DNA of 64,000 nt, from positions 2,170,001 through 2,234,000 of the forward strand of contig NZ_CP070480.1 in assembly GCF_016924835.1 (NCBI RefSeq), written 5' to 3'. Made by a program: the position numbers and the translations under genes. Under the pieces are notes generated by a model that made no database searches, had not been told where the DNA came from, and was given only the letters and a program-made list of their open reading frames with translations. The DNA is from Rothia sp. ZJ932 (lineage in GTDB: Bacteria; Actinomycetota; Actinomycetes; Actinomycetales; Micrococcaceae). Positions 1 through 64,000 of the stretch are shown in pieces; the first letter of the stretch is position 1, and each line of letters opens with the position of its first letter.

Positions 1-1203
1 CGCGAAAGGGTTTTCGCCATCGGTCAAAGACCTGAAGAAACCGGTGAAATCTAGGCTAAAGCGTTCCATGAGATCAAGGGTTCCTTCGATAAAAGCCTCC
101 ACCTCATCGAATAGATAGGCAGGTGCGTCCGGCCCCATATCAAGACCCAGCTTCGCGGCAAAAGCCAGAGTGTGAGCGTGAGCGTAGGCGTCCTCAAATT
201 CATCAAGAACCCGCTTCGCCCGCTCAATAGCACGATTGGGGTCATTGAGGTCAATCAGATCAAGCAGGGTTTCAGCGAAACGCGCCAGATTCCAGTGAGT
301 AATACCGGGCTGATTGCGGTACTTGTAGCGCCCCTGCTGGTCGATAGAAGAGTAAACAGCGTCGCGGGAAAACCCATCGATAAAAGCGCAGGGGCCAAAG
401 TCAATAGACTGCCCAGAAATGCTGACGTTATCAGTATTCAGAACCCCGTGTACGAACCCCAAACCCATCCAGTGAGCAACCAGTTTCGCTTGTTCTTCGA
501 CCACCTGTCGCAACAGGGTCAGGGCATTCTCAGGTGCTTCACCCACCGCCAGGTGCGGGTAGTGGCGATGCAGGGCGTACTCCACTAATCGGTTGCGGGT
601 TTCGGTATCACAGTTGTACTGGGCAAACTGAAAAGTACCCACGCGCAGGTGACTGGACGATACACGCACCACGATGCCCGCAGGCTCAGGCAGGGGTGAG
701 CGGCGGCGGATTTTCTCACCGGTTTCAATCACGGCGAGCGCCCGCGAGGTCGGCACTCCCAAAGCGTGTAGGGATTCACCAATCACAACCTCACGCCAGA
801 CCGCCGAAAGAGGTGCTTTACCGTCAGAACCCGGACGTGAGAAGGGGGTGAGACCGCTACCTTTGAGGTGAATATCAACGCGGTTTTGTTTTTCCCCTTC
901 GCCGGGTGCGGACGCACGACTCAGCTCCCCTACTAGGTGCGCGCGTCCGTCACCCAGTACCGGGGAGAGCTGGCCAAACTGAAAACCTGAGTAGGCAAGA
1001 GCGTGGGGTGTGGGGTTTTCAGCTGAGGTGCCGGTCAGCCACGCCATGCCCTCAGTGGCTAACCAGTCGGAGTCTAGACCCAGTTCTTGCGCTAGGTCAT
1101 CATTGACCCAGGTGACGCGGGAACCCTCAGGAATATCCGGGGTAGCCTGCACCGCCAACTGCGGAAAGGACTGGACGTAGGTGTTCTCAAGCGTGGGCGT
1201 CAT
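1..1203 (-). CDS. selO: Protein adenylyltransferase SelO (UPF0061), 3' part outside window
   Basis: The first 401 codons of a SelO-family pseudokinase run off the left edge, so the C-terminus is missing. SelO proteins transfer AMP from ATP to Ser, Thr or Tyr of target proteins, a role tied to oxidative-stress responses. Visible family features are FGQLSPVLGDGRA near residue 75, KGSGLTPFSRPGSDGKAP near residue 113, the WREVVIGESLHALGVPT block and the active-site-like GVLNTDNVSISGQSIDFGP near residue 250. The start is the ATG at 1203, where the family N-terminus (LENTYVQSFPQLAV) begins. It stands alone on the minus strand. Family assignment is firm; the substrates are unknown. Confidence 0.93.
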   Translation of the reverse strand, partial: MTPTLENTYVQSFPQLAVQATPDIPEGSRVTWVNDDLAQELGLDSDWLATEGMAWLTGTSAENPTPHALAYSGFQFGQLSPVLGDGRAHLVGELSRASAPGEGEKQNRVDIHLKGSGLTPFSRPGSDGKAPLSAVWREVVIGESLHALGVPTSRALAVIETGEKIRRRSPLPEPAGIVVRVSSSHLRVGTFQFAQYNCDTETRNRLVEYALHRHYPHLAVGEAPENALTLLRQVVEEQAKLVAHWMGLGFVHGVLNTDNVSISGQSIDFGPCAFIDGFSRDAVYSSIDQQGRYKYRNQPGITHWNLARFAETLLDLIDLNDPNRAIERAKRVLDEFEDAYAHAHTLAFAAKLGLDMGPDAPAYLFDEVEAFIEGTLDLMERFSLDFTGFFRSLTDGENPFA

Positions 1204-1368
1204 AGCTTCAGTCTATCGGGGAGGGCAAGGGCGCCCTCGTGCGCTCAGCCTACTCGCGCGTCCTTACCCCGCCTCAAAATGCCACGAGAGAGGTGTATTT
1301 GACCCCTGTCATGGCACTTTCGGACGGAGTAAACGTTTCAAGAGCAAGGCGTTCCCTCTGCACTGTAC

Positions 1369-1845
1369 CTAGTCTTCGTCGAGCTGAGTGTCCAGGCGAG
1401 CGCGGTCGTCCTCGCGTCGTTTTTTATAGCTGTACAGCGTAAGGGCACTGCCGATAGTCGCAAAGCCAATCATCATCAAATAACCAGGCAAACCCCACAA
1501 CCCCAGCACTGTGAAACTACGAAAAATGGCACCCGACACCCAGGCTAAAGCCAGCAGGAACATCAGTAAATACTCGCCTGAAGAACTATTGACACGGGGT
1601 ACAGGAGCTCGCTCACGCAACCAAGACTCACCAATTGAGTGTGTAAGCCCTATCAGTGCCATAGGCAAAGCGGAAAGCAACGAATACAGTCCCGGTAAAA
1701 CCCATGCCAGTATTACGCTCACTACCGAAACACCAAAGATCAGCCATGTATAAGAAATAGCTATCGACCGATACAGCACCTCCCGCTCAAACTCGTCATC
1801 CATTGACGTGTCATAGCGTTCAAGTATTTTGTCGTTGTAGCTCAT
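1369..1845 (-). CDS. Small integral membrane protein paired with XRE regulator
   Basis: A 158-residue membrane protein with about four hydrophobic segments, a charged N-terminus (MSYNDKILERYD) and a charged C-terminal tail. I do not recognise a named family. It begins 2 bases after the stop of the XRE-type regulator gene at 1848-2063, so the two are almost certainly co-transcribed. Pairs of a very short XRE regulator and a multi-pass membrane protein are common in Gram-positive bacteria and usually of unknown function. An upstream in-frame start would overlap the regulator gene; the ATG at 1845 fits the spacing better. Confidence 0.7.
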   Translation of the reverse strand: MSYNDKILERYDTSMDDEFEREVLYRSIAISYTWLIFGVSVVSVILAWVLPGLYSLLSALPMALIGLTHSIGESWLRERAPVPRVNSSSGEYLLMFLLALAWVSGAIFRSFTVLGLWGLPGYLMMIGFATIGSALTLYSYKKRREDDRARLDTQLDED

Positions 1846-1847
1846 GG

Positions 1848-2063
1848 TTAGTCCTGTTCTTCGTCGAAAACTTCTTCCACCGTCTTGCCGAGGACTCTGC
1901 AAATGGAGAGCGCTAGGTAGACCGAGGGCGCGTAGTTTCCTTTTTCGATATTGGCGATGGTCTGGCGTGAAACACCAGCTTGCTCGGCAAGTTCTGCCTG
2001 TGACAGTTCGTTCCAGCGTCTAAACTTTCGCACCATGTTGGTGCTGCCGTCCTGCGTTGTCAT
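1848..2063 (-). CDS. Short XRE-family helix-turn-helix regulator
   Basis: A 71-residue protein that is almost only a helix-turn-helix: the motif LSQAELAEQAGVSRQTIANIEKG is clear (residues 19-42), followed by a leucine-rich dimerisation tail ending in EEVFDEEQD. It is a DNA-binding repressor candidate. The ATG at 2063 has a GAAAGAA ribosome site; a second ATG nine codons later (MVRKFRRW) is where many relatives start. It heads an operon with the membrane protein at 1369-1845. An inverted repeat 33 bases upstream (2096-2113) is a likely autoregulatory operator. Confidence 0.85.
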   Translation of the reverse strand: MTTQDGSTNMVRKFRRWNELSQAELAEQAGVSRQTIANIEKGNYAPSVYLALSICRVLGKTVEEVFDEEQD

Positions 2064-2095
2064 AGATGTTCTTTCGGTCGATATCTCCCTTAAAA

Positions 2096-2113
2096 TGTAA
2101 ATTATTCTTTACA
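2096..2113. promoter_or_regulatory. Inverted repeat, candidate operator of the XRE gene
   Basis: TGTAAA-6-TTTACA is a perfect 6-6-6 inverted repeat placed just upstream of the XRE regulator start. Position and symmetry suit an autoregulatory operator. No binding data; AT-rich repeats can arise by chance. Confidence 0.45.
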
Positions 2114-2318
2114 AAATAACAAGGTTTCTTTTCTGCCACTGCCTCTCTTGTTCCCGACCGGACCAGCTCCATGTTTGATTAACTGCGACACCATAAAATT
2201 TCCCCATTTCGTCATAGAAGTCAGCGCGGGGCGAACGCGCCCCACACTGGCACCGTACACACATCAAAGGTGACAGGATGGAAAGTGAACTGTTTATTCA
2301 CCAACGAAAGGGTTCATC

Positions 2319-2855
2319 ATGGCTGATCTAACCGGCAAGAAAGTTCTAGCGCTGGCATCACAGGGGTTGGAACAGATTGAGCTCACCTCACCCCGCGAAG
2401 CACTCGAAGGTGCAGGTGCAACCGTGACCCTCGCGTCCCCCGACGGCAAAGAATTCCAGGGTATGGAAGGTGACTGGGAGAAGAAGGATTTCTTCACCCC
2501 CGAGCTCAAGGTCTCTGAAGCAAAAGCTGAAGACTACGACGCGCTGCTGCTTCCCGGTGGTACTTTGAATGCTGATGCAATGCGTTTGAACAAGGACGCG
2601 CGTGCGCTGGTTCGCGCTTTCTTGGATGCTGAAAAGCCTGTTGCTGCGATCTGCCACGCACCGTGGTTGCTGATTGATTCCGGTGTTGTTGAGGGTCGTA
2701 CCTTGACCTCTTATGAGTCGGTTGCTCCGGATTTACAGAACGCTGGCGCGAACTGGGTTGATCAGGAAGTTGCAATCGACGGTACTTTGGTGACCAGTCG
2801 TAACCCCGGTGATCTTGAGGCGTTCAACGCTGCAATCATTGAGAAGTTGGCGTAA
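2319..2855 (+). CDS. DJ-1/PfpI family protein (type 1 glutamine amidotransferase-like)
   Basis: A 178-residue DJ-1/PfpI superfamily protein. The nucleophile elbow AAICHAPWLL carries the conserved Cys-His pair (about residues 114-116), and the acidic residue of the triad is provided near the N-terminus (EQIELTSPREAL). Members include Pfp proteases, the stress protein YhbO/YajL and general stress protein 18; glyoxal-modification repair or proteolysis has been proposed for the group. Length is typical. GAAAGG lies 6 bases before the ATG. A long hairpin (2871-2929) follows the stop and separates it from the monooxygenase gene, which may still be read from the same transcript. Confidence 0.88.
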   Translation: MADLTGKKVLALASQGLEQIELTSPREALEGAGATVTLASPDGKEFQGMEGDWEKKDFFTPELKVSEAKAEDYDALLLPGGTLNADAMRLNKDARALVRAFLDAEKPVAAICHAPWLLIDSGVVEGRTLTSYESVAPDLQNAGANWVDQEVAIDGTLVTSRNPGDLEAFNAAIIEKLA

Positions 2856-2870
2856 AGTTTTGCGAAGTAG

Positions 2871-2929
2871 GCGAGAGTGCAATTTAAGACCGTTTTTTCG
2901 CGAAAACATGTCTTAAATTGCGCTCTCGG
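2871..2929. repeat. Dispersed hairpin repeat, copy A
   Basis: A 20-base arm (2871-2890) pairs with 2910-2929 with only two imperfect positions; the loop holds a nested GTTTT/AAAAC pair. Three other copies with the same plan occur at 14415-14467, 51968-52030 and 56016-56076. It sits 15 bases after the pfpI-like stop and just ahead of the monooxygenase ribosome site. Confidence 0.8.
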
Positions 2930-2950
2930 CAGTTTTTGTGTGAGGAGTTA

Positions 2951-3274
2951 ATGATGATTTTTATTGTTGTGAAGTACCAGATTAAAGACGGCAAGCGTGA
3001 AGAGTTTTTGGAGGCTACCCGCGAGTTTACTGAGGCTACTCGTGCGGAGCCGGGCAACAAGTGGTTTGAGTGGTCGCTGAGCGTTGAGAACCCTAATGAG
3101 GTTGTTCTTGTTGAGGCCTTTAATGATGATGCGGGTGAGGCACACGTGAACTCAGAGCATTTTACTAAGGGTCTTGAGGCTATGAAGCCGTGGTTGGCGG
3201 AGACTCCGAAGATTGTTTCTCGTACTATTGATGGCGATGACTGGGGTGAGATGGGTGAGCTAAAAATCGGTTAG
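2951..3274 (+). CDS. Antibiotic biosynthesis monooxygenase-type (ABM) protein
   Basis: A 107-residue alpha/beta ferredoxin-like protein of the ABM family: N-terminal strand IFIVVKYQIKDGKREEFLEATREFTEATRAEPG, central FEWSLSVENPNEVVLVEAF and the C-terminal EHFTKGLEAMKPWLAETPKIVSRTI. Such proteins (YgiN, HmoB-like) act as small cofactor-independent oxygenases or haem-degrading enzymes; nothing here fixes the substrate. GAGGAG at 2942-2947 precedes two adjacent ATGs (2951 and 2954); 2954 has the better spacing. Its stop codon lies inside a 13-bp terminator-like stem. Confidence 0.82.
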   Translation: MMIFIVVKYQIKDGKREEFLEATREFTEATRAEPGNKWFEWSLSVENPNEVVLVEAFNDDAGEAHVNSEHFTKGLEAMKPWLAETPKIVSRTIDGDDWGEMGELKIG

Positions 3275-3299
3275 TGCGTAGCACCCACCGATTTTTAGC
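3259..3299 (+). terminator. Stem-loop overlapping the stop of the ABM gene
   Basis: GCTAAAAATCGGT (3259-3271) pairs perfectly with 3287-3299. The left arm encodes the last codons of the gene. No strong U-run follows, so this may protect the mRNA end or act with Rho. Confidence 0.55.
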
Positions 3300-3664
3300 G
3301 AACCAGAAAGCCCTGGGCACCCAAGCTGAACCTACAGGCACTCATATAGATTTAGCAGTGAAAAAATGCTGAGTAAGCTCTCGCAAGGTAAAGATTTCGG
3401 GTGATTTTGGTCGCCCAGAGGGCGGTATTTTCGCTTTAAGGCGGTGTGGTTGGGAGCCAGCCTCTCTTACCTGTGACTCAGCGTCCTGAGTTCGCCCCTC
3501 ACCGGTTGCGCGCGTCCGCTCTTACAGAATTTTGGGGTATTTTAGGCGACTTAGCTGTTTTTGCCTGGGGGTATCTGCGGTTATGAGCGGGGGTGGGGGA
3601 TTTTCGTTTACTAGAATGGGTGTGTTGCACCTTGTGTGTTGTCCCTAATTCTGGAGATTCTTTT
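3300..3664. other. Intergenic region, no gene seen
   Basis: 365 bases without a convincing reading frame between the ABM gene and the NrtR-type regulator. It presumably holds the promoter of the latter. I see no riboswitch or tRNA in it. Confidence 0.5.
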
Positions 3665-4489
3665 ATGACTTTTGCCCCGTCTGAGCTTGAGAGCTTTGAC
3701 CATTCTGCTGAGCATCATGAGGCTGATCATGCGTCGGTGTCATTGGCTGTTTCTACGGTGATTTTGGCGTTGCGGCGTAGTGAGGGTGAGTCGCATCAGT
3801 CGTTGTGGTTGCCTTTGGTGCGTCGTTTGCGTCAGCCGTATAAGGGTCAGTGGGCTCTTCCGGGTGGTCCGTTGCCAGGTGATCAGTCGTTGGAGCAGGC
3901 TGCTGGTTCTACGTTGAAGCGCGCGACGGGGCTTGTGCCGGGGTATCTTGAGCAGCTGTACGCATTTGGTGATGTGCAGCGCACCCCTGATTATCGTCGG
4001 ATGCGTGAGGGTGCGGTGGAGCCGCAGGTTGATCCTGAGCGTGTGGTGTCGGTGGTGTATTGGGCGTCGATTCCTGCCACTGACGTATCGCATACTCGTG
4101 TGCATGAGAACATCAAGTGGTTTAAGGCTGATGATTTGCCGACGCTGGCTTTTGACCATAATGAGATTGTTGAGTACGCGCTGTACCGCTTGCAGAATAA
4201 GGTGGAGTATTCACGCATCGCTCACTCGTTCTTGGGCGAGGAGTTCACTCTAGCGCAGTTGCGTGAGGTGTATGAGGCGATTTTGGGACGCACGCTTGAT
4301 CCGGCGAATTTCCGCCGTCAGATTGCGGCGTCTAAGTCTATTATCGATACCGGACGTAGGGTTGAAGGCACCCGCCACCGCCCGCCGCGTCTGTACCGTT
4401 ATGATGATTCGCGGGCTTTCGCTGATCAGGGTCCACTTGGTATGTACCGTGCTACTCACGGGCAAGATGTTGCCCAGCACAAATTTTAA
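3665..4489 (+). CDS. NrtR-like regulator: Nudix domain plus winged helix
   Basis: A 274-residue protein with an N-terminal Nudix fold (about residues 25-180, PYKGQWALPGGPLPGDQSLEQAA) and a C-terminal winged-helix (about 190-270, AHSFLGEEFTLAQLREVYEAILG...NFRRQI). This layout matches NrtR, an ADP-ribose-sensing repressor of NAD synthesis or salvage genes. The Nudix box is degenerate: the catalytic REUxEE segment reads STLKRATG, which fits loss of hydrolysis and use as a sensor. The ATG at 3665 follows GGAG; an upstream in-frame GTG-type start would add 24 unlikely residues. It is followed at 10 bases by the lipoprotein gene, probably in one transcript. No NAD gene is in the window, so the target is not visible. 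Confidence 0.8.
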   Translation: MTFAPSELESFDHSAEHHEADHASVSLAVSTVILALRRSEGESHQSLWLPLVRRLRQPYKGQWALPGGPLPGDQSLEQAAGSTLKRATGLVPGYLEQLYAFGDVQRTPDYRRMREGAVEPQVDPERVVSVVYWASIPATDVSHTRVHENIKWFKADDLPTLAFDHNEIVEYALYRLQNKVEYSRIAHSFLGEEFTLAQLREVYEAILGRTLDPANFRRQIAASKSIIDTGRRVEGTRHRPPRLYRYDDSRAFADQGPLGMYRATHGQDVAQHKF

Positions 4490-4499
4490 GGATTGTTCG

Positions 4500-5483
4500 A
4501 TGCATTTTTCACGTCTTTTGGCTCTTAGCGCGGTGAGTGTTGCTGCTTTGGTAGGATGCTCAAGCGCCGCAAATAACGCTGGTGATTCTATGGCGGTAGC
4601 GACTGAAACAGCACCTGCATCTCAACAGGTTGTTACGCCGAAGCCACCGGAGTTTCCCGATGGCACTATGGGTACTGTGGTTGAGGTGCGAAACGGTAAC
4701 ACCCTTGTTTTGAATATTGAGGGTAAAGACCGCGAGGTACGCCTTATTAATGTCTTGGCGCCTCACGAACGTAGCGCTGATATTTCTGGTAGCTGTCTGG
4801 TGAATGAAGCTACTGATTTTACGCGCGGTCTTTTACCTGTTGGTACTGAGGTGACCTTGAACTTTGATCCGGCGGCTTTGGGTACTTCTGGTTACCTTGA
4901 GGCGGCTGTGTATAAGGGTGAAGAGTTTGTGAATCGCACCGTTGTGGCTGAAGGTTTTGGTGCTGCTACCTATCTTTCTTTCTCTGATAAGTTTTATCAG
5001 GAAATTTCGGAGGCGCAGTTGGCTGCTGTTGAGGCGGGTAAGGGTGTTTACTCGCCCGATACTGAGTGCTCGATTCAGCATATGCTGAACAGTGAAATTT
5101 CGGCGGTTCAGGGTGCTGGTTCGCTGAGTGAAGACGATGCAAAGATTGTGTACCGCGAGGCTTCTGATTTTTACAATGATTTGCAGCGTACCGCCACTAA
5201 CCCGGCATCGTGGGCAGGTTCTATTACTACCCTGGAGCCTACTCACCTGAAGATGACCGATTTATTAGAGGCTTTGGGCGGCAACTACTACGATCAGAAT
5301 GGCGTGAAGGCTGCTGATAAGGAGAGAGCTTCTGCTGCTCCCGTTCGCCCCGGTCAGGAGCCCGAAGTGGTACAGCCATCTTATGACCCCTCGATTGGAG
5401 TTGAGCCGGAGCCAACGAGAGAACCCGCATTGACTGATGAAGAACTAGCTGAGGCAGGCTTAACACCTGTAGAAGAAGGTTAG
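4500..5483 (+). CDS. Lipoprotein with inactive-looking staphylococcal nuclease (TNase) fold
   Basis: A 327-residue secreted lipoprotein: signal peptide with lipobox LVGC (Cys20), a linker, an SNase-like domain (about residues 58-180) and a C-terminal tail rich in Pro and Glu. The domain keeps the fold landmarks TVVEVRNGNTLVLNI, REVRLINVLAPHE and FVNRTVVAEGFGAATYL. Compared with staphylococcal nuclease, both calcium-binding Asp residues of DGDT are Asn, the Asp and Glu of VDTPE are Leu and His, and the Arg of VRxG is Ala; only the first Arg is kept. It is therefore probably a binding domain, not a nuclease. AAGGA overlapping the previous stop serves the ATG at 4500. Strong terminator downstream. 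Confidence 0.8.
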   Translation: MHFSRLLALSAVSVAALVGCSSAANNAGDSMAVATETAPASQQVVTPKPPEFPDGTMGTVVEVRNGNTLVLNIEGKDREVRLINVLAPHERSADISGSCLVNEATDFTRGLLPVGTEVTLNFDPAALGTSGYLEAAVYKGEEFVNRTVVAEGFGAATYLSFSDKFYQEISEAQLAAVEAGKGVYSPDTECSIQHMLNSEISAVQGAGSLSEDDAKIVYREASDFYNDLQRTATNPASWAGSITTLEPTHLKMTDLLEALGGNYYDQNGVKAADKERASAAPVRPGQEPEVVQPSYDPSIGVEPEPTREPALTDEELAEAGLTPVEEG

Positions 5484-5514
5484 TAAAGATTCCCCAAACC
5501 GCTAAAGGTTGACA

Positions 5515-5571
5515 GCCCGCGTCCGCGCATTCCCCTGTAGAGGGAATAGCGCGAACGCGGGCATTTGTTTT
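5515..5571 (+). terminator. Intrinsic terminator after lipoprotein gene
   Basis: GC-rich arms 5515-5534 and 5542-5562 (GCCCGCGTCCGCGCATTCCC with its near-complement) form a long stem followed by a T-rich tail (ATTTGTTTT). Confidence 0.8.
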
Positions 5572-5628
5572 CCATGAAAGAGGACGCATGAGAGGTTTGA
5601 GCACGGCTAGCAAGGATAAGTGACACCT

Positions 5629-5702
5629 CATATGACAAAGTGACACACCATGTGACAAAAGAGTGTCACATGGTGTGTCACGTTGTAACTTTGATGTCAC
5701 TT
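5629..5702. repeat. Palindromic cluster of TGACA boxes
   Basis: GTGACACACCATGTGACA (5640-5657) and its exact complement (5664-5681) form an 18-bp perfect inverted repeat with a 6-base spacer, flanked by further AAGTGACA (5629) and TGTCACTT (5695-5702). Seven TGACA/TGTCA boxes occur in 74 bases, between convergent genes that each have their own terminator. Confidence 0.75.
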
Positions 5703-5724
5703 CGTTATTTCTGTACACACGAAA

Positions 5725-5771
5725 GCACCCGCGTCCCCCCTCTTTAGTGGAAAAGGTGAGGACGCGGGTGC
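5725..5771 (-). terminator. Terminator of sodA
   Basis: GCACCCGCGTCC (5725-5736) pairs with 5760-5771. Read on the minus strand, it lies 36 bases after the sodA stop and ends in TTTC. Confidence 0.65.
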
Positions 5772-5806
5772 GCGCTATTAACTCATAAAAGCTAGAGACT
5801 GAAGGC

Positions 5807-6439
5807 TTAGGCTTCAGGGATAACCAGACCCTTGGTCTGTGATACTGCGCGGTCGAAGCGTGCTGCTACGTCTTCCCAGTTCACGATGTTCCAGAATGCC
5901 TTGACGTAGTCGCCCTTAACGTTCTGGTAGTCCAGGTAGAAAGCGTGCTCCCACATATCCAGCTGCAGAACGGGAATCAATGCAACGGAGATGTTGCCCT
6001 GCTGATCGTAAAGCTGCTCGATGATAAGGCGCTTGCCGACGGTGTCCCATGCCAGGATTGCCCAGCCAGAACCCTGAATGGTGGTTGCTACGTTCTCAAA
6101 GTGAGCGCGGAAAGAATCGAATGAACCGAAGTTATCATCGATCGCTGCTGCGAGCTCACCGGTGGGCTTGTCGCCACCCTCGGGTGAGAGGTTCTTCCAG
6201 AAGATGGAGTGGTTGGTGTGGCCACCGAGGTTGAAGGCCAGATCCTTGGAGAGCTTGCCGATGTTGGCGAAGTCGCCCTTTTCGCGTGCTTCTTCCATCT
6301 TCTCAAGAGCAGTGTTCGCGCCGCCTACGTAGGCTGCGTGGTGCTTTGAGTGGTGCAGTTCCATGATGCGCGCAGAAATGTGCGGTTCAAGTGCTGCGTA
6401 ATCGTAGTCGAGGTCAGGCAAAACGTACTTCTCAGCCAT
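5807..6439 (-). CDS. sodA: Superoxide dismutase (Mn/Fe)
   Basis: A 210-residue iron/manganese superoxide dismutase, which converts superoxide to oxygen and hydrogen peroxide in the cytoplasm. Metal ligands are visible: His in [13 protein letters not shown] (residue 28 region), His in [13 protein letters not shown], and Asp and His in the signature [12 protein letters not shown]. Length is full. GGAACTCCTC precedes the ATG at 6439 with GAAAGGA as ribosome site. Single-gene unit with its own terminator. Residues resemble the manganese type, though metal choice cannot be fixed by reading alone. Confidence 0.96.
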
Positions 6440-6650
6440 GAGGAGTTCCTTTCAGTAGAAAACAAGTTCATTGTCGAGCCTACACCTTTTCACCTGCTAT
6501 GTCGCGGTGTGAGTCACAAATATTTGCCGTTAGCTAACTGAAAATTCACTGGATGCACCCGCGCCTCAGTGGCAGTTCCAGCATCGCCAAAATGTGAAGA
6601 ACTGCCTACAAGAAGTACATAACTCTTCAACTAGCAAAAGGCGCACCCCG

Positions 6651-6934
6651 ATGAGCAATCAAAACCCCGCCCCCCCCAGTGAAAGCCACCTGCAGCAACA
6701 ATCCCGAAACTGGGCTCTCCAACGGGGTAACCCCTGTGAAAGTAAGGGCGGTGCTGTTGAGGTTCTTGAGCCGCGCGAGGTTCCCCTGCCGCCGGTAGCA
6801 CACTCGATATCATTGCCGATGAACTGATGAACTCCACCTATGCAGACGGCGGTGTCTTCCCGCAATTCGGTGAGTTCCCCGCCCAACCAGCCGGACGAGC
6901 TGAGAGCACCGTCCACCTCGCGGCACCGAGCTAA
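6651..6934 (+). pseudogene. Remnant with pirin-like N-terminus, frameshifted
   Basis: Starting at the ATG at 6651, pieces of coding sense occur in different frames. CSNNPETG and then AVEVLEPREVPL resemble the N-terminus of actinobacterial pirins (CxxxPETG...VEVLxPREVPLGG). A run of eight C bases near 6668 marks a likely frame break. A further open piece (DIIADELMNSTYADGGVFP...HLAAPS, ending at 6934) is in another frame and I cannot place it. The catalytic core of pirin is absent. The assignment rests on short motifs and is tentative. Confidence 0.4.
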
Positions 6935-6993
6935 ACACCTTGCCCTCATTAACGTCGGTCGTCTCACCCGAGGCGACCGACATTTTGAATTCT

Positions 6994-7923
6994 TTACAAT
7001 GCTGCGATTTCAGCGATGTCAGCCGGTGCTGTACGGCAGCAACCACCAATGACGCGCGCACCTGCCGCCTGCCACCACTCAGTGTTACGGGCAAGATTGG
7101 CGGTGCTGTCTTTGAGCGCCCAGGTTTTGGTGACGGGGTCGTATTCTTCACCGGAGTTGGGGTAAGTTATCAACGGCTTAGTAGTGAGCGCAGAAAGCGC
7201 ACGCAGCGCCGGTTCTACGTTTTCTTGGGCGGTGCAATTGAGCCCCACCGCAACGACCTGCGGCGACGCATCCAGCACCGGCAGCAGCTCACTTAGAGCA
7301 GTACCGTCACACAGATGGTGGGAATCTTTTAATGAAAGTGATACCCAGGCTTCACTCTCGCTAAATTCTTGAGCGAGAAGATCAACGAGCGCACGCACTT
7401 CATCACCGTTGGGCATAGTTTCAAGAGCAAAAACATCAGCCCCCGCTTCATCGACAAGTTGCATGCGCTGGCGGTGGAAGTCTTTAAACTCTGTCAGAGT
7501 CAGTGAGTAGTTACCGGTATATTCACTACCGTCTGCCAGGTAGGCACCGTAGGGTCCGATGCTGGCGGCAACAACAAGCAAACGTGCGTCCTGATGGTTT
7601 TCTTCTGCATATTCATGACGTGTTTTGACGGCAATATTAACTGCCTTCTTAACAAGCTGTACACTTTCAGCTTCGGTTAAACCGCTTGCAACGAACGCTG
7701 GTACATTTGCTTGGTACGTATTGGTTGTTGCAATGTGGGCGCCTGCTTCAAAGTAGCTGCGATGTACCTCGGCTATAGCCTGCGGGTGGTCAATCAGCGC
7801 CGTTGCAGACCATAGTTGGTTGGCAGTATCAACGCCGAGCTTTTCGAGTTCAGTTGCCATCGCACCATCAGCAACTACGAGCGGGTCAGTGGCTAACAGT
7901 TGGCTGAAACGGTGAGTGGTCAT
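6994..7923 (-). CDS. mmuM: Homocysteine S-methyltransferase
   Basis: A 309-residue MmuM enzyme, which moves a methyl group from S-methylmethionine to homocysteine, making two methionines. The zinc-binding cysteines are visible in VGLNCTAQE (about residue 227) and in VIGGCCRTAPADI near the C-terminus. The N-terminal VADGAMATELEKLG and the ATTNTYQAN block are family hallmarks. It is divergent from mmuP, the S-methylmethionine permease, with 96 bases between the starts; together they form a methionine salvage pair. No intrinsic terminator is obvious at its end, where the pirin-like remnant lies. Confidence 0.93.
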   Translation of the reverse strand: MTTHRFSQLLATDPLVVADGAMATELEKLGVDTANQLWSATALIDHPQAIAEVHRSYFEAGAHIATTNTYQANVPAFVASGLTEAESVQLVKKAVNIAVKTRHEYAEENHQDARLLVVAASIGPYGAYLADGSEYTGNYSLTLTEFKDFHRQRMQLVDEAGADVFALETMPNGDEVRALVDLLAQEFSESEAWVSLSLKDSHHLCDGTALSELLPVLDASPQVVAVGLNCTAQENVEPALRALSALTTKPLITYPNSGEEYDPVTKTWALKDSTANLARNTEWWQAAGARVIGGCCRTAPADIAEIAAL

Positions 7924-8019
7924 AAGAGAGAGACTTCCTTACGTGCTGATCTCTGGCGGGTGCGCCGGGGGTTATTTTTACCTTATCCGACACCGCATTT
8001 ATTTTAAGGGCGTTCACGT

Positions 8020-9420
8020 ATGCCTGGTTCACAGAGCGAAACAAAGTCTTCTTCAACGCATCATCTTGAGCGTAAGATGAACAGCCGCCACATGATCATG
8101 CTGTCTTTGGGCGGCGTGATTGGCACCGGTCTCTTTTTGAGTTCGGGGTACACCATCAATCAGGCAGGGCCTTTTGGTACGGTACTTGCCTACGGCATGG
8201 GCGCAATCATCGTATACCTGGTGATGATGTGTCTGGGTGAGCTGTCGGTAGCTATGCCGTGGACGGGTTCTTTTCACGTCTACGCCACCCAGTTTTTGGG
8301 ACCGGGCACCGGGTTTACCGTGGCGATTTTGTACTGGCTAACGTGGACGATTGCGTTAGGTTCTGAATTCACGGCCTCGGGCATCATTATGCAGCAGTGG
8401 TTTCCTGACACCCCCGTGTGGGTGTGGAGCGCTCTGTTCATCGTTATTATTTTTGCCCTCAATGCGGTGAGCGTAAAGATTTTCGCTGAAACGGAATCAT
8501 GGCTGGCACTCATTAAAGTAGTTGCGATTATCGCCTTTATTGTGCTGGGTGCCCTGGCGATGTTCGGTGCGATCCCCCTGCAGTCGGGCGAACCTGCACC
8601 CGGCTTCACCCACCTTTTTGAAGATGGACTTTTCCCCAACGGTTTTGGCGCGGTCTTCACGGTGATGTTGGCAGTCAACTTCGCTTTCTCAGGCACCGAA
8701 CTCATTGGCATCGCAGCCGGTGAAGCTGAGAACCCCGAAGAAACCGTACCGCGTGCAATTCGCAGCACCCTCTGGCGTCTCGCCGTCTTCTTCATCGGTG
8801 CCATCATCGTTATGGCGTCCTTGATTCCCTATAAGGAAGCAGGAGTGGACGCCTCCCCCTTCGTTCTCGTCTTCGAGAAAATCGGCATTCCCTTCGCCGC
8901 CGACATCATGAACTTCGTGGTGCTCACCGCCATTTTGTCAGCCGCAAACTCTGGGCTCTACGCGTCCACACGTATGCTCTGGTCACTGTCGAACGAAGGG
9001 ATGATTCCCCAGCGCATCTCGCGCGTCAATAAAGCTGGCGTGCCTTTCTTGGCGATGTGCATTTGCATGGTCGGTGGTCTGTTCTCGCTACTGTCAAGCT
9101 TCATTGCAGCAGACACCGTTTACATGGTGCTGGTGTCTATTTCTGGTCTCGCAGTGGTACTGGTGTGGGTGTCCATTGCCGCCTGCCACATCGTTTTCCG
9201 CAAGCGCTACCTAGCAGAGGGCAAGAAACTTGAAGACCTCAAATACCGCGCCCCCGGCTACCCCTACCTCTCGTGGGTAACCCTAGTTGTTTGCGCGCTC
9301 TCGTGCGTCCTCATCGTCTTCGACCCCAACCAGCGTCCGGCACTGTTCTACACCGTGCCGTTCATTGCCCTGTGCTACCTGGCGCACCGCGTCACGAGTA
9401 AGCGCAAGAAGCACCTGTAA
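8020..9420 (+). CDS. mmuP: S-methylmethionine/amino-acid permease
   Basis: A 466-residue APC-superfamily permease with 12 predicted membrane spans. The first span has the APC motif [14 protein letters not shown], and the stretches [40 protein letters not shown] and [12 protein letters not shown] closely match the MmuP/YkfD group. The divergent mmuM gene supports S-methylmethionine as substrate; related amino acids remain possible. AAGGG stands upstream of the ATG at 8020. A strong terminator follows at 9442. Confidence 0.88.
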
Positions 9421-9441
9421 AAGCACCGAGTACAGACGAGA

Positions 9442-9490
9442 GTACCGTCTGAGAGAGCAGTTCATTGGTCGCCCTCAGACGGTACTTTTT
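9442..9490 (+). terminator. Terminator of mmuP
   Basis: GTACCGTCTGAG (9442-9453) pairs exactly with 9474-9485 and is followed by TTTTT. Confidence 0.85.
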
Positions 9491-9650
9491 GTCTCTCTCA
9501 CTGTGAACCTGTGCATTAAGGGAAAAAGTTATCCACAGGTGTGTAAAACTCTGTGAATAATTCGAACACCTGTACGCGTGCCCGCCACCACTACGCCCCA
9601 GAACCTGTCATGACGGGGTTCGCTTGCCTCAATAGACCAGGCTACGCGCC

Positions 9651-9706
9651 TGTAATCACAGTGGTGTAGTTATCCACGCTGTGGAAAAAATCTGTGGAAA
9701 GTTTCG
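9651..9706 (+). repeat. 56-bp direct repeat carrying DnaA boxes, copy 1
   Basis: Begins TGTAATCACA and contains TATCCACGCTGTGGAAAA. It matches 9960-10015 with only a few differences. Confidence 0.8.
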
Positions 9707-9887
9707 TTTTTACCCAGTTTCTGGAACCAAAAAGACGGTGTGCATCCACATTTATCCACCGGAGCACTCAAAAATGCAGAGTTTAAGTGGAAAATGTTCA
9801 CAGAGTTATCCACAGATAGTGGAAAACTTGGCTCCGGATACAGAAGGACGCGCCCACCCCCGCGAGATGGATGTATCCGTTGCCCCT

Positions 9888-9912
9888 AAGCCCCTGCAAT
9901 ATCGGGGCTTTT
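9888..9912 (+). terminator. Small terminator-like hairpin inside the DnaA-box region
   Basis: AAGCCCC (9888-9894) pairs with 9904-9910, then TT. It implies that some transcript from the left ends here, or it is the end of a lost gene. Confidence 0.45.
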
Positions 9913-9959
9913 AGTGTCTCTATGACCCTGGGGGCTATCCGGTTTTTTATGCACAGCTA

Positions 9960-10015
9960 TGTAATCACAGCAGTGTAGTTATCCACGCTGTGGAAAACTC
10001 TTGTGGAAAACTTCG
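9960..10015 (+). repeat. 56-bp direct repeat carrying DnaA boxes, copy 2
   Basis: Second copy of the 9651-9706 repeat. It runs into the 3' end of the truncated lipoprotein frame. Confidence 0.8.
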
Positions 10016-10231
10016 CATAGTCTCACCCGTTGCCCCGGTCAGTTTCGCCAAAGCTGCGTCATAGTCGTAGGATGCGGCAAGCGTCCGAGCCTCTTCAAGA
10101 GCGAGCGCTGAGGGGTCTTGGGTTTCGGTAACGGTAGGTGCCGGGGCATCACAGACAGACTGCCCGGTGCTACCGCAACCGGTGAGCGCAAGAGCGCCCA
10201 ATAGAAAGAGAGTGGCGGGAGGCGTGAACAT
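9965..10231 (-). pseudogene. Truncated lipoprotein gene
   Basis: The ATG at 10231 opens a typical lipoprotein: signal peptide ending in ALTGCGS, then a Thr/Ala-rich linker and EEARTLAASYDYDAALAKLTG, which looks like the start of a larger extracytoplasmic domain. After about 72 residues the frame enters the DnaA-box repeat and stops 88 residues in. The last 15 or so residues are encoded by repeat DNA, so the original 3' part seems lost. I cannot name the parent family. No clear ribosome site is visible, supporting a pseudogene. Confidence 0.55.
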
Positions 10232-10322
10232 TTCATGCGTGGGACTCGCTGTGCCTCTCAAGAACTGCTAAGAGAGTTCTTTCAGCATACACAAACACCG
10301 GCAGCTACCCCTGTATCACTCG

Positions 10323-10387
10323 GTGTGACCGTCCTCTGCCCAGGTGACCACAATAAACGTGGTCACCTGGGCAGAAGGTGGTCACAC
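10323..10387. repeat. Large perfect palindrome
   Basis: CTGCCCAGGTGACCAC (10336-10351) pairs exactly with 10359-10374 around a 7-base loop; outside it GTGTGACC (10323-10330) pairs with 10380-10387. The GGTGACC unit is therefore present four times. No U-run follows, so it is not a plain terminator. Confidence 0.75.
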
Positions 10388-10510
10388 CCGCCTCCTTCGC
10401 GCTGTATTAGCTACCTTCCTGCACCAGCCCGCCCAGCTGAAGCAAACTGAGGGTAAACCTCGGCGCGTCCGGACGGAGCAGCGGGGTTGGGATAACCGGG
10501 TTCAGGTAAT

Positions 10511-10545
10511 AAAAATCCCCCGGTTCATACAACCGGGGGATTTTT
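10511..10545 (-). terminator. Bidirectional terminator beside marR-type gene
   Basis: AAAAATCCCCCGGTT (10511-10525) and its exact complement (10531-10545) form a 15-bp stem with A/T tails on both sides; 13 bases past the MarR-type stop. Confidence 0.9.
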
Positions 10546-10557
10546 ATGGCGTTAGGT

Positions 10558-11058
10558 TTAATCTTCGATGACTGATTTTTTCACGGTAATAATCTCGCTG
10601 GGTTTGCCGCCTAATACTGCCTCACCAATTTTTGCGAGCTGGGTTGCCTGGCGCTTGTTGATGCGGTTAAAAATTTGGCGGCGCACTTCTTCAACGTGAC
10701 CGGGCGCAGCTTCCTGTACTTTCTGCAGACCTGCAGGGTGCAGCTCGCAGATGCTGACGCGGCGATCTTTTGACCAAACGGTGCGGCTGACGTAGTCCTG
10801 CTTTTCCAAGCGGGTCACTACACGAGAAAGACGCGGCAGCAGAGTGTTGGTCTGGTGCGCCAACTCAGTCATAGTCAGCCGGTGCTCAGGCGCTTCAGAG
10901 AGCATGGCAAGCACCATGTACTCCACGAAACTCAAATCAGCATCTCGTTCAAGCTGTGCTTCAAGAGAACCGGGCAGGTTGAAGATGACCGAGCTCAAAA
11001 AAAGCCATGCGTCGCGCTCGTCATCATTCAGCCAGGGGGTTTCTTGCTTTGAGCTCAC
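10558..11058 (-). CDS. MarR-family transcriptional regulator
   Basis: A 166-residue MarR-type winged-helix protein. The wHTH lies at about residues 45-115 (FVEYMVLAMLSEAPEHRLTMTELAHQTNTLLPRLSRVVTRLEKQDYVSR), followed by the wing with DRRVSICELHPAGLQKVQEAAPGHVEEVRR, typical of the family. Such dimeric repressors respond to phenolics, oxidants or drugs; the ligand cannot be read. It is divergent from nhaA across 379 bases. That spacing allows control of its own gene or of nhaA, but no operator was identified with confidence. Confidence 0.9.
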   Translation of the reverse strand: MSSKQETPWLNDDERDAWLFLSSVIFNLPGSLEAQLERDADLSFVEYMVLAMLSEAPEHRLTMTELAHQTNTLLPRLSRVVTRLEKQDYVSRTVWSKDRRVSICELHPAGLQKVQEAAPGHVEEVRRQIFNRINKRQATQLAKIGEAVLGGKPSEIITVKKSVIED

Positions 11059-11350
11059 GAGTTATGCTCCATTTCCACAGGTGTAAGACGCTTATCTACG
11101 ATGTACTGCGACTGGGGCGTGTGCCCCCACAGTGGCATACAGGTTTCTTTCAATTAAAACATGGGCAAACTTGTTGGACGCTCCTAAGACCCTGAAAATC
11201 AGTGAGTAGTGGCTCTCAAAGCACCACGAAAACCCACGATGCCGCGCTTTTTCAGGGAACAAAGGGCAAAAACGGGGTACAGCGGGTGAGCCTGCGCCAC
11301 CGTAAAATAACGGTTTCCCCGCCGACCAGAACCAAGCTGCTGATAAACTA

Positions 11351-11409
11351 AGGTGCTTAGGTGTGCCGGGAAGTCTGGTCGGCACCTGCGCGCGGCGCAG
11401 GTTTTATTT
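11351..11409 (+). promoter_or_regulatory. Attenuator/riboswitch-like leader of nhaA
   Basis: Three mutually exclusive pairings are visible: AGGTGC (11351-11356) with GCACCT (11382-11387); GTGCCG (11363-11368) with CGGCAC (11380-11385); and CCTGCGC (11385-11391) with GCGCAGG (11395-11401) followed by TTTTATTTT. The last is an intrinsic terminator 37 bases before the nhaA start. The first would break the terminator. A -10-like TAAACT lies at 11344-11349, putting the RNA start close to the first arm. Confidence 0.6.
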
Positions 11410-11437
11410 TCAATGACCACTTCTATGTGAGGAACAT

Positions 11438-12796
11438 ATGGCTTCTGATAACACTGTTTTGACGCGTGGGACGTACAAAGAGTCCCAGCGCGTCAGCGAG
11501 ATTCTGCGCAAGGAGTCTGTGGGTGGCATTATCTTGCTCATAGCTACCATCGCAGCACTTGTTTTTGCGAACTCCCCCGCTGCTGATACCTATTTTGGTA
11601 TTCGTGATTCGTACATCGGACGCGATATCGGCGATTTTCATCTGAAACTTTCGATTGGTCACTGGGCTGCTGATGGTCTGTTGGCTGTTTTCTTCTTCTT
11701 GGTTGGTCTTGAGTTGAAGAAAGAGTTTGTGATGGGTGCGCTGCGTAACCCCAGTACCGCTCTGGTACCTATGGTTGCGGCAGCCGGTGGCGTTTTGATG
11801 CCTTCGCTGATTTACTTCTTTATTAATATGTCGGGTTCTGCTGAGGCTCGCGGTGGTTGGGCTATTCCCGCGGCAACTGATATTGCTTTCGCGGTGGCGG
11901 TGCTTGCTGTTATTGGTTCGCACCTGCCGGCTGCTCTGCGTATTTTCTTGCTGACCCTGGCTGTGGTTGATGACCTCATTGCTATTACCATCATCGCTCT
12001 TTTCTACACCTCAGAGTTGAAGGTTCACTACCTGCTGTGGGCTATCATCCCTATCATTCTTTACGCGGTGATTGCTCGTTTCTCTGAGCGTCTCTTCCAC
12101 CTTAAGCCGATTGCTGCTTGGTTAGTTCTGATGCCTATTGGCTTCATTGTGTGGGCACTGTTCTTGAACTCAGGTATTCACGCAACCATTGCGGGCGTTA
12201 TTCTGGCTTTCACCGTTCCCGTACGTATGAACAAGCGTTCTAAGTCGGCGCATGCTGAACACGGTCTTGCCGAGGTCATGGAACACAATATTCGCCCCTT
12301 CTCGGCTGGTTTCTGCGTTCCCGTGTTTGCGTTCTTCTCAGCGGGCGTTGCTCTCGGTGGCTGGGAAGGCTTCACTTCATCTCTGACCAAGCCCATCGCC
12401 TACGGCATCATTTTGGCTTTGGTCTTCGGTAAGATGCTGGGCATTTTCAGCTCTACCTGGCTGGTCACCCGTTTCAGGGGAGCCAACCTTGACCCCGACA
12501 TCAAGTGGGTCGATATCTTGGGTGTAGCAACCCTTGCCGGTATTGGTTTCACCGTTTCACTGCTGGTTGCGGAGCTCTCCTTCGGTTTGGGTTCTGACTA
12601 CAACGATGACGCCAAGGTCGCTATTCTCACCGGTTCTGTGACCGCAGCCGTCCTGGGTTCCATCATCTTGGGTCTGCGTAATAAGCACTACAAGAATATT
12701 GCGCTGAAAGAAGCTGTGGATGCCGATGAAGACGGCATTCCCGACGTCTTTAGCGATAACGGTTCAGGTATCGGTGGCGGTTCAAAGCGCGCCTAA
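11438..12796 (+). CDS. nhaA: Na+/H+ antiporter NhaA
   Basis: A 452-residue NhaA antiporter that exchanges protons for sodium or lithium across the cell membrane. Family landmarks include GGIILLIATIAALVFANSP, DGLLAVFFFLVGLELKKEF, the ion-binding region IPAATDIAFAVAVLAVIG and LTLAVVDDLIAITIIA with the paired Asp residues, and the C-terminal GIGFTVSLLVAELSF. Length is full with a cytoplasmic tail ending DEDGIPDVFSDNGSGIGG. GAGGA lies 6 bases before the ATG. Expression is probably set by the leader at 11351-11409. It ends in a strong terminator. Confidence 0.96.
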   Translation: MASDNTVLTRGTYKESQRVSEILRKESVGGIILLIATIAALVFANSPAADTYFGIRDSYIGRDIGDFHLKLSIGHWAADGLLAVFFFLVGLELKKEFVMGALRNPSTALVPMVAAAGGVLMPSLIYFFINMSGSAEARGGWAIPAATDIAFAVAVLAVIGSHLPAALRIFLLTLAVVDDLIAITIIALFYTSELKVHYLLWAIIPIILYAVIARFSERLFHLKPIAAWLVLMPIGFIVWALFLNSGIHATIAGVILAFTVPVRMNKRSKSAHAEHGLAEVMEHNIRPFSAGFCVPVFAFFSAGVALGGWEGFTSSLTKPIAYGIILALVFGKMLGIFSSTWLVTRFRGANLDPDIKWVDILGVATLAGIGFTVSLLVAELSFGLGSDYNDDAKVAILTGSVTAAVLGSIILGLRNKHYKNIALKEAVDADEDGIPDVFSDNGSGIGGGSKRA

Positions 12797-12820
12797 TCGC
12801 CGGGTATGTTCAATGCAGAA

Positions 12821-12870
12821 AAGTACCGCCGTACAGCGAAAAAATAATCGCTGTACGGCGGTACTTTTTA
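12821..12870 (+). terminator. Bidirectional terminator after nhaA
   Basis: A 19-bp perfect stem (12821-12839 with 12848-12866, AAGTACCGCCGTACAGCGA) followed by TTTT. It also faces the end of the convergent gene at 12907. Confidence 0.9.
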
Positions 12871-12906
12871 CTTTGGGGGTAGGTTTTCTACCGTCAAGGA
12901 AAAACC

Positions 12907-14349
12907 CTAAGCTGCTGCAATACCTGCGGGCTTGTGACCGCGGTTTTCCCTAAAGTTTTCGAGGGCGGCGAGTGCCTTAGTTTCGTAACCAAAGATAGTC
13001 ATAACAATCAGGTGAACGCGCGCCTGTGTGAGGGTGTACACCGTCCACGGCAGGCTCGGTTCGTACTCGTGAATGGCGATAATGACGCGGTTTTCACCGA
13101 GGACGCGCCTGAAGGCAAGGCGGGCACGACTACCTTCGGCGGTGCGCGCGAAGAGACCGCCGCTGATAAGGTATACCACCGCGTCCTCACTGGAACGCTG
13201 CGGTGAGTGCTGCAGGATCAAAATCGGTTCTTTGAGCAGGGGCAGGAAAATTTCTGTACGGTTATCGGTGATGCGGGTGCCGACCACCTTGAAGCTAGCG
13301 CGTGAGAGCCACTTGAGGTAGTAAGAAGCGGTGTCTTGCACTGACCAGCTCGCCGGAATGGTGACGCGCTGAATCGACTTCACGTCGTTCTTGGGGTTTT
13401 CCACATCGGATTTGAAGGGGATGCGCAGACGCGGCAGGCTGTAGCCGGTAGAGTCCTGACCCTCGGTTGCCAGGCGCACGCTTTCCTTGAACCCGGTGGG
13501 GGCGTTGGTGATCCCCTCGACGGTGTGTTCGGGGGTAATAACCAGGTCGTGTACGAGGCTGTCGAGTAACGGCCCCACCATTTCGATGGGTTTGCCACTG
13601 ATGAGGGCTACCCAGAGTTTAAACGCCCATACGGGAATAATAGGCAGATCAACCATAGGTAGTTTTTTGCCCAGCACCTCAGCGGTCTGTTCGAAGAGTT
13701 CGCGGTAGGTTATCTCTTCGGGCCCGCCAATGTCGATGGAACACTGCCCCAGGTCTTCGCGTTCGATGGCAGCAAGCAAACCCTCTATAAGATCGCGCAG
13801 CGCTACCGGGTGGGTGCGGTTATACGCCCATGAGGGCAGCACCAGACCGGGCAGGCGTTCTACCAGAGACTGCAGAATCGGGAATGATGAACCCTTGGGA
13901 CCCACAATCAACCCGGCACGTAGCGTCGTTACGGGTACGCCGTGGGAGCTAAGGATCTTCTCGCACTCCAGGCGGCTTGCTAGGTGACGAGAAAGTTTTT
14001 CGTTCTCAGGTACGATGCCGCTGAGGTAAACAATGCGCTTCACGCCGTTGTTCGCTGCGGCGCGGGCGAAGTTATCTGCCAACAACGCGTCCATATCTTC
14101 AAAACTTGCCTGAGTCAGTTTTGCCGGTGGCTGCATGGAATGCACCAGGTAAACCGCCAGGTCAATATCTTTCATGACGCGTTCGTTATCTTCGGGCGCG
14201 AAAAGATCAGCCGCCACCCAGGTAACGTTTTTCTCGTTTTCTTTGTTCTCGGTACTGCGGGAAACCGCGATGATTTCGTGGTTCTTCTTGAGTTCTTTAA
14301 GCAGGTTTCTGCCGATGTAACCGGAGGCACCCGTGAGCAAGATTTTCAT
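12907..14349 (-). CDS. NAD(P)-binding Rossmann protein with C-terminal DUF2867-like domain
   Basis: A 480-residue two-domain protein. The N-terminus MKILLTGASGYIGRNLLKEL is an atypical-SDR (NmrA/ladder-type) nucleotide-binding motif, and residues 1-300 follow the complex I NDUFA9-like SDR pattern (VYLSGIVPE, TLRAGLIVGPKGSSF, HPVALRDLIEGLLAA). The last 150 residues (YYLKWLSRASFKVVGTRITDNRTEIFLPLLKEPILILQ) resemble DUF2867. The start at 14349 has AAGGCTG upstream; an in-frame extension of 19 residues lacks family likeness. Function unknown; probably an oxidoreductase or redox-sensing protein. Confidence 0.75.
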   Translation of the reverse strand: MKILLTGASGYIGRNLLKELKKNHEIIAVSRSTENKENEKNVTWVAADLFAPEDNERVMKDIDLAVYLVHSMQPPAKLTQASFEDMDALLADNFARAAANNGVKRIVYLSGIVPENEKLSRHLASRLECEKILSSHGVPVTTLRAGLIVGPKGSSFPILQSLVERLPGLVLPSWAYNRTHPVALRDLIEGLLAAIEREDLGQCSIDIGGPEEITYRELFEQTAEVLGKKLPMVDLPIIPVWAFKLWVALISGKPIEMVGPLLDSLVHDLVITPEHTVEGITNAPTGFKESVRLATEGQDSTGYSLPRLRIPFKSDVENPKNDVKSIQRVTIPASWSVQDTASYYLKWLSRASFKVVGTRITDNRTEIFLPLLKEPILILQHSPQRSSEDAVVYLISGGLFARTAEGSRARLAFRRVLGENRVIIAIHEYEPSLPWTVYTLTQARVHLIVMTIFGYETKALAALENFRENRGHKPAGIAAA

Positions 14350-14414
14350 ATTGTACAGCCTTATTGCAGTGCAGGTGCAGTCTATGGGTAGTCTGCTTAG
14401 TTTCAAGACTAATT

Positions 14415-14467
14415 AAGCGCAGTTGCGCTATGGTTTTATACAAAACTACAACACAACTGCGCTCTCG
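14415..14467. repeat. Dispersed hairpin repeat, copy D (diverged)
   Basis: Arms 14415-14437 and 14442-14465 pair over about 22 positions with a few mismatches, with nested GTTTT/AAAAC at the tip. Read on the minus strand it starts CGAGAGCGCA, like copy A's CGAGAGTGCA. The other end has lost the CTCTCGGC terminus. Confidence 0.6.
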
Positions 14468-14575
14468 TATACATACAACTTAGTTGTAGCGACATGAGCC
14501 AGAGCGAGTATACGGGAGCTGCTTTCTAGCCTGAGATTTTTATTTCCTCGCTCACGCAGAGAACTCCCAGCTAGC

Positions 14576-16249
14576 TTATTTTTTCTCCACTAGTTTATTT
14601 GCGGCAGCCGCCATGGCTCCGAACTTACGCAGAGTCTCGGGCATATCGTCCTTTTCGGTGATAACTTCAATAAAGACCATCTTATTCTTCTCTACCTGAG
14701 CTGTAGCGCAGGCATCGAGTAGCTCATTGACGGTGGATGCGCGTAGCACAACGGCGGTCTCGTCGGTGGCACCGAAAGCAGCAGGGATTTTTTGCCAGTC
14801 CATGGGAGCGATGTCGTTATAGACAAGCTTTTTACCGTGTATAGCGCGTTCGATGGTGTAGCCATCATTGTTGATGAGGAAAATAACGGGGTTGAGACCA
14901 TGGCGCACAATAGTGGCGAGTTCTTGGATGGTGAGCTGAGCTGAACCGTCTCCGATGAAGAGCACACCACGAGAGCCACGGTCAGCGATAGTGGCACCCA
15001 ACAGTGCAGGCAAAGTGTAACCAATGGAGCCCCACAGGGGTGCGCCAATAAAACGGGCATCTTTAGGGAATCCTCGCGACGCCATACCGAAAAACGAGGT
15101 GCCCATTTCAACCACAACGGTATTGAGTTCATCGAGGTTAGAAGCCACGACGTCCCAGAGTTGCTGTTGAGTCAGGGCATCATCGGAAGGTTCGGGGTGT
15201 ACAAGGTCACTGACGAAGGGGGTGTAGTCCATGGGCTTGGCACCCACCTCTAGGGCAACCTCAGCCAGAATATCTAGCGCATCCGCTAGGGCGAGGGGCG
15301 CGAAGGTGTCTCGACCAATAGTTGCTGATTCTGCGCCTAGGTTAATTGCTTTGTGCATATCAACCTTGTGTGAGAAACCTACGGTGTTGGTGTCAGTAAA
15401 TGCAACAGCCGAAAGAATAATTGCCTCAGCATCTTCAATGACAGTGCGAGTTTCATCGGCAGTCAAAGTACCCAAGTAGATACCAGCGAACTGGGTGTTG
15501 TTCTCGTCAATGAGAGCCTTTGCGCCCATCAGGGTGCAGTAGGGAAAGTCGGTGGTTTCAATGAGTTTTTGCAGGTCGTCGGTTGCCTGAAGACGGGCGG
15601 TCATGTAATCCACCAGTACGGAGGTCTTTTTACCGCGCAAAAACTCGGTAGCAGCCTCCCTAAAAGAGGTTTTCGCGACTTCAGTTGAGATCTGCAGCTT
15701 CACCTCAAGCGGAGCAGCAGGAGGGTTGATTTCTGCACTGGCAACATCGGCGGGCAGCATCAGATAACCGGGTTTGCTGTGTACAACGGCGTCGCGGAGT
15801 ACGCGGTCGATGTCGAAGGCTGCGGTTGCGGGTTGCAAAATAGCGGTGGCGGCATTGACCTCATCTGCCATACGAATGAAGTGTTTGAAGTCGCCGTCGC
15901 CTAGGGTGTGGTGTACACGCAGGTGAGAGTTCTGGGCAGCAGTTGAAGGCGCACCAACAATGTGAATGACGGGCACGTTTTCTGCATACGAGCCAGCGGT
16001 GGCGTTAATAGAGGAAAGTTCGCCCACACCATAAGTGGTTACTAGGGCGCCGAGACCGCGCACGCGCGCATAACCATCTGCTGCGTACCCTGCATTGAGC
16101 TCGTTCATGTTGCCCACCCACTCTAGTTTTTCGTGGTCGAGTACGTCATCGAGGAAACCGAGGTTGAAGTCGCCAGGCACACCGAAGATATCAGTCACAC
16201 CAAGTTCAGCGAGTCGGTCTAGCAGATAGTTTGCCACCTTGTAGCTCAT
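14576..16249 (-). CDS. Thiamine-diphosphate 2-oxoacid decarboxylase (indolepyruvate/phenylpyruvate/branched-chain type)
   Basis: A 557-residue ThDP enzyme of the pyruvate/indolepyruvate decarboxylase family, which turns 2-oxoacids into aldehydes. Visible are the N-terminal FGVPGDFNLGFLD and the catalytic Glu in GNMNELNAGYAADGYAR, HHTLGDGDF with the active-site His pair, and the cofactor motif GDG-(about 26)-NN in LFIGDGSAQLTIQELATIVRHGLNPVIFLINNDGYTIERAIHG. The start at 16249 follows GGAG and matches relatives; an upstream in-frame ATG at 16429 would add 60 residues of no likeness. Amino-acid-derived oxoacids are likelier substrates than pyruvate, but this is inference. Confidence 0.9.
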   Translation of the reverse strand: MSYKVANYLLDRLAELGVTDIFGVPGDFNLGFLDDVLDHEKLEWVGNMNELNAGYAADGYARVRGLGALVTTYGVGELSSINATAGSYAENVPVIHIVGAPSTAAQNSHLRVHHTLGDGDFKHFIRMADEVNAATAILQPATAAFDIDRVLRDAVVHSKPGYLMLPADVASAEINPPAAPLEVKLQISTEVAKTSFREAATEFLRGKKTSVLVDYMTARLQATDDLQKLIETTDFPYCTLMGAKALIDENNTQFAGIYLGTLTADETRTVIEDAEAIILSAVAFTDTNTVGFSHKVDMHKAINLGAESATIGRDTFAPLALADALDILAEVALEVGAKPMDYTPFVSDLVHPEPSDDALTQQQLWDVVASNLDELNTVVVEMGTSFFGMASRGFPKDARFIGAPLWGSIGYTLPALLGATIADRGSRGVLFIGDGSAQLTIQELATIVRHGLNPVIFLINNDGYTIERAIHGKKLVYNDIAPMDWQKIPAAFGATDETAVVLRASTVNELLDACATAQVEKNKMVFIEVITEKDDMPETLRKFGAMAAAANKLVEKK

Positions 16250-16584
16250 CAGGATTCTCCTTAGGTGAGGAAATAAAGAATTAGTCGCTAACCTCAAAGG
16301 AGTGTCAGCATAAGTCACATCACATCTTACGGCACGAACACCCCTTGAAGTGAGGCGCATCATATTGAATGTTAAATACTCGTTTCGTAGCCCCTCTAAA
16401 ATTGCGCGCAGTCCCTCAGCGGTGCACAATGAAAAGTGCTATATATTGCCCTCGGGGCTCTTCATTCGGGTAGCGCACACACTAAACACGCACCCACTCT
16501 TTCTTCGCAACGACGCGCTACTTACCTCTTTCTTCTGACTGCAGTACCGGTAAGTGGTGCATTTTGCAGATCTGGAGCACATAC

Positions 16585-18129
16585 ATGGACGCTTTTCTAA
16601 GCGCTATTGAGCGGTTGAACTCTGTCACCGCTCCAGCTTCTGATGTCATTTTGGACATCAACAACTTCATTTGGGGCAAGGGCTTCTTCTTTATTCTGAC
16701 GGCCATTGCCCTCATCATTACTTTCTGGACGCGTGGCATCCAGTTCCGCGGTATCACCGAAATGTTCCGCACACTGAAAGACCCGGCAGGTACCGAGTAC
16801 GACGGCAAAAAGAGCATCTCAGCTTTCCGCGCGTTTACTGTTTCTGCGGCATCCCGTGTGGGTACCGGCAATATTGCCGGTGTTGCACTGGCGATCACTA
16901 TGGGTGGCCCCGGCGCTGTTTTCTGGATGTGGGTTATCGCGTCCATCGGCGCTGCGAGCGCTTTCGCTGAGTCCTTGCTGGGTCAGCTCTACAAGGAGCG
17001 CGGCAAGGATTCCTACATTGGTGGCCCCGCTTACTACATGAAGCGTGGTCTGAAGGCTAAGTGGCTGGGCTTCATCTTTGTTGCTTTCATCGTGGTCACC
17101 TATGCGTTTGTTTTTGTTGCTGTGCAGACCAACTCAATTGTTGATGCTGTATCAACCTCTTTTGCCATTGACGTGACCGGCACTAACAATATGGGCTTCC
17201 GTATCATGATTGGTCTGGTCATTATGGCTGTTTCAGCTGCGATTATCTTCGGTGGCATCCGCGCGATTTCATCTGTTACTGAGATCCTCGTGCCAGTGAT
17301 GGCTGTTCTTTACGTTGGCTTGGGCGTTCTGGTTATTGCACTGAACCTGGGTGAGATCCCCGGTATTCTCGCCATGATTTTTGAGGGTGCCTTTGGTCTG
17401 CGTGAGTTCGGTGTGGGCGGTCTGATGGGTGCGCTGGTCATTGGTATGCGCCGCGGTCTGTTGTCGAATGAGGCTGGTATGGGTACTGCGCCTAACGCTG
17501 GTGCTACCGCTGTGGTTTCGCACCCCGCCAAGCAGGGTTTTGTTCAGGCATTAGGTGTTTACTTTGATACCTTGCTGATCTGCTCCATCACCGCTTTCAT
17601 TGTTCTGCTTTCAAACCCCTCTTACGGTGAGGACGTTCAGGGTGCTGCTCTGACTCAGACCGCTTTGGCGGGCGAACTGGGCAACTGGGCAATTCACTTC
17701 TTGTCAGTAGCAATTACCCTCTTCGCTTTTTCATCGATTATCGGTAACTACTACTATGGCGAGTCGAACATCCGCTTCGTCACCGAGAACAAGGGCCCGA
17801 TGGCTGTCTTCCGCATCATCGTTCTGCTCTTCGTCTTCTTCGGCGCTATTGCGTCACTGGATCTGCTGTGGAACACTGCTGACCTGCTGAACGCTGGTAT
17901 GGTCATCACCAACCTCGTTGCAGTTCTGATTCTGATGCCGCAGGTTTCAAAGGTTCTGAAGAACTACGAAGCTCAGCGTGCCGCCGGCAAAGAGCCGGTC
18001 TTCCACAAGAATGACCTGCCCGAAGCTGACCTGGCCGCTTGGGACGGCACTGACGAAATCGCGTCCGCCGAGTTCTGGGAGACCCGCGCGATGCCCGTGG
18101 TGAAGCTGAAGGAAGCCCGCCGCAAGTAA
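16585..18129 (+). CDS. Sodium:alanine (AGCS family) symporter
   Basis: A 514-residue AGCS-family carrier with about 11 membrane spans, which takes up alanine or glycine with sodium. Family features are GIQFRGITEMFRTLK, SAFRAFTVSAASRVGTGNIAGVALAI, GPGAVFWMWVIASIGAASAFAESLLGQLYK and GLLSNEAGMGTAPNAGATA. The ATG at 16585 has GGAG at 7 bases; an upstream in-frame start at 16564 has no ribosome site. Single-gene unit ending in a terminator. Confidence 0.93.
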   Translation: MDAFLSAIERLNSVTAPASDVILDINNFIWGKGFFFILTAIALIITFWTRGIQFRGITEMFRTLKDPAGTEYDGKKSISAFRAFTVSAASRVGTGNIAGVALAITMGGPGAVFWMWVIASIGAASAFAESLLGQLYKERGKDSYIGGPAYYMKRGLKAKWLGFIFVAFIVVTYAFVFVAVQTNSIVDAVSTSFAIDVTGTNNMGFRIMIGLVIMAVSAAIIFGGIRAISSVTEILVPVMAVLYVGLGVLVIALNLGEIPGILAMIFEGAFGLREFGVGGLMGALVIGMRRGLLSNEAGMGTAPNAGATAVVSHPAKQGFVQALGVYFDTLLICSITAFIVLLSNPSYGEDVQGAALTQTALAGELGNWAIHFLSVAITLFAFSSIIGNYYYGESNIRFVTENKGPMAVFRIIVLLFVFFGAIASLDLLWNTADLLNAGMVITNLVAVLILMPQVSKVLKNYEAQRAAGKEPVFHKNDLPEADLAAWDGTDEIASAEFWETRAMPVVKLKEARRK

Positions 18130-18155
18130 GGCTCGCCCTTACTCTCTAACTCCTA

Positions 18156-18210
18156 CAAAAGCGTCCTTCTCACGGAACTGGTTTACTGCGCTGTGAAAAG
18201 GACGCTTTTG
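18156..18210 (+). terminator. Terminator of the alanine symporter gene
   Basis: CAAAAGCGTCCTT (18156-18168) pairs with 18198-18210, extended by CAC/GTG pairs, with T-rich ends on both strands. Confidence 0.75.
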
Positions 18211-18421
18211 CGTACCCGAAGGTACTTCATACGGCGGGCGCGCATAAACATTCACCGGGGCGTTCTGCACATACTCCAGTGAATGCTTGAATCACTCTCA
18301 GCACAAGGACGCGCCGACCCGCCTCATGGGGTACTTGTAATCCACCTGCCGATGACCTCGGCGCGTTATCGTTGTTACTGGGACCACTCTGAGCGATAGT
18401 TTTGAAGATAGGAAAACCCTC

Positions 18422-20701
18422 GTGGCATCACGCTTTAAAAAGACGGCAACCGCTGCCGCCTCTACCCTGACCCTACTTGTTTTGCCTCTTGCTACCCCGG
18501 CGCATGCCGAGGGTACCAGTGAGTTGCAGATTCTGAACATTAACGACTTCCACGGTCGTATCAACAACAGTATTGGCATGGGTCTTGCTGCAACTGTTCA
18601 GCAGCAACGAGCCGAAAACCCCAACTCCCTGCTGCTCTCAGCGGGCGACAACGTAGGCGCGTCCCTCTTTGTATCAAGCATCAGCGATGACGAGGCAACC
18701 CTGGACTACCTCAACGCCCTGGGTTTGCAGGCATCAGCGGTAGGCAACCACGAGTTCGACCGCGGTTTGGCTGATTTGATTAACCGCATTGCCCCCAAAT
18801 CTAATTTTCCACAGCTGGGCGCAAACGTCGTTGATACTGTCACCAACAAACCTGCCCTTGACCCTTACGTCGTTCTGACCGCTCCCGATGGCACCAAGGT
18901 TGCGGTCATCGGCGCGGTAACTGTTGAGACCCCTCAGCTGACCGATCCCTCAGCGCTAGGCTCTGTACGTTTTGAGAACCCCGTGGACGCGGTGAACAAG
19001 TACGCAGCGCAACTCTCAGACGGTGATGAGGCAAACGGTGAAGCTGACATCGTAATCGCTGAATACCACGAGGGTGTAGACACCGCTAACCCTAATGCTG
19101 ATGCGATTGTGTCGCAGACCAGCGCCGATGTTGATGCGATTTTCACCGGTCATACCCACGCCGAGTACGTTCTTGAAGGCAAGATTCCCGGCAGTGCTAA
19201 GACCCGCCCTGTAGTGCAGACCGGCAACTACGGCGATAACCTGGGTAAGGTAGTGCTGACCCTCGATGAGAACAAGAACGTTATCAGCCACACCGCTGAA
19301 CTGGTGGGGCGTGCTAAGGCTCCCAGCGACGAAGTTGTAGCTGCTGACCCCGTGCTCACTCGCGTCCAAGAAATCCTGACGAAGGCTAATGACTACGCTA
19401 CCGAGGTGGGTCAGCGGAAACTTGCTACCCTCGAAGCTCCTATCACCACCGGTTGGGACGCCGGCAAGGCTGAGAACCGCGGTGGTTTTGACCAGCGTGA
19501 CCGCGAATCAACCATGGGTCACCTGATTGCAGATATGTACCTGTCAGCGGCTAATTCCACCGGTCGCACCCCCGCCGATATTGGCATCGTAAACCCCGGC
19601 GGTCTGCGCGATGAGTTCCCCGGCGGTCTGCGCTCCTCCCTGGAGACTCCGCTGACCGACATCACCTTGGCTCAGGCTGTAGGCGTGACCCCGTTTGCGA
19701 ATAACCTGTGGACCACCGAACTCACCGGCGCCCAGCTTAAGCAGGTGCTTGAAGAGCAGTGGCAGACCACCGACGCCGAGCGAACCAGCCCCGCATCACG
19801 CAGCTACCTGCAGCTGGGTTTCTCCAACAATCTGACCTACACTTTCACCGGCGAGCGCGGTGAGGCTGGCTTAGCAACCGCTGACCGGAATATCGCTGAA
19901 ATTTTCGTCAACGGTAAGAAGGTCGCTGATGATCAGAAGATTACCGTTGCTATCCCCTCCTTCTTGTTGGGCGGTGGCGATAACTTCCGTACCCTGGCGC
20001 AGGGCACTAACTCTCGTGATACCGCGCTAGTTGATTCTGATGCTTTCCAGACCTACTTGAGCGAGCAGAAAAATGTTGCTCCGCGCTTCAACAAGCAGGC
20101 TGTTAAGGTTTCAGGTGTTGCTGAGTCTTACGACGTGGCGGGTAACCTGACCTTTACCGCCTCTGAGTTGAATGTTGCTTCTTTCGGTGCTCCCACTGTT
20201 GAGAACCTCATGGTTTCGGTCGATGGTGTTGAGCTGGGCGCTGTTGCTGTCACCGACGGTGCAGCAGCTATCAACCTGCCCCTGGCGGGTAAGGTTACTG
20301 CCGGTGAGCGCCTTGTCACCCTCAAAGACGCGGCAACCGGCACGACCGCCAACATCAGCGTTCTATTCACTGGCGAGGTCGCACCTCAGCCCAGCGATGA
20401 CGAATCAAAGAAGCCTGCTGTTCCCGCACCGGTTGATAGCCCTGAGGTAACCAAGCCGGCAGATGAAGCCAAGTCAGATGATAAGAAGTCAGACGAGGCG
20501 AAGACTGATGCTTCACCGAGCCCCTCTACAGCTGCTGTGAACACCTCGCAGAACTCAGGTTCGCAGGGTTCAACCGCACAGACCCAGCAGACTCAAAAGC
20601 CCCTAGCGAACACTGGTTTCGGTGCTCTGCCGCTAGCAATGGCGGGTGTAGCCCTGGTGGTTGTAGGTGGTGTGCTGATGGCACGTCGTAAGACGCTGTA
20701 A
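18422..20701 (+). CDS. Cell-wall-anchored 5'-nucleotidase/metallophosphoesterase (UshA-like)
   Basis: A 759-residue secreted enzyme. A signal peptide ends at PAHA; the metallophosphatase domain has NINDFHGR (about 40-47), SAGDNVGAS, VGNHEFDRG (about 109) and GHTHAEY (about 242); the 5'-nucleotidase C-terminal domain follows (GIVNPGGLRDEF...AQAVGVTPFANNL). A Pro/Lys/Asp-rich stretch leads to the sorting signal LANTG, a hydrophobic span and RRK tail. LAxTG is the motif preferred by class E sortases, and one is encoded at 35193-36035. It likely releases nucleosides and phosphate at the surface. GTG start with AGGAAAA upstream. Confidence 0.93.
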   Translation: MASRFKKTATAAASTLTLLVLPLATPAHAEGTSELQILNINDFHGRINNSIGMGLAATVQQQRAENPNSLLLSAGDNVGASLFVSSISDDEATLDYLNALGLQASAVGNHEFDRGLADLINRIAPKSNFPQLGANVVDTVTNKPALDPYVVLTAPDGTKVAVIGAVTVETPQLTDPSALGSVRFENPVDAVNKYAAQLSDGDEANGEADIVIAEYHEGVDTANPNADAIVSQTSADVDAIFTGHTHAEYVLEGKIPGSAKTRPVVQTGNYGDNLGKVVLTLDENKNVISHTAELVGRAKAPSDEVVAADPVLTRVQEILTKANDYATEVGQRKLATLEAPITTGWDAGKAENRGGFDQRDRESTMGHLIADMYLSAANSTGRTPADIGIVNPGGLRDEFPGGLRSSLETPLTDITLAQAVGVTPFANNLWTTELTGAQLKQVLEEQWQTTDAERTSPASRSYLQLGFSNNLTYTFTGERGEAGLATADRNIAEIFVNGKKVADDQKITVAIPSFLLGGGDNFRTLAQGTNSRDTALVDSDAFQTYLSEQKNVAPRFNKQAVKVSGVAESYDVAGNLTFTASELNVASFGAPTVENLMVSVDGVELGAVAVTDGAAAINLPLAGKVTAGERLVTLKDAATGTTANISVLFTGEVAPQPSDDESKKPAVPAPVDSPEVTKPADEAKSDDKKSDEAKTDASPSPSTAAVNTSQNSGSQGSTAQTQQTQKPLANTGFGALPLAMAGVALVVVGGVLMARRKTL

Positions 20702-20881
20702 CCCTCAGGTGAAATGACAGTGACAGGGCGCACGCGCGTCCTGCCATTTTGCACCCTACACCTATGCCTTATGCCACTCTCAGTAGGCTTACTGCTAGGT
20801 TAGAAACTAAGTAATGGGGCGGTTGCCCGCCCCACCTGCGCCGGTAGAAGGCGCTAGGTTTTAGAGCAAGGAGCTTTTCTC

Positions 20882-22327
20882 GTGGGATCATTCAAACACA
20901 CCACTGTTATTGCCAGACCGGTGCAGGAGGTCATCGACTGGCACCTGCGACCCGGTGCGCTAACGCGCGCCACCCCTCACTGGGCAGGTTCTGTTGAGCT
21001 TGATAAGGGCGTCGAAAAGGGTATGCAGGCACGGTTGAAGGTGGCAGTACCCGCCACTAAGGGTCTGATGACCCGCAATTGGACGGCGCTCATCATCGAG
21101 GTCACTGACCGTTCCTTTACCGACACCGCACTCGAAGCACCCGTCGCGCAATGGCAGCACACGCACGACTTCTTAGAAACCGCTAACCAGACGGTGGTGC
21201 GCGATAGCATCGAGTTCACGCTGACACCGAAGGACGCGGTGAAAGAACGCGCCGTAGCTAAGAACTCCGGTGCTTTGGAGTTTGCGGGCAACGCACTCAC
21301 CGGCATTGAGGCTATCTCAGATAAGGTAGCCGAGCGTTTCTTTGAGAAGGTTTTTCAGGCTCGTGGTGCGCGCATTGAAGCTGATCTAGAGTTTCAGGAA
21401 CGCTACGCCGATGTAGCCCCACAAACCATTGTGATTGCGGGAGTCTCAGGCATGGTCGGGCGTCAGGTTTCGGCACTGTTGACCACCGGCGGTCACACGG
21501 TACGCACCCTGGTGCGTCGCGCCCCTCAAGCTGAGGGTGAGTACCGCTGGGATCCGGACGCTGGTGAAATCGATGAAAGCGTTTTTGAGGGTGCGGACGC
21601 GGTAATTCACCTGGGCGGTGCCTCTATTAATACGCGTTTCACTGAGAAGAACAAGAAGAAAATCCTCGAATCCCGGGTGAAATCCACCGCTTTACTGGCG
21701 CGCACCCTGGCGCGTTTGGCGGGCGAGAATAAGGGCCCAGCAACCCTGGTGGTTGCTTCAGCAATCGGTATTTACGGTGCCGACAGGGCAGGTGAGATTC
21801 TGAGTGAAGATTCTACTGCCGGTCGAGATTTCTTAGCTGAGGTATGCGCCCGCTGGGAGCAAGCAGCTGACCCGGCACGCGAGGCAGGTCTGCGCGTCGT
21901 CCACGTTCGTACCGGCATTGTACTCACCCCCTTAGGCGGTGCCCTACGCCTGCAACTGCCCCTGTTTTTGACCGGCACCGGCGGCACGGTAGGCAAGGGA
22001 GAAAACATCCAGTCGTGGATTTCCCTCGACGATATCGCCGGCATTTACGTACACTCTGTACTGCGTGAGAACGTTGAGGGCGCTATCAACGCGGTAGCGC
22101 CCGAACCCGTGGCTAATAAGAAGCTGGCGACAATCGTAGGTAAGGTGCTCAAGCGTCCTGCCGTGATGCGCGCACCGCGCCTAACCTCAGATGCACTGCT
22201 GGGCAAAGAAGGCACCGACCAGCTGGTACTTGCCGATCAGAATGTCTCCAATGACAAGCTCACTGGCACCGGTTACGTCTACTTTCACGACACCCTACGC
22301 CGGGCTCTTGAAAGCGAACTGGGCTAG
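20882..22327 (+). CDS. TIGR01777-family epimerase with N-terminal SRPBCC domain
   Basis: A 481-residue fusion. Residues 1-150 form a START/SRPBCC-like domain (HTTVIARPVQEVIDWHLRPGALTRATPHW); the rest is an atypical SDR of the TIGR01777 type (VIAGVSGMVGRQVSALLTTGGHTVRTLVRR near residue 183, YRWDPDAGEID, ADAVIHLGGASI, VVASAIGIYG, VHVRTGIVL). This two-domain arrangement is common in Actinobacteria; the substrate is not known. GTG start at 20882 with AAGGAG upstream. It ends at the terminator shared with the convergent photolyase gene. Confidence 0.9.
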   Translation: MGSFKHTTVIARPVQEVIDWHLRPGALTRATPHWAGSVELDKGVEKGMQARLKVAVPATKGLMTRNWTALIIEVTDRSFTDTALEAPVAQWQHTHDFLETANQTVVRDSIEFTLTPKDAVKERAVAKNSGALEFAGNALTGIEAISDKVAERFFEKVFQARGARIEADLEFQERYADVAPQTIVIAGVSGMVGRQVSALLTTGGHTVRTLVRRAPQAEGEYRWDPDAGEIDESVFEGADAVIHLGGASINTRFTEKNKKKILESRVKSTALLARTLARLAGENKGPATLVVASAIGIYGADRAGEILSEDSTAGRDFLAEVCARWEQAADPAREAGLRVVHVRTGIVLTPLGGALRLQLPLFLTGTGGTVGKGENIQSWISLDDIAGIYVHSVLRENVEGAINAVAPEPVANKKLATIVGKVLKRPAVMRAPRLTSDALLGKEGTDQLVLADQNVSNDKLTGTGYVYFHDTLRRALESELG

Positions 22328-22335
22328 CCCCACCC

Positions 22336-22396
22336 CCTCCCGCCGAGTTCCTGTTTTAAATCAGGATTTCGACAACACATCTCGGCGGGAGGTTTT
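22336..22396. terminator. Bidirectional terminator between epimerase and photolyase genes
   Basis: CCTCCCGCCGAG (22336-22347) pairs exactly with 22381-22392, then TTTT. The right arm overlaps the intergenic side and the loop holds the photolyase stop codon at 22361. Confidence 0.85.
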
Positions 22397-23836
22397 GTAT
22401 ATATCTAGCGCTTCTTGACGTGATGCTTTGAGATCCACCAGCGGTACTGGGTAGTCAGGGGCAGAAAATCCGAAGCCCTCGGGGTGTTCGGTGTGCAGCG
22501 TCCGCGCGTCAGCACCCACCAGTTCAGGTACCCATCGCTTGATATAAAGGGCGGACGCGTCAAACTTTTTGCCCTGTAAGAGCGGGTTGAAAATGCGGAA
22601 GTAGGGGGCGGCGTCCGCACCGCACCCGGCAACCCACTGCCAGTTGCAAGGGTTAGAGGCGGTATCGGCATCGACCAAGGTATCCCAGAACCAGCGTTCG
22701 CCCTCGCGCCAGTTAATGAGCAGGTTCTTAGTGAGATATGAGGCGACGACCATGCGCACGCGGTTGTGCATGTGCCCGGTTTCCCAGAGCTCGCGCATGC
22801 CTGCATCAACGAGAGGGACGCCGGTGAGCCCTTTCTGCCAGGCGGTGAGTTCTTGCGGCGCTTGGTTACCGGTGAGCCAAGGGAAGCTCTGCCATTCGCT
22901 GCGGAACTCGGTGTTGTGCAGGTTGGGATTGTGAAAGGTGAGGTGCCAGCAGAATTCCCGCCAACCGATCTCGCTAGCAAAACTGGCGGTGTTTGCCGTA
23001 GGTTCTTGGGCGGTGTGCAGGGCGTGCAGTACGTAGCGGGGGCTGATTTCGCCAAAGCGCAGGTGGGGCGAGAGGTTGCTGGTGGCTTTCTGACTGGGGC
23101 GGTCGCGACCTTCATCGTATCTATGCACGGTGGATTCAACGAAGGTGCGGCAAGTCTTGAGGGCGCTGGTTTCGCCGGGTGTCCAGCGTTCTTTCAGCCT
23201 GACAGCCCAGTCGGGGCGGGTGGGTAGCAGTGTCAGACCATCGATGGTGGTAAGCCCCGGTAGGTTCGAGGCTACGCTTTCAGGCAGGACGCTTGCCGCG
23301 AGATGTTCTTCACCCAGTGACTGCGGTGCCGGTAGCGGCGCGGGGAAGTCTTGCGCTGAAAGCGCCTTCCAGAAGGGCGTAAAGACTTTGTAGAAATCGC
23401 CGGATGCCGGTTTCACAACCCAGGGTTCGTGCAGTAAGAACCCGGTGTAGCTGTGCGCTTCGATGGTGTGGGCGTGTGCCCAGTCTTTGAGGGCGGTATC
23501 GACGGTGCGCTCGGGCAGGGCGTAGCGGCGGCTGTAGTGCAGGTGGGTTGCCCCGATATGGCTTGCGAGGGCGGGCACAGTGTCTAAAGTTTTCCCGCGC
23601 AGGATCACCAGGTTGATGCCCAGTTCTTTGAGCGCCTGTGAGTGACTGGTTAGGGAGTGGTGCAGCCACCATTTTACGGCACGGCCCAGGGGTCTTACTT
23701 CCTCGGATTCTTCATCGAGCACGTAGGCAGCGTACACGCGTCCGCCTGTTTGACGTGCCGCAGCCACCGCGGCGTGCAGGGCTTCGTGGTCATACACGCG
23801 CAGGTCATCTCTGAAAAGAACAAGGTGGGTAGTCAT
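22361..23836 (-). CDS. phrB: Deoxyribodipyrimidine photolyase
   Basis: A 491-residue class I photolyase, which repairs UV-made cyclobutane pyrimidine dimers with blue light. The N-terminal antenna domain starts HLVLFRDDLRVYDHEAL; the FAD-binding region shows SPHLRFGEISPRYV, EIGWREFCWHL, MRELWETGHMHNRVRMVVASYLTKNLLINWREGERWF and the end motif WQWVAGCGADAAPYFRIFNP. Trp residues needed for electron transfer are kept. The ATG at 23836 lacks a good ribosome site and has a TACACT -10-like hexamer 9 bases upstream, so it may be leaderless. Its last codons lie within the shared terminator. Confidence 0.94.
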   Translation of the reverse strand: MTTHLVLFRDDLRVYDHEALHAAVAAARQTGGRVYAAYVLDEESEEVRPLGRAVKWWLHHSLTSHSQALKELGINLVILRGKTLDTVPALASHIGATHLHYSRRYALPERTVDTALKDWAHAHTIEAHSYTGFLLHEPWVVKPASGDFYKVFTPFWKALSAQDFPAPLPAPQSLGEEHLAASVLPESVASNLPGLTTIDGLTLLPTRPDWAVRLKERWTPGETSALKTCRTFVESTVHRYDEGRDRPSQKATSNLSPHLRFGEISPRYVLHALHTAQEPTANTASFASEIGWREFCWHLTFHNPNLHNTEFRSEWQSFPWLTGNQAPQELTAWQKGLTGVPLVDAGMRELWETGHMHNRVRMVVASYLTKNLLINWREGERWFWDTLVDADTASNPCNWQWVAGCGADAAPYFRIFNPLLQGKKFDASALYIKRWVPELVGADARTLHTEHPEGFGFSAPDYPVPLVDLKASRQEALDIYKTSRRDVLSKS

Positions 23837-24007
23837 GGTTCAAGTGTAGTAGGCGGCTCGGGCGGCGGATGTGAAACGCTTGCGGATTGAAATGCATCAT
23901 TATGACGGACGTGCATTCGCACCTTTAACACAACGGATGACTGCACCATCTGGGCGAATGAGTACACGATTTAGTGCATATGCTGCAAAAAGTGTTGCAA
24001 GAGCACG

Positions 24008-24056
24008 AAAAAACCGCTCTGCCTAGAATGTTTATCCTAGTCAGAGCGGGTTTTTA
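24008..24056 (-). terminator. Terminator of the tRNA-Leu gene
   Basis: AAAAAACCGCTCTG...CAGAGCGGGTTTTT with a CTAG/CTAG inner pair; on the minus strand it directly follows the tRNA and ends in T residues. Confidence 0.85.
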
Positions 24057-24061
24057 CTCGG

Positions 24062-24145
24062 TGCGCAAGGGGGGACTTGAACCCCCACGATCTTGCGATC
24101 ACTGGCACCTGAAGCCAGCGCGTCTGCCAATTCCGCCACTTGCGC
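24062..24145 (-). tRNA. tRNA-Leu (CAG anticodon)
   Basis: Read on the minus strand: acceptor stem GCGCAAG pairs with CTTGCGC, D-arm AATTGGCAGACGC, anticodon stem CTGGC/GCCAG enclosing TTCAGGT (anticodon CAG), a long variable arm (GATCGCAAGATC) as in class II tRNAs, and GGGGTTCAAGTCCCC as T-arm. Discriminator A; the CCA end is not encoded. A tRNA-Leu next to fhaA is the arrangement seen in Mycobacterium and relatives. Confidence 0.95.
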
Positions 24146-24448
24146 AAGTGGCTGAGTGTTGATTTCTCAACAAGCAACGAAGACTACTATACACATTTTC
24201 GTACCAACCCCACAAATTAAACTTTATGGAATGCACCACAGAAACCGGTTCGATGGGGACAATTTGGCTATATCACCTAAAATAGAAGTACACGCAGTGT
24301 GAGCGTAGCACCACTGTCGGCTTTCATGTGAGCCTTTTTAACCTGGTTTATAGAGGAACAACTCAGGTTTTCCTCATCTTGGGTTCATGTAAAGCCGGTA
24401 GTCTGGTTCACTCGCGCAAAAGATGTGCCGGTCAGCGAAGGAGGCGTC

Positions 24449-25315
24449 ATGGGTTTCATCAATAAAATCGAACAGGGTTTAGAGAAAGCTGTGCGCTCCA
24501 CTTTCAGCAAAGGCGGTCAGTTTGAGCCTGTAGATATCGCCAACCGCGTCCGCACAGAGATGGATAACCGCGCTTACGCTATTCCCTCAGGACGCACGAT
24601 TGCACCCAATGTTTTTACCATTGAGTTCGCTGCCGACGATTTTCACCGTGTGCAGGATTGGGGTGCTCCACTTGCTGAAGAGCTGTGCGATGTAGCAATC
24701 CGCCATGCGCGTGCCCAAGCGTATTCTTTGCGTGGCTCAGTGCGCGTGACCTTCGTTGTCGGTGATGATTTAGAGCCTGGCGACTTTGTAGTGAACTCAT
24801 CGCAAGAGAAAATCGCTGCCCCCCATCAAGAAACGAGTGCAGCTGCCACCGGCGCCTTTCACCGGCAGGCACGCACACCGAGCGCACCTTCGCAGAATGC
24901 TCGCGGTGAAGCTTCGTTGCCTAGCCGCATTATCAAGCCAGCGGCACCCCATACGTCGCCAGCATACGGCGGACGCTCTGAACCCCACCGCGCAGACCCT
25001 AGTTTCACTCCGCCCAAGCCAGCTGTTCAGGTAGTTCTTGATATCAACGGCGAGCTGTACTCCATTAATTCTTTCCCCGTTGTTTTGGGTCGCGGACGCA
25101 CCGCTGATATCACCGTTGAAGATGCCGGTGTTTCGCGTCGCCACCTAGAAATTGATGAGCGCGACGGCACCTATATTGCCAGCGACTTAGGGTCTACCAA
25201 CGGTAGCCAGCTTGACGGTGCGCCACTTATAGGTCGCCGCGAGATCAGCAACGGCTCTGTCATTTCGATGGGGCGTGCCCGCATTATTTTTCGTCTGATG
25301 GTTCCGAGGAGCTAA
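24449..25315 (+). CDS. fhaA: FhaA: DUF3662 and FHA domain protein
   Basis: A 288-residue FhaA. The N-terminal DUF3662 domain (MGFINKIEQGLEKAVRSTFSKGGQFEPVDIANRVRTEMD) is followed by a low-complexity linker and a C-terminal FHA domain (about 200-288) with phosphothreonine-binding GRGR...SRRHLEI and SDLGSTNGSQLDG. In Mycobacterium FhaA binds phosphorylated MviN and acts with PknB in wall synthesis. GAAGGAGG at 24437 fixes the ATG at 24449. It opens a seven-gene operon with only 4 bases before fhaB. Confidence 0.96.
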   Translation: MGFINKIEQGLEKAVRSTFSKGGQFEPVDIANRVRTEMDNRAYAIPSGRTIAPNVFTIEFAADDFHRVQDWGAPLAEELCDVAIRHARAQAYSLRGSVRVTFVVGDDLEPGDFVVNSSQEKIAAPHQETSAAATGAFHRQARTPSAPSQNARGEASLPSRIIKPAAPHTSPAYGGRSEPHRADPSFTPPKPAVQVVLDINGELYSINSFPVVLGRGRTADITVEDAGVSRRHLEIDERDGTYIASDLGSTNGSQLDGAPLIGRREISNGSVISMGRARIIFRLMVPRS

Positions 25316-25319
25316 CACT

Positions 25320-25811
25320 ATGGCATCTGAAATTACCGTCACTTTGTTGCGCTTCGCATTTTTAGCTTTGCTGTGGCTTTTTGTCTTTATGGTGCTCGCG
25401 GCTGCCCGCCGCGATCTCGGTATTGGTCGCAACTTGCGTGCCGCACGGACGCCCGAGGTAGCTCCCAGCGCCAGCGTAGCACCTGCGTCCGACCCTACGC
25501 CGGTTGCACCGCCACCTGCCCGCGCTACCCAGCTCACTATCATTGATGGTGCCCAGGCTGGCGCCGTGATGCGATTGGGGGACTCACCCATTACTATTGG
25601 TCGCGCCGACGATATTGAAGTGGCACTGCAAGATGATTACGCGTCGGGTCATCACGCGCGTCTTTTCCCGCAGGGTTCGCGCTGGTTCCTTGAAGATTTG
25701 GGGTCAACCAATGGCACTTTTGTGGGCGACACCCGCCTGACGCGAGCAACCGCCATTGATATTGGCACCGACTTCCGCGTTGGTCACACGACGATGCGGT
25801 TGAAGGCATAA
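25320..25811 (+). CDS. fhaB: FhaB (FipA): membrane-anchored FHA domain protein
   Basis: A 163-residue protein with one N-terminal membrane span (LLRFAFLALLWLFVFMVLAAARR), an Ala/Pro-rich linker and an FHA domain (about 70-160) containing TIGRADD, SGHHARLF and EDLGSTNGTFVGD. FipA/FhaB reads threonine phosphorylation made by PknA/PknB and links it to septum and wall growth under stress. Second gene of the operon; 6 bases separate it from pstP. Confidence 0.95.
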   Translation: MASEITVTLLRFAFLALLWLFVFMVLAAARRDLGIGRNLRAARTPEVAPSASVAPASDPTPVAPPPARATQLTIIDGAQAGAVMRLGDSPITIGRADDIEVALQDDYASGHHARLFPQGSRWFLEDLGSTNGTFVGDTRLTRATAIDIGTDFRVGHTTMRLKA

Positions 25812-25817
25812 GACTCT

Positions 25818-27515
25818 ATGAATATTGCCTTTCGATTCGCGGCACGCTCAGATGTGGGTATGGTGCGCTCCAAAAACGATGACTCTGCGTACGCTGGTCA
25901 CTACCTAGCTATCGTTGCTGATGGCATGGGTGGTCACGTGGGCGGTGACGTTGCGTCAGCCACCACTGTTCTTGATCTTACCCCGCTTGATCGCACCGGT
26001 TATTCGGGGTCTGCCGGCATCTATCTGGCTGATGAGATTCAAACAGCCAATATGATTATGAATGAGCTGGTAAGCCTCAACCCTGCCCTCGGTGGTATGG
26101 GTACCACCTGCACGGCTCTACTGATTGATGGCGGACGCATTGAGTTAGCTCATATTGGTGATTCTCGCGCGTACCGTCTGCGCGATGGCAACTTTGAGCA
26201 GATTACTACCGATCACACTTTTGTGCAGCGCCTACTCAGCGAGGGGCGCATCACCCGCGAAGAAGCAGAAAATCACCCCCACAAAAACGTGATTATGCGC
26301 GTTTTGGGTGACGTGGATGCTTCCCCCGAGCTTGAACTTCAAACCTTGGACGCGCAGGTTGGCGAAAAGTGGCTTCTTAGCTCAGACGGTCTTGATAACT
26401 GCGTCAGCTTAGAAGAAATTGAGGCGGTACTGCGTTCTACCAGTGACCTCAAGCAGATTGTCGACACTCTCACTGACCTCACCCTTCAGCGCGGAGCGCC
26501 CGATAATGTCACTCTGGTGGCGTTGCAGGTGATTGCTGAGGACACGCTGTCGCAGGCAATTACTGCCCCACAGCCTATTATTCCTGTTCGGAAATATGAC
26601 GATTCGGGAACACATGTGGGTGTTCACCCTGTTCCTGCTGAAGATATCATCGATGTCGATGCCGCAGAACAGGCGTCCGAATACCACCACAAAATTCCCT
26701 GGCGACGACGCCTGCCCAGTGATGCCAAACTACGCAACGCCCTGCGCCACGGAAAATGGCGTGGCGAGTCTTTCTCTGACGGCGTGCTGAACGTGATGAC
26801 CCAAACCGCGGGCGTTGATGAACGCCCGGTCAACGCAGAGGAATCATCGGCGTCCGTCCTGCGCACCGAGCTGAAAGAACGCCCGCACCAGCTGGTGGGG
26901 TCTGCGGCTAACGCCACCCAGACCGGGAAGATTCCCGCGGTTGCTGAACGTACTGTGCAGCAGCGCGCCACTCTGGCGCAGACTGCGACTCTCCAGTCGC
27001 AGGAAAAGACCGCTGAGCTACCCGAGGATTTTCGCGCCCTGCTTGAGGGTGAAGACAATGAAGACCCTCGCCCTCGCTGGGCGGTGCGAATTTTCGCCGC
27101 CATATTGACCTTGGCGGTGCTGGCAGCAACCGTTTGGAGCGGTCTGAGCTGGATCTCAAACCGCTATTATGTAGGCGTCAACAACAATAAGGTTGCTATT
27201 TACAGCGGCGTCCCCCAGTCGGTGGGTCCCATTCATCTGTACGAGCTGCTCGATGAAACTTCTATTGAGGTAGATACTCTGCCGGAGTACTCGCAGTCGC
27301 TACTGCACAACACCATTACGGCTACTGACCGTCAGGACGCCGAGCGTATTGTTGATAACCTCAATCAGCAGGTCATCCGTCGCGCGCCTACCCCTGGCAC
27401 CGTTACCACCGTGATGCCTGAACCCAGCGCGTCCGCACCAAGCGAACCTAAGGCACCTGAAACTCAGACTACCGATGCAGGGGTTCGGTCCGAGACAACG
27501 CAGGGAGGTCAGTAA
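25818..27515 (+). CDS. pstP: PP2C-type Ser/Thr phosphatase PstP
   Basis: A 565-residue membrane phosphatase that reverses PknA/PknB phosphorylation. The PP2C domain (residues 1-240) has SDVGMVRSKNDDS, VADGMGGHVGGD, GMGTTCTALLI, LAHIGDSRAYRLRDG and APDNVTLV, with metal-binding Asp residues intact. A variable linker precedes the single span (about residues 420-443, VRIFAAILTLAVLAATVWSG), and the extracellular tail holds YYVGVNNNKVAIYSGV as in other PstP proteins. The stop and the rodA start share one base (TAATG). Confidence 0.96.
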   Translation: MNIAFRFAARSDVGMVRSKNDDSAYAGHYLAIVADGMGGHVGGDVASATTVLDLTPLDRTGYSGSAGIYLADEIQTANMIMNELVSLNPALGGMGTTCTALLIDGGRIELAHIGDSRAYRLRDGNFEQITTDHTFVQRLLSEGRITREEAENHPHKNVIMRVLGDVDASPELELQTLDAQVGEKWLLSSDGLDNCVSLEEIEAVLRSTSDLKQIVDTLTDLTLQRGAPDNVTLVALQVIAEDTLSQAITAPQPIIPVRKYDDSGTHVGVHPVPAEDIIDVDAAEQASEYHHKIPWRRRLPSDAKLRNALRHGKWRGESFSDGVLNVMTQTAGVDERPVNAEESSASVLRTELKERPHQLVGSAANATQTGKIPAVAERTVQQRATLAQTATLQSQEKTAELPEDFRALLEGEDNEDPRPRWAVRIFAAILTLAVLAATVWSGLSWISNRYYVGVNNNKVAIYSGVPQSVGPIHLYELLDETSIEVDTLPEYSQSLLHNTITATDRQDAERIVDNLNQQVIRRAPTPGTVTTVMPEPSASAPSEPKAPETQTTDAGVRSETTQGGQ

Positions 27516-28960
27516 TGTCTACACAAGCAGTACCGCGTAGTCGCGCTATCACCGGGTTTGTGCTGAGCGCTTTTGCTGTTGCTTTGTGCCCGCTGGCGAT
27601 GTGGCTTATTGATGCTGAGCTGATTGCTGCCGGTGATACCCGCTGGCGCACGGCTACCATCACCCTGGCGGTGGGCACCCTCGTTATCTATCTTGTTTCT
27701 TTCTTCCGCGCGCGTTACGCTGATCCGCTCATTTTGCCCCTCGTGGTGGCATTGAACAGCGTTGGATTGGCAATGATTTATCGCATTGATTTGACTACCA
27801 GTGCGGACGCGGGTGAGTCGCAGGTGATGTGGACGGGTGTGGCGATGGGCGCTGCAATGCTTGTGCTAGTGGCTTTGAAAAACCACAGGGTTCTGCGTAA
27901 GGTCACGTATATTTCTTTAGCAGTATCTATTGTGCTGCTCTTGCTTCCGCTTATTCCCCGCCTTGGTCTTGAAATTAATGGTGCGCGCATCTGGGTGAGC
28001 GTGGCGGGTAGAACCTTCCAGCCCGGTGAGATTGCCAAGATCACCCTGGCTATATTCTTTGCTGGCTATCTTTCGACGCACCGTGATTTGATTCTGCTTG
28101 CTGGTAAGCGAGTTGGTCCCGTCCGTCTGCCCCGTTTCAAAGATTTGGCACCTATGTTCATCGCGTGGCTGGTGAGCATCGGTGTTCTGGTGTTCCAGCG
28201 CGATCTTGGCTCGGCAATTCTCTTCTTCGGCTTGTTCATGGCGATGCTGTTCCTGGCAACCGGGCAGATTACCTGGATTGCTCTGGGTTTGTTGTTCGTT
28301 GCTGCCGGCGGTTTTCTCGCCTACAACTTCATCTCCCATGTGCATTACCGCATCTCGTCGTGGATTCACGCTTTTGACCCCGAGGTCTATAACCAGCCGG
28401 TGGGTGGCTCTGGGCAGATTGTGCAGGGTGTTTTTGGTCTTGCCTCTGGCGGTCTATTCGGACGCGGCTGGGGCAGCGGACGTCCTGACCTGGTTGCCTA
28501 CTCCAATTCAGACATGATTGTTACCGCCCTCGGTGAAGAACTGGGTCTTCTGGGTCTGGGCGCGATTTTGATGGTCTTCCTCCTGCTGGTATCAAGGGGT
28601 TTCCGCGCGGCACTCGGTGTACGCGATGCTTTCGGCAAGCTTCTGGCGGCTGGGCTTTCAGCTGTTATTGTTCTTCAGCTCTTCGTCGTTATCGGCGGGG
28701 TTACCCGTCTTATTCCGCTGACCGGTTTGACGACCCCTTTCATGTCGGCAGGCGGTTCTTCTCTTCTTGCCAACTGGGTGATTGCGGCTTTATTGATTGC
28801 TATTTCGCACTCGGCGAGGGCACCGCAGGTGGTTGATGCTTTCTCAGATCAGGACGCTGTGGCGGGCTCCATTGCCGCCTCCGAAGGTCATGAGGGAGCA
28901 ACTTCTGTGATTTCTAGAATTTCAGACGAACAGGCAAACGCTGCAGGAGGTGGCAGATAA
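27515..28960 (+). CDS. rodA: SEDS glycosyltransferase RodA
   Basis: A 481-residue SEDS-family membrane protein with 10 or more spans, which polymerises lipid II into glycan strands for side-wall growth. Signature stretches are QPGEIAKITLAIFFAGYLS, FQRDLGSAILFFGLFMAMLFLATG, PVGGSGQIVQGVFGLASGGLFGRGWG and LPLTGLTTPFMSAGGSSLLANW. It sits directly before pbpA, its partner transpeptidase (stop at 28960, next ATG at 28961). A cytoplasmic C-tail of about 40 residues follows the last span. Confidence 0.96.
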   Translation: MSTQAVPRSRAITGFVLSAFAVALCPLAMWLIDAELIAAGDTRWRTATITLAVGTLVIYLVSFFRARYADPLILPLVVALNSVGLAMIYRIDLTTSADAGESQVMWTGVAMGAAMLVLVALKNHRVLRKVTYISLAVSIVLLLLPLIPRLGLEINGARIWVSVAGRTFQPGEIAKITLAIFFAGYLSTHRDLILLAGKRVGPVRLPRFKDLAPMFIAWLVSIGVLVFQRDLGSAILFFGLFMAMLFLATGQITWIALGLLFVAAGGFLAYNFISHVHYRISSWIHAFDPEVYNQPVGGSGQIVQGVFGLASGGLFGRGWGSGRPDLVAYSNSDMIVTALGEELGLLGLGAILMVFLLLVSRGFRAALGVRDAFGKLLAAGLSAVIVLQLFVVIGGVTRLIPLTGLTTPFMSAGGSSLLANWVIAALLIAISHSARAPQVVDAFSDQDAVAGSIAASEGHEGATSVISRISDEQANAAGGGR

Positions 28961-30400
28961 ATGAATAAGGCTATTCGCAGACTCTGGATTGTGTCTGCCT
29001 GCGTCTTTGCCCTCCTGCTGGGAGCGCTTACTTACATTCAGTTTTTTGAGTCAAAGAACCTCATGGCGAATCAGTGGAACAGTCGCCAGCTCTATGATTC
29101 CTACGGGGCACAGCGCGGTTCTATTGTGGTCGGCGGCGTTGAGATCGCTTCTTCGGTGCCTTCTGATGATGGTTATAACTACCAGCGAGTGTATGCCCAG
29201 CCAGAAATGTATGCGAGTCTTACCGGCTACTTCTCTTCTGTGTACGGCACCACCGGCATTGAGTCTGCCATGGATAAAGAGCTTTCAGGCACCGCTGATG
29301 AGCAGTTCTATGATCGCATTTCGCAGATGTTCTCGGGTAGCAGTGCCCAGGGGGCAACTGTTGAGCTAACCATCGACCCTGTCTTGCAAAAAACTGCATG
29401 GAACCTTTTGCGGGGTCACAAGGGAGCCATCGTGGCGCTCAACCCCAAGACCGGTGAAATCTTGGCAATGGCGTCCTCACCTTCTTACGACCCCAACGAC
29501 CTGTCTTCGCATAACAGCGCTGAAGTCATTGAAAACTATGCGGCACTGAATCAAGACCCCAGTAACCCCCTGCATAACCGCGCTATTGCCGGTAACACCT
29601 ATGCACCGGGTTCCACCTTCAAAATTATTGACGCTGTGGCAGCCCTGGAATCGGGCAAGTACACGGCAGAGTCTGTGATTGATAACCCCCAGAACCTGCC
29701 CCTGCCCAACACAAATATCAGCCTGCCCAACTACGTCAACGGTCAGTGTTCAACACGCGCCCAAGCCACTATCGAGTGGGCTTTGGCGCAATCGTGTAAC
29801 ACCCCCTTCGCTCAGATTGCAATGGCTCTAGGGCAGGATAAGATAGCTCAGACGGCGCAGAATTTTGGGTACGGTCAAAAACTCAGCATTCCCCTTTCGG
29901 TTTCGCAGTCTGTCTTTCCCCAAAATATGTCTGATGACCAGTTGGCTTTGGCATCAATTGGTCAGTACGACGTAAAAACTACTCCTCTGCAGGTCGCTAT
30001 GATGTCAGCTGCTATTGCTAATGAAGGCAAGCAGATGAAGCCCAACATGATAGCGTCTGTGAAATCTCATAATCTAAACTCACTGTATGAATTTTCCAGT
30101 GAGCAATTAAGAACTTCTACTAGCCCAGAAATTGCTGCGCAGGTTAAGGATTGGATGGTGAACGACGTGGAAAACGGCATTGCCTCGGGTGCCGCCGTCA
30201 ATGGCGTTGAGGTAGCTGGTAAGACCGGTACCGCCGAGATTGGTGATACCGGTTCTAACAACGCGTGGTTCACGGGTTTTGCTCCGGCGGATGACCCTCA
30301 GATCGCTGTTGCAGTAGTTTATGAAGATGTAGATGCAGTTACTGGTGCTTCGCTCACCTCTCCGGCGGGCAAAGCTCTTTTTGAGGCGGTGTTGAACTAG
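28961..30400 (+). CDS. pbpA: Class B penicillin-binding protein PbpA
   Basis: A 479-residue monofunctional transpeptidase that cross-links peptidoglycan, partner of RodA. One N-terminal span ([21 protein letters not shown]) anchors it outside the membrane. Active-site motifs are present: STFK with catalytic Ser (about residue 219), SCN (about 277) and KTGT (about 421). It starts immediately after rodA and its TAG stop overlaps the GTG start of pknA, so translational coupling is likely. Confidence 0.96.
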
Positions 30401-32208
30401 TGAGACCCTCTGTTGATACGACGCTCGGTGGTCGTTACGACCTGACTGAGCGCATTGCCATTGGCGGAATGGGTGAGGTCTGGAAGGCTCGCGATAAGGT
30501 TCTTGGTCGCATTGTGGCGGTTAAGATTCTGAAAGAGGAATATACGGGTGATCCGGGTTTCCTCGAGCGTTTCCGCGCCGAAGCGCGTCACACTGCCCTG
30601 CTAAACCACCCCGGTGTAGCGAACGTCTTTGACTACGGTGAAGAGGACGGCTCTGCTTATCTGGTGATGGAGCTGGTGCCGGGTGAGCCGCTATCTAACA
30701 TCATTGAGAAAGAGAAGCGTCTTGCTTCAGACCGCATTCTCAATATCATTGCCCAGACTGCTCGCGCTCTGGCGGCTGCTCACGCGCAGGGTCTGGTTCA
30801 CCGAGATGTGAAACCAGGCAACCTCATTATCACTCCGGACGAGCGCGTTAAAGTTACTGATTTCGGTATCGCTCGTTTGGCTGATCAGGTTCCTTTAACT
30901 GCGACAGGTCAGGTGATGGGTACTGCCCAGTACCTCGCGCCCGAACAGGCGACGGGACAGCAGGCAACCGGTCACTCCGATATGTACTCTTTGGGCATTA
31001 TTGGCTACGAGTGTTTGGCGGGTAAGCGTCCTTTCACCGGTGAGTCACAGATTGCTATTGCGCTGGCTCAGGTAAACGACCCGCCACCCCCGCTACCGCA
31101 GGATGTTCCGGCGCCCGCTGCTGCGCTCATTATGTGCCTGCTGTCCAAGGATCCCCAGCAGCGTCCTGAGACTGCTACTGCTTTGGCTTCTGCGGTGGAT
31201 GCGATTCGCCGCCGCGATGTACCGGCAGCCATTAAAGCTGTGCCTTCCTTGGTAGCTTTCTTGCCGCAGGGTGCTGAGACAAGCGCTACCGAGGTAATGC
31301 CACCGGCAACTAAGGTTGCGCCTACTGCGCGTTTTGGTTCCGGTGCTCGTTTTGCACCGAAGCCGACCACTGCGGCACTGCCCGAGGTGGGCGTATCCGG
31401 TTCAGCTGCTGCGCCTGCGGCATCTGCACCTCGACCCGCGCCGGTCAAAAAGTCTTCACTCTGGGGTTGGGTATCGCTGTTCTTGGCGGTCATTTTGTTG
31501 GGTCTATTGGGTGGGTTCTTCTTGCTCAATAACAAGGATGATGATTCATCACCCGCGCAGAGTTCAAGCACAGCCCCGACCCCGTCGGGCACCGTCTCAA
31601 CGGTAAGCTCAGCACCTGCAACTGAAGAACCAGCTCCCAACCAAAACGAGGCGCAGCGAGTTTCAATCCGCAGTAGTGACTACACCGGCAGGGCACTTGA
31701 TGATGTCATCAATGACCTCACGGCGCTAGGTTTTTCAACCAAAACCGAGGGAATCGTTTCAGATGAGGAGAATGACACCGTCCTCTCTATCACCCCGACG
31801 GGTTCACTCAAGTCGGGCTCAACGATTACCGTCACCTACTCCACCGACCCTGAAAGCGTCGTGCTGCCCAACGACCTTGAGGGACGTAACGCTGATGAGG
31901 TCATTAGCGAAATTACAGACATGGGCATTAACGTCCAGTTGCATATGCGGCAGACAAACAGTGCAGACCCTAACACTGTGCTTCGCACCTCGCCTTCTTC
32001 AGGCTCACGCGTTGAAATTGGTAGTAGTGTAGATGTTTACGTGGCGCAGACACCTGCAACTGCTTCGGCATCTGCGACTCCCAGTGCGCCTGCAGCTCCT
32101 GCTGGAACCAAAAACTCCGGTGCAGCAGCAGACCCTAGTGCTTCAGCGAACGCCCCTGGGAGCGTTGCGACTGAGCCTTCTTCAGCCCCTTCAGAGAACA
32201 ACGGATAA
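30400..32208 (+). CDS. pknA: Ser/Thr protein kinase PknA with two PASTA-like repeats
   Basis: A 602-residue membrane kinase. The kinase domain (about 10-270) has [31 protein letters not shown] (about 134), DFGIARL and APEQATG. A span at about 353-377 is followed by two PASTA-like modules (about 420-480 and 486-548) and a Ser/Ala/Pro-rich tail. Mycobacterial PknA lacks PASTA repeats, so this version can sense wall fragments or lipid II directly. GTG start, overlapping the pbpA stop by one base. Confidence 0.94.
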
Positions 32209-32211
32209 AGC

Positions 32212-34293
32212 ATGGAACTGAATATTCCCGACACTGTTGACCAGCGTTATAGCGTTGGTGAGGTTATTGGTAGCGGCGCTATGGCTACTGTGTATGCGGC
32301 TACCGATAATCGGTTGGGCCGCCAGGTGGCGTTGAAGGTTTTACGCCCAGAGATTGCCCGTGATGAGGCTGCGCGTGTGCGTTTTGCCCGTGAGGGTGAA
32401 TCAGTTGCCTCACTGAATCATGCTGGCATCGTGGCTGTCTACGATACTGGTTCTGTTTCTGTTGAAGATTCAGGTGAGCAGGTTGAGGTTCCTTACCTGG
32501 TCATGGAGCTGGTACACGGTAAGTCTTTGCGCGATGTTTTACGCGGTGGAGGGGTCTCTGTTGCGGATGCCGCTGTTTACGGTGTGCAGTTGATGGATGC
32601 CCTAGATTGTTCCCACAGTGCCGGGGTGATTCACCGCGATGTGAAGCCCGGTAATTTGATGGTGCTTGAGGCAAGCGATGATGATCGCAAGCAGGGCATT
32701 CCCGGTCGTATTAAGGTTATGGACTTCGGTATCGCTCGCGCGGCGATGGAGGGTGAGCCACTGACTCAGGCAAATATGGTGCTGGGCACCCCTCGCTATA
32801 TCTCACCGGAGCACGCTAGTGGCGCTGCTGTTGACGAGCGAAGCGATGTTTATTCTGCTGCCGTGGTGCTGTACGAGATGGTTGCTGGGCGCGCACCGTT
32901 TACCGGTGATGTTGCCAGTGATTTGTTGTCTAAGCATTTAAGCGAGGATCCGAAGGCTCCGAGTTTCTACGCTAAGCGTGAGGTTCCCGTTGAGCTAGAT
33001 CGCGTCATTTTGAAGGCTTTGAGTAAGGATCCCGCGAGCCGTTATCAGAGCGCTGCGGAGTTCCGCAATGCTTTGGTGCATGCTACGCATTCTTTGTTGC
33101 CCACGTCTATTCTTGAAAATCTTGATAACGCTCCGGCAACAACCGCTTTTACCCCTGTTGAGACTCCTATACCTACCAGCAAGCCGGGTGTCGGCGCTGC
33201 TATGGGTGCCGGGGCGGTAGCTGCTTCCAGCGCTGCAACCCCTGCTAGCGCGTCCTCAGCTACTCCTCCCACCGGCGAGGTAGCAGGTTTAGGCAGTATC
33301 TTCACGGACGCGCAGGATGAGTACTCCCGCGAAGAAGTATTGGAGTACGGACGCGATGAGGAGCTGCTGCGCAAGAGCCGCCGCAGGCGCGCGTGGGGCA
33401 GGTTCCTCTCTGGTCTGATTATTTTCTTGCTGGCCGCTTCGTGTATTGGCATTGTGTTGTACTATAACAACAAGCTGAACGAGGTTCCCACCGTTGCTGT
33501 TCCTTCGGTGACCGGGCAGATGCAGGCGGAGGCTGAGAATACTCTGCGTAATGCTGGTTTGCAGGTGGAGCACATCGAGGATTTCTCGGATAACGTTCCC
33601 AGAGGTCAGGCAATCGGCACTGTCCCCGTGGTGGGTACCGCTGTTGATGAAAACTCTATGGTGACTTTGAAAGTTTCAAAGGGTAACGAGCAGATTAAGG
33701 TTCCCGGTGATTTGGCGGGTCAGTCTGAGGCTTATGTTCGTGAGGCTTTGACTAAGGCTAACCTTGTTCCCGGTAGGGTTTCGACGGTAAATGACCCCAC
33801 TATTCCTGCTGGTTTGGTGGTGGCTGTTGAGCCGGGTGAGGGTGAGTCTGTGAAGGCTGAGTCCACCGTGAACATTGTGCTGTCAACCGGTAAGGTTGAG
33901 GTTCCTGATTTGGTGGGTCTGACTCGCGATCAGGCGATTGCTGCCTTGACTGGTCCTGATACTCTACTGAGCACCAATATTGAGAATGTGCAGACAACCT
34001 CGGCACCGGCTGGTACCGTGATGTCGCAGAGCGCGGCACCGGGTACGTCCATTGAGCAGGGTTCCACGGTGACTATTCGTATTGCGAATGCTCCTACTCC
34101 TACCGCAGCTGCGGCACCGGCTACGCCCAGCGCACCGGCGGCTTCTAATGCTCCGAGTGCAGCACCTAGCGCACCGGCTAATCCTAATGCACCGGCAGGC
34201 AATGCGCCTCCGGCTCCGAGCGCGACTGCTTCAGCTGCTAATCGTGCGCCTGCTGCGCCCAGCACGGCGGCAACCGGTGGCGCTAACCGCTAG
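32212..34293 (+). CDS. pknB: Ser/Thr protein kinase PknB with three PASTA domains
   Basis: A 693-residue receptor kinase. The kinase domain shows [33 protein letters not shown] (about 140), DFGIARAA and SPEHASG. A membrane span lies at about 398-419. Outside, three PASTA repeats run through VAVPSVTG, IKVPGDLAG and VEVPDLVG starts (about 425-625), then a long Ala/Pro repeat tail that may cross the wall. PknB phosphorylates FhaA, MviN, CrgA-type targets and others in Mycobacterium. Last gene of the operon, 3 bases after pknA, ended by a strong terminator. Confidence 0.96.
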   Translation: MELNIPDTVDQRYSVGEVIGSGAMATVYAATDNRLGRQVALKVLRPEIARDEAARVRFAREGESVASLNHAGIVAVYDTGSVSVEDSGEQVEVPYLVMELVHGKSLRDVLRGGGVSVADAAVYGVQLMDALDCSHSAGVIHRDVKPGNLMVLEASDDDRKQGIPGRIKVMDFGIARAAMEGEPLTQANMVLGTPRYISPEHASGAAVDERSDVYSAAVVLYEMVAGRAPFTGDVASDLLSKHLSEDPKAPSFYAKREVPVELDRVILKALSKDPASRYQSAAEFRNALVHATHSLLPTSILENLDNAPATTAFTPVETPIPTSKPGVGAAMGAGAVAASSAATPASASSATPPTGEVAGLGSIFTDAQDEYSREEVLEYGRDEELLRKSRRRRAWGRFLSGLIIFLLAASCIGIVLYYNNKLNEVPTVAVPSVTGQMQAEAENTLRNAGLQVEHIEDFSDNVPRGQAIGTVPVVGTAVDENSMVTLKVSKGNEQIKVPGDLAGQSEAYVREALTKANLVPGRVSTVNDPTIPAGLVVAVEPGEGESVKAESTVNIVLSTGKVEVPDLVGLTRDQAIAALTGPDTLLSTNIENVQTTSAPAGTVMSQSAAPGTSIEQGSTVTIRIANAPTPTAAAAPATPSAPAASNAPSAAPSAPANPNAPAGNAPPAPSATASAANRAPAAPSTAATGGANR

Positions 34294-34314
34294 GTTGGTT
34301 CTCTAAGAGTGAGT

Positions 34315-34350
34315 AAAAGCCCTGCACTGTTTACAGTGCAGGGCTTTTTA
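34315..34350 (+). terminator. Bidirectional terminator between pknB and pabA
   Basis: AAAAGCCCTGCACTGT (34315-34330) pairs with 34333-34348, with T-run on the plus strand and T residues in the other direction too. Confidence 0.9.
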
Positions 34351-34377
34351 GTATCTGGCTTTGCTGTGGGAGCGTGT

Positions 34378-35016
34378 TTATTCGCTGACTAGGGGTGAGA
34401 GTGCGGACGCGCGTTCGGCGACCCCGGCAATGCCACCTACTTCTTCGAGCCAGTTACCGAGCATGAGGTAGCCGCCTTCTGTGAGTACTGATTCGGGGTG
34501 GAACTGTACTCCGTGCAGGGGCGCTTCGGTGTGGGCTAGACCCATGATGATTCCGTTGTCGGTGCGAGAGGTGACGCGCAGTTCTGCTGGCACCGTTTCG
34601 GGTTCGACGGCAAGGGAGTGGTAGCGGGTAGCGGTGAAGGGTGAGGGTAGGTTTTTGAAGACTGAGTCGCCTTCGTGTACCAGCGATGAGGTTTTGCCGT
34701 GCATGAGTTCGGGCGCGTGTGAGACGGTAGCGCCGAAGGCTTCAGCTATTGCCTGGTGACCCAGGCAGACCCCGAGAAGGGGTTTGCGCGCGTCCTTAGC
34801 CCAGCGAATCACGTCGATGATGACGCCAGCATCGGCGGGGGCACCGGGGCCGGGTGATACGAGTACGCCGTCGTGGTTCTCGGCAAGAGCAATAGCCTCT
34901 TCAACGCTGATTTCGTCGTTGCGTACAACCGTTGTTTCGGCGCCCAGTTGCTGGATGTAGCCCACTAGGGTGAACACAAAGCTGTCGTAGTTATCGATGA
35001 CAAGAATTTTGGTCAT
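34378..35016 (-). CDS. pabA: Glutamine amidotransferase of anthranilate/aminodeoxychorismate synthase
   Basis: A 212-residue class I glutaminase subunit that supplies ammonia to TrpE or PabB. The N-terminus ILVIDNYDSFVFTLVGYIQQLGA, the oxyanion SPGPGAP, the nucleophile Cys in LLGVCLGHQAIAEAFG (about residue 85) and the His-Glu of VQFHPESVLTEGG are all present. The same gene sits beside pknB in Mycobacterium (annotated trpG/pabA). Which partner it serves cannot be told here; no trp or pab gene is in the window. Confidence 0.9.
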   Translation of the reverse strand: MTKILVIDNYDSFVFTLVGYIQQLGAETTVVRNDEISVEEAIALAENHDGVLVSPGPGAPADAGVIIDVIRWAKDARKPLLGVCLGHQAIAEAFGATVSHAPELMHGKTSSLVHEGDSVFKNLPSPFTATRYHSLAVEPETVPAELRVTSRTDNGIIMGLAHTEAPLHGVQFHPESVLTEGGYLMLGNWLEEVGGIAGVAERASALSPLVSE

Positions 35017-35030
35017 AAGGTCATACCCTG

Positions 35031-35189
35031 CTATTCGATGGTTGAGGTTTCAGTAAAGGGGCTGTACTCAGCGAGCACAGGAAAGACGTATTCCATGAGT
35101 ATGAAAACTGCGGTGAGAATCAGAAGTAGCGCCAGAATGATGCGTACTGTCAGAGGTCCGGGAAGGTGGCGAAAAATCCATCCGTACAT
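35031..35189 (-). CDS. Conserved small single-span membrane protein (52 residues)
   Basis: A short gene, easily overlooked: MYGWIFRHLPGPLTVRIILA, then a hydrophobic span (about residues 15-38) and a polar tail ending ETSTIE. The stop lies 14 bases before the pabA start and the ATG lies 3 bases after the sortase stop, so sortase, this gene and pabA look like one transcript. Similar MYGWIWRxLPGP proteins occur at this place in relatives, from memory. Possible roles are sortase accessory or wall-related; none is proven. Confidence 0.7.
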   Translation of the reverse strand: MYGWIFRHLPGPLTVRIILALLLILTAVFILMEYVFPVLAEYSPFTETSTIE

Positions 35190-35192
35190 GCT

Positions 35193-36035
35193 TTAGCTTC
35201 CTTCCACAGTTGATGCGATGTCTTGGGGTGCGCCAGCGGCAAGAGGCTGCCAGCCGTCAAAGCTGGCATGAACAATATAACGTTCGGTGTCTCCGTAGCG
35301 CGGGTGGCAGGTGGTGAGGGTCAGGGTGCGCTCGGTGGCTTCAGCGCCGGGTTCGTTGGGTACGGGTGCGATAACCTCTACCTGATGGGGTAGCACAATG
35401 TGAGACTGGTAGACGGTGTAGGTGTAGTAGCCGTCGATAGTCTGAACGTAGATTTTGTCGCCGTTTTGCAGCTTGTCGATGCGGTCAAGCACCGCTCCGT
35501 TAGTTTGGCGGTGACCTGCGAGCGCGAAGTTCCCGACTTCGCCCGGCTGTGCTGTGCCTTCGTAGTGACCGAGTCCTAGGGTGTCGAGGACGTCGTTACC
35601 GGTGCCTTCGGCGATGGGGCGCTGGTAGCTTTCACCCAGTCGCGGTATGTAGATGACTCCGTAGGCTTGACCGTAAGCATCCGCACCTGTTGCCACCGGG
35701 GGGTTGGTGGGGTCAAAGTTTACGGTATCGGTACTGGCGGGGTCTGCACTGTTCGCGTTGTCGGTGGAGGTACCGCCGTCCTCGACCTGCCCCGATGCGT
35801 CGGAGAGTGCGGACGCTGCCGCCTGCTTAAATTCCTGGGTGAGGGAGGAGACCGCGTCCTGCTGGGCACTGTTGGCGGCGATATTCGTCCACCACAACTG
35901 CCAGGCAACAAAGAGAAGCAGTATGAAACCGAGGGTGAGCAGCAGCTCTCCAATGATCTGCACAGACCATTGCCCTGCGGTGCGAGCAGGGGCAGCCCGG
36001 TGAAAGCCGGAGCGCCCTGTTGCTGCTGTATTCAT
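35193..36035 (-). CDS. srtE: Class E sortase
   Basis: A 280-residue sortase with an N-terminal span (LLLTLGFILLLFVAWQLWWTN), a polar Ser/Asp-rich linker and the catalytic domain with His in NFALAGHRQTNG, the nucleophile Cys in LTLTTCHPRYG and Arg in TERYIVHASFDG. The TLTTCHP box with Pro and Tyr after the His is typical of class E, which joins LAxTG proteins to the wall. A candidate substrate is the nucleotidase at 18422 (LANTG). The ATG at 36035 follows AAAGGGAG; a longer form from 36056 is possible. Divergent from crgA. Confidence 0.93.
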   Translation of the reverse strand: MNTAATGRSGFHRAAPARTAGQWSVQIIGELLLTLGFILLLFVAWQLWWTNIAANSAQQDAVSSLTQEFKQAAASALSDASGQVEDGGTSTDNANSADPASTDTVNFDPTNPPVATGADAYGQAYGVIYIPRLGESYQRPIAEGTGNDVLDTLGLGHYEGTAQPGEVGNFALAGHRQTNGAVLDRIDKLQNGDKIYVQTIDGYYTYTVYQSHIVLPHQVEVIAPVPNEPGAEATERTLTLTTCHPRYGDTERYIVHASFDGWQPLAAGAPQDIASTVEGS

Positions 36036-36145
36036 TGCTCCCTTTCGGTTGCGCATTGGTAGCTTCTAGTAACAACGATATAATTGTGTACTGAATTAGT
36101 TTTATTTCATTGTAAACCGTACAGTTGTGCGGCACTGGAGGTACC

Positions 36146-36424
36146 GTGGCATCAGGTAGCAAGAAGGCAGCAGAGAGCGGCATGGACGAAGAGGTTCAGT
36201 TGCGCCGTGTGGCACGCGAGATGAGCCAGGATCAGTTCGCCTCACCCACTCCCCTGTGGTACCGCGTCATCATGTTTGGCTTGATGATTATCGGCGTTTT
36301 GTGGATTATGACCTATTACATTAGTCAGACTCTTTACCCCATTGCATCTATTGGTGCGTGGAACCTTGTGGTGGGTGTGGGTTTGATGATGATTGGTCTG
36401 ATTATGACAACTAGGTGGCGTTAG
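36146..36424 (+). CDS. crgA: Cell division protein CrgA
   Basis: A 92-residue protein with two membrane spans (WYRVIMFGLMIIGVLWIMTYY and WNLVVGVGLMMIGLIMTTRW), the last residues MTTRWR being the family hallmark. CrgA is recruited to the septum and holds FtsZ, FtsQ and PbpA-type proteins together in Actinobacteria. The GTG at 36146 is 4 bases after GGAGG; an upstream ATG at 36125 has no ribosome site. It is divergent from srtE and followed 4 bases later by a small membrane protein gene. Confidence 0.95.
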   Translation: MASGSKKAAESGMDEEVQLRRVAREMSQDQFASPTPLWYRVIMFGLMIIGVLWIMTYYISQTLYPIASIGAWNLVVGVGLMMIGLIMTTRWR

Positions 36425-36428
36425 TTAG

Positions 36429-36671
36429 GTGAGCGGCAAAGGTTTCGCGGGTTCTGATATTCACCCCGAGCTGCCCGAGCAGCCTTCTGATGGTTTTAAG
36501 CCGGATGTAACGAACCCGGCGAATTTGGCGCCGGTTGATCCTACGGAGAAACGCGAAGAGCGCGAAGATATTAAAGCGGCGATTCTTGAGACTAAGTTGC
36601 GCCGTTGGGCGTTGCTGGCTTTTATTGTGATGCCCGCCCTTTATGTCATTTGGCAGCAGTTTTTCGCTTAG
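36429..36671 (+). CDS. Small membrane protein downstream of crgA
   Basis: An 80-residue protein: acidic Pro-rich N-terminus (DIHPELPEQPSDGFKPDV), a charged segment (EKREEREDIKAAILETKLRR) and one C-terminal span (WALLAFIVMPALYVIWQQFF). GTG start overlapping the region just after the crgA stop, so probably co-translated. No family recognised; position suggests a division-related helper, by inference only. Confidence 0.7.
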   Translation: MSGKGFAGSDIHPELPEQPSDGFKPDVTNPANLAPVDPTEKREEREDIKAAILETKLRRWALLAFIVMPALYVIWQQFFA

Positions 36672-36705
36672 GCTGTAGCTAGCCCCGTCCTTATACGGTG
36701 TATAA

Positions 36706-36739
36706 AAACTGCCCGCTACCAGAAGGTGGCGGGCAGTTT
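36706..36739. terminator. Bidirectional terminator
   Basis: AAACTGCCCGCTACC (36706-36720) with its exact complement 36725-36739 and a tetraloop AGAA. A second, smaller hairpin (CCCCTCGCGTGAGGGG, 36787-36802, then a T6 run at 36807-36812) lies just beyond. Confidence 0.85.
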
Positions 36740-36810
36740 CACTCGCACATCCACTCACAGAAGTCTCTCTCTGCTGGTGAATCCATCCCCTCGCGTGAGG
36801 GGAAACTTTT

Positions 36811-37350
36811 TTATGCCTCGGGTGCGGTGAATTCGAGGTCGAGTTCGATGAGAACCTTGTCTGAGACCATGACGCCACCGGTTTCAACGGCTGCGTTCCA
36901 GGTGATACCGAAGTCTTTGCGGGAGATGGTGGTTGATACGGACGCGCCGGTGCGGGTGGTGCCGAAGGCGTCTACCGCTACGCCGCCGAACTCGCCGGTC
37001 AGGGTGACGGGGCGGGTCTCACCGCGAATGGTCAGGTTGCCTTCAACGGTGATGTCTTCACCGTTGATCTCAACGGAGCGTGAGGTGAAGGTCATGGTGG
37101 GGTAGTTTTCAGCATCGAAGAAGTCTGCTGATTTGAGGTGACCGTCGCGGGCTTCGTTCTCGGTGTTGATGGAAGCGATCTGGAGGGTCGCTTCAACGGT
37201 TGAGTCTGAGATGTTCTCAGCTACGTTGAACTGCGCGTCGATCTGGTCGAAGCTGCCGCGTACCTTTGAGATGCCTGCGTGACGTACAACGAAGCCTACG
37301 TGTGAGTGTGCTGCGTCGATTGCCCAGGTGCCTGCGGTGAGTTCTGCCAT
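36811..37350 (-). CDS. YceI-family lipocalin-like protein
   Basis: A 179-residue YceI protein: AELTAGTWAIDAAHSHVGFVVRHAGISKVRGSF at the N-terminus, DGHLKSADFFDAENYPTMTFTSR in the centre and FGITWNAAVETGGVMVSDKV near the end, all family markers. YceI folds into a lipocalin-like barrel that binds isoprenoid quinones or amide lipids. No signal peptide, so cytoplasmic. The ATG at 37350 follows AAGGGGGG; a longer in-frame start at 37443 lies within its promoter. Twin palindromes upstream (37391-37435) suggest control by a MarR/HxlR-type redox regulator. Confidence 0.9.
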   Translation of the reverse strand: MAELTAGTWAIDAAHSHVGFVVRHAGISKVRGSFDQIDAQFNVAENISDSTVEATLQIASINTENEARDGHLKSADFFDAENYPTMTFTSRSVEINGEDITVEGNLTIRGETRPVTLTGEFGGVAVDAFGTTRTGASVSTTISRKDFGITWNAAVETGGVMVSDKVLIELDLEFTAPEA

Positions 37351-37390
37351 GATGCCCCCCTTGGTTGAAGCTGTTTTACCTACAAGAATT

Positions 37391-37435
37391 ACTTTACGAG
37401 TAAAGTTTATACGAGGCAAACTTTCCTTGTAAAGT
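37391..37435. promoter_or_regulatory. Twin palindromic operators upstream of yceI
   Basis: ACTTTACGAGTAAAGT (37391-37406, perfect) and ACTTTCCTTGTAAAGT (37420-37435, three positions different) lie 29 bases apart centre to centre, about three helical turns, just upstream of the yceI start. Confidence 0.6.
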
Positions 37436-37457
37436 TTCTTCATTAAGGGGCACCAAG

Positions 37458-37506
37458 AGGTCAGATGTGCGTCATTTTCAGGCTAAAAATGACGCGCACC
37501 TGACCT
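37458..37506. repeat. Long hairpin between yceI and the GH1 gene
   Basis: A 24-base arm (37458-37481) pairs with 37483-37506 with four mismatches. Its sequence differs from the dispersed hairpin family. It lies 22 bases past the GH1 stop and may end that transcript, but has no T-run. Confidence 0.6.
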
Positions 37507-37527
37507 ATCGCGGTGTATTGCGAGAAC

Positions 37528-38975
<1,448 letters not shown>

Positions 38976-39003
38976 AGCCCCTAGCACATCAGCAGCAGGT
39001 CAG

Positions 39004-39032
39004 CTGTTCATACCGGTGAAGGGTAACGATCC
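39004..39032 (-). promoter_or_regulatory. RAT-like antiterminator target of BglG type
   Basis: The minus-strand sequence GGATCGTTACCCTTCACCGG followed by TATGAAC resembles the ribonucleic antiterminator element (GGATTGTTACTG...AGGCAAAACC) bound by BglG/LicT proteins. It precedes the leader terminator of a beta-glucoside gene, which is the expected place. The 3' half is only a partial match. Confidence 0.45.
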
Positions 39033-39084
39033 ATTTCTGAGTCTAGACCTCATACTGTGAGCGGTGCAATTAGTTTCACCCTTG

Positions 39085-39996
39085 TTAATAAATATGCCCC
39101 TCCCCCAGCGCTTCGTAGATTCGCTGGGTCACGCGCTCCATCACAGACGAGGTGATCTTCCAGTGCTGCCAATACAGCGGAATCTCCACGGGCGCGTCGG
39201 CGAGTTTCACCCAGCGTCCTGCCGCGAGCGCGTCCGCGCACTGAACGTAGGGCACGATTCCCCAACCGATGCCGGTATCAACAGCGCGTACGTAATCCGG
39301 CGATGAGGGTACATAGACGCTGGGGGCGTCCTGCAGGTTTTTGCCCAGCTTGAACTTTGCGGCGATAAGTTGGCGGCCGCGTTGCTGACCGAAATCCTTG
39401 TGGTCGTATTCGATGACGGGTGCGGACGCGAGTTGTTCGGCGGTGAGGTTGCGGGGAAGATCAGGAAAGAAGTCTTGGGCAAATTCGGCGGATGCGACGG
39501 GCCAGTAGCTGCCGATGCCCAGTTTTTCGACGGAGCAGCCTGCGATGGCTTCTGGTTCTGAGGTGACAGCTGCCATGACCTCGCCGGAGCGTAGCAGGGC
39601 TGATGAGTGGTATTCGCCTTCGCGGCGCAGGTCGCAGTAGATGTGGTCTTCACGGGCGAGGACGCGCACGGCATCCAGTAGCCAGGTGGAGAGCGAGTCG
39701 CTGTTGATTGCTATTGCCACTGTTTGCCCGGAGCGGTCGCCGTCGAGTTCGCGGGCGAGTTCGTCGTGGAGGTACTGGCTTTGCCGTGCCACGCGGAGCA
39801 CGAGTGTGCCGGGTTCTGTGGGTTCTACGGGGTTGGTGCGTTTGATGAGGACGCGCCCGGCTGACTGTTCCATGGCTTTGATACGTTGGGAGACAGCTGA
39901 GGCGCTAATCATGAGTACGTCGGCGGCAGCTTCGAAGGTTCCGTAATCAACGACGGTGGCGAAAGTGGTGAGCTGGTCTGCGGTAAAACGGGTCAT
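39085..39996 (-). CDS. lysG: LysR-type regulator LysG/ArgP
   Basis: A 303-residue LysR-family activator with an N-terminal HTH (FTADQLTTFATVVDYGTFEAAADVLMISASAVSQRIKAMEQSAG) and a ligand-binding domain. It is divergent from lysE (69 bases), the same arrangement as LysG-LysE of Corynebacterium, where lysine, arginine or histidine-bound LysG turns on the exporter. The palindrome at 40032-40043 lies in the shared promoter. The gene ends 52 bases before the RAT-like element, so read-through into the GH1 leader is conceivable. Confidence 0.92.
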   Translation of the reverse strand: MTRFTADQLTTFATVVDYGTFEAAADVLMISASAVSQRIKAMEQSAGRVLIKRTNPVEPTEPGTLVLRVARQSQYLHDELARELDGDRSGQTVAIAINSDSLSTWLLDAVRVLAREDHIYCDLRREGEYHSSALLRSGEVMAAVTSEPEAIAGCSVEKLGIGSYWPVASAEFAQDFFPDLPRNLTAEQLASAPVIEYDHKDFGQQRGRQLIAAKFKLGKNLQDAPSVYVPSSPDYVRAVDTGIGWGIVPYVQCADALAAGRWVKLADAPVEIPLYWQHWKITSSVMERVTQRIYEALGEGHIY

Positions 39997-40031
39997 AAGA
40001 ATATCTTACGCACCGTGAGAATCCTTAGATT

Positions 40032-40043
40032 GTCTAATTAGAC
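40032..40043. promoter_or_regulatory. Palindrome in the lysG-lysE promoter
   Basis: GTCTAATTAGAC is a perfect 12-base palindrome midway between the divergent starts; a likely LysG site, by position. Confidence 0.5.
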
Positions 40044-40065
40044 CTAAGACCGTATTGTTTCTCGG

Positions 40066-40695
40066 GTGACTAGCGCAGAAATCTTCTCTCATTACCTTTT
40101 AGGGGTTACGACCCTGCTGACGCTGATTGTGGCTATTGGCGCGCAGAACGCCTATGTGTTGCGTCAGGCGATTCTGGGTAAGTTCGTTGTGCCCATTGTG
40201 CTCTTTTGCATCGTTTCGGATATTTTGTTGGTGGGCTTGGGAGTCTTTGGTTTCGGCATCATTGTTGAAAGCGCCCCCTGGCTGTTGGAGATTCTGCGCT
40301 GGGGTGGCGGTGCTTTCTTGCTTTGGTATGGTTTTTCAGCTGCCCGGCGCAGCCTGAAGCCTTCTGCCTTGAAGGTGGACGCCTCGACTCAGGGCCCGCA
40401 GACCTTGCAGCGGGCGCTGGTGCTGGCGGCGGCGATGACTTATTTGAATCCTCACACCTATATCGACACTGTGGTTCTGTTGGGGGCGCTGGCGAACCAG
40501 CAGGGCGATGAGGGGCGCTGGTACTACTATGCAGGGTGCGCCACCGGTAGCGTTCTCTGGTTTATAGCCCTCGGGTTTGGTGCGCGTTTTCTGCGTCCTG
40601 TCTTTGCCAATCCTAAGGCGTGGCGGGTGCTCGATGGGCTGATTGCCCTGCTCATGTTCTTCCTCGCCTACAAGGTTATGTTTGGTATGCATTAG
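40066..40695 (+). CDS. lysE: LysE-type basic amino-acid exporter
   Basis: A 209-residue membrane protein with five to six spans. The N-terminus LLGVTTLLTLIVAIGAQNAYVLRQAILG and the conserved Asn-Pro-His segment MTYLNPHTYIDTVVLLGAL mark the LysE exporter family, which expels lysine and arginine. GTG start; only 69 bases from lysG. Its stop overlaps the stop of the convergent lacZ remnant. Confidence 0.93.
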   Translation: MTSAEIFSHYLLGVTTLLTLIVAIGAQNAYVLRQAILGKFVVPIVLFCIVSDILLVGLGVFGFGIIVESAPWLLEILRWGGGAFLLWYGFSAARRSLKPSALKVDASTQGPQTLQRALVLAAAMTYLNPHTYIDTVVLLGALANQQGDEGRWYYYAGCATGSVLWFIALGFGARFLRPVFANPKAWRVLDGLIALLMFFLAYKVMFGMH

Positions 40696-41382
40696 CCAAC
40701 CGATCCGCAGACGCCCTCAAAAGCCATCACGAATCCAAATTCAAAGGCGGTTCCTGAGAAGCGGTACTTCTCAAGTAGCTCAGGGGCGCAGTTGTTGGAG
40801 CCTATGCCGGTTTGTTTGTAGTCAGTGGTGAGTGCTGTTGCTCCGGCTTGTTGTAGCCGGTCAATCAACTCGAAGTAGTCCTCGAAAATCTCCAGGCCCG
40901 TTGCCTATGGCGTGGCTGTATCCCAGGTACTGACCGTTGAGCCACACGTAAAAACAGGAATCAACGCTTCAAAGTTCAGGTTGACCCGCGGGGCGTCCTG
41001 CAGAGGGGTGTAGGTGAAGTCTCGCAGGTAGGCACCGGCAGGGTTGTTGTGGGGTACGAAGGGCGGGTCAATCGCATGGGGGTAGTTGACGTTGGTGTAC
41101 TGGTGGGTGTCCATAACCGTGGTTTTGCCAGACGCTCGGTACAGGAAGGGCGTCGAGCCCATCCACCGGGTAGTCATCCGCGAAGAACCCTTCGGGTACG
41201 TCATAGATGCTGGCGAAGTATGCGAAATTCCAGTTTCCACTGAGCAGACTCAACCGGTCTGATGCCTCGCGGTTGTGTGCTAGGGCACCCATGGTACGGG
41301 GACGTGGGCACAAAGTAGGAGCGCACGGGCAGGGTATTTTCGTGCAACACCTTGAGGTTTGGTAGTGCTGTGGAACAATCAC
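40692..41382 (-). pseudogene. lacZ: lacZ remnant with large internal deletion
   Basis: On the minus strand the N-terminal part of a GH2 beta-galactosidase can be followed across frames: NLKVLHENTLPVRSYFVP, RLSLLSGNWNFAYFASIYDV, VPSVWQNHGYGH, QYTNVNYPHAIDPPFVPHNN, PAGAYLRDFTYTP, and CGSTVSTWDTATP (seen as the VGYSQ region). After about 40910 the sequence jumps to the extreme C-terminus: FEDYFELIDRLQQAGATALT, TDYKQTGIGSNNCAPELLEK, then a stop at 40692. Roughly 800 middle residues including the active site are gone, and there are at least three frame breaks. A decayed gene without activity. Confidence 0.85.
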
Positions 41383-41686
41383 GAGGTTCTTCCTTCTCTA
41401 CGAATCAGGCTGTAGTTGCAGATTCTTTACTGAGCTTATCGGGTGCCCCTTCCTCTCGGTGGTAACCGCTGGTTAGCCTTGGTTTATGCCTCTTGCGGCG
41501 CTGATAGTTCTCGGGCGCGCGTCCGCTTGGTCAAATGTGGCAGTTCTTATGAGCTTTTGTAGCGGTTCTAGGTGCTAGGACGCGTGAGACCAGATACCAT
41601 TTATAGGGAAAGACCGCCGCTATGCGGCACTTGCGACAAGGAAAGAGCGTCAGCAATTGGCGCTCAAAATTTTTATAGGAGTACAT

Positions 41687-42208
41687 ATGGAACTCGACGT
41701 CACTATTGAAATCAACCGTGGCTCACGCGTTAAGTACGAAATTGACCATGAGACCGGTCGCCTGCGCCTGGATCGCGTGCTGTTCACCTCAATGCAGTAC
41801 CCCACCGCTTACGGTTACTTTGAAAACACCCTGGGCGAAGACGGCGACCCCTTGGACGCGATGGTCATCCTTGATGTTGATGTTGTGCCCGGTGTTTTGG
41901 TTGAGTCACGCCCCATCGCTGTTTTCCGCATGACCGATGAAGCCGGTGGCGATGACAAGGTTCTGTGTGTTCCCTCAGATAAGCGTTACAACCACATCCA
42001 GTCCATCGACGATGTATCTGACCAGCTCAAGGCTGAGATCCAGCACTTCTTCGAGCGTTACAAGGATCTGGAGCCCGGCAAGTGGGTTAAGGGTGAAGGC
42101 TGGGAGAACAAGGACTTCGCTGAGAAGCTCGTTGTTGAGGCTCAGGAACGTTTCAAGGCTTCACACTACGGTTCAGCTGCTGAAGCTAAAGCAGACGAAA
42201 CCCACTAA
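41687..42208 (+). CDS. ppa: Inorganic pyrophosphatase
   Basis: A 173-residue family I pyrophosphatase that splits PPi to phosphate, driving biosynthesis. The signature [10 protein letters not shown] holds the metal-binding Asp residues; [36 protein letters not shown] and the C-terminal [20 protein letters not shown] are typical. AGGAG at 41677 fixes the ATG at 41687; an upstream in-frame start has no ribosome site. Single-gene unit followed by a G/C-run hairpin terminator. Confidence 0.97.
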
Positions 42209-42250
42209 GCTATAGAAAGCTTTGGGGGCTTTGACGCTTTATTGAAGCTC

Positions 42251-42289
42251 AAGGGGGGGGGTCTCCGATATACACCGGTGCCCCCCCTT
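42251..42289 (+). terminator. Terminator of ppa
   Basis: AAGGGGGGG (from 42251) pairs with CCCCCCCTT (42281-42289), with a T tail. Confidence 0.7.
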
Positions 42290-42366
42290 TAAGCAGACCA
42301 TTCACCTCTGACCCAGGGGTGAATCATGCATTTAAAGGAGAATGATGACGCTTGCCCTCAATCTGT

Positions 42367-42609
42367 TTACCTCACACCGAACCCACCATTGCTGTACAAA
42401 ATCGGGCAGTTATTCCACTGCCCTACATCGGAGGGTAAAAACTCGACGAGATTCGCGGTATCTACCGGGTGCCCAGCCGCCCTGTCATCGTAGGAATGGA
42501 GGTAAGTGATACAAATATGTTCCACCCCGGCATCAGCCAGTGTCTTCACAGCTGCGTAGCCGATGCTGTTGCTTCGTCCTGCACCGGTCACCAGAGCTAC
42601 TGCACTCAT
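42367..42609 (-). pseudogene. Truncated short-chain dehydrogenase
   Basis: An 80-codon frame beginning MSAVALVTGAGRSNSIGYAA has the Rossmann start of an SDR enzyme and continues to DVGQWN, then ends without the catalytic Tyr-Lys part. A full enzyme would be about 250 residues. Its ATG overlaps the stop of the SRPBCC-like gene by 4 bases, so it was the second gene of an operon. Confidence 0.7.
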
Positions 42610-43121
42610 GGCTTATCTCCTTTTAGGGAAGTGCCGATAAAGCGCGCAAAACCGCCCAAAAGCATCTGGGCAACCTCCCGGTCACGGGCATAGACGCCCA
42701 GCTCAGCGTCCGGGGCGATGTCCTGCGGTCCAATGATTCCCGAAGACATCTCAAGGCTGCTACCTTCGTCCTCTTCGTCAAAGGTAAAACTCAGCCCGTC
42801 TACGAAAGCGCCACCCAGAGCGTTTTCAACAGGTTGCAGAGCAATCACGTCACCGGGGACATAGTGGACGGTCTCGGCAAGGGGCACCAGCTCATTCCCT
42901 GCATTCTCTTCAACGAGCAACTCTTCGGTGAGCTCGACGTGCGCCTCGTGGGAGCTACGCAACTCTAAGGGCCACCACAGGTGCATGTATTCAACAAAAG
43001 CCTGCCATAACTCCCCCGATGGCAGCTCAGAGATGATATACAGATCAGTCCTGACCTCTTGCGCCGAGGGCACCTCTGTGGTTTGGATTTCTTCAATGTG
43101 ATGCGAGAACAGTGAACTCAT
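42606..43121 (-). CDS. SRPBCC/START-like protein
   Basis: A 171-residue protein whose pattern (DLYIISELPSGELWQAFVEYMHLWWPLELRSS ... YVPGDVIALQPVE ... GLSFTFDEEDEGSSLEMSSG) fits the START/SRPBCC fold of small-molecule binding proteins related to AHSA1 and polyketide cyclases. No signal peptide. It overlaps the truncated SDR gene downstream by 4 bases, which suggests that the pair once acted together. Weak family evidence; intact reading frame. Confidence 0.6.
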   Translation of the reverse strand: MSSLFSHHIEEIQTTEVPSAQEVRTDLYIISELPSGELWQAFVEYMHLWWPLELRSSHEAHVELTEELLVEENAGNELVPLAETVHYVPGDVIALQPVENALGGAFVDGLSFTFDEEDEGSSLEMSSGIIGPQDIAPDAELGVYARDREVAQMLLGGFARFIGTSLKGDKP

Positions 43122-43165
43122 ATCTTCAGCTTAACCCGCTGGAAGTCTTTAGCGTATCCCTTGTC

Positions 43166-43624
43166 TTAGTTCTGGGGTACGGGTGGGCCCATGAGTAGCA
43201 GGGCAACATAAACGACCACAATGACGCCCAGCAAAACGGCTGTAGCCAGCAGGGGTTTACGCAGTACCCACGCCTGCACCTTCTCGATGAAGCCTCGGGG
43301 CGTTTCACCACCGGGTGCCAGACGCCAACCGCCGGTGAGCAACCCACGCTTTTTTAGGTAGATTTCGTAGGGGACGGTGGCGAAGGGGATAACCGAGAGC
43401 AAAATGCCGGTAATACCTACAGAGGTTTTCCATTGCTGGTTAACCCATACGAAGAGGGTCACTGCCACGTAGCTGAGGAATACAAAGCCGTGCAAGCTAC
43501 CAGCTGTAGAAACGAAGTCTGCTACCCCGGTTGCTCGGCTTATTATTGCGGCAATTAACCCTGCCCAGGTGATTGCCTCTGCGGTGGCGAAAATACTAAA
43601 GAGTGTGCGTGGGGTGAGATTCAT
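43166..43624 (-). CDS. DUF3817 integral membrane protein
   Basis: A 152-residue membrane protein with the DUF3817 pattern: LTPRTLFSIFATAEAITWAGLI, GSLHGFVFLSYVAVTLFVWV and VIPFATVPYEIYLKKRGLL, followed by a C-terminal span. Function unknown; some relatives are found with sodium/proton or iron transporters. The ATG at 43624 starts where relatives start; one five codons upstream (43639) is possible. Confidence 0.8.
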   Translation of the reverse strand: MNLTPRTLFSIFATAEAITWAGLIAAIISRATGVADFVSTAGSLHGFVFLSYVAVTLFVWVNQQWKTSVGITGILLSVIPFATVPYEIYLKKRGLLTGGWRLAPGGETPRGFIEKVQAWVLRKPLLATAVLLGVIVVVYVALLLMGPPVPQN

Positions 43625-43687
43625 AAGAGTGGATTCCATCTGTATCTATGTCTGTGTGTACAGGGTGAGATTTCCACTCTACCGCTT

Positions 43688-43966
43688 TTACTTTACTGTT
43701 GCGTGATGAGGATGCGGACGCGGGTTCTTCAGTTGCTCATAGTAAGTGGGGATCTTCTTCCAGGGTATAAAGAGGGCATCTATACCTGCCATTATGAAGA
43801 AGTAAATGTCCCCGATAATAAAACCACTAATCAGGCATACAAAGAACAGGGAGATACTCACTAGGAGATGGGGGCTTCTCGTTCTGAGTAGCCGTAGGGA
43901 ACAAAGCGGGAGCGCACTCCCTGCTATCCCACTATAGCTACAGCCCACATAGTAGGCTCTCCACAT
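43688..43966 (-). CDS. Possible small membrane protein
   Basis: A 92-codon frame with two hydrophobic stretches (SISLFFVCLISGFIIGDIYFFIM) and a His/Pro-rich end (LKNPRPHPHHATVK). No family recognised, no clear ribosome site, and it lies in the gap before the rRNA operon. It may be a real small membrane protein or a remnant; weakly supported. Confidence 0.35.
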   Translation of the reverse strand: MWRAYYVGCSYSGIAGSALPLCSLRLLRTRSPHLLVSISLFFVCLISGFIIGDIYFFIMAGIDALFIPWKKIPTYYEQLKNPRPHPHHATVK

Positions 43967-44109
43967 CTTTGTAGGGGCTTTACTGCATCTTATGATCCTG
44001 AATTTTACTGCACGGGGGGTGGTGCAAGCAGTTAGGGATTTGTTACTAGGTTCTTAAACGAGAAAAAGTCCCTACCGTCAAACGATAAAGACTAAATCCC
44101 AAACAAAAA

Positions 44110-44227
44110 ACCCGCGGTGACCTACTCTCCCACACCCTAACAAGTGCAGTACCATCAGCGCAAAAAGCCTTAACTACTGGGTTCGGAATGGAACCAGGTA
44201 TTTTACTCTCGCCAAAACCACGGAAAA
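44110..44227 (-). rRNA. rrf: 5S ribosomal RNA
   Basis: On the minus strand TTCCATTCCGAACCCAGTAG, GCGCTGATGGTACTGCA and GTGGGAGAGTAGGTCACCGC match 5S rRNA; ends were set by pairing of the terminal CCGTGG and CCGCGG. Ends may be off by a few bases. Confidence 0.93.
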
Positions 44228-44369
44228 CCAAACAACACACACCCCACCAACAAACAAGAGGCGGGGCACACGCCGGGGTTATTACCCAAAAACCATACAG
44301 TGGACACGTCAACAACAAAAACAATACTCACATACTCATGCCACCACAAAAAGTGATAAACAGTAAGCC

Positions 44370-49371
<5,002 letters not shown>

Positions 49372-50146
49372 AAACAAAAAAGAATGATAACTGTTATAGC
49401 TCAAAAATAAACAAAACCATCCCATACTCCACAAAACGGAAGCACCCGCCGTGCTTAATGACGGAACAAACACCACAAACATAGTGCTCGAGAGATGATC
49501 ATAACTGTCATATTGAAAACCAAAAGTTATCAAAATAATAAATAAAATTGGTATCAATCAAAGTTTTTATAAATCAAAGCACACTATTGAGTTCTCAAGC
49601 AACAAACCACCCCAACACTCACCCCACACCAACCGGCGCAAGAAGCTCGCATTGAGCAGTCAATTCTCTTATTTCAGCCACCCACCGCAGCAGGCAACCA
49701 TTCAAGCTTACCAGAAGCATTTCCACACCGCAACACGAAACAACATGTTCCATATCACAACCACGCATGAGCACATCCCAGCAACCACCACAACAGGCAA
49801 CCACACAAAACCAAGCACACACGCACCAGAAACACCCTATAAAACTCTCAAAACCACCGCCCGACCAGGCACTTCATACAGCACCCCGCCACAACGACTC
49901 AAACAACTATACGCAGGTTCTTTGAGGTTTGCAAATCGAAAAGCGGTGAAACAGGGCACATTTCCAAATGAATGCCAACTCGTCCCACACAAGACCATAA
50001 AACTTCCCCAAAAGCAGCGGGGCGCGTCCGCACGTCACTCTATATGGAGGTCACTGACAAGCAGCCAAGCAACTCAAGGAATACACACAAGGCACCCGGT
50101 GTTACAGAAACGTACACCCACACAGACATATATAAGGAGCACCCTC
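49372..50146. other. rRNA leader/promoter region, no gene
   Basis: 775 bases between the 16S gene and the divergent oxidoreductase gene. It includes an AT-rich leader, AAGCACGGCGGGTGCTT-type hairpin (about 49441-49460) and the TTGAGAACTCAATAGTGTG element at 49580-49598. An open plus-strand frame from 49652 reads through here, but its sequence is low-complexity Thr/Pro and has no family likeness. The rRNA promoters should lie here; I cannot place them exactly. Confidence 0.6.
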
Positions 50147-51127
50147 GTGCCCGCACTATCAATACTTGACCTTGCGACCATCTACCCGGACGAAGCACCC
50201 AAGGACGCCTTTGCCCGATCAGTGCAGCTCGCACAAAAAGCTGAGAACCTCGGTTACAAACGCATCTGGTACGCAGAGCACCACAACATGAACAGCATTG
50301 CATCCTCAGCACCCGCCGTGCTGATTTCACACATTGGCGCACACACCGAAAAAATCCGACTGGGTGCTGGTGGCGTCATGCTACCCAACCACTCCCCACT
50401 GACCATCGCAGAACAGTTTGGCACACTCGCCGAACTCTACCCGGAACGCATCGACTTAGGTCTGGGACGCGCACCCGGCACCGACATGAACACCCTGCGC
50501 GCACTGCGCCGCGAACCCACCAGTGCAGAACGCTTTCCACAAGACGTCCTCGAACTTGCCGGCTACCTCAACGACAACACCCGCATTCCCGGAGTCAACG
50601 CAACCCCCGGACGCGGCACAGGTGTTCCCCTCTATATTTTGGGTTCATCGCTTTTCGGCGCCCAGCTAGCCGCAGCCCTCGGTCTGCCCTACGCCTTCGC
50701 GTCCCACTTCGCACCCACTCACCTAGAGCAAGCCATCGCCACCTACCGCCGCGAATTCAAACCCTCAGAACAACTAGCTGAACCCTACGTCATCGCAGCA
50801 GTCAATGTACTAGCATCAGACACCACTGAAGACGCCGAAGACCAGCTGCGCACCACCACCCGCCAGCGCATCAAGCTACTGGCAGCAGGCGGTCAAGACC
50901 TCAGCAACGAACAGCTGGACGCTATCGCCGACTCCCCCCGCGGTCAGCAGATCCTCGACATGATGGCATTCCGCGCCGTCGGCACCGGGGCAGAAGCTAA
51001 AGACTACCTGCTGCGCTTTGCAAACATGGTAGAAGCAGATGAACTCATACTCTCGTCCCTGGCAGCAAACACCGAACAGTCCCTGCGCAGCTACGAGATC
51101 ATCGCTGAGCAACTCATCAATAACTAA
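50147..51127 (+). CDS. Luciferase-like (LLM class) flavin-dependent oxidoreductase
   Basis: A 326-residue TIM-barrel flavoprotein of the bacterial luciferase-like group: [98 protein letters not shown] and [28 protein letters not shown] match the LuxA-like group (YhbW-type). It should use FMNH2 or F420; substrate unknown. The GTG at 50147 with AAGGAG 7 bases upstream is the start; a long in-frame extension to 49652 is not supported. Confidence 0.92.
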
Positions 51128-51140
51128 AGTTGCCCAAAAG

Positions 51141-51185
51141 CGGTGGTGCAGTTGATATCCCTTTATCAACCGCACCACCGTTTTT
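51141..51185 (+). terminator. Terminator of the LLM oxidoreductase gene
   Basis: A 17-bp stem (51141-51157 with 51164-51180, one wobble) followed by TTTTT. Confidence 0.9.
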
Positions 51186-51214
51186 GTTGTTCTCACGAAA
51201 TACCCAGAAGGCAG

Positions 51215-51436
51215 CTAGCGGGTTTCGTCCCGACGGTTAGCGCGCCACAACCCCAGTTCATCCCCCATCGCCTCAAGTTCATCACGCAACTCATTACGCT
51301 TCTTACGCTGCCACAGACGGTAGGGCATAACTAATAAAGACACCAACAGCACTAACCCCAGAGACAAACTGCCCAACATCAACAGCAACTGCAAAGAAGA
51401 ATCCAAATGTATGCCCCTACTCCCTTGATGCTTCAT
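51215..51436 (-). CDS. Small single-span membrane protein
   Basis: A 73-residue protein with one hydrophobic span (LLLMLGSLSLGLVLLVSLLVMP) and a strongly charged C-terminal tail (WQRKKRNELRDELEAMGDELGLWRANRRDETR) that could form a helix. No family recognised. A six-codon longer start exists. It lies between the convergent oxidoreductase gene and the decayed flavin oxidoreductase. Confidence 0.5.
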   Translation of the reverse strand: MKHQGSRGIHLDSSLQLLLMLGSLSLGLVLLVSLLVMPYRLWQRKKRNELRDELEAMGDELGLWRANRRDETR

Positions 51437-51467
51437 GCCCTTGTTTAGGCACACTTTGCCGTAAGTC

Positions 51468-51965
<498 letters not shown>

Positions 51966-51967
51966 AG

Positions 51968-52030
51968 TGCCGAATATTCAATTTAAGACCGATTTTAAGT
52001 GAAAACATGTCTTAGATTGAACGCTCGGCA
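51968..52030. repeat. Dispersed hairpin repeat, copy B
   Basis: Arms 51968-51989 and 52009-52030 pair with about three mismatches; the loop (GATTTTAAGTGAAAACATG) is close to that of copy A. It lies exactly at the broken end of the OYE remnant. Confidence 0.75.
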
Positions 52031-52036
52031 AGATAA

Positions 52037-52155
52037 CTACTGCGCGAGATCCCGGTGGACGTGGTATTCGAGGTCGTACACGTCGTACACAAGGCATTCT
52101 GCAAAGGTTTGCACGGTAAAAGCCGCACCGTTACCTCGCAGACCTCACTAATATA
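52037..52155 (-). pseudogene. Short C-terminal gene remnant, unidentified
   Basis: A minus-strand piece GNGAAFTVQTFAECLVYDVY followed by DLEYHVHRDLAQ and a stop reads like the end of a real protein but has no start and no assignable family. It lies just beyond hairpin copy B. Confidence 0.3.
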
Positions 52156-52581
52156 CGCAAGATACTTTAACGGTGACCAGGTCACTACGGTAGGACGCTA
52201 CCTGAGCCCCTGCCTTTGCCTTGTGAAGCTGTTACGAACAAAACCTACGAAACTAAGAACGGGTTCAAGGTTAACATTGCACTCTATGGAATCTTCCACT
52301 CAAATCGTCCATTAGCACCTAAGAGATATAGTAAAGACCCTTAGCTCACCTCAAGAGAAGGAAATAGCAACGTGCCTTCGATGGCTACAAATCATCTATT
52401 TACTACACATGTTGATATTCAGCCTGTCGCGCCCAGTAACTATACTCGCCGTAATGCACAAAAATAGGTATAGTCAGCCCCTCACGCAAGGGCAGCTTAC
52501 CCTCAGATCCCTGGAGACCTAAGCACCCCCTGGACGACCAGCACGCCTTCAGTCTTTGCAGCCCACCTACAATACATCACC
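52156..52581. other. Intergenic region, nothing convincing
   Basis: About 425 bases with frequent stops in all frames; presumably decayed sequence. No RNA gene or repeat seen. Confidence 0.5.
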
Positions 52582-52597
52582 TGTTTCACGTGAAACA
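52582..52597. promoter_or_regulatory. parS site 1 (ParB-binding)
   Basis: TGTTTCACGTGAAACA, a perfect match to the bacterial parS consensus. It lies 1 base beyond the hemD stop. Confidence 0.92.
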
Positions 52598-52598
52598 T

Positions 52599-53426
52599 TT
52601 ACTTCTCGAAGCACTCCACCAGAGCCTTAATCATGGCACCCATTCGCGAGCGCTCCGGCTGCACGGGGTCAATCCCCTGCTCTTGCAAGGGCACCGAGGT
52701 TACCGACCCAACGCTTGCCACCACAGTTTTCTCACGTAGAGCCGCTACGAGTTCGGGCAGCTGCTCACGTTCGGTAGCATAACCCAAGAGCGCTTCGACC
52801 GCAGGGGCTGCCGTGAAAGTCAGTGCATCCACTCGACCGGCAATAATATCTTCAATTAGCCTGAAAACCGCTGGGAGATCTTCAGGCTCTTCCCAACGAT
52901 GTGGTACCACAGTCATAAGTTGGGCACCGGCGTCCACTAGGCGCTGTTCTTGGGCAGCATCAGGCTTACCGTGCTGCTGTAAAAGGACGCGCTTGCCATC
53001 TACACCTACTTCAAGGGCAAGATCAACTAGGGCACGAGTAAGTTCCCCTCCTACTGCCATACCCGAGTCCTCAAATCCCAGGGAGCGCACAGCGCCGCGT
53101 CCTTTAGAACCTCGCACATAGAACGCGGAATCAGACAGGGCAGCACGCGCCTGCTCGCACAACCCAAAACTTTCAGCTGCTTCGAGCCACCCTTTTAGTC
53201 CGTAACCAGTAGTCACCAAAACCATGTGGGGCGGGTTATCAATGACCGTGCGAGTATCAGCTTTCAACTGCTCATCAGCATCAGTGGGCACAACGCGCAC
53301 CGTAGGAGCGTAAATGACGCGCGCCCCCTTGCGCTCAAAGGCTTCCCCCTGCTCGACTGCACGGCGGGACGCGGTGACAGCAACAGTGATTCCTGCCAGG
53401 TGTTGCTCTCGTGGCTCAGCAGACAT
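52599..53426 (-). CDS. hemD: Uroporphyrinogen-III synthase family protein
   Basis: A 275-residue HemD-type protein with the two-lobed pattern: GITVAVTASRRAVEQGEAFERKGARVIYAPTVRVVP at the start, LVTTGYGLKGWLEAAE, KRVLLQQHGKPDAAQEQRLVDAGAQLMTVVPHRWEEPED, DALTFTAAPAVEALL and VVASVGSVTSVPLQEQGIDPV. HemD closes hydroxymethylbilane to uroporphyrinogen III in haem synthesis. In Actinobacteria similar proteins with regulator tails exist; this one lacks a DNA-binding extension. The ATG at 53426 follows AAGGAG. It stands alone, away from other hem genes, between two parS sites. Confidence 0.88.
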   Translation of the reverse strand: MSAEPREQHLAGITVAVTASRRAVEQGEAFERKGARVIYAPTVRVVPTDADEQLKADTRTVIDNPPHMVLVTTGYGLKGWLEAAESFGLCEQARAALSDSAFYVRGSKGRGAVRSLGFEDSGMAVGGELTRALVDLALEVGVDGKRVLLQQHGKPDAAQEQRLVDAGAQLMTVVPHRWEEPEDLPAVFRLIEDIIAGRVDALTFTAAPAVEALLGYATEREQLPELVAALREKTVVASVGSVTSVPLQEQGIDPVQPERSRMGAMIKALVECFEK

Positions 53427-53710
53427 GACACTCCTTGAAATAGGGGGTATATATACAGGATATCTTTTGGATAAGCACCGCAGCAGGTTGTTACACAAGA
53501 AGTAACCAAAAGACCCATATCTACAGGTGAGGAATTATGGACTCAGGGCGAAAGAGGGAGCAAATATTCCTTACGCGGGGAATCTGGATTACATCCCTCT
53601 ACTCAGGGCGACCAACATCCACCAACCAAAAGGCAGTGAGTGGATGCCGGGGAACGTCTAGAACGCTTCAGCAAATCTGCTAAGAATCAATATCTCACTA
53701 GGTTAAACAC

Positions 53711-53757
53711 AATTCATCATATGATGAATTGAGGAATATTCTACATCCGTAGAATAT
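53711..53757. promoter_or_regulatory. Two palindromes upstream of the TetR gene
   Basis: AATTCATCATATGATGAATT (53711-53730) is a perfect 20-base palindrome. ATATTCTAC-4-GTAGAATAT (53736-53757) is a second perfect inverted repeat. Both lie within 80 bases of the TetR start, typical of an autoregulated operator. Confidence 0.6.
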
Positions 53758-53788
53758 ATCTTTTAGGGGGTGGGGAAATAACTAAGCT

Positions 53789-54859
53789 ATGCTTAGATGC
53801 ATGGCAGTGAAGAAAATATCAAAGACAACAAAGGGCAATGCCCATAAGGCTGGCAGAAGAGCAGGCGAAAGCGATACTCGTAACGACATTCTCAACGCTG
53901 CCAGCACCCTCTTTGCACGGCACGGATTCACCGGGACATCCATGCGCGCCATCGCCGCAGAGGCCAACGTAGACCCCGCCCTGATTCGCCACTTCTTCAC
54001 CAATAAAGACTCCCTATTTTCCGTACTTGTCGACAGCCACGCAAACAGGGCAAAGGATGCCATCACCACCCTTGACCTCTCCGACCTATCGGAAGCTGAG
54101 GCTATCATTTACACATATCTTCACCTGTGGAATTCTGATGATTTCAACCCCTTCCTCACAGGCCTCCTCCACTCGGTCACCACCCCCACCGATGATGCTG
54201 AACAGTTCAAAGAAATCTTCTGGGACGTCTTCACAACAGGACCCCTCGATAACGCCGCCCGTAAGATAGACCCCATCGCATTCGCCCTAATGAGCTCTCA
54301 ACTTTTAGGACTCGCAGTGGGGCGCTACCTTCTCAAGATGCCTCACATGACCGTACTGAGCAACGAGCGCATCATCGAAGAACTCTCTCCCGTTATTCAG
54401 CAATACATAGACGGCACTTACCGCTCCCCCAGTGAGCGCACCTCTATGCAGCGTACCCCCAGCACAGAACACCTCTCACTCACTCCCGATAAAGGCAGCG
54501 ATTCCCATCCACCTCTCCAAAAGGATCCGGAGCCCTCAGACATCGAGGAAAAAGACACCCGGAAACCTACCATCGAAAACGAGGTACTGTCTTTGAAAGA
54601 AGGCACCCCAGATGAAGCTCCTCAGGGTCTACACACGCTAACAGAGGATGAACTTCTTATCGCTGAAGAAATTCCAGCGAATACCCCCTCAACACCGGCA
54701 CTCCTAGAAGATGAAACTCAAGAACCAAACTTCTACACGCGTCCGGCGGTAGAAGGCGCCCATGAACCCACCCTCTTTGAAGAAGAACCCGCACCGACGA
54801 AGAACAAGCAGCAAAAAACCAGCAACGACCAAGAAGCTTTATTTGACACCCTCTTCTAA
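53789..54859 (+). CDS. TetR-family regulator with long acidic C-terminal tail
   Basis: A 356-residue protein. The TetR HTH is clear (DTRNDILNAASTLFARHGFTGTSMRAIAAEANVDPALIRHFFTNKDSLF, about 28-80), followed by a normal ligand/dimer domain to about residue 212. The remaining 140 or so residues form an acidic, Pro/Glu/Ser-rich, probably disordered tail ending QEALFDTLF. Normal TetR proteins are about 200 residues. The Q-x-x-L-F end resembles the beta-clamp binding motif. It lies between two parS sites. Ligand and targets unknown. Confidence 0.85.
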   Translation: MLRCMAVKKISKTTKGNAHKAGRRAGESDTRNDILNAASTLFARHGFTGTSMRAIAAEANVDPALIRHFFTNKDSLFSVLVDSHANRAKDAITTLDLSDLSEAEAIIYTYLHLWNSDDFNPFLTGLLHSVTTPTDDAEQFKEIFWDVFTTGPLDNAARKIDPIAFALMSSQLLGLAVGRYLLKMPHMTVLSNERIIEELSPVIQQYIDGTYRSPSERTSMQRTPSTEHLSLTPDKGSDSHPPLQKDPEPSDIEEKDTRKPTIENEVLSLKEGTPDEAPQGLHTLTEDELLIAEEIPANTPSTPALLEDETQEPNFYTRPAVEGAHEPTLFEEEPAPTKNKQQKTSNDQEALFDTLF

Positions 54860-54866
54860 GAAGCAG

Positions 54867-54904
54867 AAAGCCCCTGATGTTTCACGTGAAACATCAGGGG
54901 CTTT
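54867..54904 (+). terminator. Terminator-like 38-base perfect palindrome enclosing parS
   Basis: AAAGCCCCTGA on the left and TCAGGGGCTTT on the right flank the parS core, giving 19 perfectly paired positions per arm. It lies 7 bases after the TetR stop. Confidence 0.8.
54878..54893. promoter_or_regulatory. parS site 2 (ParB-binding)
   Basis: TGTTTCACGTGAAACA, identical to site 1, 2.3 kb away, at the centre of the TetR gene's terminator-like palindrome. Confidence 0.92.
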
Positions 54905-55170
54905 CGCGCACTAGAAACCAAAAATCACAAAAGTCACCGCGAATAAAAAACCAGAAAACGTGCTGAAAGAACGCAAAAAGCCATCACAAAAACCCACCAA
55001 CGACGACATAATAAAGCCAGCCGTACCGGCGCAACCCAGCACCTCATTTCACCGCCAAGAACCTCCCACATTCTAAGGGTGGCAATGTTTACGGCCTTTA
55101 GAAAGCCAATACCCACGCACCACGCCAATTGCGCATAACCATGAAGATCGCACCTTCTCTCTTAAGCGAT
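54905..55170. other. Intergenic region between parS site 2 and tipA-like gene
   Basis: 266 bases; a 64-codon minus-strand frame occurs but is rich in Trp/Cys and has no family likeness or ribosome site. No RNA gene seen. Confidence 0.45.
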
Positions 55171-55968
55171 TTACTCCCACGTAGCACTGGCAGGATCCAC
55201 CCCGTACACCTTGGCATTCGCATCAATAACCTCACGCAACCACCGCGCAAGACCAGGCTCACGCGCATCATAATGCTCAGCAAACCGGACATCCGCAACA
55301 TACATACAGCCCAATAACACCTGCTGAGCATGCGAACAGTTATAGTAACGGTTGATGGACGCACGGTGACGCTCCGCAAGCGCATTCGCCTCTTCAGAAC
55401 CAGCAAGGACGCCCGCACGCTTAGCGCTCGCCGCATCAGCCTCTAACGCCTCAGTCTCAGACCGAGCACGTTGCCAGTCCTCATCAGTAAACCGAGCCGT
55501 ATTACGCTGCGACTGGTTATAAGCATCGGTATTGCTCCAGCGCTTGCGGACCTCATCTGCATAATGCGCCTGAATTGCCTGAGCCTTTTCGGTGGCGGTC
55601 AAGTTCTTTTCTGACATATTCTCCTCCATCAGGTGATTGACGGTTTCCAAAACCGTCGTGAGATGAGAGATTTTGTCTTGTAGCAGCCGTTTTTGCTCCT
55701 GCAAGTGAGTGAGAGCTGAACGCTCACCATCAGCAAGGACGCACTGAATTTTCTCAAGTGAGAACCCCAACTCACGATAGACCAGGATGCGATGCAAACG
55801 ATCAATATCGTCTGCACAATACACCCGGTAGCCGGCACTTGATCGTTCGTGCGGGGTCAGCAGACCCACCGCGTCCCAATGGTGCAGGGCTCGGACGCTC
55901 ACCCCCACCAAGCGAGCGACCTCACCCACTGTGAGGTAATCATTAATCAGCCTGCGTGAATCTCTCAT
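55171..55968 (-). CDS. MerR-family regulator of TipA type
   Basis: A 265-residue protein with an N-terminal MerR HTH (LTVGEVARLVGVSVRALHHWDAVGLLTPHERSSAGYRVYCADDIDRLHRILVYRELGFSLEKIQ), a coiled coil (LQEQKRLLQDKISHLTTVLETVNHLMEE) and a TipAS antibiotic-recognition domain (about 125-265, NTDAYNQSQRNTARFTDEDW...RYYNCSHAQQVLLGCMYVADVRFAEHYD). TipA proteins bind thiopeptides and activate resistance genes. An internal start at MSEKNLTATEK (about residue 116) could give the short TipAS form, as in Streptomyces. Start at 55968; longer in-frame start lacks likeness. Confidence 0.9.
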   Translation of the reverse strand: MRDSRRLINDYLTVGEVARLVGVSVRALHHWDAVGLLTPHERSSAGYRVYCADDIDRLHRILVYRELGFSLEKIQCVLADGERSALTHLQEQKRLLQDKISHLTTVLETVNHLMEENMSEKNLTATEKAQAIQAHYADEVRKRWSNTDAYNQSQRNTARFTDEDWQRARSETEALEADAASAKRAGVLAGSEEANALAERHRASINRYYNCSHAQQVLLGCMYVADVRFAEHYDAREPGLARWLREVIDANAKVYGVDPASATWE

Positions 55969-56015
55969 ACAACCAATCGTGGCACCTAACGTCGCGTCAG
56001 GGTCAAGGATTGCGC

Positions 56016-56076
56016 GCCGAGAGGGCATTTTAGGACAGGTTTTCACCCTAAACCTATCCTAAAATGCACTCTCGGC
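56016..56076. repeat. Dispersed hairpin repeat, copy C
   Basis: GCCGAGAGGGCATTTTAGGA (56016-56035 region) pairs with 56057-56076 with one mismatch. Compared with copy A both arms differ in step (AATTTAAGAC/GTCTTAAATT becomes ATTTTAGGA/TCCTAAAAT), so pairing is conserved. It lies 13 bases past the dnaB stop. Confidence 0.8.
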
Positions 56077-56089
56077 GGTCGGGGAGAGA

Positions 56090-58735
56090 CTAGAAGTCGT
56101 CTCCACCGGAGTAGGAATCATGAGTCATATTCGCAAAACGCGAGTAGTGGCCCTGGAATGCCACCGCAATAGTCTTAGTCGGGCCGTTACGGTGCTTCGC
56201 CACAATCACATCAGCCTCACCAGCGCGCGGAGACTCCTTGTCATACACATCATCGCGGTGCAAGAGGACAACCATATCCGCGTCCTGCTCAATGCTGTTA
56301 TGAACAGTAATACCATTAGCGATGAAGTTATGGTGCCCCAGAACGGTAGCGTCAAAGACCTCCTCCTCACCGCAGTACTCAATCTCAACAATCGAATCCC
56401 AGAACAGGTCATTCACCGCCACCATATCAAGCTCAGCAGAATCAAGAAGAGTGGCTACCTGAGACAGTCTCGAGGGCGCAGGTGAGTTCTTGTAGTAGGC
56501 AGACCCACAATACTGAGAGACCATTTGGAACCCACGAGGAGTCATACCTTTTTCAGTAAGAATTCGTTTGACATCATCCCACACCTGGGAAGGGGCCGTG
56601 TCGACATTCGTATTGGACTTACACCCTTCGCTTTCGAGAACATCCAAAAGTCGTTTGCACTGTTCAGCACGATTGCCAAACACAGAAATCTCACGCAAAA
56701 AACGCAGTTGTTCATCGCGTCCTGAAATATCTAGAGAGTAACCCGGGCGATACTCGCCCTTCAATGTAGTTTTGCGAACACGAGAATTGATGCCAAAACG
56801 CAACAGGAGAATAGAAAGCTGATCCACTAGCTCACGTGAAGTTGAGGAATAGTAGATACGCCCTGTTCGACCATTCTTGTTCACAGTTACAGAACCATCA
56901 GTTGCCCACAGGTGCTGAATAAACAGAGCAATCTGACGTTTAGGCAGGGCATTTACTGACTCAGGGATAAATTTTTCCCATGACCGCAGACCAAAAAGAC
57001 CCACTTCATCCAGCCAAGAAGCCAAAGGATTACGTTTGCCGTGGGTAAGTCGATGGGGCGCAGGCAGACGCAAAGAAACACAACGGGCAGCTTCGTGCTC
57101 ATCACGCACAGCTGTAATACCGAACTGCTTGAGGGCAGCGTCAGTCATTACCTTCAAATTATTTTCATCAATAGACGCATACCGTATGGGCTGATGTTTT
57201 ACAGCCGAACCATCGCCCAACATATGAGCCAGCAGGATGACCTGCTCATCGCTCCACTTCACGCGCTCTGAGGGGCCGTTTACATGGCGGGACACGCCAA
57301 TGCGCTCGCCGACTTCTAGCTCGCCCAGCCCCTTCCACCCGCGGAAGGTAAAGAAGGGATGGTTAGCGGTTGCGCGCAGGGTCTTGCCGGACGCCGTAGT
57401 GAGGCGGTAGACCGGCTTTACACCGGTTGAGAAAACGTGGGTGAGGTGACGTTCCACGAAACGCATATCGTCACCTAGAGACCACACAGGTACATCCTGA
57501 GCTCCGGCTGCGTAAAGCTCGCCCATAGTGGTTTCCGCGCCGGTGTCTGCCCTGAGAATACGAGTATCCGCGGTGAGGCAGCCCGATTCGCGAAGATCTG
57601 ACACCATGGGTTTCTTGTCGGTGCGCTGCTCCGAACCACGGTTCAGCTGCGAAAGCGCGATGAGAGGAACCTCCAGTTCCTTCGCCATCAACTTCAGCGC
57701 ACGGGAAAACTCCGAGACCTCCTGCTGACGAGATTCCACCTTCTTACCCGAGCTCATCAGCTGCAGGTAGTCCAGCACAATCAGCTGCAAGTTATTGCGC
57801 TGCTTGAGGCGGCGTGCCTTCGCGCGAATCTCCATCAGCGTCATATTCGGCGAGTCATCAATAAACAGGGGCGCGGCGTCCATCTTACCCATCGCCGTTG
57901 CCACCTTCGCCCACTGGGAATCATCCAGCGTACCCTTACGCAAATCAGATAAGTTCAAAGACGCCTCAGCCGAAAGTACACGCATAGCAATCTCATTACG
58001 GCTCATTTCCAACGAGAAAAAGACCGTTGCCATATTGTGCTTAATCGCAGCGGAACGAGCGATATCCAGAGCGAACGTACTTTTTCCCATGGCCGGCCTC
58101 GCCGCAATAACAATCATCTGACCTGCCTGCAAACCGGCGGTCAGCTCGTCGAGCTCGATGAAACCGGTGGGGACGCCGTGAATGCCGTCGGGGCGGGCAC
58201 CGTTAGCCTCGATTTCCTCAACCGTGGCATTCATAATCTCACCCAGCGGCGCATAGTCCTCGCTCTCGCGAGTATCAGCCACCTGGTAAATCTCAGCCTG
58301 CGCCTGATTTACCAAAGCATCGACCTCACCATCGCTCTCATAACCCAACTGCACAATCTTCGTACCAGCACTCACCAGACGGCGCAGCACGGCGCGCTCG
58401 CGCACAATCTCAGCATAAAACCCAGCATTTGCAGCAGTAGGCACCGAAGAAATCAAAGAGTGCAAATAGGGCACACCACCCACTCGCTCAAGCTCCCCGC
58501 GCTTCTTCAACTCATCAGCCACCGTCACCGCGTCCGCAGGCTCACCGTGACCGTACAGCGAAATCACAGCCTCATAAATACTCTCATGGGCAGGCTTATA
58601 AAAATCAGTACCGCGCAGCACCTCAACAACATCAGCAATCGCGTCCTTCGACAGCATCATGCCGCCCAGCACCGACTGCTCAGCCGCGTCATTATGCGGG
58701 GGTGTTCGAACAAACTCAGACTGATTTTCAGACAC
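56090..58735 (-). CDS. dnaB: Replicative DNA helicase DnaB with in-frame intein
   Basis: An 881-residue precursor. DnaB parts: N-terminal domain (PPHNDAAEQSVLGGMMLS...), linker, and the RecA-like ATPase with Walker A ARPAMGKST, VLDYLQLMSS and IALSQLNRGSEQR. After DLRESG an intein of 428 residues is inserted; the sequence resumes SIEQDADMVVLLHRDD. The mature helicase unwinds DNA at the fork as a hexamer. The GTG at 58735 lies 5 bases after AAGGTGG; an in-frame ATG at 58783 would add 16 residues with no ribosome site. Divergent from the small membrane gene at 58856. Confidence 0.96.
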   Translation of the reverse strand: MSENQSEFVRTPPHNDAAEQSVLGGMMLSKDAIADVVEVLRGTDFYKPAHESIYEAVISLYGHGEPADAVTVADELKKRGELERVGGVPYLHSLISSVPTAANAGFYAEIVRERAVLRRLVSAGTKIVQLGYESDGEVDALVNQAQAEIYQVADTRESEDYAPLGEIMNATVEEIEANGARPDGIHGVPTGFIELDELTAGLQAGQMIVIAARPAMGKSTFALDIARSAAIKHNMATVFFSLEMSRNEIAMRVLSAEASLNLSDLRKGTLDDSQWAKVATAMGKMDAAPLFIDDSPNMTLMEIRAKARRLKQRNNLQLIVLDYLQLMSSGKKVESRQQEVSEFSRALKLMAKELEVPLIALSQLNRGSEQRTDKKPMVSDLRESGCLTADTRILRADTGAETTMGELYAAGAQDVPVWSLGDDMRFVERHLTHVFSTGVKPVYRLTTASGKTLRATANHPFFTFRGWKGLGELEVGERIGVSRHVNGPSERVKWSDEQVILLAHMLGDGSAVKHQPIRYASIDENNLKVMTDAALKQFGITAVRDEHEAARCVSLRLPAPHRLTHGKRNPLASWLDEVGLFGLRSWEKFIPESVNALPKRQIALFIQHLWATDGSVTVNKNGRTGRIYYSSTSRELVDQLSILLLRFGINSRVRKTTLKGEYRPGYSLDISGRDEQLRFLREISVFGNRAEQCKRLLDVLESEGCKSNTNVDTAPSQVWDDVKRILTEKGMTPRGFQMVSQYCGSAYYKNSPAPSRLSQVATLLDSAELDMVAVNDLFWDSIVEIEYCGEEEVFDATVLGHHNFIANGITVHNSIEQDADMVVLLHRDDVYDKESPRAGEADVIVAKHRNGPTKTIAVAFQGHYSRFANMTHDSYSGGDDF
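56297..57580 (-). other. DnaB intein with LAGLIDADG homing endonuclease
   Basis: 428 residues from Cys (CLTADTRIL) to the end NGITVHN, followed by Ser+1. Block B is TTASGKTLRATANHPFFTF with the Thr-x-x-His; the two LAGLIDADG-like motifs are ILLAHMLGDGSA and ALFIQHLWATDGSV, with acidic residues kept; the final blocks are EVFDATVLGHHNFIANG and ITVHN. All splice-site residues (Cys1, penultimate His, Asn, Ser+1) are present, so splicing and possibly homing activity are likely. It sits in the conserved ATPase loop used by other DnaB inteins. Confidence 0.94.
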
Positions 58736-58855
58736 GAAAGCCACCTTGGATAGGGAAAAGAACCGGTTTCTATTATCCCCCATTCTTCAGCATCGCATGG
58801 AGTCTAGGGGGTTTATACTGAGCATAAGTAGTTCATCGCACCCAAGGAAGAAAAG

Positions 58856-59185
58856 ATGAAATCCACACCCAACACTCTCATCGTCTGGATTTCAGCGGTG
58901 GCAGCAACAGTCAGCGTTCTCATAGTTGTTTTGACCACAGCGACCCTTGACTACGGGTCGCCCCTTACCCCTCTCATCGAAATATTCAGTGTGCTGGGCA
59001 ACGTATCCTACATACTCTTAGCATTTGCACTGCTACCACTGATTAGCAAAATCTTTCGAGGCGAAGGTTCTGCCTCAGAGACCCGCACCGCGTGGGTTGC
59101 TCCTTTAGTAGCCACAGGGGTGCTGGTTGCTGTGTGCATACCGGGCATCATTCTTCTTTCTCTCAACTCGCCGGTAGCGTTCTAG
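58856..59185 (+). CDS. Small membrane protein, three spans
   Basis: A 109-residue hydrophobic protein with about three spans (TLIVWISAVAATVSVLIVVL, IFSVLGNVSYILLAFALLPLI, WVAPLVATGVLVAVCIPGII). No family recognised. AAGGAAG stands upstream of the ATG. It is followed 10 bases later by a second membrane protein of similar size, so the two form an operon divergent from dnaB. Confidence 0.7.
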   Translation: MKSTPNTLIVWISAVAATVSVLIVVLTTATLDYGSPLTPLIEIFSVLGNVSYILLAFALLPLISKIFRGEGSASETRTAWVAPLVATGVLVAVCIPGIILLSLNSPVAF

Positions 59186-59195
59186 GAGGCACACC

Positions 59196-59519
59196 ATGAG
59201 TAACTACACCAGCACATCCGCCCCGACGACAGGACGCACCCTCGGGCTTCTCGGAATCATTTTCACCCTCATCGCCGTGCTCGTGATCTGGGTAGTCACC
59301 CTCGCGCCCCTCTTTGACCCTGAAAGTGAAATGTGGCTGTTCGTCTCGATCATCTTAATGCCCTCTGCCCTGCCGGGTTACATGATGCTGATACTCGCCG
59401 CAGGTAAGGGATACCGCAGTACACTCGCCAAAATCTGCGCACTCGCAGTGCCCCTCACCGCGGGACTACTGGGGCTTATGCTCCTTTGGTTCATCTTACC
59501 TAGCATCAGCATTCTCTAA
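59196..59519 (+). CDS. Small membrane protein, three spans
   Basis: A 107-residue protein with a polar start (SNYTSTSAPTTGRT) and about three hydrophobic spans (LGLLGIIFTLIAVLVIWVV, LFVSIILMPSALPGYMMLILA, LAVPLTAGLLGLMLLWFIL). GGAGG lies 6 bases before the ATG. Second gene of the pair after 58856. Function unknown; the two may form a complex. Confidence 0.7.
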   Translation: MSNYTSTSAPTTGRTLGLLGIIFTLIAVLVIWVVTLAPLFDPESEMWLFVSIILMPSALPGYMMLILAAGKGYRSTLAKICALAVPLTAGLLGLMLLWFILPSISIL

Positions 59520-60283
59520 CCTCACCCGTCTTTAAATACCACCGGGCAATCTCCGTTCATTCTGCTGGGTGCAGTGAACAAAAAGTGAATCACTCCCAAA
59601 CAAACCTCAACACCTTTACCAGCTTGAGGGGCATCTTTCACCAAGGACTGAATCTTCGAATTTATCTAGCACTGCGACTAATCTAACCTCATCCGGGAGG
59701 TACATATTTTTGTAAAGTTACTGATGATACCTTTCAGTCGCCAGAGGCAACCCACCGATTCGCTGTATGAATCAGATGGACGATACAGGGAAAAATACTC
59801 CTTGAAGTCCTGGAATGAGTGACTCATCCTACTCAAACAAGCACTAAAGATACTTGGCTCGCTGGCGATTGATGGAATACTAATTCTTCAAGCAAACGCA
59901 AACGTACTGGTTTTACGCTTCAAATAATCTGCACATTATCCAGTCAACCATTTGCGATAACGAGCCAACTTCCAGGAGCTAAACATAACTACCTTCAAAG
60001 CTCACGGCTTAGAGAAAGCTGACGTATTTTCACGCGGTATACAGGCATCGGCTGAGGTCGTATAGTGGGTGTTTTCGGTGGTACGCGGGTTGGTGTTTTT
60101 GAACCACAGGGAACCCCTTATGAACTAAGATCTCTAGCCCGGTTGCACGCTGATATAGCAATGACCCTTCCTATTGGCTGAGATTACTTGGTCGAAGATT
60201 TAACTCTCATTGTGCCAATAGTAGGGCCATTGTCTCGATTGGTGTGGGGCTTTTAAATAAGCTTCCTAGCAGCTAGTAATAAA
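59520..60283. other. Intergenic region with a broken reading frame
   Basis: 764 bases without an intact gene. From a GTG at 60065 the plus strand reads VGVFGGTRVGVFEPQGTPYE, LRSLARLHADIAMTLPIG, then one TGA, then DYLVEDLTLIVPIVGPL to a stop at 60256. This looks like the decayed start of a protein that I cannot name. The rest shows nothing. Confidence 0.4.
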
Positions 60284-61648
60284 TTATTCTGAGGCTCTCA
60301 CCCCTGCATAGCTTCCAGTTACTTTCTGCACTGCATATCGAACCACTCTCTCCAATGGACCATGTGCAAAGAAAGCAAACCAGCACACAGAAAACAGTAA
60401 AAACACTCCAGCAGTAGTCCAAAAGAACCACGGGACCCTTACAACACCGCCAGGACCCACCATAATAAAGACTGATAAGACGTGCAAAGAATAAACCGTC
60501 AGTGGCATAGTGCCCAAAGCCACTATTGGTAAAGCTAGCCAACGCAGCCTAGCAGCGACCATCAGACATACCGATACCACGACTAGAGCGAGCCCCCCCG
60601 AGCCCATAATCTCAAGAGTTCCACCAGCGTGAGGTTCAGAGGCGATCCAAACTGCAAGGATTGTAGGTACCAGATCTGGCTCAACCAGACGTTCGCCTAC
60701 TTCGGACCATTGGTTTATTATCTCCTCTTCTGATTCACCCTTTTTCTTATCGAGATCTTCCTTAGATCCTGTTAAAGTACAGCCAATATACGCTTTATCG
60801 AAACGCTCACATTCGTACTTCGTGAAGTCAAAGTCTTCAGATGGAACGGTCTCAGGTGGAACGTCCTCAGCAGAATATAGTTCCTTCTTCTGTTCCGCAG
60901 TTATAGGTGAAGAACTGGAGTCAGCAAAACTCATCAGACCTGGCAACATGATGCCAAGGACAAGAGCAAGCCCAGAGCTCAACACCATAAGCCCCACACC
61001 CGCACCAGCTAGCTTCGCAAGAACTTGAAAACTTCCTAAATCCAGACGTCCCACATACATCCCTAATAGCATCAACGATGTCCATGCAGCAGGAGAATAG
61101 ATTGATTGGAAAACTAAAGCGTAGCCAAAACCGTTACTGGGCATTAGAGTCTGAGTCACAGCAATCAGAGGCGGACCGATAACCATGATACCGGCAGACC
61201 ACCACAAGAGCGCTCGTGAGGTAGCTGTTACGAAAGGCAACATCACCATATACAAAGCCCCGTAGAGCGTAAGAATCACCATTATAGAGGTGCCGAGCGA
61301 TTCCAGTAAAAGACCAAAGCCGAAGATAATGATCCCGCGAATCATGAGGTTGATTCTAGCGGTAGTTACCGCCTCAGCGCTCTTTGTTTTCCACGCTGCT
61401 TTAGTCATCAAAGAGATTGATACCCCAGCAAGCAAAGCGAAGAGCAAAGATGGGTGCCCATGAACTATGGCGTTATAGCTCTGTACATCAAACAGTGAAA
61501 AAACATCAGCTGTAGGGTAAGTATGTGCAGCAATCATACCGATAATTGCAAGCCCGCGTGCCAAGTCAAGACCCGCAAGGCGTGGTGCGGCCCCTAAGCG
61601 AGCTAACCTGCTGAAAACCGATGAGGATGGTATCTGTCCTATTGTCAT
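60284..61648 (-). CDS. Membrane acyltransferase-like protein (DUF1624/DUF418 type)
   Basis: A 454-residue membrane protein with about 10 spans. The start APRLAGLDLARGLAIIGMIAAHT is the hallmark of the heparan-alpha-glucosaminide acetyltransferase/DUF418 group (GLDxxRGxAxxGMxxxH), and the end MPLTVYSLHVLSVFI...WFFWTTAGVFLLFSVCWFAFFAHGPLERVVR fits DUF418. A charged loop (about 255-330, EDVPPETVPSEDFDFTKYECERFDKAY with two Cys) interrupts the spans. It may acetylate a surface glycan. A DtxR-type box lies 1 base upstream of the start codon, implying iron control. Confidence 0.8.
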   Translation of the reverse strand: MTIGQIPSSSVFSRLARLGAAPRLAGLDLARGLAIIGMIAAHTYPTADVFSLFDVQSYNAIVHGHPSLLFALLAGVSISLMTKAAWKTKSAEAVTTARINLMIRGIIIFGFGLLLESLGTSIMVILTLYGALYMVMLPFVTATSRALLWWSAGIMVIGPPLIAVTQTLMPSNGFGYALVFQSIYSPAAWTSLMLLGMYVGRLDLGSFQVLAKLAGAGVGLMVLSSGLALVLGIMLPGLMSFADSSSSPITAEQKKELYSAEDVPPETVPSEDFDFTKYECERFDKAYIGCTLTGSKEDLDKKKGESEEEIINQWSEVGERLVEPDLVPTILAVWIASEPHAGGTLEIMGSGGLALVVVSVCLMVAARLRWLALPIVALGTMPLTVYSLHVLSVFIMVGPGGVVRVPWFFWTTAGVFLLFSVCWFAFFAHGPLERVVRYAVQKVTGSYAGVRASE

Positions 61649-61649
61649 A

Positions 61650-61668
61650 ATTGGTTAGCCTAACCTAA
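61650..61668 (-). promoter_or_regulatory. DtxR/IdeR-type iron box
   Basis: ATTGGTTAGCCTAACCTAA matches the DtxR consensus TTAGGTTAGCCTAACCTAA at 17 of 19 positions. It overlaps the leader of the acyltransferase gene, immediately before its ATG (61648). Confidence 0.8.
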
Positions 61669-61850
61669 ATATCTCAACTTGAGAAGACGACATGCTTCTG
61701 CGTTTTCAGCAAGATGCCCTAGAACATCTTCATCGATGCTTAATACAGAGACCTAGAACCTTATTTATAAGGTCTTACCTCACACTAAAATCACTTAGTG
61801 AGTTCCAGCAAACTCTGCAAGAGGGCCAGAGGAGAAGATTCCTGCGGTTT

Positions 61851-62537
61851 CTATGCACAGATAAAAATAGGGGCAGAAACACCAATGCCTGCCGCCAAAA
61901 AATTAGTTGATACCCTAGATGGCACCTCAAATTCCACAATCCATCTGTATTCCCCCTCCACAGCCTGGAAAGAAAAAGGAGGGGACTGCAGCCGCTGAGT
62001 AATAATCCGGTTATTTTTTGGGGCAAGCGGTACGCCTAAAACACCACTAGCTGGTGAGGAACTGGTACTGTAAGCCGATCTTGAAGCAGCCACCTCATTA
62101 CCTTGAGGGTCAATAAGGTACACTCTCATGGTGGGGTGCAAGGTATTTGGCGCGTTGGCGGGTAGTGAAGTGATCCCGTACTGAGTTGAGTAAGTGCGCC
62201 CAGCTCTCAAAGCACCCAAAGCCTCACCCCCTGAGCTAATAGTTGTTGAGTAACGCACTAAGGCTATACCCCCAGGGTTGGCGGTAGTAGAAGAGATGAA
62301 GTAATCCACATTATCCACCCCTCGATAAACCTTGTTTGCCTTAGGAGAGTAAAGAGAACCCTGAACAGGGTTCTCTAATGTCCAAGAAGCATCAAATCTC
62401 TTCTCATAAGACGGGCATACAGAAGCAGCATATGCTGGCACCAAGCAAGTACTAACAACAACCGGAGCAGCCCACAAGGAACCCTTTAATAGAGCGCGTC
62501 GTGATTCTTCACTTCTCTGTAAAATTCTATTGTTCAT
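61851..62537 (-). CDS. Tat-exported protein of unknown function
   Basis: A 228-residue protein with a twin-arginine signal (SRRALLKGSLWAAPVVVSTCLVPAYAAS), cleaved probably after AYA. The mature part is rich in Ser/Thr and beta-strand-like stretches (ISSGGEALGALRAGRTYSTQ, TMRVYLIDPQGNEVAASRSA, YRWIVEFEVPS) with Cys residues near both ends that could bridge. No enzyme motif; may be a surface or adhesion domain. Upstream palindrome at 62567. It points toward the iron-box acyltransferase gene, 202 bases away. Confidence 0.75.
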   Translation of the reverse strand: MNNRILQRSEESRRALLKGSLWAAPVVVSTCLVPAYAASVCPSYEKRFDASWTLENPVQGSLYSPKANKVYRGVDNVDYFISSTTANPGGIALVRYSTTISSGGEALGALRAGRTYSTQYGITSLPANAPNTLHPTMRVYLIDPQGNEVAASRSAYSTSSSPASGVLGVPLAPKNNRIITQRLQSPPFSFQAVEGEYRWIVEFEVPSRVSTNFLAAGIGVSAPIFICA

Positions 62538-62566
62538 TTTTCTACCCCAGTTTACTTTCGCTCTTC

Positions 62567-62584
62567 ATTAGGTAGTTACCTAAT
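62567..62584. promoter_or_regulatory. Palindrome upstream of the Tat-protein gene
   Basis: ATTAGGTAGTTACCTAAT is a perfect 18-base palindrome 30 bases before the start. Its TTAGG half-sites recall DtxR boxes but their spacing is wrong for DtxR. Confidence 0.5.
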
Positions 62585-62821
62585 CTTGTTAGTACCAGAT
62601 AGTACAGGCAAGTAACCTGCCTAAGTTGAAGACCCAACCTCTCCAACTAGTGATGTTTAACATGCTAGCTACAGGTGATGGTCTAGCTTTTTGAACAAGA
62701 GAAGATGCAGCAGTTCCACGAGCAAAAGTTTCAGGTACTCAGTAAAAACTATGCGAAAAATATCATACGCATGAGTTACCCAGCGTGGATTCACGGTGGA
62801 GGATAAAACGCCAGCGTATAA

Positions 62822-63070
62822 ACGCAGCTCAGCAACCAGCACGTTGCTGACAGCCCTTACCAGCCACCTCGCCTGACCAAAACCCTAAAAATCACGCCTC
62901 TGACCTACCGGCAGAACATCATCCGAGCAGGCTACTACCAAATCTACGCCTACCACAGCATTGCAGGATGCACCATAGCAAGACCACAAGTTGAAGCCTG
63001 CCTCAAAGAACTCCGTCCAGAAGATGCCCTCGGTAAGGTGGCATATGATGGTTGCATTACCTACGCTTGA
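62822..63070 (+). pseudogene. Unidentified reading-frame remnant without start
   Basis: An 82-codon open stretch (TKTLKITPLTYRQNIIRAGY, YQIYAYHSIAGCTIARPQVE, ACLKELRPEDALGKVAYDG) ends at 63070, 17 bases before the next gene. There is no start codon with a ribosome site, and the upstream stop at 62819 blocks extension. Amino-acid use looks real. It may be the 3' end of a lost gene; family unknown. Confidence 0.4.
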
Positions 63071-63087
63071 TAATCAGGGAGCCTTCC

Positions 63088-64000
63088 GTGTCGAAGAAGA
63101 CGAAGAAACAGCAGAAGAAGCTGGCTAAGGCGCTCAAGAGCCAGCATAAATTGTTGAATAAAGTTGTCAAGCAGAACAAGAAGCTGCACCGCCAGTTGCG
63201 TGTGGTACATCAGCAGCTGGACGCACTGCCCCTGGCAGCTCAGGCACCCCATACCGCGAACGATGCTCAGCCCACGCGGTCTCAACCTCACCGGGCGCCG
63301 GTAGTGAGCACTAAAGACCGCCCGGGAGCGCCAGCCCCCTTACGCAGCGGCAAATACCCCTCGCCCTACCTTCGATACAAGGTGGCGAGCGCCCTCCGCA
63401 TCACGCCCACGATGATGAGCATCCGCTGTATTCCCGCAGGTGGGGCGCGGGTGGAGAGTCAGCATCTGGTCGGTGAGTACATGCGGGTTCTGGTTTCGCG
63501 TGATGGCTCTGCCCTTGCAGAGCCTGAGTTTAAGGGCAGCAAACCGGTATGGGGCAAGCCCTCCCCTACCTCACGTAAATACACTATTCGTAAATTCTGG
63601 CCTGAATCTGGTGCCATTGAGTTGGGCGTGGTCATCCATGCGAAGGGTCCGGGCACCCAGTGGGCGCAGCAGGTTCAGCCGGGCGACCCCGTTCACCTCT
63701 TAGGACCGCGCTCTGGGTACGACATCAGCGATAACTACGACTTCTACCTGTTGGCAGGTGATGAGACGGGGCTACCCGGTATGGCTCGCTGGATTGAATC
63801 TATGCCCGCCACTGCTCGGGGTGCTGCCTATATTGAGATTCCTTCTGCTGAGTCCGAGCAAGAAATTCTTGCACCCGATAATTTCGAGGTTCACTGGGTC
63901 ATTCATGAAACCGAGAACTCGCTGTATCAGGCAGTGAGTTGCGCCGAGCGTCCGCAGGGTCAGGTATTTATGTGGCTGGCGGGTGAGTCCCGCTCCATTC
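63088..64000 (+). CDS. Siderophore-interacting protein (ferric-siderophore reductase), 3' part outside window
   Basis: The first 304 codons of a ViuB/SIP-type flavoprotein, which reduces iron from imported siderophores using NADPH. The FAD domain shows GEYMRVLVSRDG, the R-x-Y-T-I-R flavin motif in SRKYTIRKFWP, GPGTQWAQQVQPGDPVHLLGPRSGYD and YLLAGDETGLPGMARWIESMP; the C-terminal domain is cut by the window edge. Unusual is a leading stretch of about 90 residues that is Lys/Gln-rich (SKKTKKQQKKLAKALKSQHK, coiled-coil-like) and absent from usual members. GTG at 63088 with AGGGAG 6 bases upstream. Confidence 0.9.
   Translation, partial: MSKKTKKQQKKLAKALKSQHKLLNKVVKQNKKLHRQLRVVHQQLDALPLAAQAPHTANDAQPTRSQPHRAPVVSTKDRPGAPAPLRSGKYPSPYLRYKVASALRITPTMMSIRCIPAGGARVESQHLVGEYMRVLVSRDGSALAEPEFKGSKPVWGKPSPTSRKYTIRKFWPESGAIELGVVIHAKGPGTQWAQQVQPGDPVHLLGPRSGYDISDNYDFYLLAGDETGLPGMARWIESMPATARGAAYIEIPSAESEQEILAPDNFEVHWVIHETENSLYQAVSCAERPQGQVFMWLAGESRSI

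Follow-up and report, generated by a model that had tools for sequence, protein, structure and literature searches.

A genus-wide, four-module cluster of DnaA boxes linked to dnaA in Rothia and its candidate role in DnaA titration

The box cluster and its surroundings

The stretch of DNA analysed here (the window) is 64,000 nucleotides long and corresponds to C1:2170001-2234000 of a 2,261,372-bp contig from a genome of Rothia (Micrococcaceae), labelled G000 below. Within it, an amino-acid permease gene (8020-9420, forward strand) forms the left flank of a dense cluster of DnaA boxes (9510-10010, no strand assigned). On the right flank is the gene of a MarR-family regulator (10558-11058, reverse strand), which serves as the syntenic landmark of the cluster across Rothia. 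The cluster holds eight exact TTWTNCACA boxes (9529, 9806 and 9947 on the forward strand; 9540, 9552, 9680, 9989 and 10002 on the reverse) and eight boxes with one mismatch (9670, 9708, 9752 and 9979 forward; 9510, 9693, 9786 and 9818 reverse), arranged in four modules. The first-pass annotation had described a dense cluster of six plus six boxes, in an intergenic gap with no dnaA nearby. The cluster is real and had been understated, since a recount gives eight plus eight. The gap is intergenic as described, except that the 3' end of a short lipoprotein-like ORF (MFTPPATLFLLGALALTGCGS...; 9965-10231, reverse strand) overlaps the last module, M4, and dnaA indeed lies outside the window, at C1:418-2016. 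Partial homologues of the lipoprotein-like ORF occur in some Rothia. Further right in the window (56090-58783, reverse strand), the gene of the replicative helicase DnaB is interrupted by an intein, which has a LAGLIDADG domain.

When the 64-kb window was shuffled with its dinucleotides preserved (200 shuffles), the densest 500 bp contained at most two exact boxes, compared with the eight observed, and a maximum of two was likewise reached when the local 830 bp were shuffled 2000 times. The comparison with other DNA of the genome, which had been suggested as a check, agrees with this: the density of TTWTNCACA was taken from 691 kb (~30% of the genome), and outside the cluster no 500 bp of this sample has more than two exact boxes. 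The next-best windows, with two each, are the dnaA-dnaN spacer and a site at +24.5 kb, and the densest sampled places after the cluster are those upstream and downstream of dnaA. The whole-genome count, which covers TTWTCCACA only, found 56 sites, five of them within the cluster and at most two in every other 500 bp.

Each module combines a convergent box pair (10-11 bp) with a tandem box (12-13 bp), a single box facing two in tandem. With > for a forward and < for a reverse box, module M1 (9529-9560, forward) reads > (9529), < at 11 bp (9540) and < at a further 12 bp (9552), and has a TTCGAA motif (9561-9566, no strand assigned) immediately 3' of it. Modules M2 and M4 are contained in the two copies of a 56-nt direct repeat (9651-9706 and 9960-10015, both forward; 38.6 and 40.8 bits with model R1), which are 86% identical in this window. 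Both modules, read forward, begin with box I, > TTATCCACG (9670 in M2, 9979 in M4), followed at 10 bp by box II, < (9680 and 9989), and at 13 bp by box III, < (9693 and 10002). Module M3 (9786-9826, forward) consists of < (9786), > ATGTTCACA (9794), > TTATCCACA (9806) and < (9818), and a single exact box, TTATGCACA (9947-9955, forward), stands between M3 and M4. The long form of M3, TTAAGTGGATATTGTTCACAGAGTTATCCACAGGTG, has full-length matches in Rothia only; the module was considered as a tag for the distal clusters of other genera and dropped, its non-Rothia matches covering only the box part.

Conservation in Rothia and the wider family

An orthologue of the MarR regulator is found in all 35 Rothia genomes. 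The box cluster is present in 34 of the 35, and in 33 it lies 0.2-13 kb from MarR. The most similar MarR neighbour is that of Rothia terrae (84-85% identity), and in the R. terrae genome G034 the cluster is on a different contig from MarR. No box cluster was found within 10 kb of MarR in R. santali (G022, 73% GC). The best 500 bp contain 4-7 exact boxes per Rothia genome, and 2-3 in some high-GC species. Relatives identified by a protein search are almost all Rothia, the genus and family labels of their genomes being those of the search tool. A close orthologue of the permease (at least 62% identity) exists in only four other Rothia genomes.

Given this range of distances from MarR, and a permease that is mostly absent, it is the cluster itself that is kept and not one promoter. 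Control by DnaA of the transcription of a neighbour (the MarR regulator, the permease or the lipoprotein) would suit the intergenic position of the cluster, and DnaA is a transcription factor in other bacteria (PMC8203912). We nevertheless consider such control very unlikely, as MarR is found at varying distances across species and the other neighbours change, but the cluster stays; a promoter of MarR or of the permease was rejected as a candidate on these grounds. Nor are DnaA-regulated promoters known to need as many as four modules over 500 bp.

The four-module layout is fixed across the genus, although the genes next to it differ and it is found on either side of dnaA. Nearly all species have up to four modules in the same order: M1, > 11 < 12 <; M2, > 10/11 < 13 <; M3, > 12 > 11 < (the reverse layout); and M4, > 10 < 13 <. 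The R. nasimurium group includes some degenerate M4 modules, and the whole element is reversed in the R. mucilaginosa group. Across 28 Rothia clusters, 81 convergent pairs have a spacing of 10 or 11 bp (31 and 50, respectively) and 80 tandem pairs one of 12 or 13 bp (29 and 51); a preferred spacing of divergent pairs was also looked for in these 28 clusters and none was seen. As a separate observation, the divergent pair TGTGGATAA-N17-TTATCCACA occurs at three places in G000 (C1:349097-349131, 1023841-1023875 and 1672834-1672868); the two boxes are separated by exactly 17 bp, the interiors are unrelated, and the reversed control pattern occurs nowhere.

The TTCGAA motif is enriched about tenfold over background in Rothia clusters, and most copies lie between M1 and M2. 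In relatives the repeats in this spacer are often ~21 bp apart, some species being without TTCGAA. Both these repeats and the motif at 9561-9566 are a possible site for a second DNA-binding protein. A AATCACACCGGTGT-like sequence sometimes follows the repeats.

At the level of the family, the T triplet model, built from sequence only, matches 241 of 248 sampled Micrococcaceae genomes, representing 31 of 32 genera, and 44 of 149 genomes across the order. Where dnaA was also located, the non-Rothia matches are mostly 14-20 kb downstream of it, with exceptions at about 10, 26-27, 64 and 110 kb, and in the genomes examined the family triplet adjoins ppiA-rhomboid genes. One non-Rothia Micrococcaceae genus shares the four-module order; the match in genome G119, beside a rhomboid gene, has this same order (> 13 > 10 <, > 11 <, > 13 > 10 <, > 11 <). 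A reduced second cluster is also present in G000 to the right of dnaA (C1:24493-24657), between rhomboid and PepSY-domain lipoprotein genes and preceded by a cyclophilin gene, at a site that corresponds to the place of the cluster in most of the mapped non-Rothia genomes of the family. In three further Rothia genomes (G014, G015 and G027) the MarR-linked cluster is accompanied by a second one, of two modules, which lies 17-20 kb downstream of dnaA. We infer that the element would be ancestral near dnaA and that its fullest copy in Rothia is the one distant from dnaA. A search for literature on Rothia oriC or on Micrococcaceae box clusters found nothing on topic, which does not in itself prove that none exists.

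Position relative to dnaA and the replication origin

In G000, dnaA lies ~82 kb to the right of the cluster round the circle. Among the 11 Rothia genomes with both on one contig, the cluster is 54-242 kb from dnaA: 54 kb in G015, 55 in G014, 59 in G006, 64 in G001, 78 in G028, 82 in G000, 84 in G005, 115 in G007, 133 in G003, 151 in G012 and 242 in G025, distances spanning contig ends presupposing that the contigs are circular. The cluster is upstream of dnaA, except in G007 and G012, where the side is flipped. A limited distance kept on either side of dnaA would fit a site near the origin that serves to organise or segregate the chromosome, with DnaA in an architectural role, and the TTCGAA repeats hint at a further DNA-binding partner. 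No specific segregation motif was seen at the cluster, however, and with position alone speaking for it we regard such a site as highly improbable.

The region of dnaA keeps boxes of its own, with eight upstream of dnaA and six in the dnaA-dnaN spacer at up to one mismatch. A reading frame resembling ribosomal protein L34 (rpmH), as judged by eye, stands beside dnaA on the side opposite the dnaN spacer. As dnaA and its box-bearing dnaA/dnaN region are 82 kb away, the cluster is not the standard origin; the first-pass annotation had expected that origin to the right of the window, where dnaA is in fact located.

The same annotation had left room for a second or relocated origin at the cluster, for which the evidence is mostly adverse. 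Boxes at the cluster do outnumber those of the dnaA region, and the GC skew of G000 is too weak, whether taken raw or after strand correction at fourfold sites, for the origin to be placed (replichore term 0.02 against noise of ~0.1), with a strand-corrected fit near dnaA that prefers -90 kb by a small margin. The congener G025, in which the cluster is furthest from dnaA, was therefore used in its stead. Here both the minimum of the cumulative skew and the strand-corrected breakpoint that fits best fall 0-80 kb right of dnaA, the skew fit at the cluster being clearly worse than near dnaA, which speaks against a relocated origin in the genus. The rRNA operon of the window (44109-49370, reverse strand) is co-directional with a fork from dnaA and opposed to one from the cluster. 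Maximum AT content per 40 bp is 0.70 at the cluster versus 0.72 in the dnaA-dnaN spacer, and in most species the spacer is the more AT-rich, though only slightly. A scan for DnaA-trio-like runs found none at the cluster; as it found none at dnaA either, it does not discriminate between the two. With the canonical region retaining its own boxes, and with a cluster that does not adjoin dnaA/dnaN and, in G025, does not lie at the turn of the GC skew, a relocated origin is not supported, and a second, rarely used one is most improbable.

A block of genes at 24062-34293 of the window encodes tRNA-Leu, FhaA, an FHA protein, a PP2C phosphatase, FtsW/RodA, PbpA and two PASTA kinases, and lies to the left of dnaA, ~57-67 kb away. 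The fhaA-PASTA-kinase block is usually downstream of dnaA in actinobacteria, and its place to the left of dnaA would suggest an inversion about the origin.

Candidate roles and comparison with known systems

Judging from sequence and synteny, the cluster is probably a non-origin, dnaA-linked DnaA-assembly locus that would titrate DnaA after its own early replication, and what it most likely controls is the moment at which chromosome copying begins. The idea of a DnaA titration or recharging locus, raised in the first-pass annotation, accords with the genus-wide box order, the spacing and the linkage to dnaA. DnaA is predicted to bind the cluster cooperatively, the convergent pair and the tandem box setting DnaA molecules about one helical turn apart. 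As no more than about 2-8% of the chromosome separates the cluster from the origin, the cluster would be duplicated early, soon after initiation; the doubled cluster would then bind, and perhaps inactivate, DnaA, the level of free DnaA would fall and re-initiation would be delayed. Against titration, a pure titration sink would not need so elaborate a convergent order. Many Rothia also have one triplet of the same topology in the region upstream of dnaA, which suggests that the triplet is a general DnaA-assembly unit, and taken alone it is no sign of titration.

A second function that may be considered for the triplets is recharging, as at the DARS loci of E. coli: they would join ADP-DnaA head to head, with release of ADP and regeneration of ATP-DnaA. 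In the core of DARS, box I is opposite to boxes II and III and the contact is head-to-head (PMC5742627, PMC8682772). The Rothia triplet shares this three-box topology, with box I opposing tandem II and III. DARS1 and DARS2 both measure > -14- < -12- <, and the II-III spacing of 12 bp compares well with the 12-13 bp of Rothia. Box I departs from consensus at its last base in DARS1 (TTATCCACT) and DARS2 (TTATTCACC), and many T modules of Rothia likewise deviate there (TTATCCACG, TTTTCCACC); box I of the R. mucilaginosa group, however, is TTCTCCACA, so this parallel is not general. The TTCGAA repeats that lie between M1 and M2 might be the mark of a protein standing in for IHF or Fis as an accessory factor. 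On the other hand, Actinobacteria are not known to have orthologues of IHF or Fis. The I-II spacing is 10-11 bp in Rothia and not 14, which amounts to another helical phase, and for this reason the element is not filed as a DARS. There is one core per DARS whereas the Rothia cluster has four triplets, and the identical topology recurs upstream of dnaA, in the oriC region of many Rothia. Recharging of the DARS kind is, on balance, unlikely.

A broader proposal, which seems to us doubtful, is that the Micrococcaceae carry a dedicated element of DARS-topology triplets that reactivates or inactivates DnaA, fullest in Rothia at a site far from dnaA and reduced there at the ancestral site near dnaA. 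If real, such an element would be, to our knowledge, the first nucleotide-switch locus described beyond the Proteobacteria, and its TTCGAA repeats may be read by a partner protein specific to the lineage. B. subtilis is without datA and DARS, according to a 2026 review (PMC13220808). The cluster bears on the question of whether chromosomal loci control DnaA in bacteria other than Proteobacteria, be it by titration or by nucleotide switching. It is a compact, non-coding element of strictly conserved geometry, present across an entire genus of oral and environmental bacteria, and has a related element in the family at large. Its exact sequences and spacings can now be tested, and the near (14-20 kb) and far (54-242 kb) positions offer a natural comparison.

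Among known systems, the triplet of Rothia oriC shares the topology, as in R. amarae (>TTTTCCACC -10- <TTATACACA -13- <TTATCCACA). The distal cluster differs in having four modules, in lying away from dnaA/dnaN and in being without the TTATTAACA-containing spacer. The datA locus of E. coli, which promotes ATP hydrolysis, is likewise a non-coding DnaA-box locus away from oriC, and its negative control of initiation is what is predicted for the Rothia cluster. The minimal unit of datA consists of boxes 7, 2 and 3 and an IHF site (PMC5742627); the box arrangement in Rothia is different, with about three times as many boxes as datA.

Okumura et al. (2012) reportedly described extra-origin DnaA-box clusters (DBCs) in Bacillus subtilis, and a DnaA-box cluster of Streptomyces coelicolor is said to have been described by Smulczyk-Krawczyszyn et al. 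(2006). These are like the Rothia cluster in having dense boxes outside oriC and near the origin in Gram-positive bacteria. In Rothia, too, box density outside oriC is far above the genome background, and the position near the origin is conserved (in the 11 genomes above). The B. subtilis and S. coelicolor clusters are proposed to bind free DnaA and are described as repressing untimely initiation (PMC5742627, PMC5295017, PMC5010248, PMC4585315). Going by the descriptions in reviews, the Rothia cluster is set apart from them as one element with a fixed, strand-ordered layout of four modules, present genus-wide and related to an element of the family.
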